Source: Pirellulales bacterium (GTDB lineage: Bacteria > Planctomycetota > Planctomycetia > Pirellulales > Thermoguttaceae). Taken from it: a stretch of 64,000 bases of DNA. The notes beneath the pieces were generated by a model, which searched no databases, was not told the DNA's origin, and was given only the letters and a program-made list of their open reading frames with translations. The stretch lies in the NCBI GenBank assembly GCA_020846145.1, contig JADLEL010000057.1, forward strand, positions 1 to 64,000, read 5' to 3'. Both the position numbers and the translations under genes were made by a program. This document shows positions 1 through 64,000 of the stretch, piece after piece (within the stretch, counting starts at the first letter, position 1; every line of letters begins with the position of its first letter).

Positions 1-164
1 CCACCCCAACCGACATGGTTTTAGGATAGGCACTTAGCGGAAAGCCGCTCCCGGCAATGCGAACCCGGACTTCTATCGCGTGTTGGAATCTGTTAGAATG
101 GCGGTCGTCAACGATCCCCGTTCGGACGGGCCGCGCCGACGACCGCGCAGAGTATAAAAGTTTT

Positions 165-369
165 GTAACCGTTCACAGGGGACTGTCCCGATTTTTGCGG
201 CGCAAAAGATGATGGTGCCGTAAATGTGCTTAATCGCCGCAAAAATGGGACTGTCCCCCCTTGCGCCGCGGGAAGGGGACAGGTCCATGTTTTCGGCCTA
301 CCGTTTGTCCAAAAATACGTTTTCACGCCGAAAAATGGACCAGTCCCCGACCGGGGCGTGATCGCTTAC
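165..369 (+). repeat. Family A two-hairpin interspersed repeat, copy 1
   Basis: GGGGACTGTCCCgATTTTTGCGGCG...CGCCGCAAAAATGGGACTGTCCCC, then GGGGACAGGTCCATGTTTTCGG...CCGAAAAATGGACCAGTCCCC. Confidence 0.85.
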
Positions 370-399
370 AAAGTTTTTTCGGGACGAGTGGAAAATCCC

Positions 400-2235
400 A
401 TGCAACTCGAACAAATCGGACCTTATCGGATCGTCGGCAGGCTGGGCAAGGGGGGCATGGGAACGGTCTTTCAAGCGGTGCATGTCGAGAACGGCGAGCC
501 GGCGGCCGTCAAGCTGCTCTCGGCGAATTTGGCCGAGGTGGAGGGCTTCCGCGACCGCTTCGAGGCCGAAATCGAAACCCTGCGGAAGCTCAACCATCCG
601 AATATCATCCGCTTGTTCGGCTTCGGCGAGCAGGACCGGCAACTGTTCTATGCCATGGAGTTGATCGCCGGCAGCAGCCTCGAAGAAGAATTGGGAAAGG
701 GGCGGCGCTTCGATTGGCGCGAAGTCGTGCGGATCGCCGTCGAAGTCTGCAAGGCCCTGCGGCACGCCCACGACCGCGGCATCATCCACCGCGACATCAA
801 GCCCGGCAATCTCCTGCTGCGCGTCGATGGACAGGTGAAAATCGCCGATTTCGGCATCGCCCGTTTCTTCGGCAACTCGAAATTGACCGTCGCCGGCTCG
901 ATCATCGGCACGGCCGAATACATGGCGCCGGAACAGGCGGCGGGCAAGCCCGTCGAGCCGCGGTCCGACCTCTACAGCCTGGGGGCCGTGATGTACGTGC
1001 TGTTGGCGCGGCGGCCGCTGTTCAAGGGCAAGTCGATCCGCGAAGTGCTCCACAAGCAGCAGTACGAAATTCCCGAGCCGCTCGGGCACTTCAATCCCGA
1101 CGTGCCCGAACCGTTGGAGCGGCTCATTGCGCAACTGCTGGAAAAGGAGCCTTCGCGGCGGATAGCTAATGCAACGGTTTTGGGGCGCTCGTTGGAATCG
1201 TTGCAGCAAGCGGTCGGCGAGCCGGGCGAAACCGTCGCGGCCGACGCCGCCGGGTATTTATCTCCCCCGACGGGCGAGAAAACGGCCGTTCCCCGCCCTC
1301 AAGCGGACATGGCGGAATCGAAGCCGCCCGATTTTCCGGCCACCTGCGATTTTCCCGCGCCCCCCGCCCGCGCGCCGACCGCCTACGTCGAACCCTCGTC
1401 CGATCCGCTGGCTCCGACCATCGCCTCCTCGGGCATTCCGGTGCTCGACGTCGAGCCGGAGGCCAAAAAGCCCGCGAATTCGCCGAGCCGTTTCGTGCCC
1501 GTCAGCGAAGCGGAATTGGGCCGCGTCGAAAAGGAAGTGCCGCCGCCGGTGTTCTCGCTGCATACCGTGATTTTGATCGCCGCGCTCTTGACGGTCGGCG
1601 GCGGAATGTGGTACTTTTTGCAGCCGCCGACGGCCGATGGGCTTTATCATCGCATTATGAGCCGCGTCGGCGATGAATCGATCGATTCGGTCCTTGCCGC
1701 CGAAGACGACATCCAAAAATTCCTGGACCTGTTTTCCGACGATCCGCGCACGAAAAAGATCCGCGGCTACCGGCGCGAAATCGAACTCCATCGCTTGGAG
1801 CGGAAACTCGCCTCCGCGGAGAACTCGTCGCCGGTCGTGCGGGCGCTCCTCGATGCGCTCGAATGCGCCCAAACCGATCCGGAAAAATGCGCCGCCGAAC
1901 TGCAAGCGGTCATCGACCTTTACGGTTCGCAGTCGGACTCGGCTTTGCCCGCCGACAACTACATCGAATTAGCCCGCCGCCGGCTGAAACAGCTTCGGCA
2001 AGAAATCGCGGACCTTGCCGCCGAACAACTTCCGCTCCTGCAAGCCCGCCTCGACCGCGCCGACGCCCTCAAGGACGCCGAACCCCATCGCGCCCAAACC
2101 ATGTACCGCGCCGTGGTCGAACTCTATTCCCCCAAACCCTGGGCCGCCCCCGCCGTCCAAAGAGCCAAGGCGGCGTTGAAAGAAGAGTCGAAAAACGATA
2201 AGATCGTGCCTGAAAATAAAGAAAAACAGAAGTAG
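400..2235 (+). CDS. Serine/threonine protein kinase with C-terminal TM and repeat/coil region
   Basis: ORF 226..2235; kinase motifs GKGGMGTVFQA, HRDIKPGN, DFGIA. In-frame ATG at 400 (MQLEQIGPYRIVGRLG) is preferred because 226-399 lies largely in a repeat element. Confidence 0.93.
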   Translation: MQLEQIGPYRIVGRLGKGGMGTVFQAVHVENGEPAAVKLLSANLAEVEGFRDRFEAEIETLRKLNHPNIIRLFGFGEQDRQLFYAMELIAGSSLEEELGKGRRFDWREVVRIAVEVCKALRHAHDRGIIHRDIKPGNLLLRVDGQVKIADFGIARFFGNSKLTVAGSIIGTAEYMAPEQAAGKPVEPRSDLYSLGAVMYVLLARRPLFKGKSIREVLHKQQYEIPEPLGHFNPDVPEPLERLIAQLLEKEPSRRIANATVLGRSLESLQQAVGEPGETVAADAAGYLSPPTGEKTAVPRPQADMAESKPPDFPATCDFPAPPARAPTAYVEPSSDPLAPTIASSGIPVLDVEPEAKKPANSPSRFVPVSEAELGRVEKEVPPPVFSLHTVILIAALLTVGGGMWYFLQPPTADGLYHRIMSRVGDESIDSVLAAEDDIQKFLDLFSDDPRTKKIRGYRREIELHRLERKLASAENSSPVVRALLDALECAQTDPEKCAAELQAVIDLYGSQSDSALPADNYIELARRRLKQLRQEIADLAAEQLPLLQARLDRADALKDAEPHRAQTMYRAVVELYSPKPWAAPAVQRAKAALKEESKNDKIVPENKEKQK

Positions 2236-2386
2236 TGCGGCCCGTTCCCAACCGAATGCCGGCGGAATAGTATTGCTTTCCGCTCTCGGTATCAAGCGGG
2301 CATTGCCTCGGACGGCGGTGCTGCGAATAATAGATTAGCGATTGCGTCGCCTCCCCATTCACTCGCTTGCCGAGAAGGAGCCGGCC

Positions 2387-2806
2387 ATGTCCGACGAACC
2401 ATTCAAATTGCTGTACGATGGCGAGTGCCCGTTCTGCCGCCGGGAAGTCGAATTTCTCAAACGCCGCGACCGGAAAAACAACCTGATCCTGGAGGACATC
2501 GCCGCCGTCGGCTTCGATCCCGCGCGGTATGGCCTGACGCAGGATGAGGCAATGGGCGTACTGCACGGCGTCCTGCCCGACGGGCGAATCGTGAGCCGCC
2601 TCGACGCCATTCGTCATGCCTATCGCGCCGCGGGCTTGGGTTGGCTCGTCGCGCCGACGGGCTTGCCGGGCGTTTCCTGGGCGCTCGACCGCTTGTACGG
2701 CGTCTTCGCCCGCAACCGCGTGCGCTGGGGAACGCTCTTCGGCAGACGGTGCGAAAGCGGAAAATGCGCGGTTGCCCCCGCAACGTCGAAACACAAACCG
2801 GCGTAG
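2387..2806 (+). CDS. DCC-family thiol-disulfide oxidoreductase (DUF393)
   Basis: MSDEPFKLLYDGECPFCRREVEFLKRRD: N-terminal YDGxCPxC motif typical of the family. Confidence 0.88.
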   Translation: MSDEPFKLLYDGECPFCRREVEFLKRRDRKNNLILEDIAAVGFDPARYGLTQDEAMGVLHGVLPDGRIVSRLDAIRHAYRAAGLGWLVAPTGLPGVSWALDRLYGVFARNRVRWGTLFGRRCESGKCAVAPATSKHKPA

Positions 2807-3742
2807 CTAACTTCGGTCGATTGCTCGCAAGGGATCCGGCAGCGCGAAACGGATTTGCTCTAGGCGAATGCAGCGCGTTTCCACCGTGGCGCGAAAATTC
2901 CCGCATAAAAAGGCCACGCACTTTTCCACGATCGACTCCGGCGCGCTTGCCCCCGCGCTAACCACCACGGTCATCTCGTCGCGAAACCAGCCGAGATCGA
3001 TATCGTCCGGTCCGTCGATCAATTGCGCAATCACCCCATGCGACCGGGCAAGTTCCGCCAACCGCTGGCTGTTCGAGCTGTTCCGGCTGCCCACGACCAA
3101 CAGCAAATCGGCTTCGTCGGCCAGCAACTTGACCGCTTCTTGCCGGTTCTGGGTGGCATAGCAAATATCCTCCCGCGCCGGGCCGGCAATTTTCGGAAAC
3201 CGCTCCCGCAATCGGCCAATGATGATCGCCGCGTCCTCGGCCGAGAGAGTGGTTTGCGTCAGATAGGCGACTTTCGCATCGTTTGCAAGTTTCAATTGAT
3301 CGACATCGAAGAGGTCTTTCACCAGAACCATCGCATCGGGGGCCTCGCCCATCGTGCCGACGACTTCATCGTGGCCGGGGTGGCCGATGAGAACAATCGT
3401 ATAACCTTCGCGCGCGAAACGGATCGCTTCGGTATGGACTTTCGTTACCAACGGACAAGTCGCGTCGATGGTTTTCAATCCGCGCTCGGATGCTTTTCGG
3501 CGAATTTCGGGAGGGACACCGTGCGCCGAGTAGAGAAGATGGGCGCCCTGGGGAACCTCATTGAGATCGTTGACGAAAACCGCTCCTTCCGCCCGAAAAT
3601 GCTCGACCACCCAGCGGTTGTGGACAATCTCGTGATAGACGTACAATGGCGTACCGAACGCCCGAATTGCCCGTTCGAGGCTTTCAATCGCCATATTCAC
3701 CCCGGCGCAAAAGCCCCGGGGACTAGCTAATAGAATCTGCAT
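2807..3742 (-). CDS. ispH: 4-hydroxy-3-methylbut-2-enyl diphosphate reductase
   Basis: ASPRGFCAGVNMAIE, HEIVHNRWVVE, SAHGVPPEIR, DATCPLVTKVH motifs; SD GAGAGG upstream. Confidence 0.95.
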   Translation of the reverse strand: MQILLASPRGFCAGVNMAIESLERAIRAFGTPLYVYHEIVHNRWVVEHFRAEGAVFVNDLNEVPQGAHLLYSAHGVPPEIRRKASERGLKTIDATCPLVTKVHTEAIRFAREGYTIVLIGHPGHDEVVGTMGEAPDAMVLVKDLFDVDQLKLANDAKVAYLTQTTLSAEDAAIIIGRLRERFPKIAGPAREDICYATQNRQEAVKLLADEADLLLVVGSRNSSNSQRLAELARSHGVIAQLIDGPDDIDLGWFRDEMTVVVSAGASAPESIVEKCVAFLCGNFRATVETRCIRLEQIRFALPDPLRAIDRS

Positions 3743-3879
3743 GGTTTCCTCTCAGGTTCAGATAAATCATAATAGGAGGAGAGGGGAGAGGGGAGAGGGG
3801 AGAGAGAACGGAGAACGGGGCGAAGTAGCTCCCCATATTCTTTTCAAGACCAAAAGCCAAAGAACCAAGACCTATCTCC

Positions 3880-4803
3880 ATGCAATCCTTCGCTCAGGAA
3901 CTCGCCAAATACGGCCCGCAAACGCACCCGCCGGAAAAGGCGCTCACGCCTCGCCGGGCGAGAAAATACTGCCGAAAGCTTGCCCGGCGGCACTACGAGA
4001 ATTTTACCGTGGCAAGTTTTTTGCTTCCGCGAAGATTGAAGCAGCACTTTTACAACGTCTATGCCTACTGCCGTTGGGCCGACGATCTGGCCGACGAAAC
4101 CGGCGATCCGAAAAAAAGCCTCGCGCTGTTGGAGTGGTGGGAAAGGCAACTCCGCGATTGTTTTCGCGGACGAGCGGCCCATCCGGTCTTCGTCGCCCTG
4201 GCCGAAACGATCAAAAAGTTCAAAATTCCCCCCGATCCTTTCGTCGATCTGCTGGCCGCCTTCCGCCAGGACCAGCGGGTAACGCGTTACGAGTCGATCG
4301 ATCGGCTGCTGGACTATTGCCGCTATTCGGCCAATCCGGTGGGCCGTCTCGTGCTTTATCTGGGGGAATGCTTCTCGGCGGAACGCGCCCGGTTGGCCGA
4401 TTCGGTCTGTACGGGCCTGCAATTGGCGAACTTCTGCCAGGATGTCGCCCGCGATTGGGAGCGCGGTCGGATTTATCTGCCGTTGGCCGATTGCCACCGT
4501 TACGGCTACTCCGAGTCGGACTTCGAGAAGCACGCGTGCAACGAGGCTTTCCGCCGGCTGCTGGCCGCCGAGGTCGAGCAGGCCGAGGGCTTTCTCCGTG
4601 CCGGCCTGCCGTTGGTCGAAACCCTGCCCTCCGAGTTGCAGTTGGACGTCGCGCTGTTCATACACGGCGGACTGGCGCTCCTGCAGGCGATCCGCCGCCG
4701 AAATTACGATGTCTGGACCCAGCGGCCCACCGTCGCTAAAATGGAAAAAATCGGGCTCCTGGCGAAATGCTGGTGGCGGCAACAAACCGGCAAAGAAGCT
4801 TGA
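3880..4803 (+). CDS. hpnC: Squalene synthase HpnC-like (hydroxysqualene-forming)
   Basis: HYENFTVASFLLPRRLKQHFYNVYAYCRWADDLADE and QDVARDWERGRIYLP; adjacent to hpnD/hpnE-like genes. Confidence 0.9.
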   Translation: MQSFAQELAKYGPQTHPPEKALTPRRARKYCRKLARRHYENFTVASFLLPRRLKQHFYNVYAYCRWADDLADETGDPKKSLALLEWWERQLRDCFRGRAAHPVFVALAETIKKFKIPPDPFVDLLAAFRQDQRVTRYESIDRLLDYCRYSANPVGRLVLYLGECFSAERARLADSVCTGLQLANFCQDVARDWERGRIYLPLADCHRYGYSESDFEKHACNEAFRRLLAAEVEQAEGFLRAGLPLVETLPSELQLDVALFIHGGLALLQAIRRRNYDVWTQRPTVAKMEKIGLLAKCWWRQQTGKEA

Positions 4804-4827
4804 TTCGATAAGCGATGGCACGGCAGT

Positions 4828-5829
4828 ATGCAAGCGATAAATTTTCCCATGAAAACCCTTGAAGAAAGCTATACCCATTGCCGTGAAATCATCCGTCGAT
4901 CGCACTCGAATTTCCTACTCGCGTTTCTCCTGCTTCCGCCCATGCAGCGCAGAGCGATGGAAGCAATCTACGCATTCATGCGTTATGCCGATGATGTAGT
5001 CGATGAAAGGCAAACTCTCGATACTGCGGGAATCTCCGATGCAACGGCCAATAATCGACGGGGAGGACTCGATTTTTGCCGCTGGTTGCTGGTCGATATC
5101 TATCGAACGACGCTGCGCGATTCCAGTTTTGAAAACGCGATTGTCCATCCGAAAGAATTTCCCAAAAAAACGGCAAGTATCGGCAAGAGCATATCGCCCG
5201 CGTTGATCGACTCGATCGAGCGATTCCAAATTCCCTACGAGTATTTCGTCGCACTTCTCGATGGCGTGGAGATGGACTTGACGAAAACCCACTATCAGAC
5301 TTTCGCAGAACTTGAATTCTATTGCGAACGCGTCGCCTCCGCCGTAGGGCTGGCGTGCATTCACATTTGGGGATTCGAAGGCCGCGGCACGCCGGCGGAA
5401 AAAGAAGTCTATGAACTCGCCCGCAAAGTCGGCATCGCCTATCAACTTACCAATATTCTCCGCGACTTGAAAGAAGACGCCGCCATGGGCCGGGTTTATC
5501 TGCCGCTCGACGAAATCTCCGCAGCGGGCTATTCGGCGGAAGAACTGATCGGCGGCGGCGTCAACGCGGCCTTCGAGAAATTGATGCAATGTCAGATTGA
5601 TCGGGCGGAAGACTACTATCGTGCGAGCCGCGAACTGTACGTCCGGCTGATGCCCGAGGGAAAAAAAATCTTCGGCCTGATGACCACCACCTATCATGCG
5701 ATTTTGAAAAGAATTGCCGCCAATCCCGCTGCCATTTTCACAAGACGCATTCGGCCGGGCAAACTCGATAGCAGCCTACTCTTTGCCCAATGGTTTTTTT
5801 CCGCACCGCCGAAGGAACTTTTGTTTTAG
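4828..5829 (+). CDS. hpnD: Presqualene diphosphate synthase HpnD-like
   Basis: YAFMRYADDVVDE and QLTNILRDLKEDAAMGRVYLP trans-prenyltransferase motifs; start could be ATG 4849. Confidence 0.9.
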   Translation: MQAINFPMKTLEESYTHCREIIRRSHSNFLLAFLLLPPMQRRAMEAIYAFMRYADDVVDERQTLDTAGISDATANNRRGGLDFCRWLLVDIYRTTLRDSSFENAIVHPKEFPKKTASIGKSISPALIDSIERFQIPYEYFVALLDGVEMDLTKTHYQTFAELEFYCERVASAVGLACIHIWGFEGRGTPAEKEVYELARKVGIAYQLTNILRDLKEDAAMGRVYLPLDEISAAGYSAEELIGGGVNAAFEKLMQCQIDRAEDYYRASRELYVRLMPEGKKIFGLMTTTYHAILKRIAANPAAIFTRRIRPGKLDSSLLFAQWFFSAPPKELLF

Positions 5830-5886
5830 GAAGCAGCATTCAGGGTTTAGGAAGCGGTATCCAGATTTGATGAAGTGTGTTACATA

Positions 5887-5917
5887 AACCCTGAACCCTG
5901 AACCCTGAATCCTAAGA
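5887..5917 (+). repeat. C-rich heptamer array before the hpnE start
   Basis: (AACCCTG)3 AATCCTAAGA ATG. Confidence 0.85.
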
Positions 5918-7414
5918 ATGCCCCAATCCATGTCGAACTCGATCGCCGTCATCGGCGGCGGGCTGGCCGGGCTGGCCGCCGCCGAAGCCGCCTGTCGCTT
6001 CGGCTTGCGCGTGGAGCTTTTCGAGCAAGCGGCCTCGCTGGGCGGCCGCGCCGGCTCGTTCGTCGAGCCGTACAACGATCGACTCGTCGATTTCGGCCGG
6101 CACGCGGCAATGGGCTGCTGCACGAATTTCCTCGATTTCTGCCGCCGCACGGGCGCGGCCGATTGCTTCCGCCGCGAAAAAACGCTGCATTTCCTCGGTC
6201 CCGACAACCGCGTCCGCCGGTTCGCTCCCTCGCGCTGGCTGCCCGCCCCCTTTCACCTGATCCCCGAACTGAAAAAACTGGATTTTATCTCTCCCAACGA
6301 TCGGCGGGATATCGTCGGCGCGATCAAGCAACTCGCGAAAGATGATTCCCCATCGACTTTCGGCGATTGGCTGAGGAAGCAAAACCAGTCGAAGCAGGCG
6401 GTCGAACTTTTTTGGTCGGTCATCATTCAAAGCGCGCTCGGCGAGACGGTGGATCACGTTACGTTTTCGGCTGCGCGAAAAGTTTTCGTCGAGGGATTCC
6501 TCGCTTCCCGGACCGCCGGCGATATGATCTTGTCCAGCGTGCCCCTCGCGGAAATTTTCGACGAGCGCGTCGCCCATCGGCTGATCGAATGCGGCGCGAC
6601 GATCCATCGCCGCCGCCGCGCCATGTGGATCGAAAGCGACGATAACGGCCAACTTTCACTGGTCGCGGCCGACGGCGATGTACGCGAGTTCGACCGGATC
6701 GTCCTCGCCGTGCCGTGGCATCAGGCGGCGGGCCTTTTCCCGCCGATGCTGTTGGAGGAGTTGCCCGAACTCTCGGCCGTGCAAAATCTCGTTCCCGGCG
6801 CGATCGCCGCCGTGCATCTTTGGTTCGACCGCCCGATTACTCGTCTGCCTCATGCGATTTTCACCGGAAAACTCTCGCAATGGATTTTCGACTCGCCCTC
6901 GCAGGCCGAGACCGGGTGCCATGCCCACGCTTGCCGTGGGCATGAGGGGAACTCCGTGCAAACTCCACAAGCCCACGGCAAGCGTGGGCATGGCGTCGAA
7001 CGACCAAACGACATACCCGCAACTTACTATCAAGTTATCGTCAGCGCCGCGCATCGCCTGACTGCCGACGCAAAAGACGCCCTGCTCGATCGCGTTCTCG
7101 AGGAACTTGCCGAAGCCTTTCCCGAGACTCGCTCTGCCCGGCTGTTGCATTCTCGCGTCGTCGTGCAACCGCAGGCGGTGTTTTCCATGCAACCGGGCGC
7201 GGACAAATACCGCCCTTCGCAAACGGCGTCGCTGCCGAATTTATTTCTCGCCGGCGACTGGACCGAAACCGGCTGGCCCGCTACGATGGAAGGCGCCGTC
7301 CGCAGCGGCTATTTGGCCGTCGAGAGCCTGCTACGGAGCCTGGGCCGATCCGAGAAAATCCTCGTGCCCGACTTGCCACACGGTTTCTGGGCGAGAAAAA
7401 TCCTCGGAGTTTAA
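5918..7414 (+). CDS. hpnE: Squalene-associated FAD-dependent desaturase (HpnE-like), with an in-frame palindromic insert
   Basis: GGGLAGLAAAEAACRFGLRVELFEQ FAD motif and FLAGDWTETGWPATMEGAVRSGYLAVE C-terminus; third gene of the hpnCDE block. Confidence 0.9.
   Translation: MPQSMSNSIAVIGGGLAGLAAAEAACRFGLRVELFEQAASLGGRAGSFVEPYNDRLVDFGRHAAMGCCTNFLDFCRRTGAADCFRREKTLHFLGPDNRVRRFAPSRWLPAPFHLIPELKKLDFISPNDRRDIVGAIKQLAKDDSPSTFGDWLRKQNQSKQAVELFWSVIIQSALGETVDHVTFSAARKVFVEGFLASRTAGDMILSSVPLAEIFDERVAHRLIECGATIHRRRRAMWIESDDNGQLSLVAADGDVREFDRIVLAVPWHQAAGLFPPMLLEELPELSAVQNLVPGAIAAVHLWFDRPITRLPHAIFTGKLSQWIFDSPSQAETGCHAHACRGHEGNSVQTPQAHGKRGHGVERPNDIPATYYQVIVSAAHRLTADAKDALLDRVLEELAEAFPETRSARLLHSRVVVQPQAVFSMQPGADKYRPSQTASLPNLFLAGDWTETGWPATMEGAVRSGYLAVESLLRSLGRSEKILVPDLPHGFWARKILGV
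6915..6996. repeat. Family B palindromic element inside hpnE
   Basis: GGTGCCATGCCCACGCTTGCCGTGGGCATG ... GCCCACGGCAAGCGTGGGCATGGC. Confidence 0.85.
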
Positions 7415-7460
7415 AATTGGTCATTGAAAACCCGCAAGCGACGATGATGCATCAATTGCT

Positions 7461-7493
7461 TTCCCCCTTCCCCCTTCCGCCTTCCGCCTTCGC
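7461..7493 (+). repeat. C-rich heptamer array before the glycosyltransferase start
   Basis: (TTCCCCC)2(TTCCGCC)2 TTCGC ATG. Confidence 0.85.
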
Positions 7494-8816
7494 ATGAAAA
7501 TCGTCTATCTCCTCGCCGGCGCGGGCGGAATGTATTGCGGGAGTTGCCTCCACGGCAACACGCTGGTCGCCGGGCTGCGAAATCTCGGCGCGGACGCCCT
7601 GCTCGCGCCGCTTTATACTCCCCTTCGGACCGACGAGGAGAACCAGAGCATCGCCCGCGTGGCCTTCGGAGGCGTCAACGTTTATCTCCAGGAGCATTCC
7701 GCACTCTTCCGCCACACGCCGTGGTTTCTCGACCGGCTCTTCGACCGACCCGGCTTGTTGCGTTGGTTATCGCGGCGTAGTTCCACGATCCGGCCGGAAA
7801 ACTTGGGTGCCATGACCGTCTCGATGCTCCAAGGCGAAACGGGACACCAAAAAAAGGAAGTTGAAAAACTCGTCGTCTGGCTGCAAGAGATACGGCCCGA
7901 CATAGTGCATCTGAACAACGTGATTCTCATCGGCCCGGCGCGGGAAATCCGCCGCGAGTTGGGTGTGCCCGTCGTCTGCTCGCTCACCGGCGAAGACTCG
8001 TTCCTGGAAAAACTGCTCGAACCGCATTATTCCGCCGCCCGCGAACTGCTTCGCCGACGGGCCGCCGAACTCGACGGCCTGACCGCTATGAACCGCTACT
8101 TCGCCGATTTCATGGCCGATTATCTCGACGTCCCCCGCTCGAAGATCGAAGTCATCCCGCCCGGCTTGAATCTCTCCGGCTATGGCCCAAAGCCGGCTTA
8201 TCGCACGGACTGGCGGTCGTCTTGCGTCATCGGTTTTCTCGCGCGGGTATGTCCCGAAAAAGGTTTGCACCTGCTGGCGGAAGCGGTCCACTTATTATCC
8301 CAAGAAGCTTCCCTGCCGCCGATTCGACTCCGCGCGGCGGGCTATCTCGATCCGGCCGACCGCTGGTATTTGGAAAACATTCACCATCAATTTGCCGATT
8401 GGGGCATCGCCGATCAATTCGAATACGCGGGCGAGTTGGACCACGCCGAGAAGATCGATTTTCTCGCATCGCTGGATGTCTTCAGTGTGCCGACGATCTA
8501 TCGCGAAAGCAAGGGCCTCTCGATTCTCGAAGCCTTCGCCGCCGGCGTCCCGGCCGTCCTCCCGCGGCACGGCACATTTCCCGAGATGCTCGAAATCACC
8601 GGCGGCGGCCTGCTCTGCGAGCCGGGAAAGCCCGCTGCGTTGGCCGAAGCCCTCAAAACCCTAATCCTCCACCCCGACCAAGCCCAAACCGCCGGCCTCC
8701 AGGCTCAACAAAGAGTGCGAGAACGATATAATGTAGAACGAATGGCTCGGAATATGTTGGAGTGGTATCGGAAGATAGGGGATAGGGGATGGGGGAAAGT
8801 AAAAGCCGCTTGCTGA
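7494..8816 (+). CDS. Glycosyltransferase, GT4-like
   Basis: Two-domain glycosyltransferase; VIGFLARVCPEKGLHLLAEA and SVPTIYRESKGLSILEAFAAGVPAVLPRHGTFPEML. Confidence 0.87.
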   Translation: MKIVYLLAGAGGMYCGSCLHGNTLVAGLRNLGADALLAPLYTPLRTDEENQSIARVAFGGVNVYLQEHSALFRHTPWFLDRLFDRPGLLRWLSRRSSTIRPENLGAMTVSMLQGETGHQKKEVEKLVVWLQEIRPDIVHLNNVILIGPAREIRRELGVPVVCSLTGEDSFLEKLLEPHYSAARELLRRRAAELDGLTAMNRYFADFMADYLDVPRSKIEVIPPGLNLSGYGPKPAYRTDWRSSCVIGFLARVCPEKGLHLLAEAVHLLSQEASLPPIRLRAAGYLDPADRWYLENIHHQFADWGIADQFEYAGELDHAEKIDFLASLDVFSVPTIYRESKGLSILEAFAAGVPAVLPRHGTFPEMLEITGGGLLCEPGKPAALAEALKTLILHPDQAQTAGLQAQQRVRERYNVERMARNMLEWYRKIGDRGWGKVKAAC

Positions 8817-8860
8817 ATTGCGACCGTTATGTACCTGTCCAACATCAACTCCGCGATTTT

Positions 8861-8916
8861 CTCGTTCCCAGGCTCCCGCCTGGGAACGCAATGTCCGCGA
8901 GGCTCCCGCCTCGCAG
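8861..8916. repeat. Family E hairpins
   Basis: CGTTCCCAGGCtcccGCCTGGGAACG and GCGAGGCtcccGCCTCGC. Confidence 0.8.
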
Positions 8917-9044
8917 AATCGCCAACCAAACCGTGCCCGCATTGAACAAAACGCGGTCTTGATACTGGATTGGTTCTATCAACAGACATTACATTACCAA
9001 CGATCCACTTAATCCGCATGCATGTGGGGCACTAAACTTTTTTT

Positions 9045-9072
9045 CTATCCTCTATCCCCTATCCCCTATTCA
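9045..9072 (+). repeat. C-rich heptamer array abutting the LolD-type ATPase start
   Basis: CTATCCT CTATCCC CTATCCC CTATTCA ATG. Confidence 0.9.
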
Positions 9073-9756
9073 ATGCTTTCCGTCGAAAACCTCACCAAAC
9101 AATATGCGACTCGCGGCGAACCGCTCGACGTGCTTCGCGGCGTTTCGTTCACTTTGGAATCCGGCCAAAACACGGCGATTCTCGGCCCCAGCGGCTCGGG
9201 CAAAAGCACACTGCTGAGCATCATCGGCGGACTGGAGGAGCCGACCTCTGGAACCGTTGCACTTGATGGGCAAAATCCCAATAAGCTGGACGAACTCGCG
9301 CTGGCCGCGTTCCGCAACGTGCACGTCGGCTTCGTGTTCCAGGAGCATTATTTGCTGCCGCAATGCTCGGTGCTGGAAAACGTGCTCATCCCCACGGTCG
9401 CCGCCGGCAAGACGAAGCGCGAAGCCGTCGAGCGGGCGAAATCACTCTTGGAGCGCGTCGGCCTTTCCGAGCGTATCGAGCATCGGCCAGCCGAACTCTC
9501 CGGCGGCGAGCGCCAGCGGGCGGCCATCGCCCGCGCGCTCGTCAACAAGCCGACGCTGCTCTTGGCCGACGAACCCACCGGCAATCTCGACCGCACCAAC
9601 GCCGACCGCATCGGCCGCCTGCTGTTGGATCTTCAAAAACAAGAAGGAATGATGCTCTTGCTCGTCACCCACAGTGAACGACTTGCTGCGCTCATGAGCC
9701 GCCGGCTGGAATTGGATGAAGGAGTGCTGAAAGAAATGCTGAATGATGATTGCTGA
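9073..9756 (+). CDS. ABC transporter ATP-binding protein (LolD/MacB type)
   Basis: GPSGSGKSTLL, LSGGERQR, LLLADEPTGNLD; in-frame ATG 9073 (MLSVENLTKQY) preferred over 9022. Confidence 0.93.
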   Translation: MLSVENLTKQYATRGEPLDVLRGVSFTLESGQNTAILGPSGSGKSTLLSIIGGLEEPTSGTVALDGQNPNKLDELALAAFRNVHVGFVFQEHYLLPQCSVLENVLIPTVAAGKTKREAVERAKSLLERVGLSERIEHRPAELSGGERQRAAIARALVNKPTLLLADEPTGNLDRTNADRIGRLLLDLQKQEGMMLLLVTHSERLAALMSRRLELDEGVLKEMLNDDC

Positions 9757-9857
9757 ATGCTGAATTATGGGCCATTTGCCGATACGCTAACTAATGAGTA
9801 TCGAATTATTTCAAAACCAACGCTCCCCGCGTGGACGCGGGGGCTAAATGTTTTTCA

Positions 9858-9887
9858 CTATTCCCTATCCCCTATCCCCTGCCCGCC
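9858..9887 (+). repeat. C-rich heptamer array before the permease start
   Basis: CTATTCC CTATCCC CTATCCC CTGCCCG CC ATG. Confidence 0.9.
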
Positions 9888-12800
9888 ATGTCCCTCCTGC
9901 GTCTGATCTTCGTTTCCTTCCTGCACCACTGGCGGATGAATCTCGCCGTGGCCTTGGGCGCGGCGGCGGGAACGGCGGTGTTGACTGGCGCGCTTCTGGT
10001 GGGCGATTCGATGCGCGGCAGCCTCCGCTCGCTCGCCCTCGATCGGCTCGGCAAGATCGACGAAGTCCTCGCCCCCGGCCGCTTCTTCCGCGAAAAACTC
10101 GCCGACGAACTCAAGGAAACCGAGGATTACAAACTGTATGGCGAATCGCTCGTGCCCGCCATTTTGCTTCCCGCCAGCATCGAAAATCCCAATACCCAAA
10201 CACGGGCGAACCGCATCGAAGTGATCGGCTGCAAACGGGATTTTTATGATCTATTCCCGGCTTCTCCAGGCATCGACCGAAGCTTGGTCGATAAAGGGAC
10301 TGGAGGTGAGGGTCGCGAAATCGACCTCAACCAGCCGCTGGCCGAAAAACTCGGCGTTAAATCCGGCGACGAAATCATCCTCCGCCTGCCCAAGCCGGGC
10401 CTAATTCCCTCCGACAGCGCGCTCGGCGAAAAGCGCGACACGGTGCGGAGCTACCGCCTCACCGTCCGCAATATCCTCCCCGCCGCCGGCCCCGGCCGCT
10501 TCAGCCTCAAGCCCAGCCAGCAAGAACCGCTCAACGCCTATGTGCCGCTCGATTGGCTGCAAGAACAGTTGGAGCAGTCGGGGAAGGTGAATACTCTACT
10601 CCTGGGATTGAATGAAATAGGTGAAGAATCGATAGAGCGATATTGGCAAGGCGCGCAGAAAATCACTTTGACGGACATGCTTTCGCGCTTGCGCGCGATC
10701 TTCACAGGCCGAAATAAAATACAATCTAGCTCGAGTGTATATTTCAGTGGTATCTTTTTGCATTGGTCTTTTCCGCTCGATCTCTCCGAAGATTTGGGAT
10801 TACGCATTGAGAAAGTTCCGAAAGGATACGTCAATCTCACCGCCGATAGCATGATCATTCCGCCGGGAATCGACGCGGCGATTGACAATCATGAAATCCA
10901 GGAACGCATGGCGTCTTCCATGACAAATATTCCCGAGGATAAAGATGAATCGCACTATGTCTTTCAAAGAGTCTTCACTTACCTGGCGAATTCGATTTCG
11001 CTCGACGGACGCAACATTCCTTACTCGACGATCACGGCGATCGATTTCTCGGCCGATCCGCCGTTGGGGCCGTTCCTCTCGCCGGATGGCAAGCCGATTT
11101 CGCCGCTTGCCGATACTGAGATTGCCTTGAACAGTTGGGCGGCGGAGGATCTGGCCGCCAAAATCGGCGATAGGATCAAGGTCTGCTACTTCGAACCGGA
11201 AAGCGCGCACGGGCAAATTCGGGAGAAAACGGCGGAGTTCAGGTTGGCGGCCATCGTGCAGCTTGGCGGCGCGGCCGACGATCGCAACTTCACGCCCAGC
11301 GTGAAAGGGATCACCGACATCGAAAGCATGTCGGATTGGGATCCGCCATTTCCGTTCGATGCCAAACGCATTCGGCCCAAAGATGAAAAGTATTGGAAGG
11401 ACTACGGCCCCACGCCCAAGGCGTTCGTATCGCGGGCCGCGGGCCGCGAACTTTGGGGCAATCGGTTTGGGCAAACGACCTCCGTCCGCATGGCCTGCAA
11501 ACCCGGATACTCCGTTCCGGACTCTTTTTCGGAAGAGAAATTCTTTCAAAAGAAGTTGGAGAACTGGTTGCAGTATGGTAGAATTGGTTTCTTCTGGCAG
11601 ACCGTCAAGCTGCAAGCGTTGGCCGCCGCGGAGGGGACGACGCCGTTTAACGTGCTGTTTCTCTGCTTCAGCTTCTTCATCATCGTTTCGGCGCTGATGC
11701 TGGTGCTGCTGCTTTTCAAACTCGGCGTCGAACGGCGGGCGGCGGAAATTGGGATTTTGCTGGCGGTGGGATGGAAGCCGAAAAAAGTCCGCAAGCTGCT
11801 TTTCCGCGAGGGCGTTTTGACCGCGTTGGCCGGCGGAAATATCGGCGTACCGCTGGGTCTCGGCTACGCCGCGCTCATGCTCTGGGGATTGCAAACGTGG
11901 TGGCTGGCGGCCATCGTTACGCCGTTTCTTAAGTTGTACCTCACGCCCGGCAGTTTGTTGATCGGTTTCGTCTCCGGCTTTTTCATGGCTATCCTTACCA
12001 TCTTCTTCGCCGTGCGAAAAATCAGCCGCGTCGCGCCGCGGCAGTTATTAGCGGGTCTCCCCCACGGTGCCATGCCCACGCTTGCCGTGGGCAAGAGGAG
12101 CGCGAGAAAAACTCGACCTTCTCCCGATGATTCCCCTCAACATGCCCACGGCAAGCGTGGGCATGGCACCCGTAATTTTTATAATCGATTCTCATGGATC
12201 GATATTTCGTGGATCATCTTCTTTTCCATCAATCTTCTTTTCTATTTCTTCGCCCGCCGATTGAGCGACCTAGAGGCTGGAATGTTCTTCGGTTGCGGGG
12301 CGATAATGCTGCTCCTCACGCTCTTAGTCCTCTGGAATCGCTTGCGCCGCGGCGCGACCGGCTCGGCGGTGGCCGCGGGCGGAGGAAATCTGTTTCGGCT
12401 GGCAATTCGGAACGCGGCGCGGAATCCCGGCCGCAGCACGCTCACCATCGGATTGGTGGCTTCGGCCTGCTTTTTAATCGTCGCCGTGAGCGCATTCCGA
12501 CTCGATCCCTCGCAGCAAACGCCGACCCTCAAAAGCGGCAACGGCGGATTTGCTTTGGTAGCCGAAAGCAGCCAGCCGATCTTCCAAAATATCGACACGA
12601 CCGACGGCCGTGCGGCGCTCGGCTTCTCCGACGATGAAGAAAAATTGCTTTCGCAGTGCAGGATTTACTCCCTCCGCGTCCGCGCGGGCGACGACGCCAG
12701 TTGCCTGAACCTTTACAAGCCGCGCAGTCCGCGAATTCTCGGCTTGCCGCAAGATTTTCTCGCCCGCGGCGGCTTCGCCTGGGCCGATGCGCCGGCTAAA

Positions 12801-13568
12801 TGCGAAAATCCCTGGAGCTTGCTCGAACCGCGCAATTTGGATATCAAAGCCGAAGTGCCGATGATTCTGGAAAAGAACACCGCCAATTATTCGCTGAATC
12901 TTTGGGAAGGATTGGGCGAGCAGTATTGGTTAAACGACGGGTCGTTTGGATTACGCATCGCTGCGCTTCTGAACAACAGCGTTTTCCAGGGCGATTTGCT
13001 CATCTCCGAAGAAGCCCTGCTCAAAAAATTCCCCGACTCTGCCGGATATCGCTTCTTCCTCGTCGAATGTCCGCCGGAGAAGACCGCCGAAGTGCAAAAA
13101 ATCCTCGAAAACCGGCTGGGCGATTACGGTTTCGCCGCCGAAACGACCGGTGGGCGCCTGGCGCGCTTCCTGGCCGTGCAGAATACCTATCTCTCGACGT
13201 TTCAAAGCCTCGGCGGTCTGGGCCTGTTGCTCGGCACGCTGGGATTGGCCGCCGTGCAGCTTCGCAACATCCTCGAGCGCCGCGGCGAACTCGCCCTGCT
13301 CCGCGCCGTCGGCTTCTCGCGAAAGAAACTCGCCAAACTCGTTTTGCTGGAAAACACCGTGCTGCTCGGCTTGGGCCTCGGCAACGGCATTTTGGCGGCG
13401 CTCGTGGCCGTGATGCCGCATTTCCTCACCAGCAATGCCTCGATCCCGTGGCTTTCGCTGTTCGGCACGTTGCTGCTGGTGTTCCTCGCCGGAACGCTCG
13501 CCGGACTGGCCGCCGTCCGCCAAGTGTTAAGAGCACCACTGTTGAATGCATTGCGCGAAGAGAATTAA
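9888..13568 (+). CDS. FtsX/MacB-type ABC transporter permease (very large), with an in-frame palindromic insert
   Basis: FtsX-type TM segments (LKLGVERRAAEIGILLAVGWKPKKVRKLL; LRNILERRGELALLRAVGFSRKKL); in-frame ATG 9888 follows the heptamer array. Confidence 0.9.
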   Translation: MSLLRLIFVSFLHHWRMNLAVALGAAAGTAVLTGALLVGDSMRGSLRSLALDRLGKIDEVLAPGRFFREKLADELKETEDYKLYGESLVPAILLPASIENPNTQTRANRIEVIGCKRDFYDLFPASPGIDRSLVDKGTGGEGREIDLNQPLAEKLGVKSGDEIILRLPKPGLIPSDSALGEKRDTVRSYRLTVRNILPAAGPGRFSLKPSQQEPLNAYVPLDWLQEQLEQSGKVNTLLLGLNEIGEESIERYWQGAQKITLTDMLSRLRAIFTGRNKIQSSSSVYFSGIFLHWSFPLDLSEDLGLRIEKVPKGYVNLTADSMIIPPGIDAAIDNHEIQERMASSMTNIPEDKDESHYVFQRVFTYLANSISLDGRNIPYSTITAIDFSADPPLGPFLSPDGKPISPLADTEIALNSWAAEDLAAKIGDRIKVCYFEPESAHGQIREKTAEFRLAAIVQLGGAADDRNFTPSVKGITDIESMSDWDPPFPFDAKRIRPKDEKYWKDYGPTPKAFVSRAAGRELWGNRFGQTTSVRMACKPGYSVPDSFSEEKFFQKKLENWLQYGRIGFFWQTVKLQALAAAEGTTPFNVLFLCFSFFIIVSALMLVLLLFKLGVERRAAEIGILLAVGWKPKKVRKLLFREGVLTALAGGNIGVPLGLGYAALMLWGLQTWWLAAIVTPFLKLYLTPGSLLIGFVSGFFMAILTIFFAVRKISRVAPRQLLAGLPHGAMPTLAVGKRSARKTRPSPDDSPQHAHGKRGHGTRNFYNRFSWIDISWIIFFSINLLFYFFARRLSDLEAGMFFGCGAIMLLLTLLVLWNRLRRGATGSAVAAGGGNLFRLAIRNAARNPGRSTLTIGLVASACFLIVAVSAFRLDPSQQTPTLKSGNGGFALVAESSQPIFQNIDTTDGRAALGFSDDEEKLLSQCRIYSLRVRAGDDASCLNLYKPRSPRILGLPQDFLARGGFAWADAPAKCENPWSLLEPRNLDIKAEVPMILEKNTANYSLNLWEGLGEQYWLNDGSFGLRIAALLNNSVFQGDLLISEEALLKKFPDSAGYRFFLVECPPEKTAEVQKILENRLGDYGFAAETTGGRLARFLAVQNTYLSTFQSLGGLGLLLGTLGLAAVQLRNILERRGELALLRAVGFSRKKLAKLVLLENTVLLGLGLGNGILAALVAVMPHFLTSNASIPWLSLFGTLLLVFLAGTLAGLAAVRQVLRAPLLNALREEN
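12066..12170. repeat. Family B palindromic element inside the ABC permease gene
   Basis: GGTGCCATGCCCACGCTTGCCGTGGGCA ... CATGCCCACGGCAAGCGTGGGCATGGCACC. Confidence 0.88.
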
Positions 13569-13648
13569 ACGGGAAAAACCGTTGGCATTCCCTTGCTAAG
13601 CCGCAAGCGGCTGACATTCATCCTTCAGCATTCATACTTCATCCTTCT

Positions 13649-14347
13649 TTACGTTCCCCTTCTCGCCCCAAACCATTCGATCTGTTTTCGTGGGCAGAAC
13701 ATCAATCGGTGCTCCGCGCAATAGGGTTCGAGCCAGCGGGCGATTTTTTCCAGTTCGGCCGGATCGACCCCCTGCGGCATGAGCATCGCCCGGCGGCGGT
13801 CGATTTGCGGCCTCGCGGCCAAATACTCTTCTACCTCGCGGCAATCGGCGGGCGTTTCGACCACGAACTTGAATTGATAATCGCAGTCGGCGATCAGCCG
13901 TTCAATGACGTTCGGCTCGCGGCGATTTTCTTCGTGCCGCGCGAGAATTCGCGGATCGTTCGATTGTACCGGCGTCGAGTTGGACAACTTCGGGCTGATC
14001 GACATCAAATCGCATGCCACCGGCAAATACCGCGTGCCCGAAGTCTCGACGGTGATGTGCCAGCCCGCATTTCGCAGTGCAAGGCTTAAGCTCACCATCT
14101 CATCAAAGAGCATCGGCTCGCCGCCGGTCAGCACGACGTGCCGTTGCGGCCCGGGAATGGCCAATTGTTCGATCCGCTCCAGGATCTCCGCGACCGGCAT
14201 CTCCACTCCTTCCGGCGACCAGGAAGCGTAAAGCGTATCGCAATACCCGCAGCGCAAATTGCAGCCGCACGCGCGCACGAACGCGCACTCGGTCCCCGTC
14301 AACCTTCCCTCTCCTTGCAGCGAGCGAAATATTTCGGAAATTCGCAT
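13649..14347 (-). CDS. queE: 7-carboxy-7-deazaguanine synthase
   Basis: IFRSLQGEGRLTGTECAFVRACGCNLRCGYCDT radical-SAM CX3CX2C motif; next to queC. Confidence 0.93.
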   Translation of the reverse strand: MRISEIFRSLQGEGRLTGTECAFVRACGCNLRCGYCDTLYASWSPEGVEMPVAEILERIEQLAIPGPQRHVVLTGGEPMLFDEMVSLSLALRNAGWHITVETSGTRYLPVACDLMSISPKLSNSTPVQSNDPRILARHEENRREPNVIERLIADCDYQFKFVVETPADCREVEEYLAARPQIDRRRAMLMPQGVDPAELEKIARWLEPYCAEHRLMFCPRKQIEWFGARRGT

Positions 14348-14422
14348 GGTGTAAATGGCCGTTGTTCATCCTGCAAAGCCGCGACCAGTGGTCGCGGTGC
14401 GCGACGCATCGATAAGCAATCT

Positions 14423-15109
14423 TCATTGATATTTTATGGGATCGTCGAATCCCGCTCCGGCAAATCCCTTGCGGCGAAGCTGGCAGGCATCGCAATGGCC
14501 GCAGGCGACGCCTTGTGAATTGGGATCGTAGCACGAATGGGTCAAACCGTAATCGACGCCCAACTCGACGCCGCGGCGAATGATCTCGGCCTTGGTCATC
14601 TGGATGAGCGGCGCGTGGATGCGGAAATTGAGCGTCCCTTCCACGCCCGCCTTCGTGGCCAGGTTCGCCAGCTTCTCGAAAGCGGCGATGAATTCGCCGC
14701 GGCAGTCGGGGTAGCCGCTGTAGTCGATCGCGTTCACGCCGATGAAAATATCCGCCGCCCGAACCACCTCGGCGTAAGCCAGCGCGAGCGAGAGCAGCAC
14801 CGTATTGCGGGCGGGCACGTAGGTAACGGGAATGCCGTGCGACATCGTCTCGGCGTCGCGGTCCTTGGGCACGGCGATGGCGTCGGTCAGCGCGCTGCCG
14901 CCGAACTGGGCCAGATCGACCTTCACTACCGCATGGCGTCTAACGCCCAGCGCCGCGCACACCCGCCGGGCCGCTTCCAACTCGAACCGATGCCGCTGGC
15001 CGTAATCGACCGAAATTGCAAAAAGCTCGTACCCCTCCCGCCGGGCAATCGCCGCCGCCGTCGCCGAATCGAGTCCGCCGGAAAGGAGGATGATAGCCGA
15101 TCGGGTCAT
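14423..15109 (-). CDS. queC: 7-cyano-7-deazaguanine synthase
   Basis: [22 protein letters not shown] (PP-loop) and [14 protein letters not shown]. Confidence 0.95.
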
Positions 15110-15147
15110 ATAGTTAGGGGATAGGGGATAGAGGATAGGGGATAGGA
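15110..15147 (-). repeat. C-rich (minus strand) heptamer array before the queC start
   Basis: Minus strand: CTATCCC CTATCCT CTATCCC CTATCCC CTAACTAT ATG. Confidence 0.88.
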
Positions 15148-15363
15148 AAAAATCGTTTAGCCCCCGCGTCCACGCTGGGTACTGTGTGGTCCTTTGAAAG
15201 CCGCGACCACTGGTCGCGTTTTATAGGGTTTTGAGTACAAAGTACGGCGTATTCAACGCATTTCCTTCTTTCTTCATCACCCCTCTCCTGGAGGACATCT
15301 GGCTGTTTGCCACTCTTTCCTTTATCATTACATAAAATTTCATCCTCGAACAGGAGTGAACCG

Positions 15364-15732
15364 GTGGCCCCCCCCTTAAGTAAAATATTGGAAACATTTG
15401 ATAACCAATATCCGGATCGGGATTACACGATCGAAATCGTCTGCCCCGAGTTCACGTCCGTTTGCCCGAAAACGGGCCAGCCAGACTTCGGCACGCTAAC
15501 GATCAATTACGTGCCCGAAAAGAAATGCGTGGAACTGAAGAGCCTCAAGCTCTATTTGCTGCAATTCCGCAACGAGGGCATATTTTACGAAAACGTAACC
15601 AACCGCATCCTCGACGACCTCGTCGCCGCCCTTCACCCTCGCCGCATGACTCTCACCGCCGCCTTCAACGCCCGCGGAGGAATCACCACCACTGTCACGG
15701 CGACGCACAAGGCGGAAGTTCATGGGAAATGA
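15364..15732 (+). CDS. queF: NADPH-dependent 7-cyano-7-deazaguanine reductase
   Basis: [39 protein letters not shown]; likely GTG start at 15364 with AGGAG upstream (ORF track starts at 15307). Confidence 0.92.
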
Positions 15733-15863
15733 TCGATGATGAAGTTTAGTCGCAATCCGAAGGAGAGCGTATCTGTTGATTTCAAATTGGTAATTGCAAA
15801 TTGCACAAACACAACCAACGCCTCCCTCACTCGCGAGTGGAAACGATGATTGAGCGATTTTTC

Positions 15864-15903
15864 CTATCCCCTATCCCCTATCCCCTATCCCCTATCCCCT
15901 TCC
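15864..15903 (+). repeat. C-rich heptamer array before the isomerase/epimerase start
   Basis: (CTATCCC)5 CTTCC ATG. Confidence 0.92.
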
Positions 15904-16932
15904 ATGCCCGCCTCCGACTCTCCCCGCGTCTTCCTTTCCGGTTTTGCCGACGAAGCCGCAAACCAAAAAACCGCCGTGCAGCAATTCGCCGCCTTCGCCG
16001 CGCTCGGGCTGCAATACTACAGCATCCGCTTCATCGACGTCGGCTCGGGCGTGAAAAACGCCATGCAGCTTACGGTCTCCGAAATCCAAAAAATCCGGCA
16101 TCTGGAAAACGAATACGGGCTGAACGTCTCGTCGCTCGGCTCGCCCATCGGCAAAGTCAAATTGGTCGATGTCGAGGACGGCACGAAAAACAATTACATT
16201 CCGTTCAAAAAGTACCTCGAACACGACGTGAAAAAGGCCTGCGAACTGGCCCATGCGTTCGAGACCAAGCTCATCCGCGGCTTCTCGTTCTATCCGCCGA
16301 AAAACGCCGATCCGCGGGAGCATCTGCCGCAAGCCGTGCAGCAGCTTGGCGAAATCGCCGAGACCTGCCACCGCGCCGATTTGACCTTCGGGCTGGAAGT
16401 CGAAGCCAACCTCGTCGGTTGCACCGGCCACCTCTTGGCCGAAATCTACCGCCAGGTCAACCACCCCGGCATGGAGCTGATCTTCGACGCCGCGAACATC
16501 CTCGTCCAAGGATACTCGACGGCCGAGGTGTTCGCCCAATACGAAGCCATGAAGCCCGGCCTGGGCTGGATGCACATTAAAGATTATCGATATCCGCAGG
16601 CTGCCGAGGGGACGGATAAAACCAAGCACGTCGAGGAAGACAAGCTTTCCCATTTCGTTCCCGCCGACCAGGGCGACGCGGCCCACGAGCGAATCCTCCG
16701 CGATTTCGCGCGGATTATTCCATCGATCGAAAAGCGGCTGCACCGCCGCGGCATCCCCGGCGTGTTCCTCGACCTCGAACCGCACGTCAAAGGCGGCGGA
16801 CAATACGGCGGCTTCAGCGGCCCCGACGGCCTCGGCGTCGCGCTCCGCAGCCTCTGCCGCGTCCTCGACTACGCGGGCATCGAGTACCACTTGCGCGATT
16901 TCGAGGATATCCGGGCGGCACGGGGTTTTTGA
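15904..16932 (+). CDS. Sugar phosphate isomerase/epimerase (xylose isomerase-like TIM barrel)
   Basis: FLSGFADEAANQKTAVQQFAAFAALGLQYYSIRFIDVGSGVKN and HIKDYR; ATG 15904 directly follows the heptamer array. Confidence 0.82.
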   Translation: MPASDSPRVFLSGFADEAANQKTAVQQFAAFAALGLQYYSIRFIDVGSGVKNAMQLTVSEIQKIRHLENEYGLNVSSLGSPIGKVKLVDVEDGTKNNYIPFKKYLEHDVKKACELAHAFETKLIRGFSFYPPKNADPREHLPQAVQQLGEIAETCHRADLTFGLEVEANLVGCTGHLLAEIYRQVNHPGMELIFDAANILVQGYSTAEVFAQYEAMKPGLGWMHIKDYRYPQAAEGTDKTKHVEEDKLSHFVPADQGDAAHERILRDFARIIPSIEKRLHRRGIPGVFLDLEPHVKGGGQYGGFSGPDGLGVALRSLCRVLDYAGIEYHLRDFEDIRAARGF

Positions 16933-16997
16933 ACTGAAAAATCGCGGTTCGCAACCACAAAAAGTCAACCGCCGTTATCTATCGAAGGAGCCGAACC

Positions 16998-17930
16998 ATG
17001 CCTCGTCCCTTGAGCAAAATCGCGCCTGGGTGGTGGGATTTCACCACTTTGGATCAACAACTTTTAGACGATGCCGCCAAATTATCGGCGAAGGACATCG
17101 AACAGCTTGCCCGGCCCGGATTTCGAGTCGTCATTTACGACGCGCGGGAAGAGTTCTTCTTGGCCGAAGCCCTGGAGTACCTTCAGGCGTGGAAAGAATC
17201 GACGCCGGACAATCCCGCGGGCTTATGCGGCCCGATCGGCCCTACCGAGCAGTTGCCCCTGGTGGCGCGGTTGGTCAACGAACTGAATTGGGACGTGCGG
17301 GACGGTCATTTTTGGGGCATGGACGAATGGATCGGCGACGACGGGCGGCCGGTCCCGCCCGCGCATCCGCTGAGTTTCATGAAGGCCGACAAGGAGCTAT
17401 GCTTCGACCGCATTCGGCCGGAGCTGCGGATGCCCGAGAGCCATTTGCATTTTCCCGTCGGCGATTTGGCGGCCTACAGCAAGAGCTACGACGGCATCCG
17501 CTGCGTCGTCATGCAGGGCGGTCAAGGCGAAGTCAAGCATTGGGCTTTCAACGATCCGCCGCGGCGCGAGGGCGCATACCGCGATGAGCCGCCTTCGCCG
17601 GCCGAATCCCGCAAACTGGCCGCCCGCGCAACCGACCTGCATCCCCTGACCATCATGCAGAACGCGCGGACCTCGGCGGGCGGGCAATTATCGCTCGTGC
17701 CGATGCGGGCCGCCACCGTCGGGCCGCGGGAAACCTGGAAGGCGGAAAAAGTCTCGATCTGGCATCCCGGCTGGCACGACAACGCCTTCGGCATGAGGCT
17801 CACGGCGCTGATGATCTCGAAACGCATCGCCGATTCCGCGGTCCCCATGTCGCTCTTGGCCGATCATCCCCAAGTGCAATTCAATTTCTATCGCCCGGCA
17901 ATTAACGAGGTCGTTTTGGAAATGCACTAA
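16998..17930 (+). CDS. Glucosamine-6-phosphate deaminase/isomerase-like protein
   Basis: [34 protein letters not shown], similar to the NagB/6-phosphogluconolactonase fold family. Confidence 0.75.
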
Positions 17931-18034
17931 CCCGGATTATTCATAAACATCGTAGATGCGGCATCCTGCCGCATTTTAGGTGAAAGCGGCAAGATGCCGC
18001 TTCAACAAATCGCTTTTATGAATAATGCGGGCTA
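17928..18034. mobile_element. MITE-like element with about 20-bp terminal inverted repeats
   Basis: TAACCCGGATTATTCATAAA ... TTTATGAATAATGCGGGCTA, with internal GATGCGGCATCCTGCCGCAT and GCGGCAAGATGCCGC. Confidence 0.65.
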
Positions 18035-18227
18035 AGCAAAAAATCCTTCCCCAAGCAACTCCCCTTCTTCGGGGCATCCTGCATCGGGGCAATTCCCCGC
18101 GCCGACGAGTCGAACGAATCGTTACAAAAGCATTTTATTAAGTCGTTGCAAGCGAACGAGTTACGGCAACGGCCGTCACTCAAGTCCAATCGCAAATAAA
18201 AAATTTCCGCTTTTTCATAAATTCGTC

Positions 18228-18256
18228 TTGACCCAATTTCGGAAAATCCTTATTCT
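18228..18256 (+). promoter_or_regulatory. Sigma70-type promoter
   Basis: TTGACC (18228-18233), exactly 17-nt spacer, TATTCT (18251-18256). Confidence 0.7.
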
Positions 18257-18261
18257 CCGCC

Positions 18262-18554
18262 GCAGACAACGGAACACCTAACTGCACGGAAGCGGTAATG
18301 CGTTCCCGAAATGATTGAAGAAGTTATGTCCGCGTGGATGGGTCCGCACGGGGGATGTCGCTAATTCGCGCCGTTCCTGCGGACCGCGAAGCATGATCGC
18401 TCGCAAGGAAGCGGGCGTCACGCTTCGAATACGCCACGTTTATGCCCGCGGGCCGCGTGCCCGCCTTCACCCGATCAGGGTGCGTCCAATCGCTCCCGGA
18501 AAAGCCAAGTCCTCTGCCCCCCTGGGACCTGAGCTTTCCGGGGGCCTTTTTTTT
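18262..18554 (+). ncRNA. Candidate structured intergenic RNA, family unassigned
   Basis: Promoter immediately upstream; hairpins GGTCCGCA/TGCGGACC, GAAGCG/CGCTTC, GCGGGC/GCCCGC, CACCC/GGGTG; terminator with T8 at 18547-18554; no convincing CDS. Confidence 0.6.
18495..18554 (+). terminator. Intrinsic terminator
   Basis: CCCGGAAAAGCCAAGTCC ... GGGACCTGAGCTTTCCGGGG stem followed by TTTTTTTT. Confidence 0.75.
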
Positions 18555-18607
18555 GCGCTTTGAAAAAAAATGCGTATTGCTCTATCGGCAAAAAACTAGT
18601 GCGATCC

Positions 18608-19063
18608 CTAACCCCCATCCCCTACCCTCCGCCTGCACTCTAAATAACACTTCTGCACGTAGGCCGCGCACGATTGCCCGTTGGCGGCGAAATGCGCGCA
18701 GCGGGCATCGGGCGATTTGGCTTTGTCGAGGATCGACCTGACCCGCGTAACCACGCCTTCGGCGATATCCCGTTCGACATCCCGCCGCGTCAATCCGAAA
18801 CAAGCGCAAAGCGGCGCTTCCGAATCTTTCGGATAGACGGGCTTTTCGATCTCCTTGGCCAATATAATCCGCTCGAAGCCGTCGAAATAGACCACCTCGC
18901 ACTTCGACGACGGACAGAAATTCGCCGGCTCGGCCAGCGACCGACGCTGCTCCGCCGAAAGATAATTCCCCAACACCTCCCCGCCCACCGCCTGCCCCGC
19001 CGAGCCGCACCTCGGGCAGTAATCGCAAACGGCATCCGGCTCGCGGACAAAGGCTTTGTTCAT
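18608..19063 (-). CDS. Zinc/iron-sulfur binding protein resembling the CopZ N-terminal domain
   Basis: VCDYCPRCGSAGQAV, FCPSSKCEVVYF, LCACFGLTRRDVERDI cysteine pattern. Confidence 0.65.
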   Translation of the reverse strand: MNKAFVREPDAVCDYCPRCGSAGQAVGGEVLGNYLSAEQRRSLAEPANFCPSSKCEVVYFDGFERIILAKEIEKPVYPKDSEAPLCACFGLTRRDVERDIAEGVVTRVRSILDKAKSPDARCAHFAANGQSCAAYVQKCYLECRRRVGDGG

Positions 19064-19088
19064 GGAATATGTTCGATGAAACGATTAA

Positions 19089-19179
19089 ATGCAAAGTCGC
19101 GACCGCCGAATGCAAAGCCGCGACCGCCGAATGCAAAGCCGCGACCACCGAATGCAAAGCCGCGACCACTGGTCGCGGT
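19089..19179. repeat. 21-bp tandem repeat ending in family D palindrome
   Basis: ATGCAAAG(C/T)CGCGACC(G/A)CCGA x3, then ATGCAAAGCCGCGACCACTGGTCGCGG; the same palindrome is at 14379-14397 and 15201-15218. Confidence 0.85.
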
Positions 19180-19192
19180 TAGTTCCCTTTCG

Positions 19193-20980
19193 CTACATCT
19201 TCTCCACCACCCGAATCCCCAACAGTTCCAGCCCCTTGCGAATCGTCCGCGCCGTCAAATCGCAAAGCAACAGCCGGCTTTGGCGGAGTTCGTCGGTTTC
19301 CGCGTTGAGCACGTGGCAGTTTTCGTAGAAGGTGAAGTAACGGTTGGCCAGCTCGAAGAGGTAGGAAGTTAGTTGGTTGGGGCGATAATCAAAAACCGCA
19401 AGTTCGAGAGCTTCGCTGAAGCGCAGGATTTCCATCGCCAGCGCCCGTTCGGCCGGATGCGCGAGCGAGATTTTTACCCCGGAAACGCGCATCGCCTCGA
19501 CATCGGTATTCCCCTTGGCGAAAATGCTTCGCACCCGGGCGTAGGCGTATTGCATGTACGTGGCCGTGTTGCCGTTCATCGCCAGCATCTTGTCGTAGCT
19601 GAAGACGTAATCGCTGGTGCGGTTCTGCGAAAGGTCGGCGTACTTGAGCGCGCCGATGCCCACGATCTCGGCGATTTCCGCCCTGCGCTCGGGGGAAAGT
19701 TCGGGCCCGCCGGATTTGGCGTCGTCGTTGGCGGCCACGATCTCGCCCGCCCGGCGGACGGCCTCATCCAGCAGAATCTCCAATCCAACCGTTTCGCCCG
19801 AGCGAGTTTTGAACGGCTTGCCGTCGTCGCTAAGCACGGTGCCGAAACTGACGTGCTCGAGTTCGAGGTTTTCGTAGCCCAGCATCCGTGCCGCGGCGAA
19901 GAGATGCTTGAAGTGCATCCCCTGGCGATGATCGACGACGTAGAGAATCGCGTCCGGCGACCAGGTTTCCATGCGGTAGCGGATCGTGGCCAGATCGGTC
20001 GTGGCGTAAAGGAACGCGCCGTCCTGCTTGCGGACGATCATCGGCACTTTTTCCTCTTCGCCCTTTTCATCCTTGAAAAACACGCAAATCGCCCCGTCGC
20101 TTTCCCGCGCGAGGCCTTTTTTCAAAAGCTCCTCGACGACCGCCGCCAGCCGATCTTCGTAAAAACTCTCGCCCAGCGCGTGATCGAACGTTACGTTCAA
20201 CCGGCCGTAAACGCGGTTGATTTCATCTTCGCACGCGGGCAGAAATTCCTCCCACAGACGCCGATTCTCCGCGTCCCCGGCGTGCAGCTTGGCGGTTTCC
20301 CGCAAGACCTTGGCCTCGGTAGATTCACGGTCGGCAACCACCGCTTGCGTTTTTTCATCATCGACGATCTTCCGCACCAGCTTGTACAGCCGAGCGAGTT
20401 CTTCGACGGGATTTTCCCGATAAGCTTCTCGGTCCAAAAAGTTTTTATACCCATAAAGAATCATGCCGAACTGCGTGCCCCAGTCGCCGATGTGGTTGTC
20501 GCCGATGGCATTGTGTCCGAGGAACTTCAACGTGCGGCAGAGCGCGTCGCCGATGACCGTCGAGCGGATGTGGCCGACGTGCATCGGCTTGGCCACGTTG
20601 GGAGCGGAATAATCGACCACGTAAGTCCGCGGCTTCTCGACCTGTGGCACGCCCAAGCGGTCGTCGCGTACGGCGGCAGTCAGCCGCTCGACGAGCCACT
20701 CGTCCTTCACTCGCAGGTTGATGAAGCCCGGCCCGGCGATTTCGGGCGTTTGGCAGAGGTCGGCGATGTCCAGCCGCTCGATAATATTGGCGGCCACTTC
20801 CCGCGGCGGCTTCCCGAGCTTCTTGCCCAAAGGCATGGCCACGTTCGCCTGATAGTCGCCGAATTTCGCGTCCTGGCTGCGGCGGATCAGATCGAGACTT
20901 TTTTCAATCTCCGCTCGATCCTCAAGCAATCCGGCCAGCGCCGAACGGAAGCGGGATTTGAGGGCGGGAAGGATGTTCAT
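19193..20980 (-). CDS. argS: Arginyl-tRNA synthetase
   Basis: DYSAPNVAKPMHVGHIRSTVIGDALCRTL (HIGH-type) motif and C-terminal anticodon-binding region. Confidence 0.96.
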   Translation of the reverse strand: MNILPALKSRFRSALAGLLEDRAEIEKSLDLIRRSQDAKFGDYQANVAMPLGKKLGKPPREVAANIIERLDIADLCQTPEIAGPGFINLRVKDEWLVERLTAAVRDDRLGVPQVEKPRTYVVDYSAPNVAKPMHVGHIRSTVIGDALCRTLKFLGHNAIGDNHIGDWGTQFGMILYGYKNFLDREAYRENPVEELARLYKLVRKIVDDEKTQAVVADRESTEAKVLRETAKLHAGDAENRRLWEEFLPACEDEINRVYGRLNVTFDHALGESFYEDRLAAVVEELLKKGLARESDGAICVFFKDEKGEEEKVPMIVRKQDGAFLYATTDLATIRYRMETWSPDAILYVVDHRQGMHFKHLFAAARMLGYENLELEHVSFGTVLSDDGKPFKTRSGETVGLEILLDEAVRRAGEIVAANDDAKSGGPELSPERRAEIAEIVGIGALKYADLSQNRTSDYVFSYDKMLAMNGNTATYMQYAYARVRSIFAKGNTDVEAMRVSGVKISLAHPAERALAMEILRFSEALELAVFDYRPNQLTSYLFELANRYFTFYENCHVLNAETDELRQSRLLLCDLTARTIRKGLELLGIRVVEKM

Positions 20981-21007
20981 TTCTGGGGGCTAGGGGCCAG
21001 GGGATAG
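20981..21007 (-). repeat. C-rich (minus strand) heptamer array before the argS start
   Basis: Minus strand: CTATCCC CTGGCCC CTAGCCC CCAGAA ATG. Confidence 0.82.
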
Positions 21008-21085
21008 AGAAAGGCGGTAACAGTCTGAATTTCACTTTCGTGGTCAAGCTTGAGAACGATGGGAAAGACTGTGATTCCATGTTCC

Positions 21086-21505
21086 CTAGTCCCCAATCCC
21101 CAGCCCCTTTGCTTGCGGCTCGAAAGGCACCCTCTTGGCTTGCGACCAGAGTTGTTCGAGGGCGTAGTATTCGCGGGTTTCCGGCTCGAAGAGGTGAATC
21201 ACCAGATCGCCGTAATCTAAAAGAATCCAACGGCTTTCCTCGTACCCTTCGATGCCCATCCGCCGGTCGCCCAGCCCCTGTTCGAAAACGCGGTCGATTT
21301 CCTCGCTCATGGCGTGGAGTTGCCGCCGGCTGGCGCCGCTCACGATGATGAAGAAATCGAACACGCTGGTCAACTCGCGCATGTCGAGAATGACGATATT
21401 GGCGCCCCGATTATCTTCGGCGGTTCGGGCGGCAAGAATGGCGCGTTCCACCCCCCCTAAGGTTATTTTTTGTTTGGACGCAAGTGGGTTGGTGCTTTGC
21501 TTCAC
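21086..21505 (-). CDS. rsfS: Ribosome silencing factor
   Basis: DMRELTSVFDFFIIVSGASRRQLHAMSEEI and WILLDYGDLVIHLFEPETREYYALEQLW. Confidence 0.93.
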   Translation of the reverse strand: MKQSTNPLASKQKITLGGVERAILAARTAEDNRGANIVILDMRELTSVFDFFIIVSGASRRQLHAMSEEIDRVFEQGLGDRRMGIEGYEESRWILLDYGDLVIHLFEPETREYYALEQLWSQAKRVPFEPQAKGLGIGD

Positions 21506-21699
21506 GGAAAACCTCTCACATGGACTAATCTATTTCTTTTTCATTGTAGGTAGTAGCAGGTGAAAATGCGAGGGGGAGCCGTGGAAGAGAGATTATCGAG
21601 CAGCGAACTTTCACGCTCCGTTAATAGAAGACACGCAACTTGCGTTCAGGCAATTTTTTCATGGAAATATATTGGCATGGTTCAAAAGCCCGCCCATTC

Positions 21700-21780
21700 G
21701 TAGGACAGGTTTTCAACCTGTCATTGGATTTACGCGGGATATCAAACTGCGTCAATTGACAGGTTGGAAACCTCTCCTAC
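21700..21780. repeat. Family C paired palindromes
   Basis: GTAGGACAGGTTTTCAACCTGTC ... GACAGGTTGGAAACCTCTCCTAC. Confidence 0.85.
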
Positions 21781-21802
21781 TTTTAAGCCAGGGAGAAATT
21801 TT

Positions 21803-22135
21803 ATGTCCGAATGGCTCGAAGCCGGGAAAAAAGCCTCGGATTTCACCTTGGCGGCGGACGAGGGGACGAAGATCAAGTTGAGTTCGCTGCGGGGCGGTCC
21901 CGTAGTGCTTTACTTTTATCCCAAGGACAACACGCCCGGCTGCACCACGGAAGCGTATTCGTTCCGCGATCGCCAATCGGAATTGACCGACTTGGAAGTG
22001 AACTTCTCGGACTTCATGCAAGGCGACGAAGCCGAGATTCGAGAGCGCGTTTCCCGCGGACACTTCAAGAAGCCTTGCCGACTCCCCGCGAGCGATTCCG
22101 CTCGAGGGCCTGCGCGAAATGCGGGTGGGCTATGA
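21803..22135 (+). pseudogene. Truncated Bcp/AhpC-type peroxiredoxin
   Basis: [61 protein letters not shown], then loss of family similarity; the 3' end runs antisense into the next gene. Confidence 0.7.
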
Positions 22136-23048
22136 CATGCTCGCGCGCATTGCCGGACATCGCCGGCTCGACTTCACTTCGAATCCGGAAGGGGACCTTC
22201 ATCGCTTCCCATGCTCGGCCGATGATTCGCGGCAGAATCGTCGGACGGACGATGCTTTCCAAGCACTCGTTGACGAGGAGTCCGGCGTGGCCGGCGACCG
22301 CGCGGCCCCAATCCATCCGCCTTGCCCAGCGCCAAAACAGGCGTTCCGCTTCGCGTCCGCTCCCCAACCGTTCGCCTTCGGGCAGATCCGCGCGATCGGC
22401 AATGAGGCGGCAATTCGGTTCGACGACGCAACGCCGATCGGCAAAGTGCAGGGCCACGGCCAAATCCGCGCCCGCCAGCGGTCCGAAAAACTCCTTGCAA
22501 ATTTCCCCCGCCGCTTTCAACGCCGATTTTCGGTAGAAGCCCGCGATCAGATCGGGTCCGAAATAATCCGGCAACGGCGAGGGCGGGGAACCGAACGCGC
22601 GGCGATAACCTAATCGCCATGCCGCGCCGCCGCGCCGATAACCCACGCCGGCCGAAAGCGTTCGTTCCGGATCCGTCCGATCGATTATCCAGGGCGCTAC
22701 GGCGGCGACATCGAGCCGCTCGAAGTGCGGCAGAACCGGATCGGTCCAGCCGGGCGCGACCTCGATGCCACAGCCGAGCGTATGCACGATCGCACCGCGG
22801 CAGGCCGCAATGCCGAAATTCAGGCTTTCGACCAAATTGGCGCGCACCGGTGCTTGAAGGAAAGACACCTCGCCGGCCAACTCGTAGGGATCGTCGTAAG
22901 GCGCGGTCAACACCACGACGATCTCGCAATCCGCCGGTCGATTCGTAAGCACGGATACGAGAGTGTCCTCCAGCTTTTTAAGCTTGCCGAGAACCGGAAT
23001 GACGATCGACAGCCGAGACACGGACATGATTCCTGGGGCCAACATCAC
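22065..23048 (-). CDS. Glycosyltransferase family 2-like protein
   Basis: [34 protein letters not shown] and [25 protein letters not shown]. Confidence 0.72.
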
Positions 23049-23205
23049 AGGTGTCTTGGGGGAAAAAAATATATCAATTCATGCAATTCCCGCCTCGCAT
23101 AATTTCGGATTGTAACGAAAAGGAAGTTTATTCAATCGCCCTGGATTCCGGGTAATTTATTTTGCCGGTAACTCATCTTGCGCATTTTACCAAGATTGTC
23201 GGCGA

Positions 23206-23235
23206 TTGCAATAACATTTTCTTATCTCGTATAAT
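23206..23235 (+). promoter_or_regulatory. Sigma70-type promoter for the phosphatase gene
   Basis: TTGCAA, 18-nt spacer, TATAAT, about 60 nt before ATG 23295. Confidence 0.55.
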
Positions 23236-23294
23236 GGTATATTTCTCAAGCGGAGATTACCCTGTCCATAATCCTAATGAGGGGTGCCGAAATC

Positions 23295-23915
23295 ATGCGT
23301 AACCAAAAAGCATTCCAATTCGTTTCGCCGATTTTTCTCCTTGCCTATCTGGTTTCGTGGGGCTTGGCATTTCAAGCCCCAGCGGCGGAACCGGCCAAAA
23401 CTTCGCGCGATTGGGCAAAGGCCGTCAAAAAGCCGGGATTGCCGAATTTGCACAAAGTCAACGACCGCCTGTATCGCGGAGCGCAGCCCGAAGAGACCGG
23501 GTACGAGGAACTGGCGAAGATGGGAATCAAAACCGTGATCTGCCTCCGCGAAACGGACCCCGATCGGGAAGCGATCAAGCGCGTCAAGCTCGAATGCATC
23601 CATATTCCCGTGAAGACCTGGAATCCGACCAAGGATCAGGTGGTTCAATTTCTGAAAGCCGCTACCGATAAGAGGAAGCAGCCGATTTACGTCCACTGCC
23701 GGCACGGCTCCGACCGCACCGGCACGATGTGCGCGATCTATCGCGTCGCCGTCGAGAGTTGGAGCAAGGAGGATGCCATCCGGGAGATGACCAAGGGCGA
23801 TTTCGGCTTCCATTCCCTTTGGACCAACCTCATCCGCTTCATTCAGAAACTCGATATCGACGCCCTCAAGAAAAAAGCCGGTCTGGAGGAGAAAAACGGG
23901 CAAGGACAGAAGTAG
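23295..23915 (+). CDS. Secreted tyrosine/dual-specificity phosphatase-like protein
   Basis: Signal peptide and the CX5R active site VHCRHGSDRTGTMCAIYR. Confidence 0.85.
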   Translation: MRNQKAFQFVSPIFLLAYLVSWGLAFQAPAAEPAKTSRDWAKAVKKPGLPNLHKVNDRLYRGAQPEETGYEELAKMGIKTVICLRETDPDREAIKRVKLECIHIPVKTWNPTKDQVVQFLKAATDKRKQPIYVHCRHGSDRTGTMCAIYRVAVESWSKEDAIREMTKGDFGFHSLWTNLIRFIQKLDIDALKKKAGLEEKNGQGQK

Positions 23916-23984
23916 GACAGGTTTCCAACCTGTCATTTGATCCGGGAGAATAACCTCCGCAGACAGGTTGGAAACCTGTCCTAC
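23912..23984. repeat. Family C paired palindromes
   Basis: GTAGGACAGGTTTCCAACCTGTC ... GACAGGTTGGAAACCTGTCCTAC. Confidence 0.87.
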
Positions 23985-24385
23985 GATCGGTCCGCGTTCT
24001 TTCGTTCCGGGTTGGAAACGCCCTTGCGGCACGTTTCGACATCGACGTTCCCGCCGCGATGGCCGTCGAGGCAATGCCGCAACGCCAAGAGCGGGTGCTT
24101 CCAGAGCATTCTCGGCCCCGCATAGCGCATCACCTCTTTGACTTTCTCGCGCAGGGACGGCTTGTAACAATGGATCGCGCATTTCGCGCACGGCGGCTTG
24201 TCCGCGCCGAAAGGACAGCGATCGAGCCGCGCGAAGGCGTAATCCAACAACGCTGCGCACGCCGCGCACAAGTACCCGCCGCCCGCCGCGGCGTGTTTTC
24301 CCCGGCAATAGATCGCGATCATCGCGCGGATCGTTTTCTTTTCGCGGGCGATGCGGCGGCTCTCGGCAACAGGCATTTCGCTCAT
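23981..24385 (-). CDS. YgbA-like (nitrous oxide-stimulated promoter family) cysteine-rich protein
   Basis: RIAREKKTIRAMIAIYCRGKH...CAACAALLDYAFARLDRCPFGADKPPCAKCAIHCYKPSLREKVKEVMRYAGPRMLWKHPLLALRH; ATG 24385 overlaps the stop of the upstream kinase. Confidence 0.8.
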   Translation of the reverse strand: MSEMPVAESRRIAREKKTIRAMIAIYCRGKHAAAGGGYLCAACAALLDYAFARLDRCPFGADKPPCAKCAIHCYKPSLREKVKEVMRYAGPRMLWKHPLLALRHCLDGHRGGNVDVETCRKGVSNPERKNADRS

Positions 24386-27255
24386 GGCTCCGGCAAAGAA
24401 AGAAGCCGCCCGGCTTGGACGCCGGCGTCGGAACCGTCGCTGGCGGCCCCGAGCGCCGGATTTTCGATCTGCTCGCGGTCCAACGCGTAATCGTTCGGCG
24501 TTTGCCGATGCGCGGGCCGTTCGGAACCGGGCAGGCGTTTCCAATGCACGCGGTCGAGCATGGATTGATTTTCGCGCGACGGCCCCCAATGCGATAACCA
24601 GCCCGCGAAATCCATCGCGTCCGGAGACGTTTCGCCGGTCGAGGGCCGAAGCGTCCAGAATACTTCGATCGAATCGTAGAAATTCAAATCGCCGTTCCAG
24701 GTGATTAGCCGCCGCGGATTATCGAGCGCTCCGGCTGCTTCTTGTTGAATCAGCGGCATTCCCAGGGGACTGACGAAGATGTTGTCCGCGCAATTCAGGA
24801 GCGTCGGGAGTTGGAACGGCGCCGCGGGAGAACCGGCCCAGCGGAACAATCCGTCCCGGGCAATCGCGGTAACGTGCCGCAAATTGAGATGCAGCATTTC
24901 TCCCGCCTTGGGTTCCCGCGTGCCGCCGGTGGCGTATAGCAACGATTCGCCGGCGATCAGCAATCCGTTTTCCCAACTTAGATTCACGGGCTGCAAATCC
25001 CCGGCGCGGAGAAAGACGGCCTCGCCGCGGGCAAAAACGTCGAACAGTTCGAGCGTCGCCGCGGCCGCGACCTCGGACGGGGCGACCTCGTCCGCGAAAT
25101 GGGTTTCCGACGCCGAAAGAACGCGGAAAAATGCCGTATCCGCATGTCCGGCCGCGCCGCCCTCGTCGTCCGCATTCACGATCGTCAGCGCGCTGCGCTC
25201 GATCCGCACGGTCTGGCCGCCGTGAATTTCGAACAGCGACCACGTTTCCGCGGGAACATCGCGGGGAACGATCAATTCGACGGCCAGATTGGTCAGGCTC
25301 AGGCGGCCCGAACGGAGGGTAAAGATGCCCCGCGGGCAGGTAATCGGATCCGGCTCCCGCGGGCGAAAAACCAACACCGGCGCGTATCCTTCGCCGGCGC
25401 GAATCGTGATGCGAAGATTTTGCAGGACGAGCGGTTGTTCCTCGCGGCGGCCGTTGTAGCGCAGCTCGATGATATCGCCGTTGCGGGCCGCGGCGCAGGC
25501 CGCGCCGAGCGTGGAAAATTCGTGTGCGCCGCCGGCGTCGCCGACGATCAATTTGCCGTTTCGCTTCGCCGCCGATGCCGCCGATGCGGCATCGAGCCGG
25601 AATTTTGCGGGGAGGCCGGCGGGATTCGCCGGGGAGACGATGCTCGACGGCGAAAACCGCCAAGGCGACGGCGAATTATCGACAAAATCCAACGGGAATG
25701 CGCCTTTTGGAGGAGCGATCATCAGCGGAGCGGCAAACGATTGCCCGGTTTCCAAATTCTTCCCCCGAAAATAAGGCTCCGCCGTGCCGGTAACGAGCGG
25801 CAGGCTCGAATCGCCGGCGGGATTCGCAGGGAACGCGGCGCCCCCGCGAAAATCCGCGGCGAACGGGATGTCGGCCCGTTTTTCCCTCCCCGCGGAAGGA
25901 GCCGGTAAATCGCTTTCCGCGTTTTCCAGAACGGGTTTCTTGGGCAATTTCGTTTGACCGGGACTTTTCTCCCGCGTTTGCGTCGCGGGCGGTTTCTTCG
26001 GGAGCGGCAACTCCGTCAAGTAGTCTTCCGTAACGAGGTTCGGCGGACTCCGCGAATCGGCCGGCGGCGTGGCGATCGTCCCATAGATTTCCAATCCCAG
26101 CACGATGGCCAAAAGCGCCGCGAGGGACGCCATCCACGGAATATGCCGCCGCATGAACCTCGGTTCCGCTTCGATGCCGGCCGGCCACGACCGATTGCCG
26201 GGCAGGGGCGGCTGCAATCCCAAGCGCTCGGAAACCGCCAATAAATCGCGGGCCAATTCGCCCGCGTCGCGATAGCGGTTCCGCGGGTCTTTGGCCAGCA
26301 TTTTCGCGAGCACCGGGGCGATTTCCTCGGGCAAGTCCGCGCGGAATTCCCGCACGTCGGGCGGTTGCTCGGTTTGATGCTGCAGCAGCTTTTGCAGGAC
26401 CGTGCCTTCGACGAACGGCGGGCGGCCCGTCAACATGAAAAATAGCGTGCAACCCAGGGAATAAATATCGCTGCGGGTGTCGGCGTTGCGCGGATCGCGC
26501 GCTTGTTCGGGGGAGATGTAGTCGAAGGTTCCCAAGGTTACGCCGCTGGCGGTCAAGTCGGCCGCCGTCGAATCGAGTTGCCGCAGCCGCGCCAAACCCA
26601 TGTCGATCAGCTTCGCGCGGCCTTCCGGCGTAACGATCACGTTCGAGGGCTTGATGTCGCGATGCACCACGTCCCGCGCGTCGGCGTGCGACAAGGCCTC
26701 GGCGATTTGCAGGGTGTAGCTCAACGCCTCGTCCAAAGGCAGCGGGCCGCGCTGCTCGAGCAACACCCGCACGTTCACTCCCTCGACGAATTCGAAGGCG
26801 ATGAAATGAATTCCCCGATCCTCGCCGACATAATGCACCCGCGCGATGTTTTCGTGGTCCAATCGCGCGGCCGATTGCGCCTCGTTCTGGAAACGCTGCA
26901 CGGTTTCGGCGTCGGCCGCCTGCTCGAGCGAGAGCACTTTCAAGGCGACGATTCGGGCCAACCGCGTGTCGGACGCCCGAAATACGCGACCCATCCCCCC
27001 CCCGCCTACATAATCGAGCAACTCGAAATGCCCGAGGAAGTCGCCGGGCCTGATCCGGCCTTCCAATATCCGATGCGCCGAATCCGAAGCCGAGGGGGTT
27101 GGCAGCGGAGGACGGCTCGAAATCACCGTGGGCCGATCGCCTACGATGGGCATGGGTTTCGGCGTCGGCGAAAGCGGAATAGGCGTGCGCGCGGAGTCGG
27201 ACGCCGGCTTCGACGCCGATCCGGTAATCCGCGTGCTGGAATTCGTCGCGCCCAT
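24382..27255 (-). CDS. Ser/Thr protein kinase with TM and C-terminal beta-helix-like region
   Basis: YVGGGGMGRVFRA, HRDIKPSN, DMGLA, GTFDYISPEQA; C-terminal segment resembles a pectate-lyase-type beta helix. Start MGATNSSTR at 27255 preferred over repeat-derived MTGWKPVL. Confidence 0.9.
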   Translation of the reverse strand: MGATNSSTRITGSASKPASDSARTPIPLSPTPKPMPIVGDRPTVISSRPPLPTPSASDSAHRILEGRIRPGDFLGHFELLDYVGGGGMGRVFRASDTRLARIVALKVLSLEQAADAETVQRFQNEAQSAARLDHENIARVHYVGEDRGIHFIAFEFVEGVNVRVLLEQRGPLPLDEALSYTLQIAEALSHADARDVVHRDIKPSNVIVTPEGRAKLIDMGLARLRQLDSTAADLTASGVTLGTFDYISPEQARDPRNADTRSDIYSLGCTLFFMLTGRPPFVEGTVLQKLLQHQTEQPPDVREFRADLPEEIAPVLAKMLAKDPRNRYRDAGELARDLLAVSERLGLQPPLPGNRSWPAGIEAEPRFMRRHIPWMASLAALLAIVLGLEIYGTIATPPADSRSPPNLVTEDYLTELPLPKKPPATQTREKSPGQTKLPKKPVLENAESDLPAPSAGREKRADIPFAADFRGGAAFPANPAGDSSLPLVTGTAEPYFRGKNLETGQSFAAPLMIAPPKGAFPLDFVDNSPSPWRFSPSSIVSPANPAGLPAKFRLDAASAASAAKRNGKLIVGDAGGAHEFSTLGAACAAARNGDIIELRYNGRREEQPLVLQNLRITIRAGEGYAPVLVFRPREPDPITCPRGIFTLRSGRLSLTNLAVELIVPRDVPAETWSLFEIHGGQTVRIERSALTIVNADDEGGAAGHADTAFFRVLSASETHFADEVAPSEVAAAATLELFDVFARGEAVFLRAGDLQPVNLSWENGLLIAGESLLYATGGTREPKAGEMLHLNLRHVTAIARDGLFRWAGSPAAPFQLPTLLNCADNIFVSPLGMPLIQQEAAGALDNPRRLITWNGDLNFYDSIEVFWTLRPSTGETSPDAMDFAGWLSHWGPSRENQSMLDRVHWKRLPGSERPAHRQTPNDYALDREQIENPALGAASDGSDAGVQAGRLLSLPEP

Positions 27256-27263
27256 GATTCTTC

Positions 27264-27374
27264 GTAGGACAGGTTTCCAACCGGTCAAAATCGTAGGACA
27301 GGTTTTCTACCTATCCTCGGAAATGAGGCCATTATTTTCTTGAATCAAACGACAGGTGGAAAACCTGTCCCACC
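27264..27374. repeat. Family C, three-arm copy
   Basis: GTAGGACAGGTTTCCAACCGGTC, GTAGGACAGGTTTTCTACCTATCC, GACAGGTGGAAAACCTGTCC. Confidence 0.82.
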
Positions 27375-27591
27375 ATCGCAATGCGGCTACTCAACGGTCG
27401 CGGGAATTGTTCTTTTCGCTGCGAATTCGAGAGATCCGTCTGAAACATACGATTGCCCGACATGGATGAGAAGCTAAGCAGACCTACCCTATTCTAGCCG
27501 AAAACGGAGCAACCGTCAATCCGCCATTGTAAATAACTCTGATGCGTTATGCTTCTCCCCCTCGTGTTGGAACCTGTCTATCGTTAATTCG

Positions 27592-27796
27592 TAAGCGTTC
27601 ACGCCCCGGTCGGGGACTGGGTCCATTTTTCGGCGAAATGACGAACTTTGCGGACAAACGGTAGGCCGAAAACATGGACCTGTCCCCTTCCCGCGGCGCG
27701 AGGGGGACAGTCCCATTTTCGCGGCGATTAAGCACTTTTACGGCACCATCATCTTTTACGCCGCGAAAATCGGGACAGTCCCCTGTGAACGGTTGC
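27592..27796 (-). repeat. Family A two-hairpin interspersed repeat, copy 2
   Basis: Reverse complement of 165-369 with few differences. Confidence 0.85.
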
Positions 27797-27798
27797 GC

Positions 27799-28938
27799 TC
27801 ATGAAAAATCGCCGCCCCCCTCGCCGCCGGCAAAATCGGGCTGAACGCACGATGCGCTGGAGGGGGAAAAGTATCGTCGTCGAAAGAAAAGGGAAACGTG
27901 TACCAGTCCCAGCAGCACGGGAACTTCGACCAGCGGGCCGATGACGGCGGCGAAGGCCGCCCCCGAACCGATGCCGAACACCGCCACCGCCACGGCGATC
28001 GCCAACTCGAAGTTGTTGCTCGCCGCGGTAAAGGCCAGCGTGGCGGTCTTTTCGTAATCGGCGCCGACCTTGCGTCCCATGAAAAAACTTACGAGAAACA
28101 TCGCCAGGAAATAAATCAGCAGCGGCACGGCGATCAGTACCGCGTCCAGCGGGATGCGCACGATTTGCTCGCCCTTGAGTCCGAACATCACCAAGATCGT
28201 GAACAGGAGCGACGCGAGCGTGATCGGACCGATTTTGGGGATGAACGTTTTTTCATACCATGCCCGCCCCTTGAGTTTCAACAACGCGATCCGCGTCAGC
28301 AATCCCGCGAAAAAAGGAATGCCCAGGTAGATGAAAACGCTCCAGGCAATCTGGCCCATGCTCACTTGCACCACTTTGCCTTCCAAGCCGAGCAGCGGCG
28401 GCAGCCAAGTGATGAAAATCCAGGCGTAGAAGCTGTAAAAGAAGACTTGGAAGAGGCTGTTGAACGCGACCAAGCCCGCGGCATATTCGGCATCGCCTTT
28501 CGCCAAATCGTTCCAGACGATGACCATCGCGATGCAGCGCGCCAGGCCGATCAGGATCAAGCCGGTCATGTATTGCATGAACTTGGGATCGGGGGAAAAC
28601 ATCGCCGGGAAGAGGAAGCCCATGCAGCCGACGGCGAGCAGAAACATCAGCGCCGGCCCGACGATCCAATTTTGCACGAGCGAAAGCGCCAGAACCTTCC
28701 AATCGCGGAAAACGTCGCCCAGTTCCTCGTACTTCACCTTGGCCAGCGGCGGATACATCATCAGGATCAGGCCGACGGCGATGGGAACGTTCGTCGTCCC
28801 GACCTGGAACCGATCGATGAATTCTTCCACGCCCGGCACGAAATGCCCCAATCCGACTCCCGCGGCCATCGCCAGGAATATCCAAAGCGTGAGATAGCGG
28901 TCGAGGAAGGAAAGTTTTTTGCCTGGATGTTCGTGCAT
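27799..28938 (-). CDS. acr3: ACR3-family arsenite efflux transporter
   Basis: [58 protein letters not shown]; ten-TM profile by eye. Confidence 0.92.
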
Positions 28939-29028
28939 GATTATCTTCGTTTGCCTCTTCGGATACAATTACACGATCTCGGGTTTGATGGTCGGAATGG
29001 TTTCATGGAATCGAGGGAAATCGTTCGA

Positions 29029-29394
29029 TCAGGCGGGAGGACAGCATCCGCCCGATTTTCTGATTTTGAGCGCTTTCACCGCATCGGCTTGCAACTCCGG
29101 CACTTCGGTAAAGCATTTCGCCAGGCATTCCAGAAGTTTTCGATGAAACGAGCTGCTTGCGGGCGACAAGGAATAATGGCTCCAAGTGCCCGTCTTGCGA
29201 ATCGTTACGAGATTCGCCTTTCGCAGGTAAGCCAGATGCCGAGACACTCTCGGTTGCAGGACATCGAGAATGGCGACGATATCGCCCACGCAGAGTTCTC
29301 CCTCGCGCAAGACGTGCAGAATGCGCAATCGCGTCCGGTCGGAAAACGCCCGGAACATGAGATCGACGCTCCCCTTCGATTCGTTTTTTTCCAT
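29029..29394 (-). CDS. arsR: ArsR/SmtB-family regulator
   Basis: FSDRTRLRILHVLREGELCVGDIVAILDVLQPRVSRHLAYLRKANLV; C-terminal GGCCPPA. Confidence 0.9.
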   Translation of the reverse strand: MEKNESKGSVDLMFRAFSDRTRLRILHVLREGELCVGDIVAILDVLQPRVSRHLAYLRKANLVTIRKTGTWSHYSLSPASSSFHRKLLECLAKCFTEVPELQADAVKALKIRKSGGCCPPA

Positions 29395-29442
29395 AGAGAA
29401 AATGCTCGCTTCAAAAAGTAGTAGAGTGTATGCAATTAATTC

Positions 29443-30138
29443 TTAGGCGGCTTCCATCGACTGCAAATCGCAGTCCTCGGCGATAATCTTTCCCTGCCCA
29501 AGCCTAAGAGTCCTTTTGGCGCGTTCCGCCGCCTTGGGGTCGTGCGTTACCATCACGATGGTTCGACCTTCCTCGTTGAATTCCTCGAAGAAGCCGATAA
29601 TCTGTCGGCTGGTTTCGGGGTCGAGGTTCCCCGTGGGTTCATCGGCGAGGATCACCGCCGGGTCGTTCGCAAGCATCCGCGCCAAGGCTACGCGCTGTTG
29701 CTGGCCGACGCTCAATTCACGAGGCTTATGTTCGATGCGGTCCGCCAAGCCCACTCGTTCCAAAAGCGCTATGGCTCCTTCCCGTTGAGTTCGCTCATCG
29801 GTTCCCGCCAGAAACATGGGGACTTGCACATTTTCCAAGGCGGTCAGATAGGGCACCAAATTGAAGGTTTGAAAGACGAAGCCGACGTGCTTCTTTCGCA
29901 GCCGGGCACGATGGTCCGAACTTAGATCGTAAATCGATTGGCTTTCGAGAAGGACTTTGCCCGACGAGGGAGAAAGCATCCCGCCGAGCATTAGCAGAAG
30001 CGTGCTTTTGCCGCTGCCGCTGGGACCGACCACGGAGACGAAATCGCCCTTGGGAATATGGATGCTTGCGTCATCGAGGGCCGTAACGGTTTGGCCGCGA
30101 TGCCGATAGCTTTTGCTGACATTTTCCATTTTCAACAT
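29443..30138 (-). CDS. ABC transporter ATP-binding protein (MacB/LolD type)
   Basis: GPSGSGKSTLLLMLGG, LSVGQQQRVALARML, ILADEPTGNLD. Confidence 0.93.
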   Translation of the reverse strand: MLKMENVSKSYRHRGQTVTALDDASIHIPKGDFVSVVGPSGSGKSTLLLMLGGMLSPSSGKVLLESQSIYDLSSDHRARLRKKHVGFVFQTFNLVPYLTALENVQVPMFLAGTDERTQREGAIALLERVGLADRIEHKPRELSVGQQQRVALARMLANDPAVILADEPTGNLDPETSRQIIGFFEEFNEEGRTIVMVTHDPKAAERAKRTLRLGQGKIIAEDCDLQSMEAA

Positions 30139-30141
30139 GGT

Positions 30142-31356
30142 TTATAGCTCCTGAAACGTGGCGCACGGATCGAGTTTGGCTGCCCGGCGGGCGGGAAAAT
30201 AACTGGAAAGCAACGCCAATCCGATGGAAATACCCAATGCCCAGAGAAACAAAATCGGCATGGGCAAGACGGGCACTCCGGCCAATTTCGGGCCGAGCGT
30301 CGCGGCCAACACGGTTCCTAATAGATATCCGCCGATCCCGCCGGTCAAACCCAGCAATAGCGCCTTGAGCAAAAATATTCGCAGGATCAGCGACGAATGG
30401 GCGCCGAGAGCCATCAGCGTGCCGATTTCCCGCCGCCGCTCGAAGACGTTCGCATACATATAGTTGGCAATGCCCGCCCCGCCGACGAACACGATGATGA
30501 CCAAAAAAATCATCGACAAGCGGGACATGAGTCGGTTCATTTTGATCTGCGCGTCGGCAATCTGCGTGATCGTAACGACCTTGGCGTCGGGCAGCAACTT
30601 GTTGATCTTGGAAACCAATCCGTTCGAGATCTCCTGGCAGCAGCCGATGACTTCGATGGCGTTGATGACGTCGCCTTTGCCGGAGAGTTCCTGCACTCGA
30701 TCGAGATGGGCGAAAATCCGCGAATCGTCGATGGTGCCGGTTTGCGGCAACACGGCCGTGACGCGAAAGGCTTGGCCGAGCAGTTCCAGCGATTGTCCCT
30801 CCGAAATCCCCAGCGCCGAAGCCACGTCCGAGCCGACCAGCGCTTCGTCTTTTTCCAAATCTTCGACGACTCGTTGGCGAACCAGGGTTTTATTGTCTCC
30901 GGGAGCAAACGGCAGCGTGGGCATCGCCCCGCAGCCGATCGGCCGGGAGAAAATGCCCGCCCCCTGCCACGCAGCCTTGGCTTGAAACTCTTTTTTCGGC
31001 AAGATGCCGGTCAGGTGGAATTTCAGGCCTTTTAATTCCACGGGGACGGAAAGTTTCGGCGAAACGTTGTCCAGTCCCTCGAGATTGGACAGCGCCAATT
31101 GATCGATATACTCCCGGGGGATCGTGTCGCCCTGCATATCCGCCGCGTAGTAATCTTGGAGGGTTGCCGACTTGGGCAATATCAGTACGTTCGCCCCGAG
31201 CGAGTCCATTTCGCGGGAAACGGCCTTCTCGGAATAGAAGGTGATGTTTTTAATGGAAACAATTACCGTGATGCCCAGCAGTATCGCCAGGAAGCTCGTG
31301 GCAAGCTGGCTTTTCCGCTCGAAGATTTCGCGCCAAACCAGGGTTCGCAAACGCAT
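30142..31356 (-). CDS. ABC transporter permease (MacB/FtsX type)
   Basis: N-terminal TM, large periplasmic region, ANVFERRREIGTLMALGAHSSLILRIFLLKALLLGLTGGIGGYLLG. Confidence 0.9.
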   Translation of the reverse strand: MRLRTLVWREIFERKSQLATSFLAILLGITVIVSIKNITFYSEKAVSREMDSLGANVLILPKSATLQDYYAADMQGDTIPREYIDQLALSNLEGLDNVSPKLSVPVELKGLKFHLTGILPKKEFQAKAAWQGAGIFSRPIGCGAMPTLPFAPGDNKTLVRQRVVEDLEKDEALVGSDVASALGISEGQSLELLGQAFRVTAVLPQTGTIDDSRIFAHLDRVQELSGKGDVINAIEVIGCCQEISNGLVSKINKLLPDAKVVTITQIADAQIKMNRLMSRLSMIFLVIIVFVGGAGIANYMYANVFERRREIGTLMALGAHSSLILRIFLLKALLLGLTGGIGGYLLGTVLAATLGPKLAGVPVLPMPILFLWALGISIGLALLSSYFPARRAAKLDPCATFQEL

Positions 31357-31374
31357 GGATTATCCTCCTCGAAA

Positions 31375-32190
31375 TTACTTTTTGGGTCCGCATCCGTTCG
31401 GACCGCATTTTCCGCCGGCACAAGGATCGGACTGTAGGGCCACAAGCTTCGCCTCGATAAAAGCTTTGGGAGCCGCGGAGTCGAAGGTCCCAACCAATGC
31501 GCCTGGGGCCAAAAGAACGGAAACGGGTTTCCGCGCCTTGGTGTCGATTTGAAGCTCTTTGAGAAATCCGGCTTCTCGCTTGTCCGTGGCGTTGAGCGTA
31601 ACGATCTCGGTCGCCTTGGCGAATTTCTCATCGGCCTGGAAATCCTTCACGCCTTGCGGGATGGCCGCTTGGCCGTCCGCCGCAACCTCGTACGCCACGC
31701 AAACAAACACCAGTTTGCGGCTTTGTATGGCCTTCATGCAAAGCGCCTCGCAGGGGCTGACGAACGCGATCGCGAGTTGTTTCTCGTCGAAGTTGCCTGG
31801 ATAGGCTTTCGTAACGGCTCCGCATGGGGCAATTGCCAAAATCAAGGGCATGGGGGCCTTGCCGACGTTGAAGCGATCGACGATCGCTTTTTCGTTGGGA
31901 TCGGTGATTCGCAACGAGACGACTTCCGCCGAATCGTCAAACTTGGCCGCGCCCGTTCGCAGCGTATTCCAAGACTTGTCGGTTTGGGCGTTTTTCTCCC
32001 TCCAGAAATGAATAAACAAATACTTGCCCGCTGTCGTAGAGTTTTGCATTGCGGTCTGTCCCGGACTTGCTTGACCAGAAGAAGTCCGCGCCGCGCCGGT
32101 CGTTGCGGGTGCGACTCGTTCTTGTGCCGATGCCGACAGGGCATGCGCCGTGGCAAGCGATGCAATGATTGCGAAAGTAAGATGCCTCAT
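31375..32190 (-). CDS. Secreted thioredoxin-fold-like protein with Cys-rich C-terminal tail
   Basis: Signal peptide MRHLTFAIIASLATAHALSASA; Trx-like segments (KYLFIHFWREKN; KLVFVCVAYEV); tail CAGGKCGPNGCGPKK. Confidence 0.7.
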   Translation of the reverse strand: MRHLTFAIIASLATAHALSASAQERVAPATTGAARTSSGQASPGQTAMQNSTTAGKYLFIHFWREKNAQTDKSWNTLRTGAAKFDDSAEVVSLRITDPNEKAIVDRFNVGKAPMPLILAIAPCGAVTKAYPGNFDEKQLAIAFVSPCEALCMKAIQSRKLVFVCVAYEVAADGQAAIPQGVKDFQADEKFAKATEIVTLNATDKREAGFLKELQIDTKARKPVSVLLAPGALVGTFDSAAPKAFIEAKLVALQSDPCAGGKCGPNGCGPKK

Positions 32191-32274
32191 GAAATAGTCC
32201 TCCATTATTGGGTAATTGAAGAAGTCATTCGTGAATTCGGCCGGGATGACGATTCCCCTTGCCGACGAAATGCG

Positions 32275-32403
32275 TTATTTTTCGGGGCCGCAACCGCCGG
32301 ATCCGCAACCGCCGAAGCCGCATGCGGCGCCGGCCTTTTGCATGGCCGCAATCAGTTCAGCCATGGCAAAGCGTATTTGCTTCACAAACCGGAATCTCCT
32401 CAT
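32275..32403 (-). CDS. Cys-rich microprotein (42 aa, or 36 aa from a GTG at 32385)
   Basis: Translated by eye: MRRFRFVKQIRFAMAELIAAMQKAGAACGFGGCGSGGCGPEK; GAGGAG lies upstream of the GTG; tail resembles the neighbouring Trx-like protein. Not in the ORF track. Confidence 0.5.
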   Translation of the reverse strand: MRRFRFVKQIRFAMAELIAAMQKAGAACGFGGCGSGGCGPEK

Positions 32404-32460
32404 CGCAGATGCCCGCTAGAATCCATGGAACGCACAAGCCCCATTCGTGCCTTTATAGCA

Positions 32461-32482
32461 TATATTCGGCTATCCGAATATA
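32461..32482. promoter_or_regulatory. Candidate ArsR-type operator
   Basis: Perfect inverted repeat TATATTCGG-ctat-CCGAATATA upstream of the microORF. Confidence 0.55.
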
Positions 32483-32525
32483 AAAAAGCAGGTTATTTTC
32501 GACACTTTAGCATGATTATCGGGCA

Positions 32526-32647
32526 ATCGCGAAAGCCCGAAAGGGCGAAAACGCGAAAAACAACCATTGGGACCATTTTTATTCAGGGCGGATATCGCGT
32601 TACCTCAAATACTTTTTCGCGATTTCGTTCTTTCGCGTTTTCGCGAT
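32526..32647. repeat. Long imperfect inverted repeat
   Basis: ATCGCGAAAGCCCGAAAGGGCGAAAACGCGAAAAA (32526-32560) versus CTTTTTCGCGATTTCGTTCTTTCGCGTTTTCGCGAT (arm ending 32647). Confidence 0.6.
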
Positions 32648-32722
32648 CCTTTGCTCGTTTTGAAATATGGACAATCCGATAACCATGCTAAAGTCTCTTA
32701 TTTTCGGATATTTTTTTGGATT

Positions 32723-33157
32723 TTATCCGAGTAAATCGGGCAATCGCTCGATAAACTCCCGAATTTCGTCGCGCACGCGGCGGTAGGGGGCGAGGCGTTC
32801 TTCTTCGGTTTTGGCATCGGCGGCAAGGCGCGGCGGATCGTCGAATCCCGCGTGCAACACCTTCGTTTTGCCGGGAAATACGGGGCAATTTTCGCCGGCG
32901 TGGCCGCAAACGGTAATGACATAGTCGAATTCGATGCCGGACAGTTCCTCGACCCGTTTCGAACGCTGCTCGGAAATATCCACGCCAACCTCGCGCATCG
33001 CGCGAACGGCATCGGCATTCAAACCGTGCGCCTCGATTCCGGCGGAATAGGCTTCCAGGCAATCGCTCTTGAGGAGCCGCGTCCAGCCTTCGGCCATTTG
33101 GCTGCGACAGGAATTGCCGGTGCAAAGGAACAGAATTTTGAGCTTAGCCGGGTGCAT
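32723..33157 (-). CDS. arsC: Arsenate reductase, low-MW phosphatase type
   Basis: MHPAKLKILFLCTGNSCRSQMAEGW; VGVDISEQRSKRVEEL; VITVCGHAGENCPVFPG. Confidence 0.93.
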   Translation of the reverse strand: MHPAKLKILFLCTGNSCRSQMAEGWTRLLKSDCLEAYSAGIEAHGLNADAVRAMREVGVDISEQRSKRVEELSGIEFDYVITVCGHAGENCPVFPGKTKVLHAGFDDPPRLAADAKTEEERLAPYRRVRDEIREFIERLPDLLG

Positions 33158-33179
33158 GATATCGTCTCGATTTGCGTAT

Positions 33180-33199
33180 ATATTTGCATAAGCGAATAG
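33180..33199. promoter_or_regulatory. Candidate ArsR-type operator
   Basis: ATATTTGC-ataa-GCGAATAG between arsR and arsC. Confidence 0.5.
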
Positions 33200-33214
33200 G
33201 TTGCTCAAAAAAAA

Positions 33215-33571
33215 TCAAGCCGGACAGATCGTTCTCAGGCGCGCGCGCACTCGGGCGCGGTCCTTGGCGAATCTCCCTTCTTTCCGGAAACATTGGGCAA
33301 GACAAGCCAGCAGCATCTCGTGGAATTTGCCGCGGGACGGCGTTAAGCGGTAATGCATCCAGATGCCTTCCTTGCGGACCACGACCAATCCCGCCTTGCG
33401 GAGGTATGCCAAATGCCGGGATACCGTGGGCTGGGGACTGTCCAGGATCGCGACCAGATGACATACGCAAAGTTCCCCCTCCTGGAGCAGATTGAGAATC
33501 CGCAGCCGGGTCCGGTCCGAGAGGGCCCGAAATATCGTCTCAGTTTCCGGTTGGTTCGTTCGCGTAATCAT
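33215..33571 (-). CDS. arsR: ArsR-family regulator
   Basis: LSDRTRLRILNLLQEGELCVCHLVAILDSPQPTVSRHLAYLRKAGLV; ELCVCxL metalloid-binding motif. Confidence 0.93.
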   Translation of the reverse strand: MITRTNQPETETIFRALSDRTRLRILNLLQEGELCVCHLVAILDSPQPTVSRHLAYLRKAGLVVVRKEGIWMHYRLTPSRGKFHEMLLACLAQCFRKEGRFAKDRARVRARLRTICPA

Positions 33572-33589
33572 ATTCGCTTAGGCAAATAT
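33570..33589. promoter_or_regulatory. Candidate ArsR-type operator overlapping the arsR start
   Basis: ATATTCGC-ttag-GCAAATAT. Confidence 0.5.
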
Positions 33590-33682
33590 ATTCCATTCTC
33601 GGCCGCAAGTCAATAGTGAAGCAAAGTGCGGACTTGCACGCGAGGCAAGTAAAGAAGGACTAATCGCCCGTTTCCCTATCCC

Positions 33683-35062
33683 CTATTCTTTCAGCGCCTG
33701 CACGATGCCGGTAAGCATCGCCTTGGCGTCGCCGAAGAGCATGAGCGTGTTGTCGCCGTAAAACAGTTCGTTTTCGATGCCTGCGAAACCGGGATTCATG
33801 CTCCGCTTGATGACGAACACGGTCTTCGCCTTGTCGGCGTCGATAATCGGCATCCCGAAGATCGGGCTGGACTTGTCGTGCCGCGCCGCCGGATTGATTA
33901 CGTCGTTCGCGCCGATGATCAGCGCCACGTCGGTCTCCGGCATGTCGGGATTGATTTCTTCCATTTCGATCAGTTTGTCGTAGGGGATTTCGGCTTCGGC
34001 CAAAAGCACGTTCATGTGCCCCGGCATGCGGCCCGCCACCGGATGAATGGCGAACTTCACGTCCACTCCTTCCCGCCCAAGTTCGTCGAACAACTCGCGC
34101 ACCCGGTGCTGCGCCTGGGCGACCGCCATGCCGTAGCCGGGAATGATGACCACCGACCGCGCGGCCGACATGATCTGCGCCGCGTCCTCGGCCGTCGCGC
34201 TCTTGACCGTCCGCTGTTCGACCGCGCCGGACGATGCTTGAACCTGCCCGAAGGCCCCGAACAGCACGTTGGTAAACGAACGGTTCATCGCCTTGCACAT
34301 GATGATCGAGAGAATCAAACCGGATGAACCGTCGAGCGCGCCCGCGGCGATCAGCAGTTTGTTGTCGAGCACGAAACCCATCGCCACGGCGGAAAGCCCG
34401 GCGTAGGAGTTCAACAACGCGATGACGGTCGGCATATCGGCCCCGCCGATGGGGATGATAAGCAGTACGCCGAACGCCAGGGCGAGGAGGATGATGATCG
34501 GGAAAAGGAACCACCAGGTGGGAAAAATCACGAGCAGTACGCCTGCCAAAAGCGCGACGCCCAAGAGCGAGAGGTTCATCGCGTTTTGGCCTTTATAAGT
34601 AATCGGCCGCGTGGGTATCCACTCCATCAATTTGCCAGCCGCCATCAAACTGCCGGTGAACGTGAGGAAACCCAAAATCACCTCAGCCACCAGCGCGCCG
34701 ATCTCGAATCCCGAAAGCGAATGATGCGCGGTCGCCTGCGACAAATAGTATTCCGAAGCTCCCACCAGACCGGCGGCCAGACCGCCGAAGGCATGCGAGA
34801 GTGCGGTTCGTTGCGGAACGGCGGTGAGCGGAACCATGGCCAACGGCACGCCGAGCACGCAACCGATGACGACGGGGATGGCGATCCAAGTATAGTTCAT
34901 CCCCGGTTCGAAAAGCGTGCCGCCGATTGCCGCCAGCATGGCGACGATGCCGGCGAACACGCCCCGCCGCGCCGTGCTGGGATGGCCCATCCACAACAGC
35001 GAGAGGATGAACAGAATCGCGGAGATCAAATAAATCGGCTGGATAATAAGATCGATATTCAT
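33683..35062 (-). CDS. pntB: NAD(P) transhydrogenase subunit beta
   Basis: VVIIPGYGMAVAQAQHRVREL, HPVAGRMPGHMNVLLAEA, GANDVINPAA. Confidence 0.95.
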   Translation of the reverse strand: MNIDLIIQPIYLISAILFILSLLWMGHPSTARRGVFAGIVAMLAAIGGTLFEPGMNYTWIAIPVVIGCVLGVPLAMVPLTAVPQRTALSHAFGGLAAGLVGASEYYLSQATAHHSLSGFEIGALVAEVILGFLTFTGSLMAAGKLMEWIPTRPITYKGQNAMNLSLLGVALLAGVLLVIFPTWWFLFPIIILLALAFGVLLIIPIGGADMPTVIALLNSYAGLSAVAMGFVLDNKLLIAAGALDGSSGLILSIIMCKAMNRSFTNVLFGAFGQVQASSGAVEQRTVKSATAEDAAQIMSAARSVVIIPGYGMAVAQAQHRVRELFDELGREGVDVKFAIHPVAGRMPGHMNVLLAEAEIPYDKLIEMEEINPDMPETDVALIIGANDVINPAARHDKSSPIFGMPIIDADKAKTVFVIKRSMNPGFAGIENELFYGDNTLMLFGDAKAMLTGIVQALKE

Positions 35063-35412
35063 GACTTGGTATTCTCCCGCTTCTTGAACATCTTCAACAT
35101 CCGGTCGGTCAAAATGAATCCGCTGACGATGTTCGTCATCGACGCCGCTACGGCCACCGCGCCCAGAACCGTGCTCAAGGTCGTTTCTTGCTTTCCGGCG
35201 AGTACGATCGACCCGACCACCGCGATCGCCGAAATCGCGTTGGTGAGCGACATCAACGGCGTGTGCAGCAGCCGCGAAACATTGCGGATCACCAGCAGGC
35301 CGGTAAACGTGGCCAAGGTAAACACGAATAAAAGCGTCATATAATGGGAGACGCTATTCGGCGATCCTGCCGGCGGAGTTGCCGCGATGAGTGGGAGAAA
35401 ATCAAATAACAT
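35059..35412 (-). CDS. pntAB: NAD(P) transhydrogenase alpha subunit, membrane part
   Basis: Small TM protein; FVFTLATFTGLLVIRNVSRLLHTPLMSLTNAISAI; overlaps pntB start. Confidence 0.9.
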   Translation of the reverse strand: MLFDFLPLIAATPPAGSPNSVSHYMTLLFVFTLATFTGLLVIRNVSRLLHTPLMSLTNAISAIAVVGSIVLAGKQETTLSTVLGAVAVAASMTNIVSGFILTDRMLKMFKKRENTKS

Positions 35413-35494
35413 GTTTCAAGGTTTCCTTTATTCGAAGTTCGATTCCAAAAAGCGAGCCGAAATGTCCCCGTTCCCGGCTAGCGAACACGATCTC

Positions 35495-36652
35495 TTACGA
35501 AGCCGCCGCGCCGAGCAACTGCTGAATTCGCGGATTGACGACCTGGCCGTCGCGCGTCACCAGCGTGTCGCGGATGATCTCGTCGTCGAGGTTGTACGTT
35601 ACCTTGCCGTCCTTCGCCAAATTCGCCAGGAAATTGCACAGATTCTTCGAGTACATCTGGCTGGCGTGAGTCGGCAGATCGGAAGGCAGATTCAAGGGAC
35701 CGAGGATCGTAACGCCCCCCTCGACCACGGTTTCGCCCCCCTTGGTCAGCTCGCAATTCCCGCCGCGTTCGGCCGCCAGATCGACGATCACCGAACCCGC
35801 CGCCATGCCGCGCACGGCCTCGGCGGTGATGAGCACCGGCGATTTCTTGCCGGGAATGGCCGCCGTGGTGATGATCGCGTCGCTCTCGGCGGCGACCTTG
35901 GTCAATAGCGCCCGCTGCTTGCGGTAGAATTCCTCGTCCATCTGCTGGGCGTAGCCGCCTTTGTCCTCGGCCTTGCCGGTTTCCAGTTCCAGCTCGATGA
36001 ACTTGCCGCCCAAGCTTTGGATTTGCTCCTTCACCGCCGGACGCACGTCGTAGGCCGAGACCACCGCGCCCAACCGCTTGGCGGTGGCGATGGCCTGCAA
36101 ACCGGCCACGCCCGCGCCGATGACGAACACCTTGGCGGCGGTGATCGTGCCGGCGGCGGTCATCAGCATGGGGAACATTTTGGTCATCTGGCCGGCCGCC
36201 AGCAGAACCGCTCGATAGCCCGCGATCGTTGCCATCGACGAAAGCACGTCCATGCTCTGAGCCCGGGTGATGCGGGGCAAAAGCTCCAGCGAGAAGAGCG
36301 AAACGCCCTTGGCGGCCAACTCTTGCGCCGGCTGAGGTGCGTTGAGCGGATCGGCCATGGCGATCACCACCTGTCCGGCGCGATAGCGGGCCAGGTCGGC
36401 CTTGCCGGTTTCGGGATTCGAGCCTGCCGCGCGGACCTGCAACAGCACCTCGGCGGCAAAAACGGCATCCCGGCTGGGAGCGATTTTCGCCCCCTTGGCC
36501 TCGTATTGGGCGTCGGGATAACCGGCTTCCAAACCGGCCCCCTTCTCGATCAAAACCTCCATGCCGGTCTTGACCAAAGCCGGCACAGAAGCGGGAATTA
36601 AGGCGACACGCCGTTCGCCGGGAAATGTCTCGCGGGGAATTGCAACGATCAT
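35495..36652 (-). CDS. pntAA: NAD(P) transhydrogenase alpha subunit, soluble part
   Basis: MIVAIPRETFPGERRVALIPASVPALVKTGMEVLIEKGAG; VFVIGAGVAGLQAIATAKRLGAVVSAYDVRP. Confidence 0.95.
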   Translation of the reverse strand: MIVAIPRETFPGERRVALIPASVPALVKTGMEVLIEKGAGLEAGYPDAQYEAKGAKIAPSRDAVFAAEVLLQVRAAGSNPETGKADLARYRAGQVVIAMADPLNAPQPAQELAAKGVSLFSLELLPRITRAQSMDVLSSMATIAGYRAVLLAAGQMTKMFPMLMTAAGTITAAKVFVIGAGVAGLQAIATAKRLGAVVSAYDVRPAVKEQIQSLGGKFIELELETGKAEDKGGYAQQMDEEFYRKQRALLTKVAAESDAIITTAAIPGKKSPVLITAEAVRGMAAGSVIVDLAAERGGNCELTKGGETVVEGGVTILGPLNLPSDLPTHASQMYSKNLCNFLANLAKDGKVTYNLDDEIIRDTLVTRDGQVVNPRIQQLLGAAAS

Positions 36653-36861
36653 GGCTGAAAAAACGATTTCCTAGGTAGGGTGGACTTCGCCCACCGCGGG
36701 ATATATGCAATCCGGCAAAATCAGTTAATTGATGCTGATGATGATGTATCAGAGGCAAAACGAGTTATTATGAACAAAAGAGTTATTCACGAAAACCCCC
36801 CCAAGTTGTGGAGAATGTGGTTTTTTTAGAAAAAACCGCGCATTCCTTCCCCACGTATCCC

Positions 36862-36890
36862 TTGCCATCCTGCCGATAAACAGGTAAATT
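36862..36890 (+). promoter_or_regulatory. Promoter for rplM-rpsI
   Basis: TTGCCA, 17-nt spacer, TAAATT; 28 nt before the rplM ATG. Confidence 0.45.
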
Positions 36891-36917
36891 GTGAGTTTTC
36901 CCAATTGAGGCGGTACT

Positions 36918-37367
36918 ATGACAGTAATGATGAAAAAGACGTTTGTGGCCAAAAAAGGCGAACATCAAGCCCACTGGTGGGTGGTGGATGCGACCGACAA
37001 AGTCGTCGGCCGTTTGGCGAGCGATATCGCCATGATATTGATGGGCAAGCATCGCCCCACCTACACGCCGCACGTCGATACCGGCGATTTCGTGATCGTC
37101 ACCAATGTCGGCAAAGTAACTTACACCGGCAAGAAGTGGGACCAGAAACAATACGCCTGGGTTACCGGTTACCCCGGCCAGAAGACCGAGAAGGCGGGCA
37201 TCCGCTTGCAGCGCCGGCCGGAGATGATCCTCCGCGAAGCGGTTCGCCGCATGTTGCCCAAGAACAAGTTGGCGTTCAAGATGCTTATGAAGTTGAAGCT
37301 CTATCCGGGCACGGAGCATCCGCATCAGGCACAACTGCCGCAACAAATCGAACTCGGTAAAAAGTAG
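36918..37367 (+). CDS. rplM: 50S ribosomal protein L13
   Basis: HWWVVDATDKVVGRLASDIAMILMGKHRPTYTPHVDTGDFV; VRRMLPKNKL. Confidence 0.97.
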   Translation: MTVMMKKTFVAKKGEHQAHWWVVDATDKVVGRLASDIAMILMGKHRPTYTPHVDTGDFVIVTNVGKVTYTGKKWDQKQYAWVTGYPGQKTEKAGIRLQRRPEMILREAVRRMLPKNKLAFKMLMKLKLYPGTEHPHQAQLPQQIELGKK

Positions 37368-37388
37368 GACCGGTTTGCCAACCTGTCG
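37365..37388. repeat. Family C, single arm at the rplM stop codon
   Basis: TAGGACCGGTTTGCCAACCTGTCG. Confidence 0.7.
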
Positions 37389-37449
37389 TTCGAATCGCTT
37401 CGTTTTTTCACTATTTTTTCTATCAGATTCGCAAAGCATTAGGAATCAC

Positions 37450-37848
37450 ATGACCGTACCAAGCAAAGATATTTTGGGCACCGGCCGGCGCAAGGAAGCC
37501 ATCGCCCGCGTCCGCGTGCGTCCCGGCGAGGGAAAAATCCAGGTCAACGGACGCCCCTACGACGAGTATTTCCCCATCGATCAGCAGCGCACCGCCCTCT
37601 TGGCCCCGCTCGAACAGACCGGCAAGCGGAACGAGTTCGACATCGTGATCCGCGTCGAAGGCGGCGGAACGCGCGGCCAGGCCGACGCCTGCAAACTCGG
37701 CATCGCCCGGGCGCTGAAGAAAATCGACGATACCCTTACGCCCGGCCTCCGCGACACCGGCATGTTGACGCGCGACAGCCGCATGAAGGAACGCAAGAAA
37801 TACGGTCTCCGCGGCGCGCGGCGCGGCACGCAGTTCTCGAAGCGTTAA
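37450..37848 (+). CDS. rpsI: 30S ribosomal protein S9
   Basis: GTGRRKEAIARVRVRPGEGKIQVNGR; GGGTRGQADACKLGIARAL; RDSRMKERKKYGLRGARRGTQFSKR. Confidence 0.97.
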   Translation: MTVPSKDILGTGRRKEAIARVRVRPGEGKIQVNGRPYDEYFPIDQQRTALLAPLEQTGKRNEFDIVIRVEGGGTRGQADACKLGIARALKKIDDTLTPGLRDTGMLTRDSRMKERKKYGLRGARRGTQFSKR

Positions 37849-37890
37849 CGCGTCGAGAAGTTCCGCGAACGTCAATTCCCATCACCCCCA

Positions 37891-37924
37891 ACGCCCCGAG
37901 ACGATCGTCCGGGGCGTTTTTATT
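37891..37924 (+). terminator. Intrinsic terminator after rpsI
   Basis: ACGCCCCG agacgatcgt CCGGGGCGTTTTTA. Confidence 0.8.
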
Positions 37925-38023
37925 AAGTTAACGGCGATTACACCTGAAAATGAAAAGTTACCGTGGCCCCCCGTGTATTCACGGGGGGCTAAATTGGTGA
38001 CGCATTCGATCGAGGAGTTTTTC

Positions 38024-39307
38024 ATGCCGCGGCGCAACTTGGCGATCATCGCCGTCACGCTGATTGTCGCACTGTTGTGTCTCTCGAAAGTGCAGACGAA
38101 TCCCTACGTGCGAATCCTCGCCGAATCGATGCGCATCGTCGAGCGAAACGCGCTCGAGGAAGTCAAGGACAAGCAGTTGTTTGAAGGAGCGATGAACGGC
38201 CTGATGGGTTCCCTGGACGACGAATACTCCTATTACATGCCGCCCGCCCTGCAAAAAGAGATGAATGAGGAACTCGACGGTAAATTCGGCGGCATCGGCG
38301 CGCAAATCACCCTCGATCCCCAAACCCGCGAACTCGTATTGATGCCGCTCTTCGATTCGCCGGCCTCCAAGGCGGGTATGCTCCCCGGCGACAAGTTGTT
38401 GCGGATCGACGACCGCAGCACGCAAGGGATGTCGCTGCGCGACGCCTCGGAACTGCTCCGCGGCAAACCCGGCGAAAGAGTCAAGGTTCGAGTTCTCCAT
38501 CCCGGCCGGGAAAAACCCTCCGATCTGGAGATCGCCCGCGCGGAAATCCACGTCGATACCGTGCTCGGCGATACCCGCGACGACAAGGGAACCTGGAGTT
38601 ATTTCCTGCCGGAGACGGACAAGATCGCGTACGTCCGCATCACCGGTTTTTCGGTCGAAACGGCCGCCGAGTTGCAGCGGGCGTTGGAAATGCTCGACGA
38701 GCAAAAAATGAAAGGTCTCATCGTCGATCTCCGCGACAATCCCGGCGGGCTGCTTCCCTCCGCCCGCGATATTTGCAATCTATTTCTGAAAAATGGCGAT
38801 GTCATCGTTTCCACCCGCGGCCGGGACGGAAAAATCGACGACGAATATCGCGCGTCGGGCAATGGCCGATACGCCGATGTCCCCCTGGTGCTGCTGGTCA
38901 ACGGCGACAGCGCGAGCGCGAGCGAAATCTTCGCCGCTTGCATGCAGGATCACCGTCGCGCGAAGATCGTCGGCCAGCGCACGCACGGCAAGGGCACGGT
39001 GCAGCATCTCATCGACCTGGAAAGAGGCTGCGGCGCGATTCGCTTGACCACTTCCAGCTATTGGCGGCCCAGCGGCGAGAACATCCAACGCAAGCGCGGC
39101 GCGAAGGATAGCGACCAGTGGGGCGTTCGGCCCGATCCCGGATGCGAGGTCGCGGTGGGGGACCAGGACCGCATGAAACTCATGCTCTGGCGGATTCGAC
39201 GCGAAACGCCGCGATCCGAGGCCCTGGCGGAAAACGCCGAGGATTATCGAACCGTCGATCGCCAGTTGGATAAAGCCGTCGAATGCCTGCAAAAAGAAAT
39301 CGAGTGA
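38024..39307 (+). CDS. S41-family C-terminal processing peptidase with PDZ domain
   Basis: FGGIGAQITLDPQTRELVLMPLFDSPASKAGMLPGDKLLRID; VLLVNGDSASASEIFAACMQDHRRAKIVGQRTHGKGTVQ; SD CGAGGAG before ATG 38024. Confidence 0.93.
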   Translation: MPRRNLAIIAVTLIVALLCLSKVQTNPYVRILAESMRIVERNALEEVKDKQLFEGAMNGLMGSLDDEYSYYMPPALQKEMNEELDGKFGGIGAQITLDPQTRELVLMPLFDSPASKAGMLPGDKLLRIDDRSTQGMSLRDASELLRGKPGERVKVRVLHPGREKPSDLEIARAEIHVDTVLGDTRDDKGTWSYFLPETDKIAYVRITGFSVETAAELQRALEMLDEQKMKGLIVDLRDNPGGLLPSARDICNLFLKNGDVIVSTRGRDGKIDDEYRASGNGRYADVPLVLLVNGDSASASEIFAACMQDHRRAKIVGQRTHGKGTVQHLIDLERGCGAIRLTTSSYWRPSGENIQRKRGAKDSDQWGVRPDPGCEVAVGDQDRMKLMLWRIRRETPRSEALAENAEDYRTVDRQLDKAVECLQKEIE

Positions 39308-39308
39308 T

Positions 39309-39411
39309 CGTTTGGCCCGGAGCCAACGGCGACGGCGCATGGAGAAAATCGGAAAAACATGACTCCGGAGTTCGCCCACGTGCGCCGTCGCCGTTGGCTC
39401 CGGGCTAAACG
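39309..39411. repeat. Family F paired inverted element downstream of rmuC
   Basis: GTTTGGCCCGGAGCCAACGGCGACGGCGCA ... TGCGCCGTCGCCGTTGGCTCCGGGCTAAAC. Confidence 0.88.
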
Positions 39412-39412
39412 A

Positions 39413-40852
39413 TTAGGGGTCTTCCTTGATTTCCGACAGGGCCAGCAATTCCGGCGCTTGGATGGCGCGTGGATCGGCTTCGAGCGGATTTAACGCGGCG
39501 ATGTCTTCGGCCGTGCCGGCCGCGCCCAGTTCCTTGAACTTCCGCGCCCCCGGCAGCACGCGCGTTTCCAGGCTGGAAACCGCCTTATTGTACTCCTTCA
39601 CCGCTTTATCGAGCGCCTTGCCCACGGCCGCGAAGTGGTCGGCGAGCCTTCCCAGCCGATCGTAAAGCTCCCGGCCCAATTCGCTGATCTGCCGGGCGTT
39701 TTCCGCAAGCTGCTCTTGCCGCCAACCGTAGGCCACGGCCCGAAGCAGTGCGATGAGCGACGTGGGGCTGGTGATCAACACGCGGTCGCGCACCCCCGCC
39801 TCGATCAGTTCGGGGTCCTGCTGCAGCGCGGCGGTGTAGAACACTTCGCCGGGCAGAAACAGCACCACGAAGTCGGGCGTATTGTCGAACTGCGAGAAAT
39901 ACGACTTTCGGCCCAAGCTCGCCACGTGATTTCGCACTTGCCGCGCGTGTTCCTTGAATTTCGCGTTCCGGGCGTCTTCGTCGGGGGCTTCGATCGCTTG
40001 CAGATAGGCTTCCAGCGGCGTTTTCGCATCCACCACGATGCAGCGATTGCCCGGCAGCTTCACGATCAAGTCGGGCCGCTGCATCCCTTCTTCGGTGTTC
40101 ATTGATTGCTGCTCGGCGAAATCGCAGTGCTCCATCATGCCCGCCATTTCGACGACGCGGCGAAGTTGGAACTCGCCCCAGCGTCCGCGCACTTGCGGTT
40201 GGCGCAGCGCCTGCACCAGGTTCGTGGTTTCGCTTCGCAGCGATTCCTGTGTTTCGCGCAGCGATTTGACCTGCTCGGTCAGTCCGCTGTAGGCTTCGAC
40301 CCGCGATTTTTCGATCTCCTGCAGCTTGGAATCGACTTTAACCAGCGATTCCTTGACCGGCTTGACCATCTCGTCGATGGCCATTTGCCGCTTTTCCAGG
40401 TCGCCCTTGGCCGCTTCCTGAAACTTTTCGAGTTGCGTTTTGGCCAATTCGAGGAACGAGGTGTTGCTGCTCTTCAAGGCGTCGGCGGCCAGCGCCTTGA
40501 AGACGTTGGCGAGTTGCTCCTTGGCGTTTTCCAACAGCGCGAGTTTTTCGGCCGCTTGCCGGCGTTCCTGCTGCAAGGCGGTTTCCAACTGCCCGCCGCG
40601 GGTCGAGAGCGCGGTGATTTGCTGTTGAATGTCCCGATTCGCCGCCTCGCGTTTCTCGATTTCCGCCTTGAACTCGGTGATTTGATTCTCCCGGCCCGCC
40701 AGCCGTTCGTTGATCGCCGCCAGTTCCGGCTGGCAATCCCTCCGTCCGCGCTCGAATTCCGCGGCGATTCTCCCGCGGGCGATCCACCAAACAGCGGCTG
40801 CTCCCAAGGCGAGACCGAGGATAAAGGTCAGGAGATGCATCAATTCGTCCAC
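39413..40852 (-). CDS. rmuC: DNA recombination protein RmuC-like
   Basis: RGRWGEFQLRRVVEMAGM, DLIVKLPGNRCIVVDAKTPLEAY, TSPTSLIALLRAVAYGWRQEQ; N-terminal TM and coiled coil. Confidence 0.93.
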   Translation of the reverse strand: MDELMHLLTFILGLALGAAAVWWIARGRIAAEFERGRRDCQPELAAINERLAGRENQITEFKAEIEKREAANRDIQQQITALSTRGGQLETALQQERRQAAEKLALLENAKEQLANVFKALAADALKSSNTSFLELAKTQLEKFQEAAKGDLEKRQMAIDEMVKPVKESLVKVDSKLQEIEKSRVEAYSGLTEQVKSLRETQESLRSETTNLVQALRQPQVRGRWGEFQLRRVVEMAGMMEHCDFAEQQSMNTEEGMQRPDLIVKLPGNRCIVVDAKTPLEAYLQAIEAPDEDARNAKFKEHARQVRNHVASLGRKSYFSQFDNTPDFVVLFLPGEVFYTAALQQDPELIEAGVRDRVLITSPTSLIALLRAVAYGWRQEQLAENARQISELGRELYDRLGRLADHFAAVGKALDKAVKEYNKAVSSLETRVLPGARKFKELGAAGTAEDIAALNPLEADPRAIQAPELLALSEIKEDP

Positions 40853-40883
40853 GATTACGCTCCGTAAGTCATCAATGTTTTTC

Positions 40884-40962
40884 GTTTAGCCCGGAGCCAA
40901 CGGCGACGGCGCGTGAAACGCCGTCCATTGATTCCGCCGTCGCCGTTGGCTCCGGGCTAAAC
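40884..40962. repeat. Family F paired inverted element upstream of rmuC
   Basis: GTTTAGCCCGGAGCCAACGGCGACGGCG ... GCCGTCGCCGTTGGCTCCGGGCTAAAC. Confidence 0.88.
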
Positions 40963-41114
40963 AATTGGGCCGAAGATTATCGTGGCAGATTGCGGCGGAA
41001 GCGTCAAGCCCCGAACCGATGCTCTGCGCTGCGCAGCGCCGCCGAAAAAAAGAAAAAACGGGCGGGACCTCGCTCCGCGCGTCCCACCCTGCATTCCGCA
41101 ACGCTAACCGAATC

Positions 41115-41822
41115 TCAACTCCGTTCGTACTCGTACTGGCAATCCATGCCGAGGCGGTTTTTCAGTTCCTCGAACTGCCGGGCGTACGTGTCGCTCGACG
41201 AGTGGACGTGCTCGGCTTCGGTGATGAATTTCATCGGGTCGTTGCAATGGACGCCGTTCCGCTCCAGAATTTCCTCGTACTCGCTCAAATCGTCGCCGTA
41301 AATGATGAGCATCTTATGCTCGTCGAATTGAATTTCCTGCGGGATGCCGGGATTCAGCACCGCCAGGCCCGTGCAACCGTCGTTGGTCAGCATGTCCTCG
41401 AATTCGTAGAGCGTGCTCTTCAATACCGGCAGGTCGATGTGCTCGCGGTAGAGGTCGGTGTGGCCGTTCTTGCCGTCGCGGTTGTGGCTCGTCTCGAGCA
41501 CGGCATCGACGGTGAATCCCAGCGGGTCCAGCAGTTCCAGAAATACCTCGAAGATCCGTTCGGCCGAAACCGCGGCCATCAGCACCGGAACGCTCGAGCG
41601 GTTCTGCTCGTCGCGGTACGAATCGTGCCGATACCCTTGCGCGGGCACGACCTGCAAATCGTAAGACGGCCGCACGGCGTCGGTCAACTGGAATTGGCCG
41701 TACCGCGACACCCCCAGATGCGACTCCAACTCCTCTTCGGAGAGGCGTTCGAAGCTGCTGGCGCCCAAGGGCGCCGCGCCTTCGCGGAATACGTTGCGGA
41801 AAAAACGTTTCAGGAAACCCAT
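41115..41822 (-). CDS. Conserved hypothetical protein
   Basis: Long ORF with balanced composition (MGFLKRFFRNVFREG...CQYEYERS); family not recognised. Confidence 0.65.
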   Translation of the reverse strand: MGFLKRFFRNVFREGAAPLGASSFERLSEEELESHLGVSRYGQFQLTDAVRPSYDLQVVPAQGYRHDSYRDEQNRSSVPVLMAAVSAERIFEVFLELLDPLGFTVDAVLETSHNRDGKNGHTDLYREHIDLPVLKSTLYEFEDMLTNDGCTGLAVLNPGIPQEIQFDEHKMLIIYGDDLSEYEEILERNGVHCNDPMKFITEAEHVHSSSDTYARQFEELKNRLGMDCQYEYERS

Positions 41823-42396
41823 GAATGCTCTCTTCTCATAAGTTCGAGGTTGCTCGATCGAGGGGATCGGACGAGCCGCAACTGGGAGCTTTCTAATGAA
41901 CCGTAGGTCATGCTTTGCGGCGCGGGGGGTGTTTTTTTATGGGGCGGCGGTCGGGGGCGCGCCGCTCGCGGCACAATTGGAACAATCGGCGCACTCGGCG
42001 AAGCCGAATCGTTTCGTTTCGGCGGAATTCGCGGCCCAAATCCCGCGGATTTCCTCGAAAAACGACCTCCGCGCCGCGGGAATATGGAAGTGTAGCATCG
42101 GAAATATGCGCTGCCGAAGAAGCGGCGAAAATCTCGCCCGACTTTCGCAAAATCGACTCGCGGATCCGGCTCCGCCGATACGTAGCGGGATTGCTTCTCG
42201 CAAAATCCGCACGACATGACTTCTTTCCCGGTTGTAGCGAACGGGGGTTGTAGCCAAAAGGAAACGTTTGCGATAAACTTGCGCTGGATTTGTTCTTGAA
42301 CCGGTTCAATTGCGCCATCCTGCCGAAGGTTTATTTGGACCTGCCCGAACGGATCCAATCCCGACTCCTTTCAAACCTTAACTTGCGAGGAATGCC

Positions 42397-43608
42397 ATGA
42401 ATCCCACTTCGACGCGTCGGACTTTTTTGCGGAATTCGTGCATCGGTTCGCTGGCCGCGGCGGCGGCGATTCAAGGGGGCGACGCGGCCCGCGCGCAGGC
42501 CGTCGGCGACAAAATCCTCGGCGCATCGGGCATCGAGACCGCCGAGCGGCCGAAAAAAATTTGGCGGCCCGTCTCCGATCGGAAAATTCGCGTGGGCATC
42601 GCCGGCTACGGCGTCTGCAAATTCGGGGCGGCGTTCGGCTTCCAGGATCATCCGAACATTACCGTGGCGGCCGTTACCGACCTGATCCCCGAGCGCTGCG
42701 CGGAATTGGCCAAGGTCTGCCGCTGCAAAAAGACTTATCCCTCCTTGGAGAAAATGATCGAGGACGATTCCCTGGAGGCCGTGTTCATCGCCACCGACGC
42801 TCCCAGCCATGCGCAGCAATGCATCGCCGCGCTCAAGCGCGGCTTGCACGTGGCCTGCGCCGTGCCGGCGGTGTTCGGTTCGCTGGAGGATGCGCAGCGG
42901 CTATTCGAGACCGTGAAGGCGAGCGGACGGAAATACATGATGTTCGAAACTTCCGCCTTTCGCCCCGATTGCCACGCCATGCGGCAGATCTTTCGAGCGG
43001 GCGGTTTCGGCAAACTCGTCTATTGCGAGGGCGAATATTACCATTACTGCGCGCAGCCGATCGATTCGTTCCGCGGTTGGCGCGTGGGAGTGCCGCCCCA
43101 ATGGTATCCCACGCATTCCAACGCCTACTACGGCTGCGTGAGCGGCGGCCGCTTGACCGAAGTCTCGTGCCTGGGAAATCTCAGCATCGTCGAACATCTG
43201 CAACCGGCGAACAATCGCTATCGAAACGCCTTCGGCACCGAGATCGCCAACTTTCGCACCGGCGAGGGCGGAATGGCGCGGATGGCCGTAAGCTGGGATA
43301 CTCCCGGTTACGAAGGCGAAGTCGGCCGCGTGCGCGGGCAGCGGGGTTCGATGACCGGCATGAGCTACCAAGGCGAAGAAAAGAACCTGCCCGACCTCGA
43401 ATGCCCGGCGCTGCCTCCGAGCGTCAAGCCGGGCGGGCACGGCGGCTCGCACGGGCAGTTGACGAACGAGTTCGTCGCGGCGATCCTCGAAGACCGTGCG
43501 CCCCTGGTTGACATTTCCCTGGCGTTGAACTTGACCGTCGCCGGGATCATCGCGCACGAGTCGGCGAAGAAGAACGGCGAGATGCTGAAAATCCCGCAGT
43601 TCGCCTAA
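42397..43608 (+). CDS. Tat-exported Gfo/Idh/MocA-family oxidoreductase
   Basis: STRRTFLRNSCIGSLAAAAA Tat signal; IRVGIAGYGVCKFGAAF...HPNITVAAVTDLIPERCAELAKVCR. Confidence 0.9.
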   Translation: MNPTSTRRTFLRNSCIGSLAAAAAIQGGDAARAQAVGDKILGASGIETAERPKKIWRPVSDRKIRVGIAGYGVCKFGAAFGFQDHPNITVAAVTDLIPERCAELAKVCRCKKTYPSLEKMIEDDSLEAVFIATDAPSHAQQCIAALKRGLHVACAVPAVFGSLEDAQRLFETVKASGRKYMMFETSAFRPDCHAMRQIFRAGGFGKLVYCEGEYYHYCAQPIDSFRGWRVGVPPQWYPTHSNAYYGCVSGGRLTEVSCLGNLSIVEHLQPANNRYRNAFGTEIANFRTGEGGMARMAVSWDTPGYEGEVGRVRGQRGSMTGMSYQGEEKNLPDLECPALPPSVKPGGHGGSHGQLTNEFVAAILEDRAPLVDISLALNLTVAGIIAHESAKKNGEMLKIPQFA

Positions 43609-43639
43609 TGCAGGTTTTGGTTTCGCAAGTAAATTACGC

Positions 43640-43669
43640 GGTGCCATGCCCACGCTTGCCGTGGGCATG
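43640..43669. repeat. Family B palindrome, single arm, intergenic
   Basis: GGTGCCATGCCCACGCTTGCCGTGGGCATG. Confidence 0.8.
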
Positions 43670-43698
43670 TTGCGGCTTCAATTCGGGAGAATTAGATA

Positions 43699-44652
43699 AT
43701 GCCGGATGTCGGTTGTGCGGGAATTCTCGTGGCGGATACGATTTGCGGACCGATCAAGCGGCTGCCGCGATCGGGAGAATTGCTCTCGGTCGGTCCGATG
43801 CCTTCCAAAATCGGCGGCTGTGCGGCCAACGTGGCCCTCGATCTCGCCAAGCAAGGCGTCGCCGTGGAGATCTGCGGCTGCATCGGCGATGACGAAGCGG
43901 GCGCGGGCTTGTTGCAAAGCATCGCCGCGACCGGCGTCGGCTGCGAACAAATCCGCCGCGTCGCATCGCAGCCCACCAGCAAGACGGTGATCGTATTAGT
44001 GGAAGGCGAGGATCGGCGGTTCCTCCACAATTTCGGCGCGAATGCCGTCTTCGATGTCGGACAAATCCGCCGCGAGTGGATCGACCGCCTGAAAGTGTTC
44101 TACCTGGGCGGTCTTTTCGCCATGCCCGCCGTCCGCATGAGCGAATTGGCCGAACTGTTGAAATACTGCCGGCTTCGCGGCGTAACGAGCGTGGTCGATG
44201 TGGTCGTCCCCGCGGAACATTCGGGCATGGGGGAATTATCGTCCGTGCTCCCCTACATCGACTATTTTTTGCCCAACGACGACGAAGCGCGTCGGCTGAC
44301 CGGAGTGGATACTCCCGAAAAGCAAATCGAAATCTTCCTGCGGCACGGCGCGAAAGCCGTGGTGGTTACCTGCGGTCCCAACGGCGCGATCGCCGCGATC
44401 GACAGTTGCCGCTGGAAGGCCGAGTCGTACCGGGTCGAGGGGATCGATCCCTCGGGAGCGGGCGACGCCTTCGCCGCGGGCATCGTTACCGGAATCCTCC
44501 GCCGCTGGGACATGTCGGAAACGCTCCGCTACGCCGCCGCCCTGGGCGCATCCGCCACGACCGCGCTGGGCACCACCGACGGCGTTTTCACAGCGGCAGA
44601 GACTGCGTCTTTCCTTGAGCAACATCCCTTGCGCGTCGAACGAATATCCTGA
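43699..44652 (+). CDS. PfkB-family carbohydrate kinase
   Basis: IGGCAANVALDLAKQG and EGIDPSGAGDAFAAGIVTGIL. Confidence 0.92.
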   Translation: MPDVGCAGILVADTICGPIKRLPRSGELLSVGPMPSKIGGCAANVALDLAKQGVAVEICGCIGDDEAGAGLLQSIAATGVGCEQIRRVASQPTSKTVIVLVEGEDRRFLHNFGANAVFDVGQIRREWIDRLKVFYLGGLFAMPAVRMSELAELLKYCRLRGVTSVVDVVVPAEHSGMGELSSVLPYIDYFLPNDDEARRLTGVDTPEKQIEIFLRHGAKAVVVTCGPNGAIAAIDSCRWKAESYRVEGIDPSGAGDAFAAGIVTGILRRWDMSETLRYAAALGASATTALGTTDGVFTAAETASFLEQHPLRVERIS

Positions 44653-44733
44653 ATCGATTACGCTTCCCCCCCCAGCGCTCCGACCGCCCTCGCTTGACAA
44701 GTTGGGAGCCACGGGCATCTTGCCCGTGCTTTG

Positions 44734-45897
44734 CTAGCGCGGCTCGAACTGGTCGCGGTTGCTCGCTTCGATGATGAGTTCGAGCGTTCGGCGGTCGCGA
44801 TACACGAGCAGCGGCACGGATTTGCCCAGCGGAGTAACGCTCACAAGGTTGATGAGGTGTAGATGATCCTCGATGGGAACGTGGTTGAATTCCAGAATCA
44901 CGTCGCCCGGCTGAAGTTTCGCCTTGGCGGCCGGAGACTTCGGCGTGATGGCGTTGACGAGCGCGCCCATCGGCCGGGGGAGACCTATCCCCGCCGCCGT
45001 GTTGGGGCCGAAATTCGAAGTCAGTTTCACGCCGATATACGCGCGGGTTACCTTGCCGGTCTCGATAAGCTGCCCGGCAACGAACATGAACAGGTTCGAG
45101 GGAATCGCGAAACCGATGCCATCGTTGGTCTCCGAATTGCTTGCAATGCAGGTGTTGATCCCCACGACTTCGCCCTGCAAATTCACCAGCGGTCCGCCGC
45201 TGTTGCCGGGGTTGATGGCGGCGTCGGTTTGCAGAAAATCCTGAATCATATCGATGCCGCTGTCATTATTGCCCAATTTCAAATTTCGCCGCCCTTTGCC
45301 GCTGATGATGCCGTAGGTTACCGAATGCGTCAGTCCGAAAGGGCTGCCCACGGCAAGGACGAAGTCGCCGATATCGAGTTTGTCGCTGTCGCCCAAGGTA
45401 GCGGGCGTTAAGTTGGGGGCGGAAATGGCGAGCACGCCGACATCGAATTCCGCATCTCCCCATAATTTAGTGGGATAAATGCGACGGCCATCGGCCAAAT
45501 TGATTTTAATCGATTCGGGGGCCGCATTTCTGATTACGTGCCGGTTGGTGAGCACGTAATACCGATCCTTCAGTTGGATAATTACCCCCGATCCAAGCTC
45601 ATCTATACGTTGCGTGCGACCGTTTTCAGTGCGGTTTTCGCGTTGGGCTTCGATAAAGACGACCGTCGGACCGATTAATTTGGAGACCGTTTTCAGCACG
45701 GCCGTTTGGGCTTCGACCACCGTGGCGTGGCGGCGAAGTTCGGCTTGAAGTTCCGCGCGTTGACTTGGAGAAAGCGTCTCCCCCTGCTCCAGACTGGCGG
45801 GCAATGCCGTCTGGGCCATGAGAGTCCCGGCGGGGTGAAAAAAGAAAGAGCCTGCAATGAAGCAGGCTAGGGGAATATGTTTATGAAATTTCCACAT
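44734..45897 (-). CDS. HtrA/DegP-type trypsin-like serine protease with PDZ domain
   Basis: His (LTNRHVIRN), Asp (EFDVGVLAI), Ser (INPGNSGGPLVN) motifs; C-terminal PDZ. Confidence 0.93.
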   Translation of the reverse strand: MWKFHKHIPLACFIAGSFFFHPAGTLMAQTALPASLEQGETLSPSQRAELQAELRRHATVVEAQTAVLKTVSKLIGPTVVFIEAQRENRTENGRTQRIDELGSGVIIQLKDRYYVLTNRHVIRNAAPESIKINLADGRRIYPTKLWGDAEFDVGVLAISAPNLTPATLGDSDKLDIGDFVLAVGSPFGLTHSVTYGIISGKGRRNLKLGNNDSGIDMIQDFLQTDAAINPGNSGGPLVNLQGEVVGINTCIASNSETNDGIGFAIPSNLFMFVAGQLIETGKVTRAYIGVKLTSNFGPNTAAGIGLPRPMGALVNAITPKSPAAKAKLQPGDVILEFNHVPIEDHLHLINLVSVTPLGKSVPLLVYRDRRTLELIIEASNRDQFEPR

Positions 45898-45976
45898 GGG
45901 ATCGAACTACATCGAGTTTTCGGCGATTCTTGACTTTAACCCTCTTGACCAAGTTTATCCGGTTGAAGGCGGGAAA

Positions 45977-46426
45977 TCAAGAAACATCGATTTCAATGTC
46001 GTTAATCGATAAATCGGCGTCGGCGCCGGGCACGTCGAGCAGGCGGCTCCAATCGACATCGGCGGCGGAAGTGGCGCCCTGCCGTTCCGCTTCCCGTTGG
46101 CACTTAATGCAGTAAGTGGCATAGGGGAGAGCGTTGAGCCGGGCCATCGGGATGCCCGTCCCGCAGCCTTCGCATATCCCGAACTGCCCTTCACGCATCC
46201 GCTCGAGGGCGTACTCGATGCGGGCCAGTTCGCGGCTTTCCACTTCGGCCAACTGGGAACTGATTTCATCCTGCACGGAATCCAGCGCGGCATCGACCAT
46301 ATCGCCCGACGTCTGCGCGTTCAGTTCCCTTAACAAGCTCAAATCGCCTGCCAGCGCCTTGCGCAGCGCGTCGCGGCGCATTAAGAGAATCTGGCGGATG
46401 TTCAGGATCGCTTCTTTGCGGCTCAT
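45977..46426 (-). CDS. DksA/TraR-type zinc finger protein
   Basis: GQFGICEGCGTGIPMARLNALPYATYCIKCQREAER C4 finger. Confidence 0.9.
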   Translation of the reverse strand: MSRKEAILNIRQILLMRRDALRKALAGDLSLLRELNAQTSGDMVDAALDSVQDEISSQLAEVESRELARIEYALERMREGQFGICEGCGTGIPMARLNALPYATYCIKCQREAERQGATSAADVDWSRLLDVPGADADLSINDIEIDVS

Positions 46427-47202
46427 ACTACTTCACCTCGGTGTCCGATCCTGGCTGGGCTGAAGGAAGTGCCCCCCTTCAGGTAAGCCTGCGTCGAACC
46501 CCCATCTTGAATGATTAAGGGTTGTTTCGGGACTAATTGAACTCAAAAAATGCGTAACGTATCGGCTGATCTTCAGTTCGACAAATCGTTATCTGTTAGA
46601 CGCACCTCGGGAAAGATTTGTTACCGAATTAACCGTTTTTTTGTAAAACCTTACCGATGTGTAGCATCCAAAATATACTACGCAAATCGCCGTCGGGGGG
46701 ATTAAAAAAAAATATATTATTGCTTGCGCTCGGAACTGATCCTTAACGATTGTCGTAAGTGCTTATTTTATAATTAGTTACGGCTCGACATCCAAATCCC
46801 TTTCAACGTTTTTTTTCGAGCCGACTACCGCCCAGAATATGGGACACTCGGAAACTAAACATTTTCGGTATCAAAGGTAGTTGTATAGTCGTCTTCCAAA
46901 CGTCGAAACGCCGTTTTTTACCCCCTCGTTAGTATTGTATTCTATTCATACTTCCTGGTCGGGGAATAAGTCAACCATTTTTCTCGCCGTACGGTTCCGC
47001 TTACCGTTACGGGCATTTTCACTTTGCTAACGGATAATCGTCAAAACCGGCAAAGATATACAGCAGTTTTTCGTCAAAGTTTGCTTATTCTTGTTTGTCC
47101 GCTTCCGTCCCGTTGCCCTCCGGCAAGTCGTAAGCTAAATCCACTAGGGGAGTTATGCACTTGTAATAGATCGAAAAAACGGGCAAACGGCCAAGGTGGA
47201 TT

Positions 47203-49050
47203 ATGGATTCCGAAAATAGCGCGACCGATCGATCGGAGAATTCCGCGGGCGAATTGGTTCTCCGATTGCGCGGAACGAGCCAGGATGGGCAATTTTTCCG
47301 ACTCCGACCGTCAAAATGCACCATCGGATCGGGAGAGAAATGCACCTTGCGGTTGAGCAATCGGCACGCCGCGCCGCTGCATTGCCTCATTCTCCGCGGC
47401 CAAGGCGGCACGATCGCGAGACGCTGGGCTCCCGAAACCCGTTTGAACGGGCAACCGTTTTCCGACGCCGAACTGACTCCCGGCGATACGTTGGGCATCG
47501 GACCGCTGGAATTCGAGGTGGTCGCACTGAATGAGGGGGGGGATCCTGCCGCGATGCAATCGTCCGCTGAGCATGCGGATACATCTATTCCCATCCCCGG
47601 CGATTCGCGCGGAATGGAAACGCGCGAACCGAGCGATTTGATCGAGTCGCTGAAGGCCGAAAAAGCGGCGTTCGATTTGCGCAACCATCAACTCAACCAA
47701 GAAGTCGCCGCGCTGGCAAATGAAAAGCAATTCTTGGAACGAGAGAAGTCCGCCTACATCGACGAGCGAAACGCCTTTTTGGCAATCCAAAACGAGTTCC
47801 TCGCCAAGCAAGACGCCTTGCGGATCGCCCAAGAGACTTTTCTGGAAGCACAAAATGCATTGCAGGCCGTTCGCCAAGGAATTGCCCAGGAGCAGCAATC
47901 GTTAAACGCCGATCGGGAAGCCTGTTCGGAAGAGCGAAAAGTTCTCGAAGCGCATCGCGCAGCTTTATTGGAAGAGCAAAGAGCTTTGCGGGCCGATCTC
48001 CAACGCGAGCGGGAGCGCTTCCTAAAAGAAATGGACGATTTCCGAAATGAGCGGGAAACGCGCCGGTCGGAACTCCAACGCGGGGCGGCGGAACTCGCCG
48101 CGGCAACGCAAGCCGCGGCCGATCTCGAAAAGGTCGATATCCGCCAAAAACGCGTCGAGGCGGAAAGACAACCGCCAAGGAACGACGACCCGAACCGGGC
48201 GGCGCCCGATCTTCAGGAAATTCTCCACCGTTTGGGCCACAGCGTGGATTTTGCCGATGATATTGCCGCCGAACCGCACTCCGCAACGGCGGAATCCGCC
48301 CCTGCCGACGATGCCCGGCCCTCGGCGGAAAGCGGGAAGCCGGCGTCGATCGCAAAATCCGATCCGCCTGCCGAGGACGAGGAATCGATCGATAATTACA
48401 TGGCGCAGCTCATGCAGCGATTGGGCGCGAAAGCTCACGCGACGATTAACGCCCGGCTGCGGACCGACGAACAAACCGCCTCCGGCCATCCCGCCGAACG
48501 CGATTCCGCGAGCGAAACGCCGCCCCTTCCGCCGGAAGCCGTTTTGCAGCGCCGCGAACCGGCGGAATTGACGCCGCGCGCGGTGGCCCCGGAAAAAGGC
48601 GTCGATCTTTCGGCGCTCCGCGATCTGGCGAATCTCTCGGCCGAACATGCCTTGGGCAAGCACGAGCATCGGCAGTTGAGCATGGCCAAACGCTCCAAAT
48701 TGATCGTCATCGGCGTGTCGCTGGCCGTCGGCGCGGGCCTGCTCTGGCATTGGCGCGCGCAGAACGGCGGAATCCTGCTCGCCATCACCGCCGTATTGAG
48801 TTTTATGATCGCCCTGTATTGGGGACTGCAATATGCGATTTTGACCGGCCGGCTGACCATCGACCGCGCCGGTGGCATCGCGCTAAGGAAACCGCGCGGC
48901 GATCGTCGGCCGCCCGCCCTCCCCAGCGAAGCAATGGCCGGCGGCGTCGAGAAGCGCCGCTCGGCCGATAATCCCGACGCCGCCCCGCGAACCATCGCGG
49001 ACGAATCCGGACCGGCCTCGCGCGGCGAATGCCCGGCGGACTCGAAATAA
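47203..49050 (+). CDS. FHA-domain protein with long coiled coil and C-terminal TM segments
   Basis: FHA-like CTIGSGEKCTLRLSNRHAAPLHCLI; heptad-rich middle; TM segments LIVIGVSLAVGAGLLWHW and GGILLAITAVLSFMIALYWGLQY. Confidence 0.8.
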   Translation: MDSENSATDRSENSAGELVLRLRGTSQDGQFFRLRPSKCTIGSGEKCTLRLSNRHAAPLHCLILRGQGGTIARRWAPETRLNGQPFSDAELTPGDTLGIGPLEFEVVALNEGGDPAAMQSSAEHADTSIPIPGDSRGMETREPSDLIESLKAEKAAFDLRNHQLNQEVAALANEKQFLEREKSAYIDERNAFLAIQNEFLAKQDALRIAQETFLEAQNALQAVRQGIAQEQQSLNADREACSEERKVLEAHRAALLEEQRALRADLQRERERFLKEMDDFRNERETRRSELQRGAAELAAATQAAADLEKVDIRQKRVEAERQPPRNDDPNRAAPDLQEILHRLGHSVDFADDIAAEPHSATAESAPADDARPSAESGKPASIAKSDPPAEDEESIDNYMAQLMQRLGAKAHATINARLRTDEQTASGHPAERDSASETPPLPPEAVLQRREPAELTPRAVAPEKGVDLSALRDLANLSAEHALGKHEHRQLSMAKRSKLIVIGVSLAVGAGLLWHWRAQNGGILLAITAVLSFMIALYWGLQYAILTGRLTIDRAGGIALRKPRGDRRPPALPSEAMAGGVEKRRSADNPDAAPRTIADESGPASRGECPADSK

Positions 49051-49146
49051 TAACGCCGCTCGCTCGGCAGGGTGGACATCGCTTCACTTGTCCCGCCCGG
49101 CGAATCGCCGATCCTGAAGCGACGGGATGGATTCTTTCCCCGCGGT

Positions 49147-49352
49147 GTAACCGTTCACAGGGGACTGTCCCGATTTTTGCGGCGCAAAAGATGATGGCGC
49201 CGTAAAAATGCTTAATCGCCGCGAAAATGGGACTGTCCCCCTCGCGCCGCGGGAAGGGGACGGGTCCATGTTTTCGGCCTACCGTTTGTCCGCAAAAAAC
49301 GTTATCCCCGCCGAAAAATGGACCGATCCCCGACCGGGGCGCGAACGCTTAA
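49147..49352 (+). repeat. Family A two-hairpin interspersed repeat, copy 3
   Basis: Near-identical to 165-369. Confidence 0.85.
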
Positions 49353-49359
49353 CCCGCGG

Positions 49360-50631
49360 TCAATTGTCGCTTCCGGCTTGCATGCCGACGGCCACTTCCT
49401 GGCCGGGAAGGAGGCGGCTGGAAACGATTTCCACGGAAGTCTTGTCGCCGATGCCGATTTCGATCGGCACGGCCGAGAGCAGGCCGCCCTTCGGCACCCA
49501 AACGTATTTGCGATTTCGGCCGGGAACCGCCGCCGGATCGCCGCCGCTCGAAAAGGCGCGATCGCCGTCGGTCGGATCGGGAGCGTGCCGCGCGCATCGC
49601 GTGAGGCTTTCGAGAATCGCCCGATCGCAGAGCCGCACCTGTTCGGGCAGGGGCGAAAACTCCAGCGCGGAACGGGGAATGATCGGCACGCCCGCGCGCT
49701 TCTCGATCTGGAAGGATAGATTGGTCGTCATGCCCGGCAGCAGTTTGAAATCCGGATTGGGAGCCTCCACGATCACGGTGTAATTCACGTCGTCCCGCAC
49801 GTTGCTCGGCTTGAGGCGGATTTGCGAGATTTTTCCCTCGAAGACGTCGTTCGGATAGGCGTTTACGGTGAAGGTAACCGGTTCGCCGCGCTCTTTCGCC
49901 TCGCGGATGCGGATGATGTCGTCCTCCTTGACGGATGCGTGGATATCGACCCGCTTGTCCAACTCCGGGGCGATGACGAACAGCGCGGGGGATTGGAACA
50001 GCGAGGCCACGGTTTGGCCGGGATCGATTTTCCGCTCGAGGACGAAGCCATCGACCGGCGACTTGATGCTGGTGAATTCGAGGTTCGTTTTCGCGGTGGT
50101 CAGGTTCGCCTCGGTCTCGTCGATCGAGGCTTCGGTGATTTGGAGCTGCGCGTCGAGCGTCTCCCGCTCCGCCGTGCAGAGGTCCATGTCGGTGATCGAG
50201 ATGGCCTTCGAGCTTTGCAGGATTTTCCCGCGTTCTTCCTTGCGCGCCGCTTTCGTCCAGAGCGCTTTGATGCGCGAGAGTTCCGCTTTGCAGCGGGCCA
50301 GTGCGGCCTGTTCGCGGGCGACCGCCGCCAGGTAGAGCCGAGAATCGACTTGCGCCAGCAATTGGCCGGCGGAAACCTTGTCGTTGAAATTCACCAGGAC
50401 CTTCAGCACCGGCCCGGAAATGTAGGAGCCGACCTGCACGCTCTGCACCGGCTGCACGCTGCCGGTCGAGTTGACGGTGAGTTTGATTTCGCCGCGCTTG
50501 ACGGTGGGGGTAACGTACTCGCGATCGGCGGCGGCGGGGGTTTCGGTCGCCCGGAAATAAACGTGGCTTGCGGCTCCCGCGGCCGCGAAAAGCGCGGCGG
50601 CAAACAGCCCGAAAAGAATGCGTTTCATCAT
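49360..50631 (-). CDS. HlyD/MacA-type efflux periplasmic adaptor
   Basis: TVNSTGSVQPVQSVQVGSYISGPVLKVLVNFNDKVSAGQLLAQVD; SIKSPVDGFVLERKIDPGQTV. Confidence 0.9.
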   Translation of the reverse strand: MMKRILFGLFAAALFAAAGAASHVYFRATETPAAADREYVTPTVKRGEIKLTVNSTGSVQPVQSVQVGSYISGPVLKVLVNFNDKVSAGQLLAQVDSRLYLAAVAREQAALARCKAELSRIKALWTKAARKEERGKILQSSKAISITDMDLCTAERETLDAQLQITEASIDETEANLTTAKTNLEFTSIKSPVDGFVLERKIDPGQTVASLFQSPALFVIAPELDKRVDIHASVKEDDIIRIREAKERGEPVTFTVNAYPNDVFEGKISQIRLKPSNVRDDVNYTVIVEAPNPDFKLLPGMTTNLSFQIEKRAGVPIIPRSALEFSPLPEQVRLCDRAILESLTRCARHAPDPTDGDRAFSSGGDPAAVPGRNRKYVWVPKGGLLSAVPIEIGIGDKTSVEIVSSRLLPGQEVAVGMQAGSDN

Positions 50632-50758
50632 GCTTCCCTCCTTTGAACGTTATTCCAAGACTAACGCGATCTGCCCGAAACTACGGACGAAGGCGGCCGC
50701 GGTGGTGAGAACCGGACCGCAATTTTGTTGGCTTCGAACCCGCGAATTCGGCTGCTTC

Positions 50759-50839
50759 GTAGGACAGGTTTTCAACCTGTCATTGGATGCAAGACGGATT
50801 ATGAAGCCGCGGCGGACGACAGGTTGAAAACCTGTCCTT
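50759..50839. repeat. Family C paired palindromes
   Basis: GTAGGACAGGTTTTCAACCTGTC ... GACAGGTTGAAAACCTGTCCT. Confidence 0.87.
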
Positions 50840-51984
50840 CATCCGAGCTTTGCCAATAATCGGCCTCGGCGAGCTTGCGGCGGGGAGCCGCGTACGAATG
50901 GGGAAAGACTTCGCCGAACGCGCCATCGTGGCGATCGTTCGGAAAAAACGCCGCTTATCTAGTTTTCAAAGCCGCTCGACGGCTTCGGGAAGGCACAAAA
51001 TCTAAGGAAACTCCATGAAGAACGCACGCGGCAAATGCGTACATTCGAATAGGCCGCATTGTTGTCGATCGAGTGCGAATTGTCAAGTGGTTGGAGGATA
51101 TTAGGAGAATTTATCTCTCGATCGCGCGGAAACCGTTGCCGGGAAACGATTTATGCCGCCGCGTCGATTAATCGCCATCATCGTCGAGCGTTTTTTCGCG
51201 CGCGAGCTCTTCGCAATATGAATCTTTTCGCGCGGAACCCCCCGGCGGAGAGAAGAATACTTCTAAAGGGTTATTCGCTTTTTGCATGGTGAATGCGCAA
51301 ATAACTTCTTGCATTTTACGATTTATCGTATTTAATACTGTTATAATGGTTATTCGATGGAGCCGTCTTGCGCCTTAACTCGTTATATGGCAAGGAGATT
51401 TTGCGATTTGCCAACCGCGGTTGGATGGAAACTATTGGCAGACGATACCCCCCCGCAAGATCGCGATTTCAAGGGGTAAACAACACGTTTCAAAAACTGA
51501 ATTGGAAGCGAAGCCCAAGCACTCGTTAAATGGATATTTTGCAACATACTATCGCATAAGGCCTTACGACAAAAATATACAGTTTTTTATAAATATGAAA
51601 ACACCGGGAGATCGAGGATTCATCTCTGCAATAAGTCCGGACCACCAACGCACTTTTCCAATAGCATCTAAATCCCTATTATATAAGCAATTAGGCTTTG
51701 TGATTTGCATTTTCGTTTTCGTTTGTGTATGATACGTTAAGCTAGGCGCGATGTGTTCTCATCTTTGAGTTGTTCGGCGACTTATGTAGAAATGCTAAGG
51801 TGGAGTTTTTAGATAGTTATTCACACCGATAGTTCATGGTTTGCATATTAAGCACTCAATTTGTGCATCGAGATACGTCCTCCGTTTGGGATTACCGTGT
51901 AGAGTACCGTTTTTTCCCAGGTTGGGGTGCGCTTAAAAAGTTGAATGTTCCCCCCTCGATCACTCTTTTAACGGATTGAAAAAA

Positions 51985-53016
51985 ATGACCGAACAATTTA
52001 ATCCCCATAAACGCGGCTGCCGCGGCTTTACGTTGGTGGAGCTACTGGTGGTGATCGCCATCATCGGGATTCTGATTGCCCTGTTGTTGCCCGCCATCCA
52101 AGCGGCGCGCGAAGCCGCCCGGAACATGGAATGCAAAAATCACCTGAAGCAGCTCGGATTGGCGGCGAATACGCACGTTTCGGCCACGGGCCGCTTTCCG
52201 ACCGGTGGTTGGGGTTACATTTGGATCGGCGATCCCGACCGGGGCACCGGTCGAAGCCAGCCGGGAGGGTGGATTTACAACTCGCTTCCTTATCTCGATT
52301 TGTCGAGCATTCATAAGTTGCAAAAAGGCCTTACCGGCGCGGTGCGCAAGACGGTCGCGGCGAAGATGCTGCAAATGCCGATCGGATTGTTCAACTGTCC
52401 CACCCGCCGGCCGAGCCAAGTGTATCCCGTCGTCGGCGGGAACGTTTCCAGCTATTATTTTAGCGACGCAGTGAAAGCCGTGGCCCGGTCGGATTATGCC
52501 GCCAACGGCGGTACGGTTTACGCCGACGCTTCGCGCGTCGAGGCTCCCGCTCCGGCCGGCACCGTTTGGACGAACATCCCCGCCTACGGGCCCGATATCG
52601 GCACGGAGCGGACTTCGCCAGTTCAACAGGGATGGGAAACCATCTCCCTACACAATAACGGCATCATGTTTCCGGGGAGCCAGATCAAGCCCAACCAGAT
52701 TACCGACGGCGCCAGCCATACGTTTTTAGAGGGGGAAAAGTACCTGAATCCGGAGTATTACGCTTCGGGCTGGGACTTGGGAGACAACGAGTGCATGTAC
52801 ATCGGCGACAACGGAGACATCGCCCGTTGGACCTATCTCCCGCTGTTGCGGGATCGCCGCGGCTATACGGACTGGCATCCGTTCGGCAGCGCCCACGCGG
52901 CGACGTGCAATTTCGTGTTCTGCGACGGATCGGTTCAATCCATTGCCTACACCATCAACCTCACGGCTTTCGAGTATTTGGGGAGCCGCAACGACCGCAA
53001 AACGGCGACATATTGA
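51985..53016 (+). CDS. DUF1559-type protein with prepilin-like N-terminus
   Basis: [49 protein letters not shown]-terminal FCDGSVQSI. Confidence 0.93.
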
Positions 53017-53322
53017 CACCTCGTTTTTTTCGCGCGGCATTCGCCGCACGAGCGGAGCGGGAGAATAAGCGATAATTTGCGTCCTTCCAGCAATAACTGT
53101 CATAACACCTTGAAACCCTAGAGGAGGACCCTGAAAAAGAATGAGTTCAATAAACTTTTCGCGTCTCGTCTGATCTTTCGAACTCCCCGTTTTATGTTCG
53201 AGGAGAAGCCTGCATGGGCGTCGAGAATAATTATTCCCGGTAATTATTCCGACACGAATGCACGCTTCCCCGCCGTCGATAAACGGAGAGTCTTTGGAGG
53301 TCCGAGGAGAGATTTTTGAGCG

Positions 53323-53526
53323 ATGGCTCATGGTTCGACGGCCGCGATAAATAACAGGTTGTCGGGACGGCGCTTGCACACTCATCCCGGAAGCGTCAGT
53401 GCGACCTCCGCTTCGACGGACCTCGTCAAATATCGCTATATCCGTTGGCGAACCGCGGTGGCAGTTTGCTTTTTGGTCGTTAGTTTTTATTTCTTGTGCC
53501 CCTATCGAAAGGACAACTTCTTATGA
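53323..53526 (+). CDS. Possible small single-TM protein overlapping the next gene
   Basis: 67-aa ORF with TM segment TAVAVCFLVVSFYFLC; its TGA overlaps ATG 53523 (ATGA). Confidence 0.3.
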   Translation: MAHGSTAAINNRLSGRRLHTHPGSVSATSASTDLVKYRYIRWRTAVAVCFLVVSFYFLCPYRKDNFL

Positions 53527-56500
53527 ACCGATTTTTCCGATGCTTTTTACTCCTTGCAGCGGCCTCGTTGATCGCGGTTACGCCCCTGCAAGCCGCCATC
53601 TCGTATTGGGTCAATCCCGGCGCGGCCGGAGACATCAATACGGGGGCCAACTGGACCGGCAGCGTTTTGCCGAACGCGGGCGACACGATGTGGGTCGGCG
53701 CGGTCAGCCCCGAATTATCGACCGCCACGGCGAACGTCACCGCCGATTTCACCAATAATCTTACTCCGCCCGAATACCTTTACGTGGGACGCGGCGCGGG
53801 AACCAACGGCACCGTCAACCACACCGCCGGGGAATTGATTCTCAATACCGGCCTAAGCGGTCTCGGCCGCGACGGCGGCACGGGCGCCTACAACATGTCC
53901 GGCGGCACGCTCAAGATGAACGGCGTCGCCGATACACCTTTGCTGATCGGCTACGGCGCGGGCAGTTCGGGCGCCATGACCATGAGCGGCACCGCTGCGG
54001 CCACCATCACCAACGCCATAGGCGCGAACAACGCCACGTTTATCGGCAATGACGGCGGAACCGGCGCCTTGACGCTCAACGACGGTGCGAGCATCTCCAA
54101 TACCGGCAACTTTTTTGTCGGTCGCGAAGGCGCTTCCAGCGCCGGCACCATAACCTTGAACTCCACTTCGACCTTGAGCGTGATCAATGGCTGGACGGTC
54201 GTCGGCGGCGGATACGGCGTCGAGCAGGGCGGCACCGGCACGCTGAACGTGAAGGATTCCGCGACGCTCAACACCGTCACCTATACGATTATCGGATTTC
54301 GCGGCGGCACCGGCACTTTGAACTTGAGCGGCGGAACGGTAAATGACTCCGGCGCTTTCCAAGTCGCGAATGCCGAATTCAAGTCCGCCACGACCGGCAC
54401 CGTGAACATGACCAACGGCGCCGTGCTCAACGTCGGCAATATGGATACCGGCCTGAGGAAAAACGCCACTGCGGTCATCAACATGAGCGATACGAGCGTC
54501 ATCAACAGCACGGGCGCCGTGTTTCTCGGTCACTACGGCGGCACCGGCGGATCCTCCACGCTCAACATGAGCGGCAGCGCGACGCTCAACACCGCCTTTC
54601 TGCAAATGTCCAACAGCGAAGCCCAATATGCCAACTCGCAGGCATCGCTCGTGATGTCCGGCACTTCCACCGTGAACTGCACCGGCTACGTCATCGCGGG
54701 CGTTTACGGATCCAGCACCGCTTCCATTACGTTAAACAATAGCGCCGTATTCAACCAGACCGGCGGTTCGCAGTTCCAGCTCGGCTATGGGTCGGGAACC
54801 GGCACGATTACCGTGAACGACAGCGCCAGTTTCACCACCTTCAACGGCACCGAGTTGGGAATTAGGTACTTCGGGTACGCCACCGGCTCGATGGGCGGTA
54901 GCGCCACGCTGAACCTCAATGGGGGCGTATATGCAACGCCCTGGATTAACTCCAACGGTGGACGCGGCTCCAAAACCGTGAACCTTAACGGCGGTACCCT
55001 GCAAGCCCAGGGCGATTCCAACAACTTCATCGGCGACACGGGCTCGGTCGGTTCGATATTGAACGTCTGGGTTAAGGGGGGCGCGAATATCAATACCTCG
55101 GATATCTCCGCCGCTCCTCACGGCATCACGATCAGCGTCCCGCTGAAACACGATCCCGCGGGACCGGCGACCGACGGCGGCTTGACCGTCACGGGAGGGG
55201 GCGTCCTAACCCTGATGGCCGCGAATACGCTGAACGGTCCGACGACCGTCAGCGGCGGAACCTTGGCGCTGTCCCGCGACGCCTCCGTGGCGTCGAAATC
55301 GGTAACCGCCGCCGGCGGCACGACGCTTTCGTTGGGCGGCGCGTCCAACCTCGGCACGCTGGACAACTTGGACCTGGCCAGCGGCTCGACGCTGGACCTC
55401 GCGCTCACGCCGTCCGCGGCCAGCCCGAACGCCATTAACCTTTCGGCGACGGCCACCATGCCCAACTCGGGCGGAATCAACTACGCCATCAACGCCCAAG
55501 GACTGACCTTGGACACGGTGAATCCCTATACCGTAATTTCGGGCACGGCCGTGCCCGCGGGAGTTTCCGGCACCGTGACGACGAACATGCGCCACTACTC
55601 GGCGACGGCGACCGTCAACGCGGGCGCGAATGTGCAAATCGCCGTTACCGCCCTTGCCGCCACCGCGGAAGCTCTCAAGTGGAACGGAGCGGGCCTCGTT
55701 TGGGATGTCGGCGCGAGCCCCAACTGGGATAAACCCGGTCCCGTGGCCGACGTCTTCTATAACCTCGACTCCGCCAGCTTCGATGACACGTACGTGGCTC
55801 TCGCCGCGGCGGATAAACTCATCACCGTGCAGGGGACCGTGCATCCATCGGCGCTGAGTATCGTCAGTTCCGACGGAAATCCCTGGGTGCTCCAAGGAAC
55901 CGGGCGCATTACCGGCGTCGGCACCACGCTGACGAAAACGGGCGCGACCACCGCGACGATCAACGTCCCCATCGACATCACCGGCGACATCAAAGCCCAC
56001 GGCGGCGCGTTGGCGACCGGCAACAGCCTCGGTTACACCACGCTGCCCGGCAACGTCGAATTCGCCAACTCCGGCAGCATCGGCGCCGCGGGCGGCACGC
56101 TGAAGCTGACCGGCGCCTTGAGCGACGTGGCCGGCTCCGGCCTCCGCACCAACGGCGCGGGCACGGTGATCCTGACCACCGCCGCCAATGCCTTGACCGG
56201 TCCGACCGTGCTCGCCGGCGGCGGCGTCCTGGAAGTGCCCGTCTTGGCGAACGGCGGCGCGGCCAGTTCGATCGGCAATGCAAGCTCCGCCCCGGCGGAC
56301 CTCACGCTCGGCGGCATACTCCATTACACCGGACCCTCGCTCACGGGCGCCAGCGCCTGGGATCGCGGATTCACGGCGAATAACGGCGGCGGCATCCTGG
56401 TGGATAACGACATCACGTTCACCGGCACGGTCGCGCCGGGAACGGCGGGGACGTTTTCCATCATCGGCGGAGGCTCCTCGAAGATCACCTTCAAGAGTCC

Positions 56501-58178
56501 CGCCGTTACGGCGCACGACTTCGGCCCCAACGTCGTCATCATGCAAGGCGGGACGATCGATTTCGACAGCCCGGCCGGCACGACCTATACCGCCGCGCGG
56601 TTTAGGTTCGGCGAAGGCGATTTCATTAATCCCCATGCCACCGTAATCCTTAGATCGGGCAACCACCTGATCGCCAATACGGCAGGCACGTCGCGGATCG
56701 CCATCGGTTACGGCGTGGGCCATACCGACGGAACAACGGGAGGCGCTACCGCGAGCCTCACGATGTACGGCGATAGCTCCATCAAGGCCATCATCGGGAG
56801 TTCTCGAATCTTCATCGGCGTTACGTTCAATTCCTATGCCACCGGCACGGTCACCATGTACGACACCTCCTCCATTCAAGGTAGTCAGGACCTGCTCGTC
56901 GGCAACCAGGGATCGGTCGGAACTCTTACGATGAATCAGAGTTCTTCGATTTACGCCGCCACCCAAGGCTATATCGGCAACGACGGCCAAGGGGAAACCT
57001 GCGTCGGCACGGTCACCCTGAACGACGCCGCGACCTACGGCGTCGGCGATACGTTGGATATCGGCCGAAACGGCGGCAAGGGATACGTGTACCTCAATGG
57101 CACGTCAACCATGACTTCCGGAACCGATGCCCGCATCGGTTATATCCGACACGCCAACACCCTCCGCGGCAACGGAACCGTTACGTTGAACAACAGTTCC
57201 CAATTCACCGCGGGCCGCGACTTGCTCGTCGGCGCCAGCAACGGCATTGGATCGGTTACCCTCAACAACTCTTCCAAATTAACCGTCGTTCGCGACGCGT
57301 ACCTCGGTTATTTCGCCGATACGGGAACCGTTTCGGTGAACGACAGCGCGCAGTTCTCCGCGGCCACCATCCAACTCTGCTACAATTGGAGCAGCGTGGT
57401 GACGGACAATCATGCGACGTTCAACGTCAACGGCAGCGGTGCCTTGGTTAGCGCCACCGATATCATCATCGGCGCCGACGGCGGCCAGGACGCCACCTGG
57501 AACCAGAACGCCGGCCAAACGACGGCCGGATCGAAAGTGATCGTCGGCGAGTGGGATTATTCCGACACCAGCGGCAACACGGACGGCATCGGTGTGTTGA
57601 ACCTGAACGGCGGAAGGGTCACCACCCCGGTGGTAACGACCCGTTCGCAGTACGACGCGACGCACATCGGACCGACTTACGGCACGGTGAACTTCAACGG
57701 CGGCACGTTGCAGGCCGCCCTCGCCAGCGCCGACTTCATCGCCACCGACCACGCCTCGGCCAACATGACGCTCGTCGTGAAGAAGAACGCCGGATCGGGC
57801 CTGGGAGCGGTGATCGATACCCAAGCCTTCGCCGTCACCATCACCAAGCCCCTGGAGCACGATGCCGCGGGTCCGGCGATCGACGGCGGTCTGAAGAAGC
57901 TCGGCAGCGGTACGCTGTCGCTGACCGCCGCGCCGACTTACACCGGCAACACGACCGTCAACGACGGCACCTTGACGCTCTCCACGCCGCTCAGCACCCC
58001 GGCCGCCAACGTTTACGTGGCGACGGGCGCAACCCTCAACGCGCCTTCCATCACGGCGAATTCGTTGACCATCGGCGGTCCGCCGCTTGCGGCCGCCGCC
58101 GCCGTGCCCGAACCCGGCACTTTCGTGCTCTTGGTTCTGGCCGGTTTGGGCGCAATTCTGGCCTGGCGCCGGAAATAG
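53523..58178 (+). CDS. Large autotransporter-like beta-strand-repeat protein with PEP-CTERM sorting signal
   Basis: Signal peptide MNRFFRCFLLLAAASLIAVTPLQA; repeated GTGTLNLSGGT/SATLN motifs; C-terminus AAVPEPGTFVLLVLAGLGAILAWRRK. Confidence 0.93.
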   Translation: MNRFFRCFLLLAAASLIAVTPLQAAISYWVNPGAAGDINTGANWTGSVLPNAGDTMWVGAVSPELSTATANVTADFTNNLTPPEYLYVGRGAGTNGTVNHTAGELILNTGLSGLGRDGGTGAYNMSGGTLKMNGVADTPLLIGYGAGSSGAMTMSGTAAATITNAIGANNATFIGNDGGTGALTLNDGASISNTGNFFVGREGASSAGTITLNSTSTLSVINGWTVVGGGYGVEQGGTGTLNVKDSATLNTVTYTIIGFRGGTGTLNLSGGTVNDSGAFQVANAEFKSATTGTVNMTNGAVLNVGNMDTGLRKNATAVINMSDTSVINSTGAVFLGHYGGTGGSSTLNMSGSATLNTAFLQMSNSEAQYANSQASLVMSGTSTVNCTGYVIAGVYGSSTASITLNNSAVFNQTGGSQFQLGYGSGTGTITVNDSASFTTFNGTELGIRYFGYATGSMGGSATLNLNGGVYATPWINSNGGRGSKTVNLNGGTLQAQGDSNNFIGDTGSVGSILNVWVKGGANINTSDISAAPHGITISVPLKHDPAGPATDGGLTVTGGGVLTLMAANTLNGPTTVSGGTLALSRDASVASKSVTAAGGTTLSLGGASNLGTLDNLDLASGSTLDLALTPSAASPNAINLSATATMPNSGGINYAINAQGLTLDTVNPYTVISGTAVPAGVSGTVTTNMRHYSATATVNAGANVQIAVTALAATAEALKWNGAGLVWDVGASPNWDKPGPVADVFYNLDSASFDDTYVALAAADKLITVQGTVHPSALSIVSSDGNPWVLQGTGRITGVGTTLTKTGATTATINVPIDITGDIKAHGGALATGNSLGYTTLPGNVEFANSGSIGAAGGTLKLTGALSDVAGSGLRTNGAGTVILTTAANALTGPTVLAGGGVLEVPVLANGGAASSIGNASSAPADLTLGGILHYTGPSLTGASAWDRGFTANNGGGILVDNDITFTGTVAPGTAGTFSIIGGGSSKITFKSPAVTAHDFGPNVVIMQGGTIDFDSPAGTTYTAARFRFGEGDFINPHATVILRSGNHLIANTAGTSRIAIGYGVGHTDGTTGGATASLTMYGDSSIKAIIGSSRIFIGVTFNSYATGTVTMYDTSSIQGSQDLLVGNQGSVGTLTMNQSSSIYAATQGYIGNDGQGETCVGTVTLNDAATYGVGDTLDIGRNGGKGYVYLNGTSTMTSGTDARIGYIRHANTLRGNGTVTLNNSSQFTAGRDLLVGASNGIGSVTLNNSSKLTVVRDAYLGYFADTGTVSVNDSAQFSAATIQLCYNWSSVVTDNHATFNVNGSGALVSATDIIIGADGGQDATWNQNAGQTTAGSKVIVGEWDYSDTSGNTDGIGVLNLNGGRVTTPVVTTRSQYDATHIGPTYGTVNFNGGTLQAALASADFIATDHASANMTLVVKKNAGSGLGAVIDTQAFAVTITKPLEHDAAGPAIDGGLKKLGSGTLSLTAAPTYTGNTTVNDGTLTLSTPLSTPAANVYVATGATLNAPSITANSLTIGGPPLAAAAAVPEPGTFVLLVLAGLGAILAWRRK

Positions 58179-58250
58179 CGACCGTTTATTTCGAATCGCC
58201 CCTCTCCCCGTCAACCTTCGGTTGGCGCGGGGAGGGGAGATGTAAACTCC

Positions 58251-58288
58251 CAACCCCTTCTCCTCGCGGGAAGGGGTTGTTTTTGTTT
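58251..58288 (+). terminator. Intrinsic terminator after the PEP-CTERM gene
   Basis: CAACCCCTTC tcctcgcg GGAAGGGGTTG TTTTTGTTT; preceded by a UUCG-capped hairpin at about 58199-58238. Confidence 0.75.
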
Positions 58289-58486
58289 GCCAGGCATGTT
58301 TTGAACCTTGAAGGTGAAAATCCTTTACGGACCGCAGTAATCGGAACCGTGAGGCTAGGCCAAGGTGTCCGCCGCGAGACGGAATCTGAAGGGAGCCGAT
58401 GCCGAAACTTGGGCTCGAATCCACTTTTCAACCTCGCGGAAGACCAAGGAAACACAAATAATTGGACTTATCCCCTTTTTCCTTCA

Positions 58487-58984
58487 TCAGCCGCGGGGGA
58501 ATTGGCGGCAGTATTCGTAGAGCGCCGTTGCCGCGGCCGTGGCGGCGTTGTGGGCGTATGGGAGGCCGTAAACGGGTATCTCGACCACGCGGTCGAGCAT
58601 CCGCAGAACCTCTTCCTCGATGCCCGTCCGCTCGTTGCCCATCACCAGCGCCGTGCGGCGCTCGAAGCGGAAATCGAAAATCGATTGCGCGTTGCTCGCC
58701 TGCTCCAGGCCGACGAGCTGATAGCCTTCGTCGCGGAGCCGTTTGAGCACGGGAAGCAGCGTGCGATGCACTTCGATTTGCATCGTTTCGCAGGCGTCGC
58801 GGGCGATCTTGCCGACGACCTTCGCGTTGCCGCAGCCGATCACCTTCCGCACGCCCCAGCAGCCCGCCGCGCGGACGATCCGCGAAAGATTCACGTTGCT
58901 CCGCATCGGCGGGCAGGCGACGATCAACTCCCGCGGGCGGTCGAGCGGCGACGGTGGCTTGTGGCGCTGTTGAAGGTCGTCCAT
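58487..58984 (-). CDS. TrmH/SpoU-family RNA methyltransferase
   Basis: NLSRIVRAAGCWGV, VMGNERTGIEEEVL, IPVYGLPYAHNAATAAATALYEY; start MDDLQQ at 58984 preferred. Confidence 0.88.
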   Translation of the reverse strand: MDDLQQRHKPPSPLDRPRELIVACPPMRSNVNLSRIVRAAGCWGVRKVIGCGNAKVVGKIARDACETMQIEVHRTLLPVLKRLRDEGYQLVGLEQASNAQSIFDFRFERRTALVMGNERTGIEEEVLRMLDRVVEIPVYGLPYAHNAATAAATALYEYCRQFPRG

Positions 58985-59203
58985 GAGGTTGGAGTTGGTT
59001 GGAATAGGAAGCGAGAGGATAAATGATGAATATCCTCGTTTCAAGACTCCGCCTGAGAGCGTAATGTTATCAGGGCTCTGTATCGCTGAAGCGAGAGTCT
59101 AATTTTTTTCAAGAACTAAGGAGACAGAGGCACCAAGACGGTGGGCTTGAAGTCGGAGCCTGGGAACGAGTACCTTCGTCTTCCATTCATCATTCATCAA
59201 TCA

Positions 59204-62200
59204 TCATTCATCATTCTTTTCCTCGCCCCTCGCCGGTCCCGAAAACTTTTCGCTCAAATGCTGCAAAATGTTGTAGAAAACGGGGGTCAAAAAGAGGCCG
59301 AAAAAGGTAACGCCCAACATGCCGTAAAACACGGCGGTGCCCAGGGTGCTGCGCATTTCGGCGCCCGCGCCCGAGGCGAGCATCAGCGGCACCACGCCGA
59401 GGATGAAGGCGAAGGAGGTCATGACGATCGGCCGCAGGCGGAGCCGCGCCGATTCCACCACCGCGTCGTGGATCGACAATCCTTGTTCGCGCTGCTGCTT
59501 GGCGAACTCCACGATCAGCACCGCATTTTTACACGCCAGTCCGGCCAGCACCACGAAGCCGATCTGCGTGAAGAGGTTGTTGTCCATGCCGCAAAGCCAC
59601 ACGCCCGCCAATGCACAAAGCAGACTCATGGGGACGATCAGCACGATAGCCAGCGGCAGCGTGAAGCTTTCGTATTGGGCAGCCTGGGTGAGGAACACCA
59701 AGAGCACGCACAGCGGGAAGATGAGGATCGCCGTATTGCCCGCCAGGTTTTGCAGCAGCGTAAGCTCGGTCCATTCGGGCTTGAAGCCGGAGGGGAGGTT
59801 CTCCTCGCCCAGATCATTCATGATTTCGATGGCCTGGCCGGAGCTGACGCCGGGGGTCCAACCGCCGGAGATCGACGTCGCGGGGTACATTTGATAGCGG
59901 TTGATCATCACGGGGCCGGCGATGTTTTTCACCGTGGCCACCGCGCCCAGCGGCACCATGCCCCCCTTGTCGTTGCGGACCTTGAGCCGTTCGATATCGA
60001 CGGGCGTCATGCGGTATTGTTCGTCGGCCTGGACGATCACCTGCCACGTGCGGTCGAAGCGGTTGAAGTCGTTGACGTAGTAATTGCTCAAGTTGTACTG
60101 CAAGGCGTTGAAGACGTCGCTCATCGCCACGCCCATCGTCTTGCAGCGGCTGCGGTCGATATCGACGTAGAGTTGCGGCGTGTTGGCGCGGAAGATGCTG
60201 AACAGGCCCACCAATTCCGGCTCCGCGTTGCCCTTCGCGATCAAGTTGTCGGTTTGGATTTGAAGCGGTTCGAGGCCGCGGCTTCCCCGGTCCTCGACCA
60301 TCAGCTTGAATCCGCCGGCGTTGCCCAGGCCATCGACGGGCGGCGCGCCGAAGACCGAGACGATCGCGTCTCGAATCTCGTGATTGTAGCGGGCGCGGAG
60401 TTTCGCCGCGACGGCGTTGGCCGTATGCTCGGACCCGTGCCGATTGTGGAACTCGTCGAGAATCACGTAAACCGAGCCGAAATTCGAGCCGTTTGCGTTG
60501 GCGAGGAACGATTGGCCCGAAATGACCAAGGTGTTTTTCACGCCGTCGATTTCGTGGGTGATTTTTTCGATGCGGTCCATGACCTGTTGCGTGCGTTCGA
60601 GCGAGGCCGAATCGGGCAGTTGCACGTTGACCAGCAGATAGCCTTTGTCCTGGTCGGGAATGAAGCCCACCGGCACGACCGTGAAGCCGTAATAGGTCAG
60701 GTACATCAATCCCCCGTACACGAGCAGCCCGATGGCCGAAGCGCGAACGCAATGCCGGACCGCCCCGGCATAGACGCCGGTCGTAACGTTGAAGACTTTG
60801 TTGAAGCCCTTGAAAAACCAGCCGAAAGCGAGGTCGAGCAGCCGCGTGAGCCAATCTTTCTTCGCTCCGTGCGGCTTCAAGAGGATCGCCGCCAAGGCGG
60901 GGCTTAACGTCAGCGAATTGAAGGCCGAAATGAGCGTCGCCGTGGCGATGGTCAAGGCGAACTGGCGGAAGAACTGCCCGGTGATGCCCGACATGAACGC
61001 CGTGGGAATGAACACCGCGCTAAGGCTGAAGGCGATGGCGATGACCGCCAGGGAGACTTCCTCCATCGACTTGTAGGCGGCTTCCTTGGGCGAGAGGCCG
61101 TGCTCCATCCAGCGTTCCACGTTCTCCACGACCACGATCGCGTCATCGACCACGATGCCGATGGCCAGCACCAGCCCGAAAAGCGTGAGGTTGTTGAGCG
61201 TGTAGCCTAATCCGGCCATCACGGCGAAAGTGCCGACGAGCGAAACCGGCACGGCAACCAGCGGGATGACGGTGGAGCGCCAGTTTTGCAGAAAGACCAG
61301 CACCACGATGGCCACGAGAGCGATCGCTTCGCCGAGCGCTTTATACACTTCGTTGATCGACTCTTGTATAAAGGGCGTGGTGTCGTAAACGATGTCGTAG
61401 TTCAGGCCCGGCGGAAAGTCCTTCGCCAGTTCCTCCATTTTGAGTTTGACGTTCTCGCTCGTATCGATCGCGTTCGTGCCCGGCAATTGGAAGATCGCCA
61501 AGCCGACCGAGGGCATGCCGTCCAAGCGGCACGATTGATCCTGGTTTTTGGCGCCGAGTTCGACGCGGGCGACGTCGCCCAACCGGACAATTTCCCCTTT
61601 TTTGCCGGTCTTGATGATGATCCTCTCGAATTCCTTGCTGCTGGTGAGCCGGCCCAGCGTGGAGAGCGTGTATTGAAACGCCGTGCCCTTGATCGCCGGC
61701 GGCTGGCCGAGTTGCCCGGCCGCGACCTGGATGTTCTGCTCGCGTAGGGCCGCCACGACGTCGCCGGCGGACATATCGAGGGCGTCCAGCTTTTTGGGAT
61801 CGAGCCAAACCCGCATGCTGTAATCCTGCTGGCCCAAGAACGTGACGTCGCCGACCCCTTCGAGCCGCGCCAACTCGTCCTTGATCGTGATCGTCGCCTT
61901 GTTGCTCATGTAGAGCTGGTCGAACTCGCCCGTTTTGGAATAGAGGTTCACCACCAACAGGATGGCGGGGGATTTCTTCTTCGTCGTTACGCCGGTTTGC
62001 TTGACCACGTCGGGCAACGTCGGCATGGCGATCGACACGCGGTTCTGCACCAGCACCTGCGCCATGTCCAAATTGGTCCCCAGCTTGAAGGTTACCGTCA
62101 GGTTGTAGGTGCCGTCGTTCGTGCATTGCGACGACATGTAGAGCATGTTTTCCACGCCGTTGACCTGCTGCTCGATGGGCGCGGCGACCGTATCGGCCAC

Positions 62201-62371
62201 CACCTTCGCGCTCGCGCCGGGATAGACGCAAGTTACCTGCACCGTGGGCGGGGTGATCTCGGGATATTGCGCCACCGGGAGAGTCAACACCGCCACCCCG
62301 CCGCCGATCGTAATCACGATCGAGAGCACGGCGGCGAATATCGGTCGATCGATGAAAATGCGGGAAAACAT
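59204..62371 (-). CDS. RND efflux transporter, AcrB/MexB-like (HAE1)
   Basis: MFSRIFIDRPIFAAVLSIVITIGGGVAVLTLPVAQYPEITPPTVQV; GIVVDDAIVVVENVERWM; start at 62371, the ORF-track extension is repeat-derived. Confidence 0.95.
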   Translation of the reverse strand: MFSRIFIDRPIFAAVLSIVITIGGGVAVLTLPVAQYPEITPPTVQVTCVYPGASAKVVADTVAAPIEQQVNGVENMLYMSSQCTNDGTYNLTVTFKLGTNLDMAQVLVQNRVSIAMPTLPDVVKQTGVTTKKKSPAILLVVNLYSKTGEFDQLYMSNKATITIKDELARLEGVGDVTFLGQQDYSMRVWLDPKKLDALDMSAGDVVAALREQNIQVAAGQLGQPPAIKGTAFQYTLSTLGRLTSSKEFERIIIKTGKKGEIVRLGDVARVELGAKNQDQSCRLDGMPSVGLAIFQLPGTNAIDTSENVKLKMEELAKDFPPGLNYDIVYDTTPFIQESINEVYKALGEAIALVAIVVLVFLQNWRSTVIPLVAVPVSLVGTFAVMAGLGYTLNNLTLFGLVLAIGIVVDDAIVVVENVERWMEHGLSPKEAAYKSMEEVSLAVIAIAFSLSAVFIPTAFMSGITGQFFRQFALTIATATLISAFNSLTLSPALAAILLKPHGAKKDWLTRLLDLAFGWFFKGFNKVFNVTTGVYAGAVRHCVRASAIGLLVYGGLMYLTYYGFTVVPVGFIPDQDKGYLLVNVQLPDSASLERTQQVMDRIEKITHEIDGVKNTLVISGQSFLANANGSNFGSVYVILDEFHNRHGSEHTANAVAAKLRARYNHEIRDAIVSVFGAPPVDGLGNAGGFKLMVEDRGSRGLEPLQIQTDNLIAKGNAEPELVGLFSIFRANTPQLYVDIDRSRCKTMGVAMSDVFNALQYNLSNYYVNDFNRFDRTWQVIVQADEQYRMTPVDIERLKVRNDKGGMVPLGAVATVKNIAGPVMINRYQMYPATSISGGWTPGVSSGQAIEIMNDLGEENLPSGFKPEWTELTLLQNLAGNTAILIFPLCVLLVFLTQAAQYESFTLPLAIVLIVPMSLLCALAGVWLCGMDNNLFTQIGFVVLAGLACKNAVLIVEFAKQQREQGLSIHDAVVESARLRLRPIVMTSFAFILGVVPLMLASGAGAEMRSTLGTAVFYGMLGVTFFGLFLTPVFYNILQHLSEKFSGPARGEEKNDE

Positions 62372-62409
62372 GCGGGGGCAGGGGATAGGGGATGGGGGAT
62401 AGGGATTAG
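62372..62409 (-). repeat. C-rich (minus strand) heptamer array before the AcrB-like start
   Basis: Minus strand: CTAATCC CTATCCC CCATCCC CTATCCC CTGCCCC CGC ATG. Confidence 0.9.
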
Positions 62410-62417
62410 GGAAGTAT

Positions 62418-62480
62418 GAAGGATGAAGTATGAATGCTGAAGGATGAAGTATGAATGCTGAAGGATGAAGTATGAATGCT
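62418..62480. repeat. 21-bp tandem repeat x3
   Basis: GAAGGATGAAGTATGAATGCT x3. Confidence 0.92.
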
Positions 62481-62513
62481 GAATTCAACTACAGCCGCTT
62501 GCGGTTTCACAAT

Positions 62514-62661
62514 TTCTACTCGTTCCCACGCTCCGGCGTGGGAACGCAATTTTTGGACGCTCCTGCGTCCTAGGCATGAGTGTAAAATTCTACTCGTTCC
62601 CACGCTCCGGCGTGGGAACGCAATTTTTGGACGCTCCTGCGTCCTAGGCATGAGTGTAAAA
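62514..62661. repeat. Family E, 74-bp unit duplicated in tandem
   Basis: TTCTACTCGTTCCCACGCTCCGGCGTGGGAACGCAATTTTTGGACGCTCCTGCGTCCTAGGCATGAGTGTAAAA twice. Confidence 0.9.
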
Positions 62662-62730
62662 TTTAGCGCTGGTTAGCACTGCGACGACGCCGGAGCGTGG
62701 GAACAACTTGAAACCACCAACGACCAACAA

Positions 62731-64000
62731 TCACTTTCCCGCTTCCGCCGCTTTCGGCGAATCGCCGGTTTTCGGTTTGGCTTCTTCGGATTTGGCGGCC
62801 TCCTTCTTCGCCGCGGGCGGCGCGGCATCGACGGGCTTGACCTTGGCGCCCGGCCGTACGCGAATGGCGCCTTCGACGATGATTCGGTCGGTGGGATTAA
62901 TTCGCTCGGTGGGATCCATTTCTTTTTCTTCGCGAATGATGCGCATTCCCTCGTAAAGCTCGCCTTTTTTCACGGGTTTGCTCACCACGACATCCTTGTC
63001 GTTCACGATGTAGAGCACTTCGCGGCTTTGGTCGAACTGAATCGCGCTGTCGGGCACCAGCAGCGCCTGGTATTCGTCGGAGAGCGGGACGCGGATATCG
63101 CCGTGTCCGCCGGCGACCAGCGAGCGCATGTTGCCGGCCTTCTTGGGATTGGGAAATTTCGCGCGGATGGTGAGTGTGCCCGTGGAAGGATTGATCTGGT
63201 TGTCCACAAAATCCAATTTTCCGGAGTAAGAAAAATCGGATTCGTTGCCCACCCGCATCTTCACGATGACATCGGAGAGATTGCTGCTCAGCTTGGAAAC
63301 GTCCTGTCGTTCGACGAATTTTGCATCGACTTTGCCTTGGTTCGCATCCGCAATGCGAATTTTGATCAACTCCAGCAGGGTCTGTTCATCCATATCGAAA
63401 TAGGCGAAAACCGCGCTCGAATCGACGATGTCGGTCAACAAGGTGGTATCGGCGGCAACGAGGTTCCCCGCATCGATCAGATTGCGGCTGATGCGCCCGT
63501 CGAGGGGGGCTTCGATTTTCGTCCACTTCAAGTCCAGGTCGGCCTTTTCCAGCGTTGCCTGGGCGCCTTGCAGGCCGGCGGCGGCTTCGAGCTTGGCGGC
63601 GACGGTGCGGTCGTAATCTTCCTGGCTGATGGCCTTGCTGCCGATGAGTTGATCGGCGCGGTTCATGTCGTTGGTGGTGCGTTTCAAACGCGCGTCGAGC
63701 GCGGCCACGCTGCTCTTGGCTTCGTCGAAAGCCGCCTGATAGGGCCGCGGATCGATGATGAAGAGGAGATCACCCTTCTTCACTTCGTCGCCCGGCTTGA
63801 AATGAATCGAATCGAGATACCCGCTTACCCGGGCGCGGATCTCCACGGAAGCGAGAGGATCGATCCGCCGCACCGTGTAATCCCTGTAATCGATCACCGG
63901 CTTGACGACCGGATAACTCACCGTAACTTCCGGTAGTTCACGCTGTTTTTGCCCCATTTGCTCCTTTTTACAGGCGGGAATAACGGAAAAAACGAAGGAA
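62731..64000 (-). CDS. RND efflux membrane-fusion lipoprotein, partial at window edge
   Basis: ORF MGQKQRELPEVTVSYPVVKPVIDYRDYTVRRIDPLASVEIRARVSGYLDSIHFKPGDEVKKGDLLF; the frame stays open upstream as SFVFSVIPACKKEQ, a lipobox-like Cys. Confidence 0.88.
   Translation of the reverse strand, partial: SFVFSVIPACKKEQMGQKQRELPEVTVSYPVVKPVIDYRDYTVRRIDPLASVEIRARVSGYLDSIHFKPGDEVKKGDLLFIIDPRPYQAAFDEAKSSVAALDARLKRTTNDMNRADQLIGSKAISQEDYDRTVAAKLEAAAGLQGAQATLEKADLDLKWTKIEAPLDGRISRNLIDAGNLVAADTTLLTDIVDSSAVFAYFDMDEQTLLELIKIRIADANQGKVDAKFVERQDVSKLSSNLSDVIVKMRVGNESDFSYSGKLDFVDNQINPSTGTLTIRAKFPNPKKAGNMRSLVAGGHGDIRVPLSDEYQALLVPDSAIQFDQSREVLYIVNDKDVVVSKPVKKGELYEGMRIIREEKEMDPTERINPTDRIIVEGAIRVRPGAKVKPVDAAPPAAKKEAAKSEEAKPKTGDSPKAAEAGK

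Follow-up and report, generated by a model that had tools for sequence, protein, structure and literature searches.

Heptamer arrays at the gene borders of a planctomycete genome are probably arms of dispersed inverted-repeat elements

The tandem heptamer arrays found directly before start codons in this planctomycete genome are probably the arms of dispersed inverted-repeat elements, resembling Rickettsia palindromic elements (RPE) in their behaviour, and not a start-codon signal. With the structure 5'-(purine-rich heptamers)-core-(pyrimidine-rich heptamers)-3', an element reads alike on either strand; residing mostly in short gaps, it meets the end of the upstream gene with its purine arm and the start of the next gene with its pyrimidine arm, so that the lock on start codons would be a by-product of element anatomy and of the shortness of the host's gaps. 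A misleading start-codon reading is in this way replaced by a testable one: palindromic elements with heptamer arms.

The arrays had been noticed in a sequence-only reading of the window (the whole stretch of 64,000 nucleotides that was analysed), which described eight genes with C-rich heptamers on the sense strand directly before the ATG. TRF recovered seven of these eight where that reading had placed them, ending ~2–8 nt before the ATG, whilst the argS array is degenerate and passes no repeat threshold (Table 1). Start positions are backed by domain matches from the N-terminus in the case of the AcrB-like gene (the ACR_tran domain begins at residue 3, equal to profile position 1), QueC (residue 5, profile position 2) and ArgS (residue 7, profile position 3); the hpnE-like protein matches an amine oxidoreductase domain, and a search for relatives of the permease gene returned one distant locus. 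Absent from the earlier reading were mirror-image arrays at gene ends, three of which lie in the window (8774–8796, 9735–9765 and 59184–59216). The first of these shares its unit with the opposite arm of the same gap, the LolD-type start-side array; ~120–146 bp of the core between them constitute a separate dispersed repeat, whose other sites mostly lack heptamer arms. The array at 62411–62483 consists of the heptamers GAAGGAT, GAAGTAT and GAATGCT on the plus strand.

Table 1. Heptamer arrays and one core in the 64-kb window (strand: that of the pyrimidine-rich sequence where so marked).
Feature	Unit	Position	Strand	Context	Source
ispH-side array	(CTCTCCC)n	3778..3804	- (pyrimidine strand)	divergent gap between ispH (minus) and plus-strand gene; no start abutted	TRF
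hpnE-like start-side array	AACCCTG	5887..5913	+	pyrimidine arm before ATG at 5918	TRF + sequence
glycosyltransferase start-side array	TTCCCCC/TTCCGCC	7461..7491	+	pyrimidine arm, 2 nt to ATG at 7494	TRF
glycosyltransferase 3'-end array	GATAGGG	8774..8796	- (pyrimidine strand)	within last codons; purine arm of 8774-9069 pair	TRF
core of 8774-9069 pair		8797..9043	no strand	between both arms	
LolD-type ATPase start-side array	CTATCCC	9044..9069	+	pyrimidine arm, 3 nt to ATG at 9073	TRF
LolD-type stop-side array	AATGCTG	9735..9765	- (pyrimidine strand)	spans stop (9756); purine arm of 9735-9880 pair	TRF
FtsX-permease start-side array	CTATCCC	9858..9880	+	pyrimidine arm, 7 nt to ATG at 9888	TRF
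convergent-gap array	degenerate TTCATCC/CATTCATACTTCAG	13615..13647	+	adjoins stop of minus gene 13649-14347	TRF + sequence
queC start-side array	CTATCCC	15115..15146	-	pyrimidine arm, 5 nt from start at 15109	TRF
sugar-isomerase-like start-side array	CTATCCC, 5.4 copies	15863..15900	+	pyrimidine arm, 3 nt to ATG at 15904	TRF
argS start-side array	degenerate CTATCCC-like	20981..21007	-	before start (20980)	sequence only
AcrB-like stop-side array	CATTCAT	59184..59216	+	over stop of minus-strand gene; purine-rich in gene sense	TRF
AcrB-like start-side array	CTATCCC-type	62380..62404	-	pyrimidine arm before ATG (62372-62374)	TRF
second AcrB-like array, farther upstream		62411..62483	-	21-bp higher-order unit, three related heptamers	TRF + sequence

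A census of 1.70 Mb of this genome returned 261 period-7 arrays, 211 in gaps and 50 in CDS calls, as compared with 0–5 arrays for each of the other periods from 4 to 13; period 14 merely echoes period 7, local shuffles gave 0 period-7 arrays, and the reversed-pattern control is the period-7 repeat itself, shifted, which carries no information here. Within 15 nt of a start we found 58 arrays against 29.6 (maximum 45, n = 1000) when placed randomly inside the same gaps: the start enrichment and orientation bias predicted by the sequence-only reading are hence present genome-wide. The corresponding values at stops are 64 arrays against 29.7 (maximum 46). Co-directional gaps follow a mirror rule: the median distance from the end of a pyrimidine-rich array to the next start is 15 nt, and that from the preceding stop to a purine-rich array is 8 nt. 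This rule is obeyed by 90/98 start-side and 86/99 stop-side arrays. The 7-bp period and the C-rich sense polarity thus extend well beyond the window, but the claim that the arrays are locked to start codons is not supported: equal numbers, mirrored, lie at stops, and further blocks are located inside genes far from starts.

The mirror polarity was obeyed at 176/197 co-directional, 13/16 divergent and 5/8 convergent borders, and neighbouring arrays run from purine to pyrimidine in 66 cases and from pyrimidine to purine in 2. Arms lacking a partner are common, and lone arrays also comply, start-side ones by 21:3 and stop-side ones by 15:3. The rule holds in separate unit families (GAATGAT 25:0, GAAGGAT 13:2, AGGCAGT 9:1, ACTCTCC-type 16:1), and compliance of the stop-free ACTCTCC-type units rules out stop codons within the purine arm as the selective cause at stops. 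A second genome from another family (G094), in which GAATGAT is the dominant unit, exhibits the same polarity (26/32) and the same arm order (12:0).

It is conceivable, if unlikely, that the pyrimidine-rich array acts as a translation leader on which, in place of an SD, ribosomal protein S1, a cold-shock protein or another OB-fold protein lands, so setting expression, with the number of units as the means of tuning; this comes near the idea of the sequence-only reading. This would agree with the 58 starts reached by arrays and with the near lack of SD-like 4-mers at these genes (1/58, as compared with 317/1024 other genes), and such a role has been proposed for a start-locked heptamer (PMC4679880). 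The array does lie where an SD would be expected, as the earlier reading had stated; the absence of the SD is, however, largely automatic, because the array fills its position. Furthermore, polarity is equally strong at stops and is seen inside genes and in convergent gaps of G094, and the units differ widely, with no common recognition motif. As parts of dispersed elements, the arrays may still have secondary effects, either on translation through an SD-less pyrimidine-rich leader or on co-transcribed mRNA, in which the arms can pair.

The relationship between the two arms of a gap argues for the inverted-repeat element. Where one arm is present, the other tends to be present too (odds ratio 10.5, p = 5e-20). 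Within a gap, the two opposing arms have a common unit in 29/98 pairs, compared with 6.7% by chance; across a gene, no unit sharing beyond chance was detected, which rules out gene cassettes flanked by arrays. The arm duplex amounts to -31.5 kcal/mol against -20.9 +/- 1.5 when arms are re-paired, and complementarity beyond re-pairing is retained by pairs with different units (P = 0.017), which account for 43/66 arm pairs, unlike classical terminal inverted repeats. As most cores are unique (25/42 without any match), whole elements are seldom copied as one unit: dispersal of entire elements via conserved cores is ruled out, with only a minority of cores recurring and one of these being an unrelated dispersed repeat. 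The elements have a median length of 146 bp, typically 100–180 bp, and are hence inverted-repeat blocks of the size (~100–200 bp) seen in RPE/MITE-like elements. Subtracting the element leaves a residual gap of median 24.5 nt, as compared with 171 nt in array-free co-directional gaps (p = 1e-11), and it is due to this small remainder that an element contacts both the stop and the start.

These same arms could alternatively form an intercistronic RNA stem in co-transcribed gene pairs, the stop-side purine arm base-pairing with the start-side pyrimidine arm; such a stem would either stabilise the mRNA or act in translational coupling, the second start being opened as the first gene is translated. 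Co-occurrence and complementarity of the arms would be expected of such a stem, as would the preference, strong in this genome, for co-directional gaps, of which 140/452 bear arrays; among convergent gaps the count is 4/114 (p = 1.6e-11) and among divergent gaps 9/76. This preference may, however, arise simply because the short gaps of operons are co-directional, and it is weak or absent in G094: there, convergent gaps are not depleted (7/31 vs 27/130 co-directional) and their arrays obey polarity without any start being involved. With lone arms being common and in-gene copies lacking a stop-start pair, we consider the stem improbable as the reason for the arrays.

Blocks are also located inside conserved genes. 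Stop-free unit families persist there as in-frame insertions with the protein otherwise intact, and in-frame blocks were found in UvrA (twice), MutS, HypF and CcsB with no start codon involved, although the in-gene sample is skewed toward in-frame cases because out-of-frame insertions get called as gaps. In each of the six in-gene cases with paired arms, the purine arm precedes the pyrimidine arm. In UvrA, residues ~186–231 are inserted between the adjacent homologue residues 624 and 625; in MutS, homology stops near 589 and restarts at 662 (NCBIfam MutS ends at 606); in HypF, homology breaks at 309–345 and 468–512. The inserts are absent from the PDB homologues of UvrA, MutS and HypF. As with RPE/MITE-like elements, the blocks are in-frame insertions in unrelated conserved genes. 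Reading in-gene copies by eye revealed no evident target-site duplication. We infer that the elements are mobile and that those in gaps arrived as blocks in the same manner, with selection removing most insertions elsewhere; in individual gaps, arms may instead have been joined to an old gap on either side, the sequence of which is now the core. In about one third of the sampled 40–400 bp co-directional gaps, elements of this kind would provide 5' leaders and 3' trailers, and they would lengthen conserved proteins in-frame: in such genomes, repeat DNA can be expected to shape SD statistics as well as where genes begin and how proteins end.

Array end phases are non-random in most unit families, and 28-mers with an identical variant pattern are common to up to 7 arrays; on account of these preferred phases and multi-unit variants, the arms would appear to spread by copying. 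Neutral in-situ slippage, in which simple repeats expand wherever tolerated and purifying selection against decoy SDs and starts in purine-rich leaders creates the polarity, could draw on the location of most arrays in gaps (211/261) and on the presence of SD-like motifs and ATG/GTG in purine-rich but not in pyrimidine-rich units. We give this explanation little credence, since it leaves unexplained the end phases and common mixed 28-mers, the matched inverted arms and exclusive period 7, as well as the polarity of lone stop-side arrays (15:3) and the whole in-gene blocks. Directional growth of arms is ruled out: there is no gradient of degeneracy along them (0.045 in the inner vs 0.057 in the outer half) and no difference between the sequences beyond either array end. 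No transposase was linked to the arrays, and a REP/RAYT connection is not supported, as Y1_Tnp (REP-type), with 12 matches in this genome, is too widespread, occurring in 49/60 relatives with or without arrays.

Parts of this geometry are already published. Rehm et al. (2015) describe G4-forming heptamers, GGGAATC in Xanthomonas and GGGGA(C/T)T in Nostoc, that are intergenic, prefer aligned ORFs, include some inverted pairs and place the G-rich strand sense within 50 bp of stops or antisense within 50 bp upstream of ORFs (PMC4692102). The dispersal of 7-bp tandem units in gaps, with other periods not in excess, and the mirror rule just described are the same here, as is the preference for co-directional ORFs in this genome, though hardly in G094. 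In place of one unit per genome and a G-quadruplex reading, we find dozens of units, some non-G4, and paired complementary arms together with in-frame UvrA/MutS/HypF blocks, whereas a palindromic element or insertion into conserved domains is not recognised in the part of that report used here. It is very improbable that G-quadruplex formation by the purine strand, with gene-border placement serving transcription or genome stability, is the reason for the arrays: (GGGGATA)4 and (GGGGAGA)4 do match the G4 pattern and similar heptamers form G4 in vitro (PMC4692102), but only the ATCCCCT and CCCCTCT families are capable of this, while GAATGAT (25:0), GAAGGAT (13:2) and AGGCAGT (9:1) obey the polarity without G3 runs, and so does the GAATGAT-dominated G094. 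G4 formation is therefore ruled out as a general cause common to heptamer arrays.

The sequence-only reading knew of no heptamer locked to starts; this was mistaken, as the forward TAACTGA direct repeats of marine Beggiatoaceae end ~1 nt before starts lacking an SD, and MacGregor (2015) proposes a translational role for them (PMC4679880). TAACTGA is not among the units listed for this genome. The position before the start and the missing SD are shared; that account, in the part used here, emphasises the start side of a single unit and reports no stop-side arm rule, whereas half of the present arrays lie at stops in opposite orientation. RPE are ~150 bp palindromic blocks found in-frame in unrelated conserved genes and in gaps (reviewed in PMC10969869), and the repeated in-frame and gap insertion of short palindromic blocks is the same here; RPE have, however, a conserved sequence and encoded peptide, as opposed to variable-unit heptamer arms around mostly unique cores, with no element sequence conserved family-wide. 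New here are the many unit families, the paired arms and the in-gene insertions.

One geometry would join three published, separate heptamer phenomena, and the question of why exactly seven bases becomes directly testable. A bolder proposal, which we regard as improbable, is that the Xanthomonas, Nostoc, Beggiatoaceae and Planctomycetota arrays are arms of one hitherto unrecognised, phylum-crossing class of mobile DNA, mobilisation of which adds purine-rich 7-nt units to exposed 3' ends in a templated, telomerase-like or hairpin-primed manner. If true, this would account for the period being fixed, for a polarity that is purine-outward on both sides, for single arms and mixed units, and for the missing target duplications. 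Cyanobacterial STRR heptanucleotide repeats, known as interspersed arrays, are likewise dispersed tandem heptamers with several units per genome, and share with the present case the multiplicity of units in one genome; the present host reads as a planctomycete in its partial 16S sequence. The Chloroflexus (GATAGRA)n satellites, catalogued without position or polarity in the part of the source used here (PMC6749651), are similar in that a single genome carries a purine-rich heptamer in many places.

The scan covered the window and 100 further stretches (1.70 Mb of the 5.81 Mb, 224-contig genome containing the window), with genes called by a codon model blind to both SD sequences and arrays. A partial 16S sequence from this genome points, in our reading, to Planctomycetota. 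The first 80 stretches were contig beginnings chosen by number irrespective of arrays. The other 20 continue along long contigs, several already known to carry arrays, and for this reason array densities are perhaps slightly high, with positions within gaps unaffected. We found 261 tandem arrays of period 7, versus 0–5 for each other period from 4 to 13, and the same scan of shuffled sequence returned zero period-7 arrays. Tandem CTATCCC, this unit alone, occurs 232 times genome-wide. Within the window, TRF recovered every claimed 7-bp array save the degenerate one at argS, and reading of the sequence placed an ATG a few bases beyond the end of each array said to lie directly before a start, those of AcrB, QueC and ArgS being backed by domain matches beginning at the N-terminus. 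The sequence-only reading had proposed that C-rich arrays are locked to start codons: enrichment near starts was borne out (58 arrays against 29.6 expected), but the lock itself was not, given an equally strong excess near stops (64 against 29.7 expected) and blocks inside genes.

At gene borders the arrays follow a mirror rule: in co-directional gaps, sense-strand C-rich arrays end at a median of 15 nt upstream of the start, and G-rich arrays begin at a median of 8 nt past the stop of the upstream gene. In such gaps the rule is kept on the start side in 90/98 cases and on the stop side in 86/99; the corresponding counts are 13/16 for starts in divergent gaps and 5/8 for stops in convergent gaps. 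Neighbouring arrays run from purine to pyrimidine in 66 cases and in reverse in 2. Lone arrays also obey, as do most unit families, G-quadruplex-incapable ones included; the AAGGGGG (5:4) and AAATTTC-type families are weak. In a GAATGAT-dominated genome that belongs to a different family within the order (G094), 26/32 borders conform, array order is 12:0 and the polarity extends to convergent gaps; its stretches were chosen around GAATGAT matches, a choice that biases array density while leaving position and polarity unaffected. GAATGAT arrays are patchy (12/100 genomes of the order), with 18, 5 and 1 matches in three relatives within one genus (G058, G004 and G040).

We consider it fairly probable that the arrays are arms of dispersed inverted-repeat elements. 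Both arms co-occur within a gap (odds ratio 10.5) with complementarity well above re-paired controls, and units are identical only between the two facing arms of a single gap (29/98), not across a gene or between neighbouring gaps. Most families end at preferred unit phases, and as many as seven arrays share the same mixed 28-mer; thus the arms look like copies rather than products of independent slippage. The same interruption, AATGATGAATGCGGAATGATGAATGATGAATG, recurs in stop-side arms of G094 and, but for two bases, in arms at two sampled stretches of the window's genome (L056 and L105), which suggests a common source across families. The elements (median 146 bp) leave a median of 24.5 nt of other sequence in their gaps, compared with 171 nt in array-free co-directional gaps: contact with a stop on one side and a start on the other arises because the element fills a short gap. 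This may also explain why arrays occupy 140/452 co-directional but only 4/114 convergent gaps, a preference not seen in G094.

Six blocks carry both arms within a single reading frame, in uvrA (two), mutS, hypF, a ubiD-family gene and a ccsB-like gene, a count that is selected because out-of-frame insertions would be called as gaps. All 6/6 run from purine to pyrimidine; single in-gene arrays lie on both strands. In UvrA, a block of 46 residues sits where a Geobacillus-type homologue has adjacent residues 624/625, the MutS homologue alignment stops at 589 and restarts at 662, and the matching blocks of HypF are separated by two extra segments; a cyclase and LysA have extra segments, each with one array. 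Insertion is less well supported by the ubiD-family and ccsB-like blocks, as they lie near the C-terminus past the matched domains, and the ubiD-family frame may be disturbed near its end. No start or stop codon lies near the UvrA, MutS and HypF blocks, and hence array polarity is a property of the element, not of translation signals. An array acting as an S1 translation leader, or arms pairing as a stem in mRNA, would not account for in-gene and convergent copies; such effects on translation or mRNA pairing are possible as secondary ones. The dispersed elements would instead have spread by copying and been retained at sites tolerated by the host. A classical MITE is opposed by unequal arms, mostly unique cores and the lack of any target duplication visible by eye at in-gene copies. 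Were mismatch repair weakened by the mutS block, this could bear on repeat instability.

Rehm et al. 2015 report the mirror rule in Xanthomonas and Nostoc, with a single G-rich heptamer in either case (PMC4692102), whereas here many units share one polarity; MacGregor 2015 describes TAACTGA repeats locked to starts (PMC4679880), and a MITE review covers in-frame insertions of Rickettsia palindromic elements into many genes (PMC10969869). A partial literature search turned up no description of the following in combination: a common polarity across many units, paired arms that complement each other, and whole blocks within conserved proteins. Further repeats are listed below.

Coordinates of additional repeats and of two block-bearing genes (L, sampled stretch)
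Location	Feature	Sequence
window 8861-8978	within one core; part of a dispersed repeat of ~120-146 bp with palindrome; copies 85-98% identical at about ten more sampled sites, heptamer arms absent at nearly all of these	GTTCCCAGGC...GCCTGGGAAC
window 19088-19167	3.8 tandem copies of a 21-bp unit, close to where a minus-strand reading frame ends	AATGCAAAGCCGCGACCGCCG
window 32528-32645	two arrays of period 8 bp, inverted relative to each other; paired-arm layout like the heptamer elements, different period	CGCGAAAG and TTTTCGCG
window 62514-62663	perfect 74-bp tandem duplication with palindrome, upstream of AcrB-like gene	GTTCCCACGCTCCGGCGTGGGAAC
L083:1972-4767	mutS; ~70-codon block immediately N-terminal to ATPase domain	
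L072:16397-18205	ubiD-family gene; further palindrome within the reading frame, separate from heptamer block	GCGAAAAAGGGGACAGTCCCC...GGGGACTGTCCCCTTTTTCGC
L169-L188	stretches of G094 with the recurrent stop-side interruption
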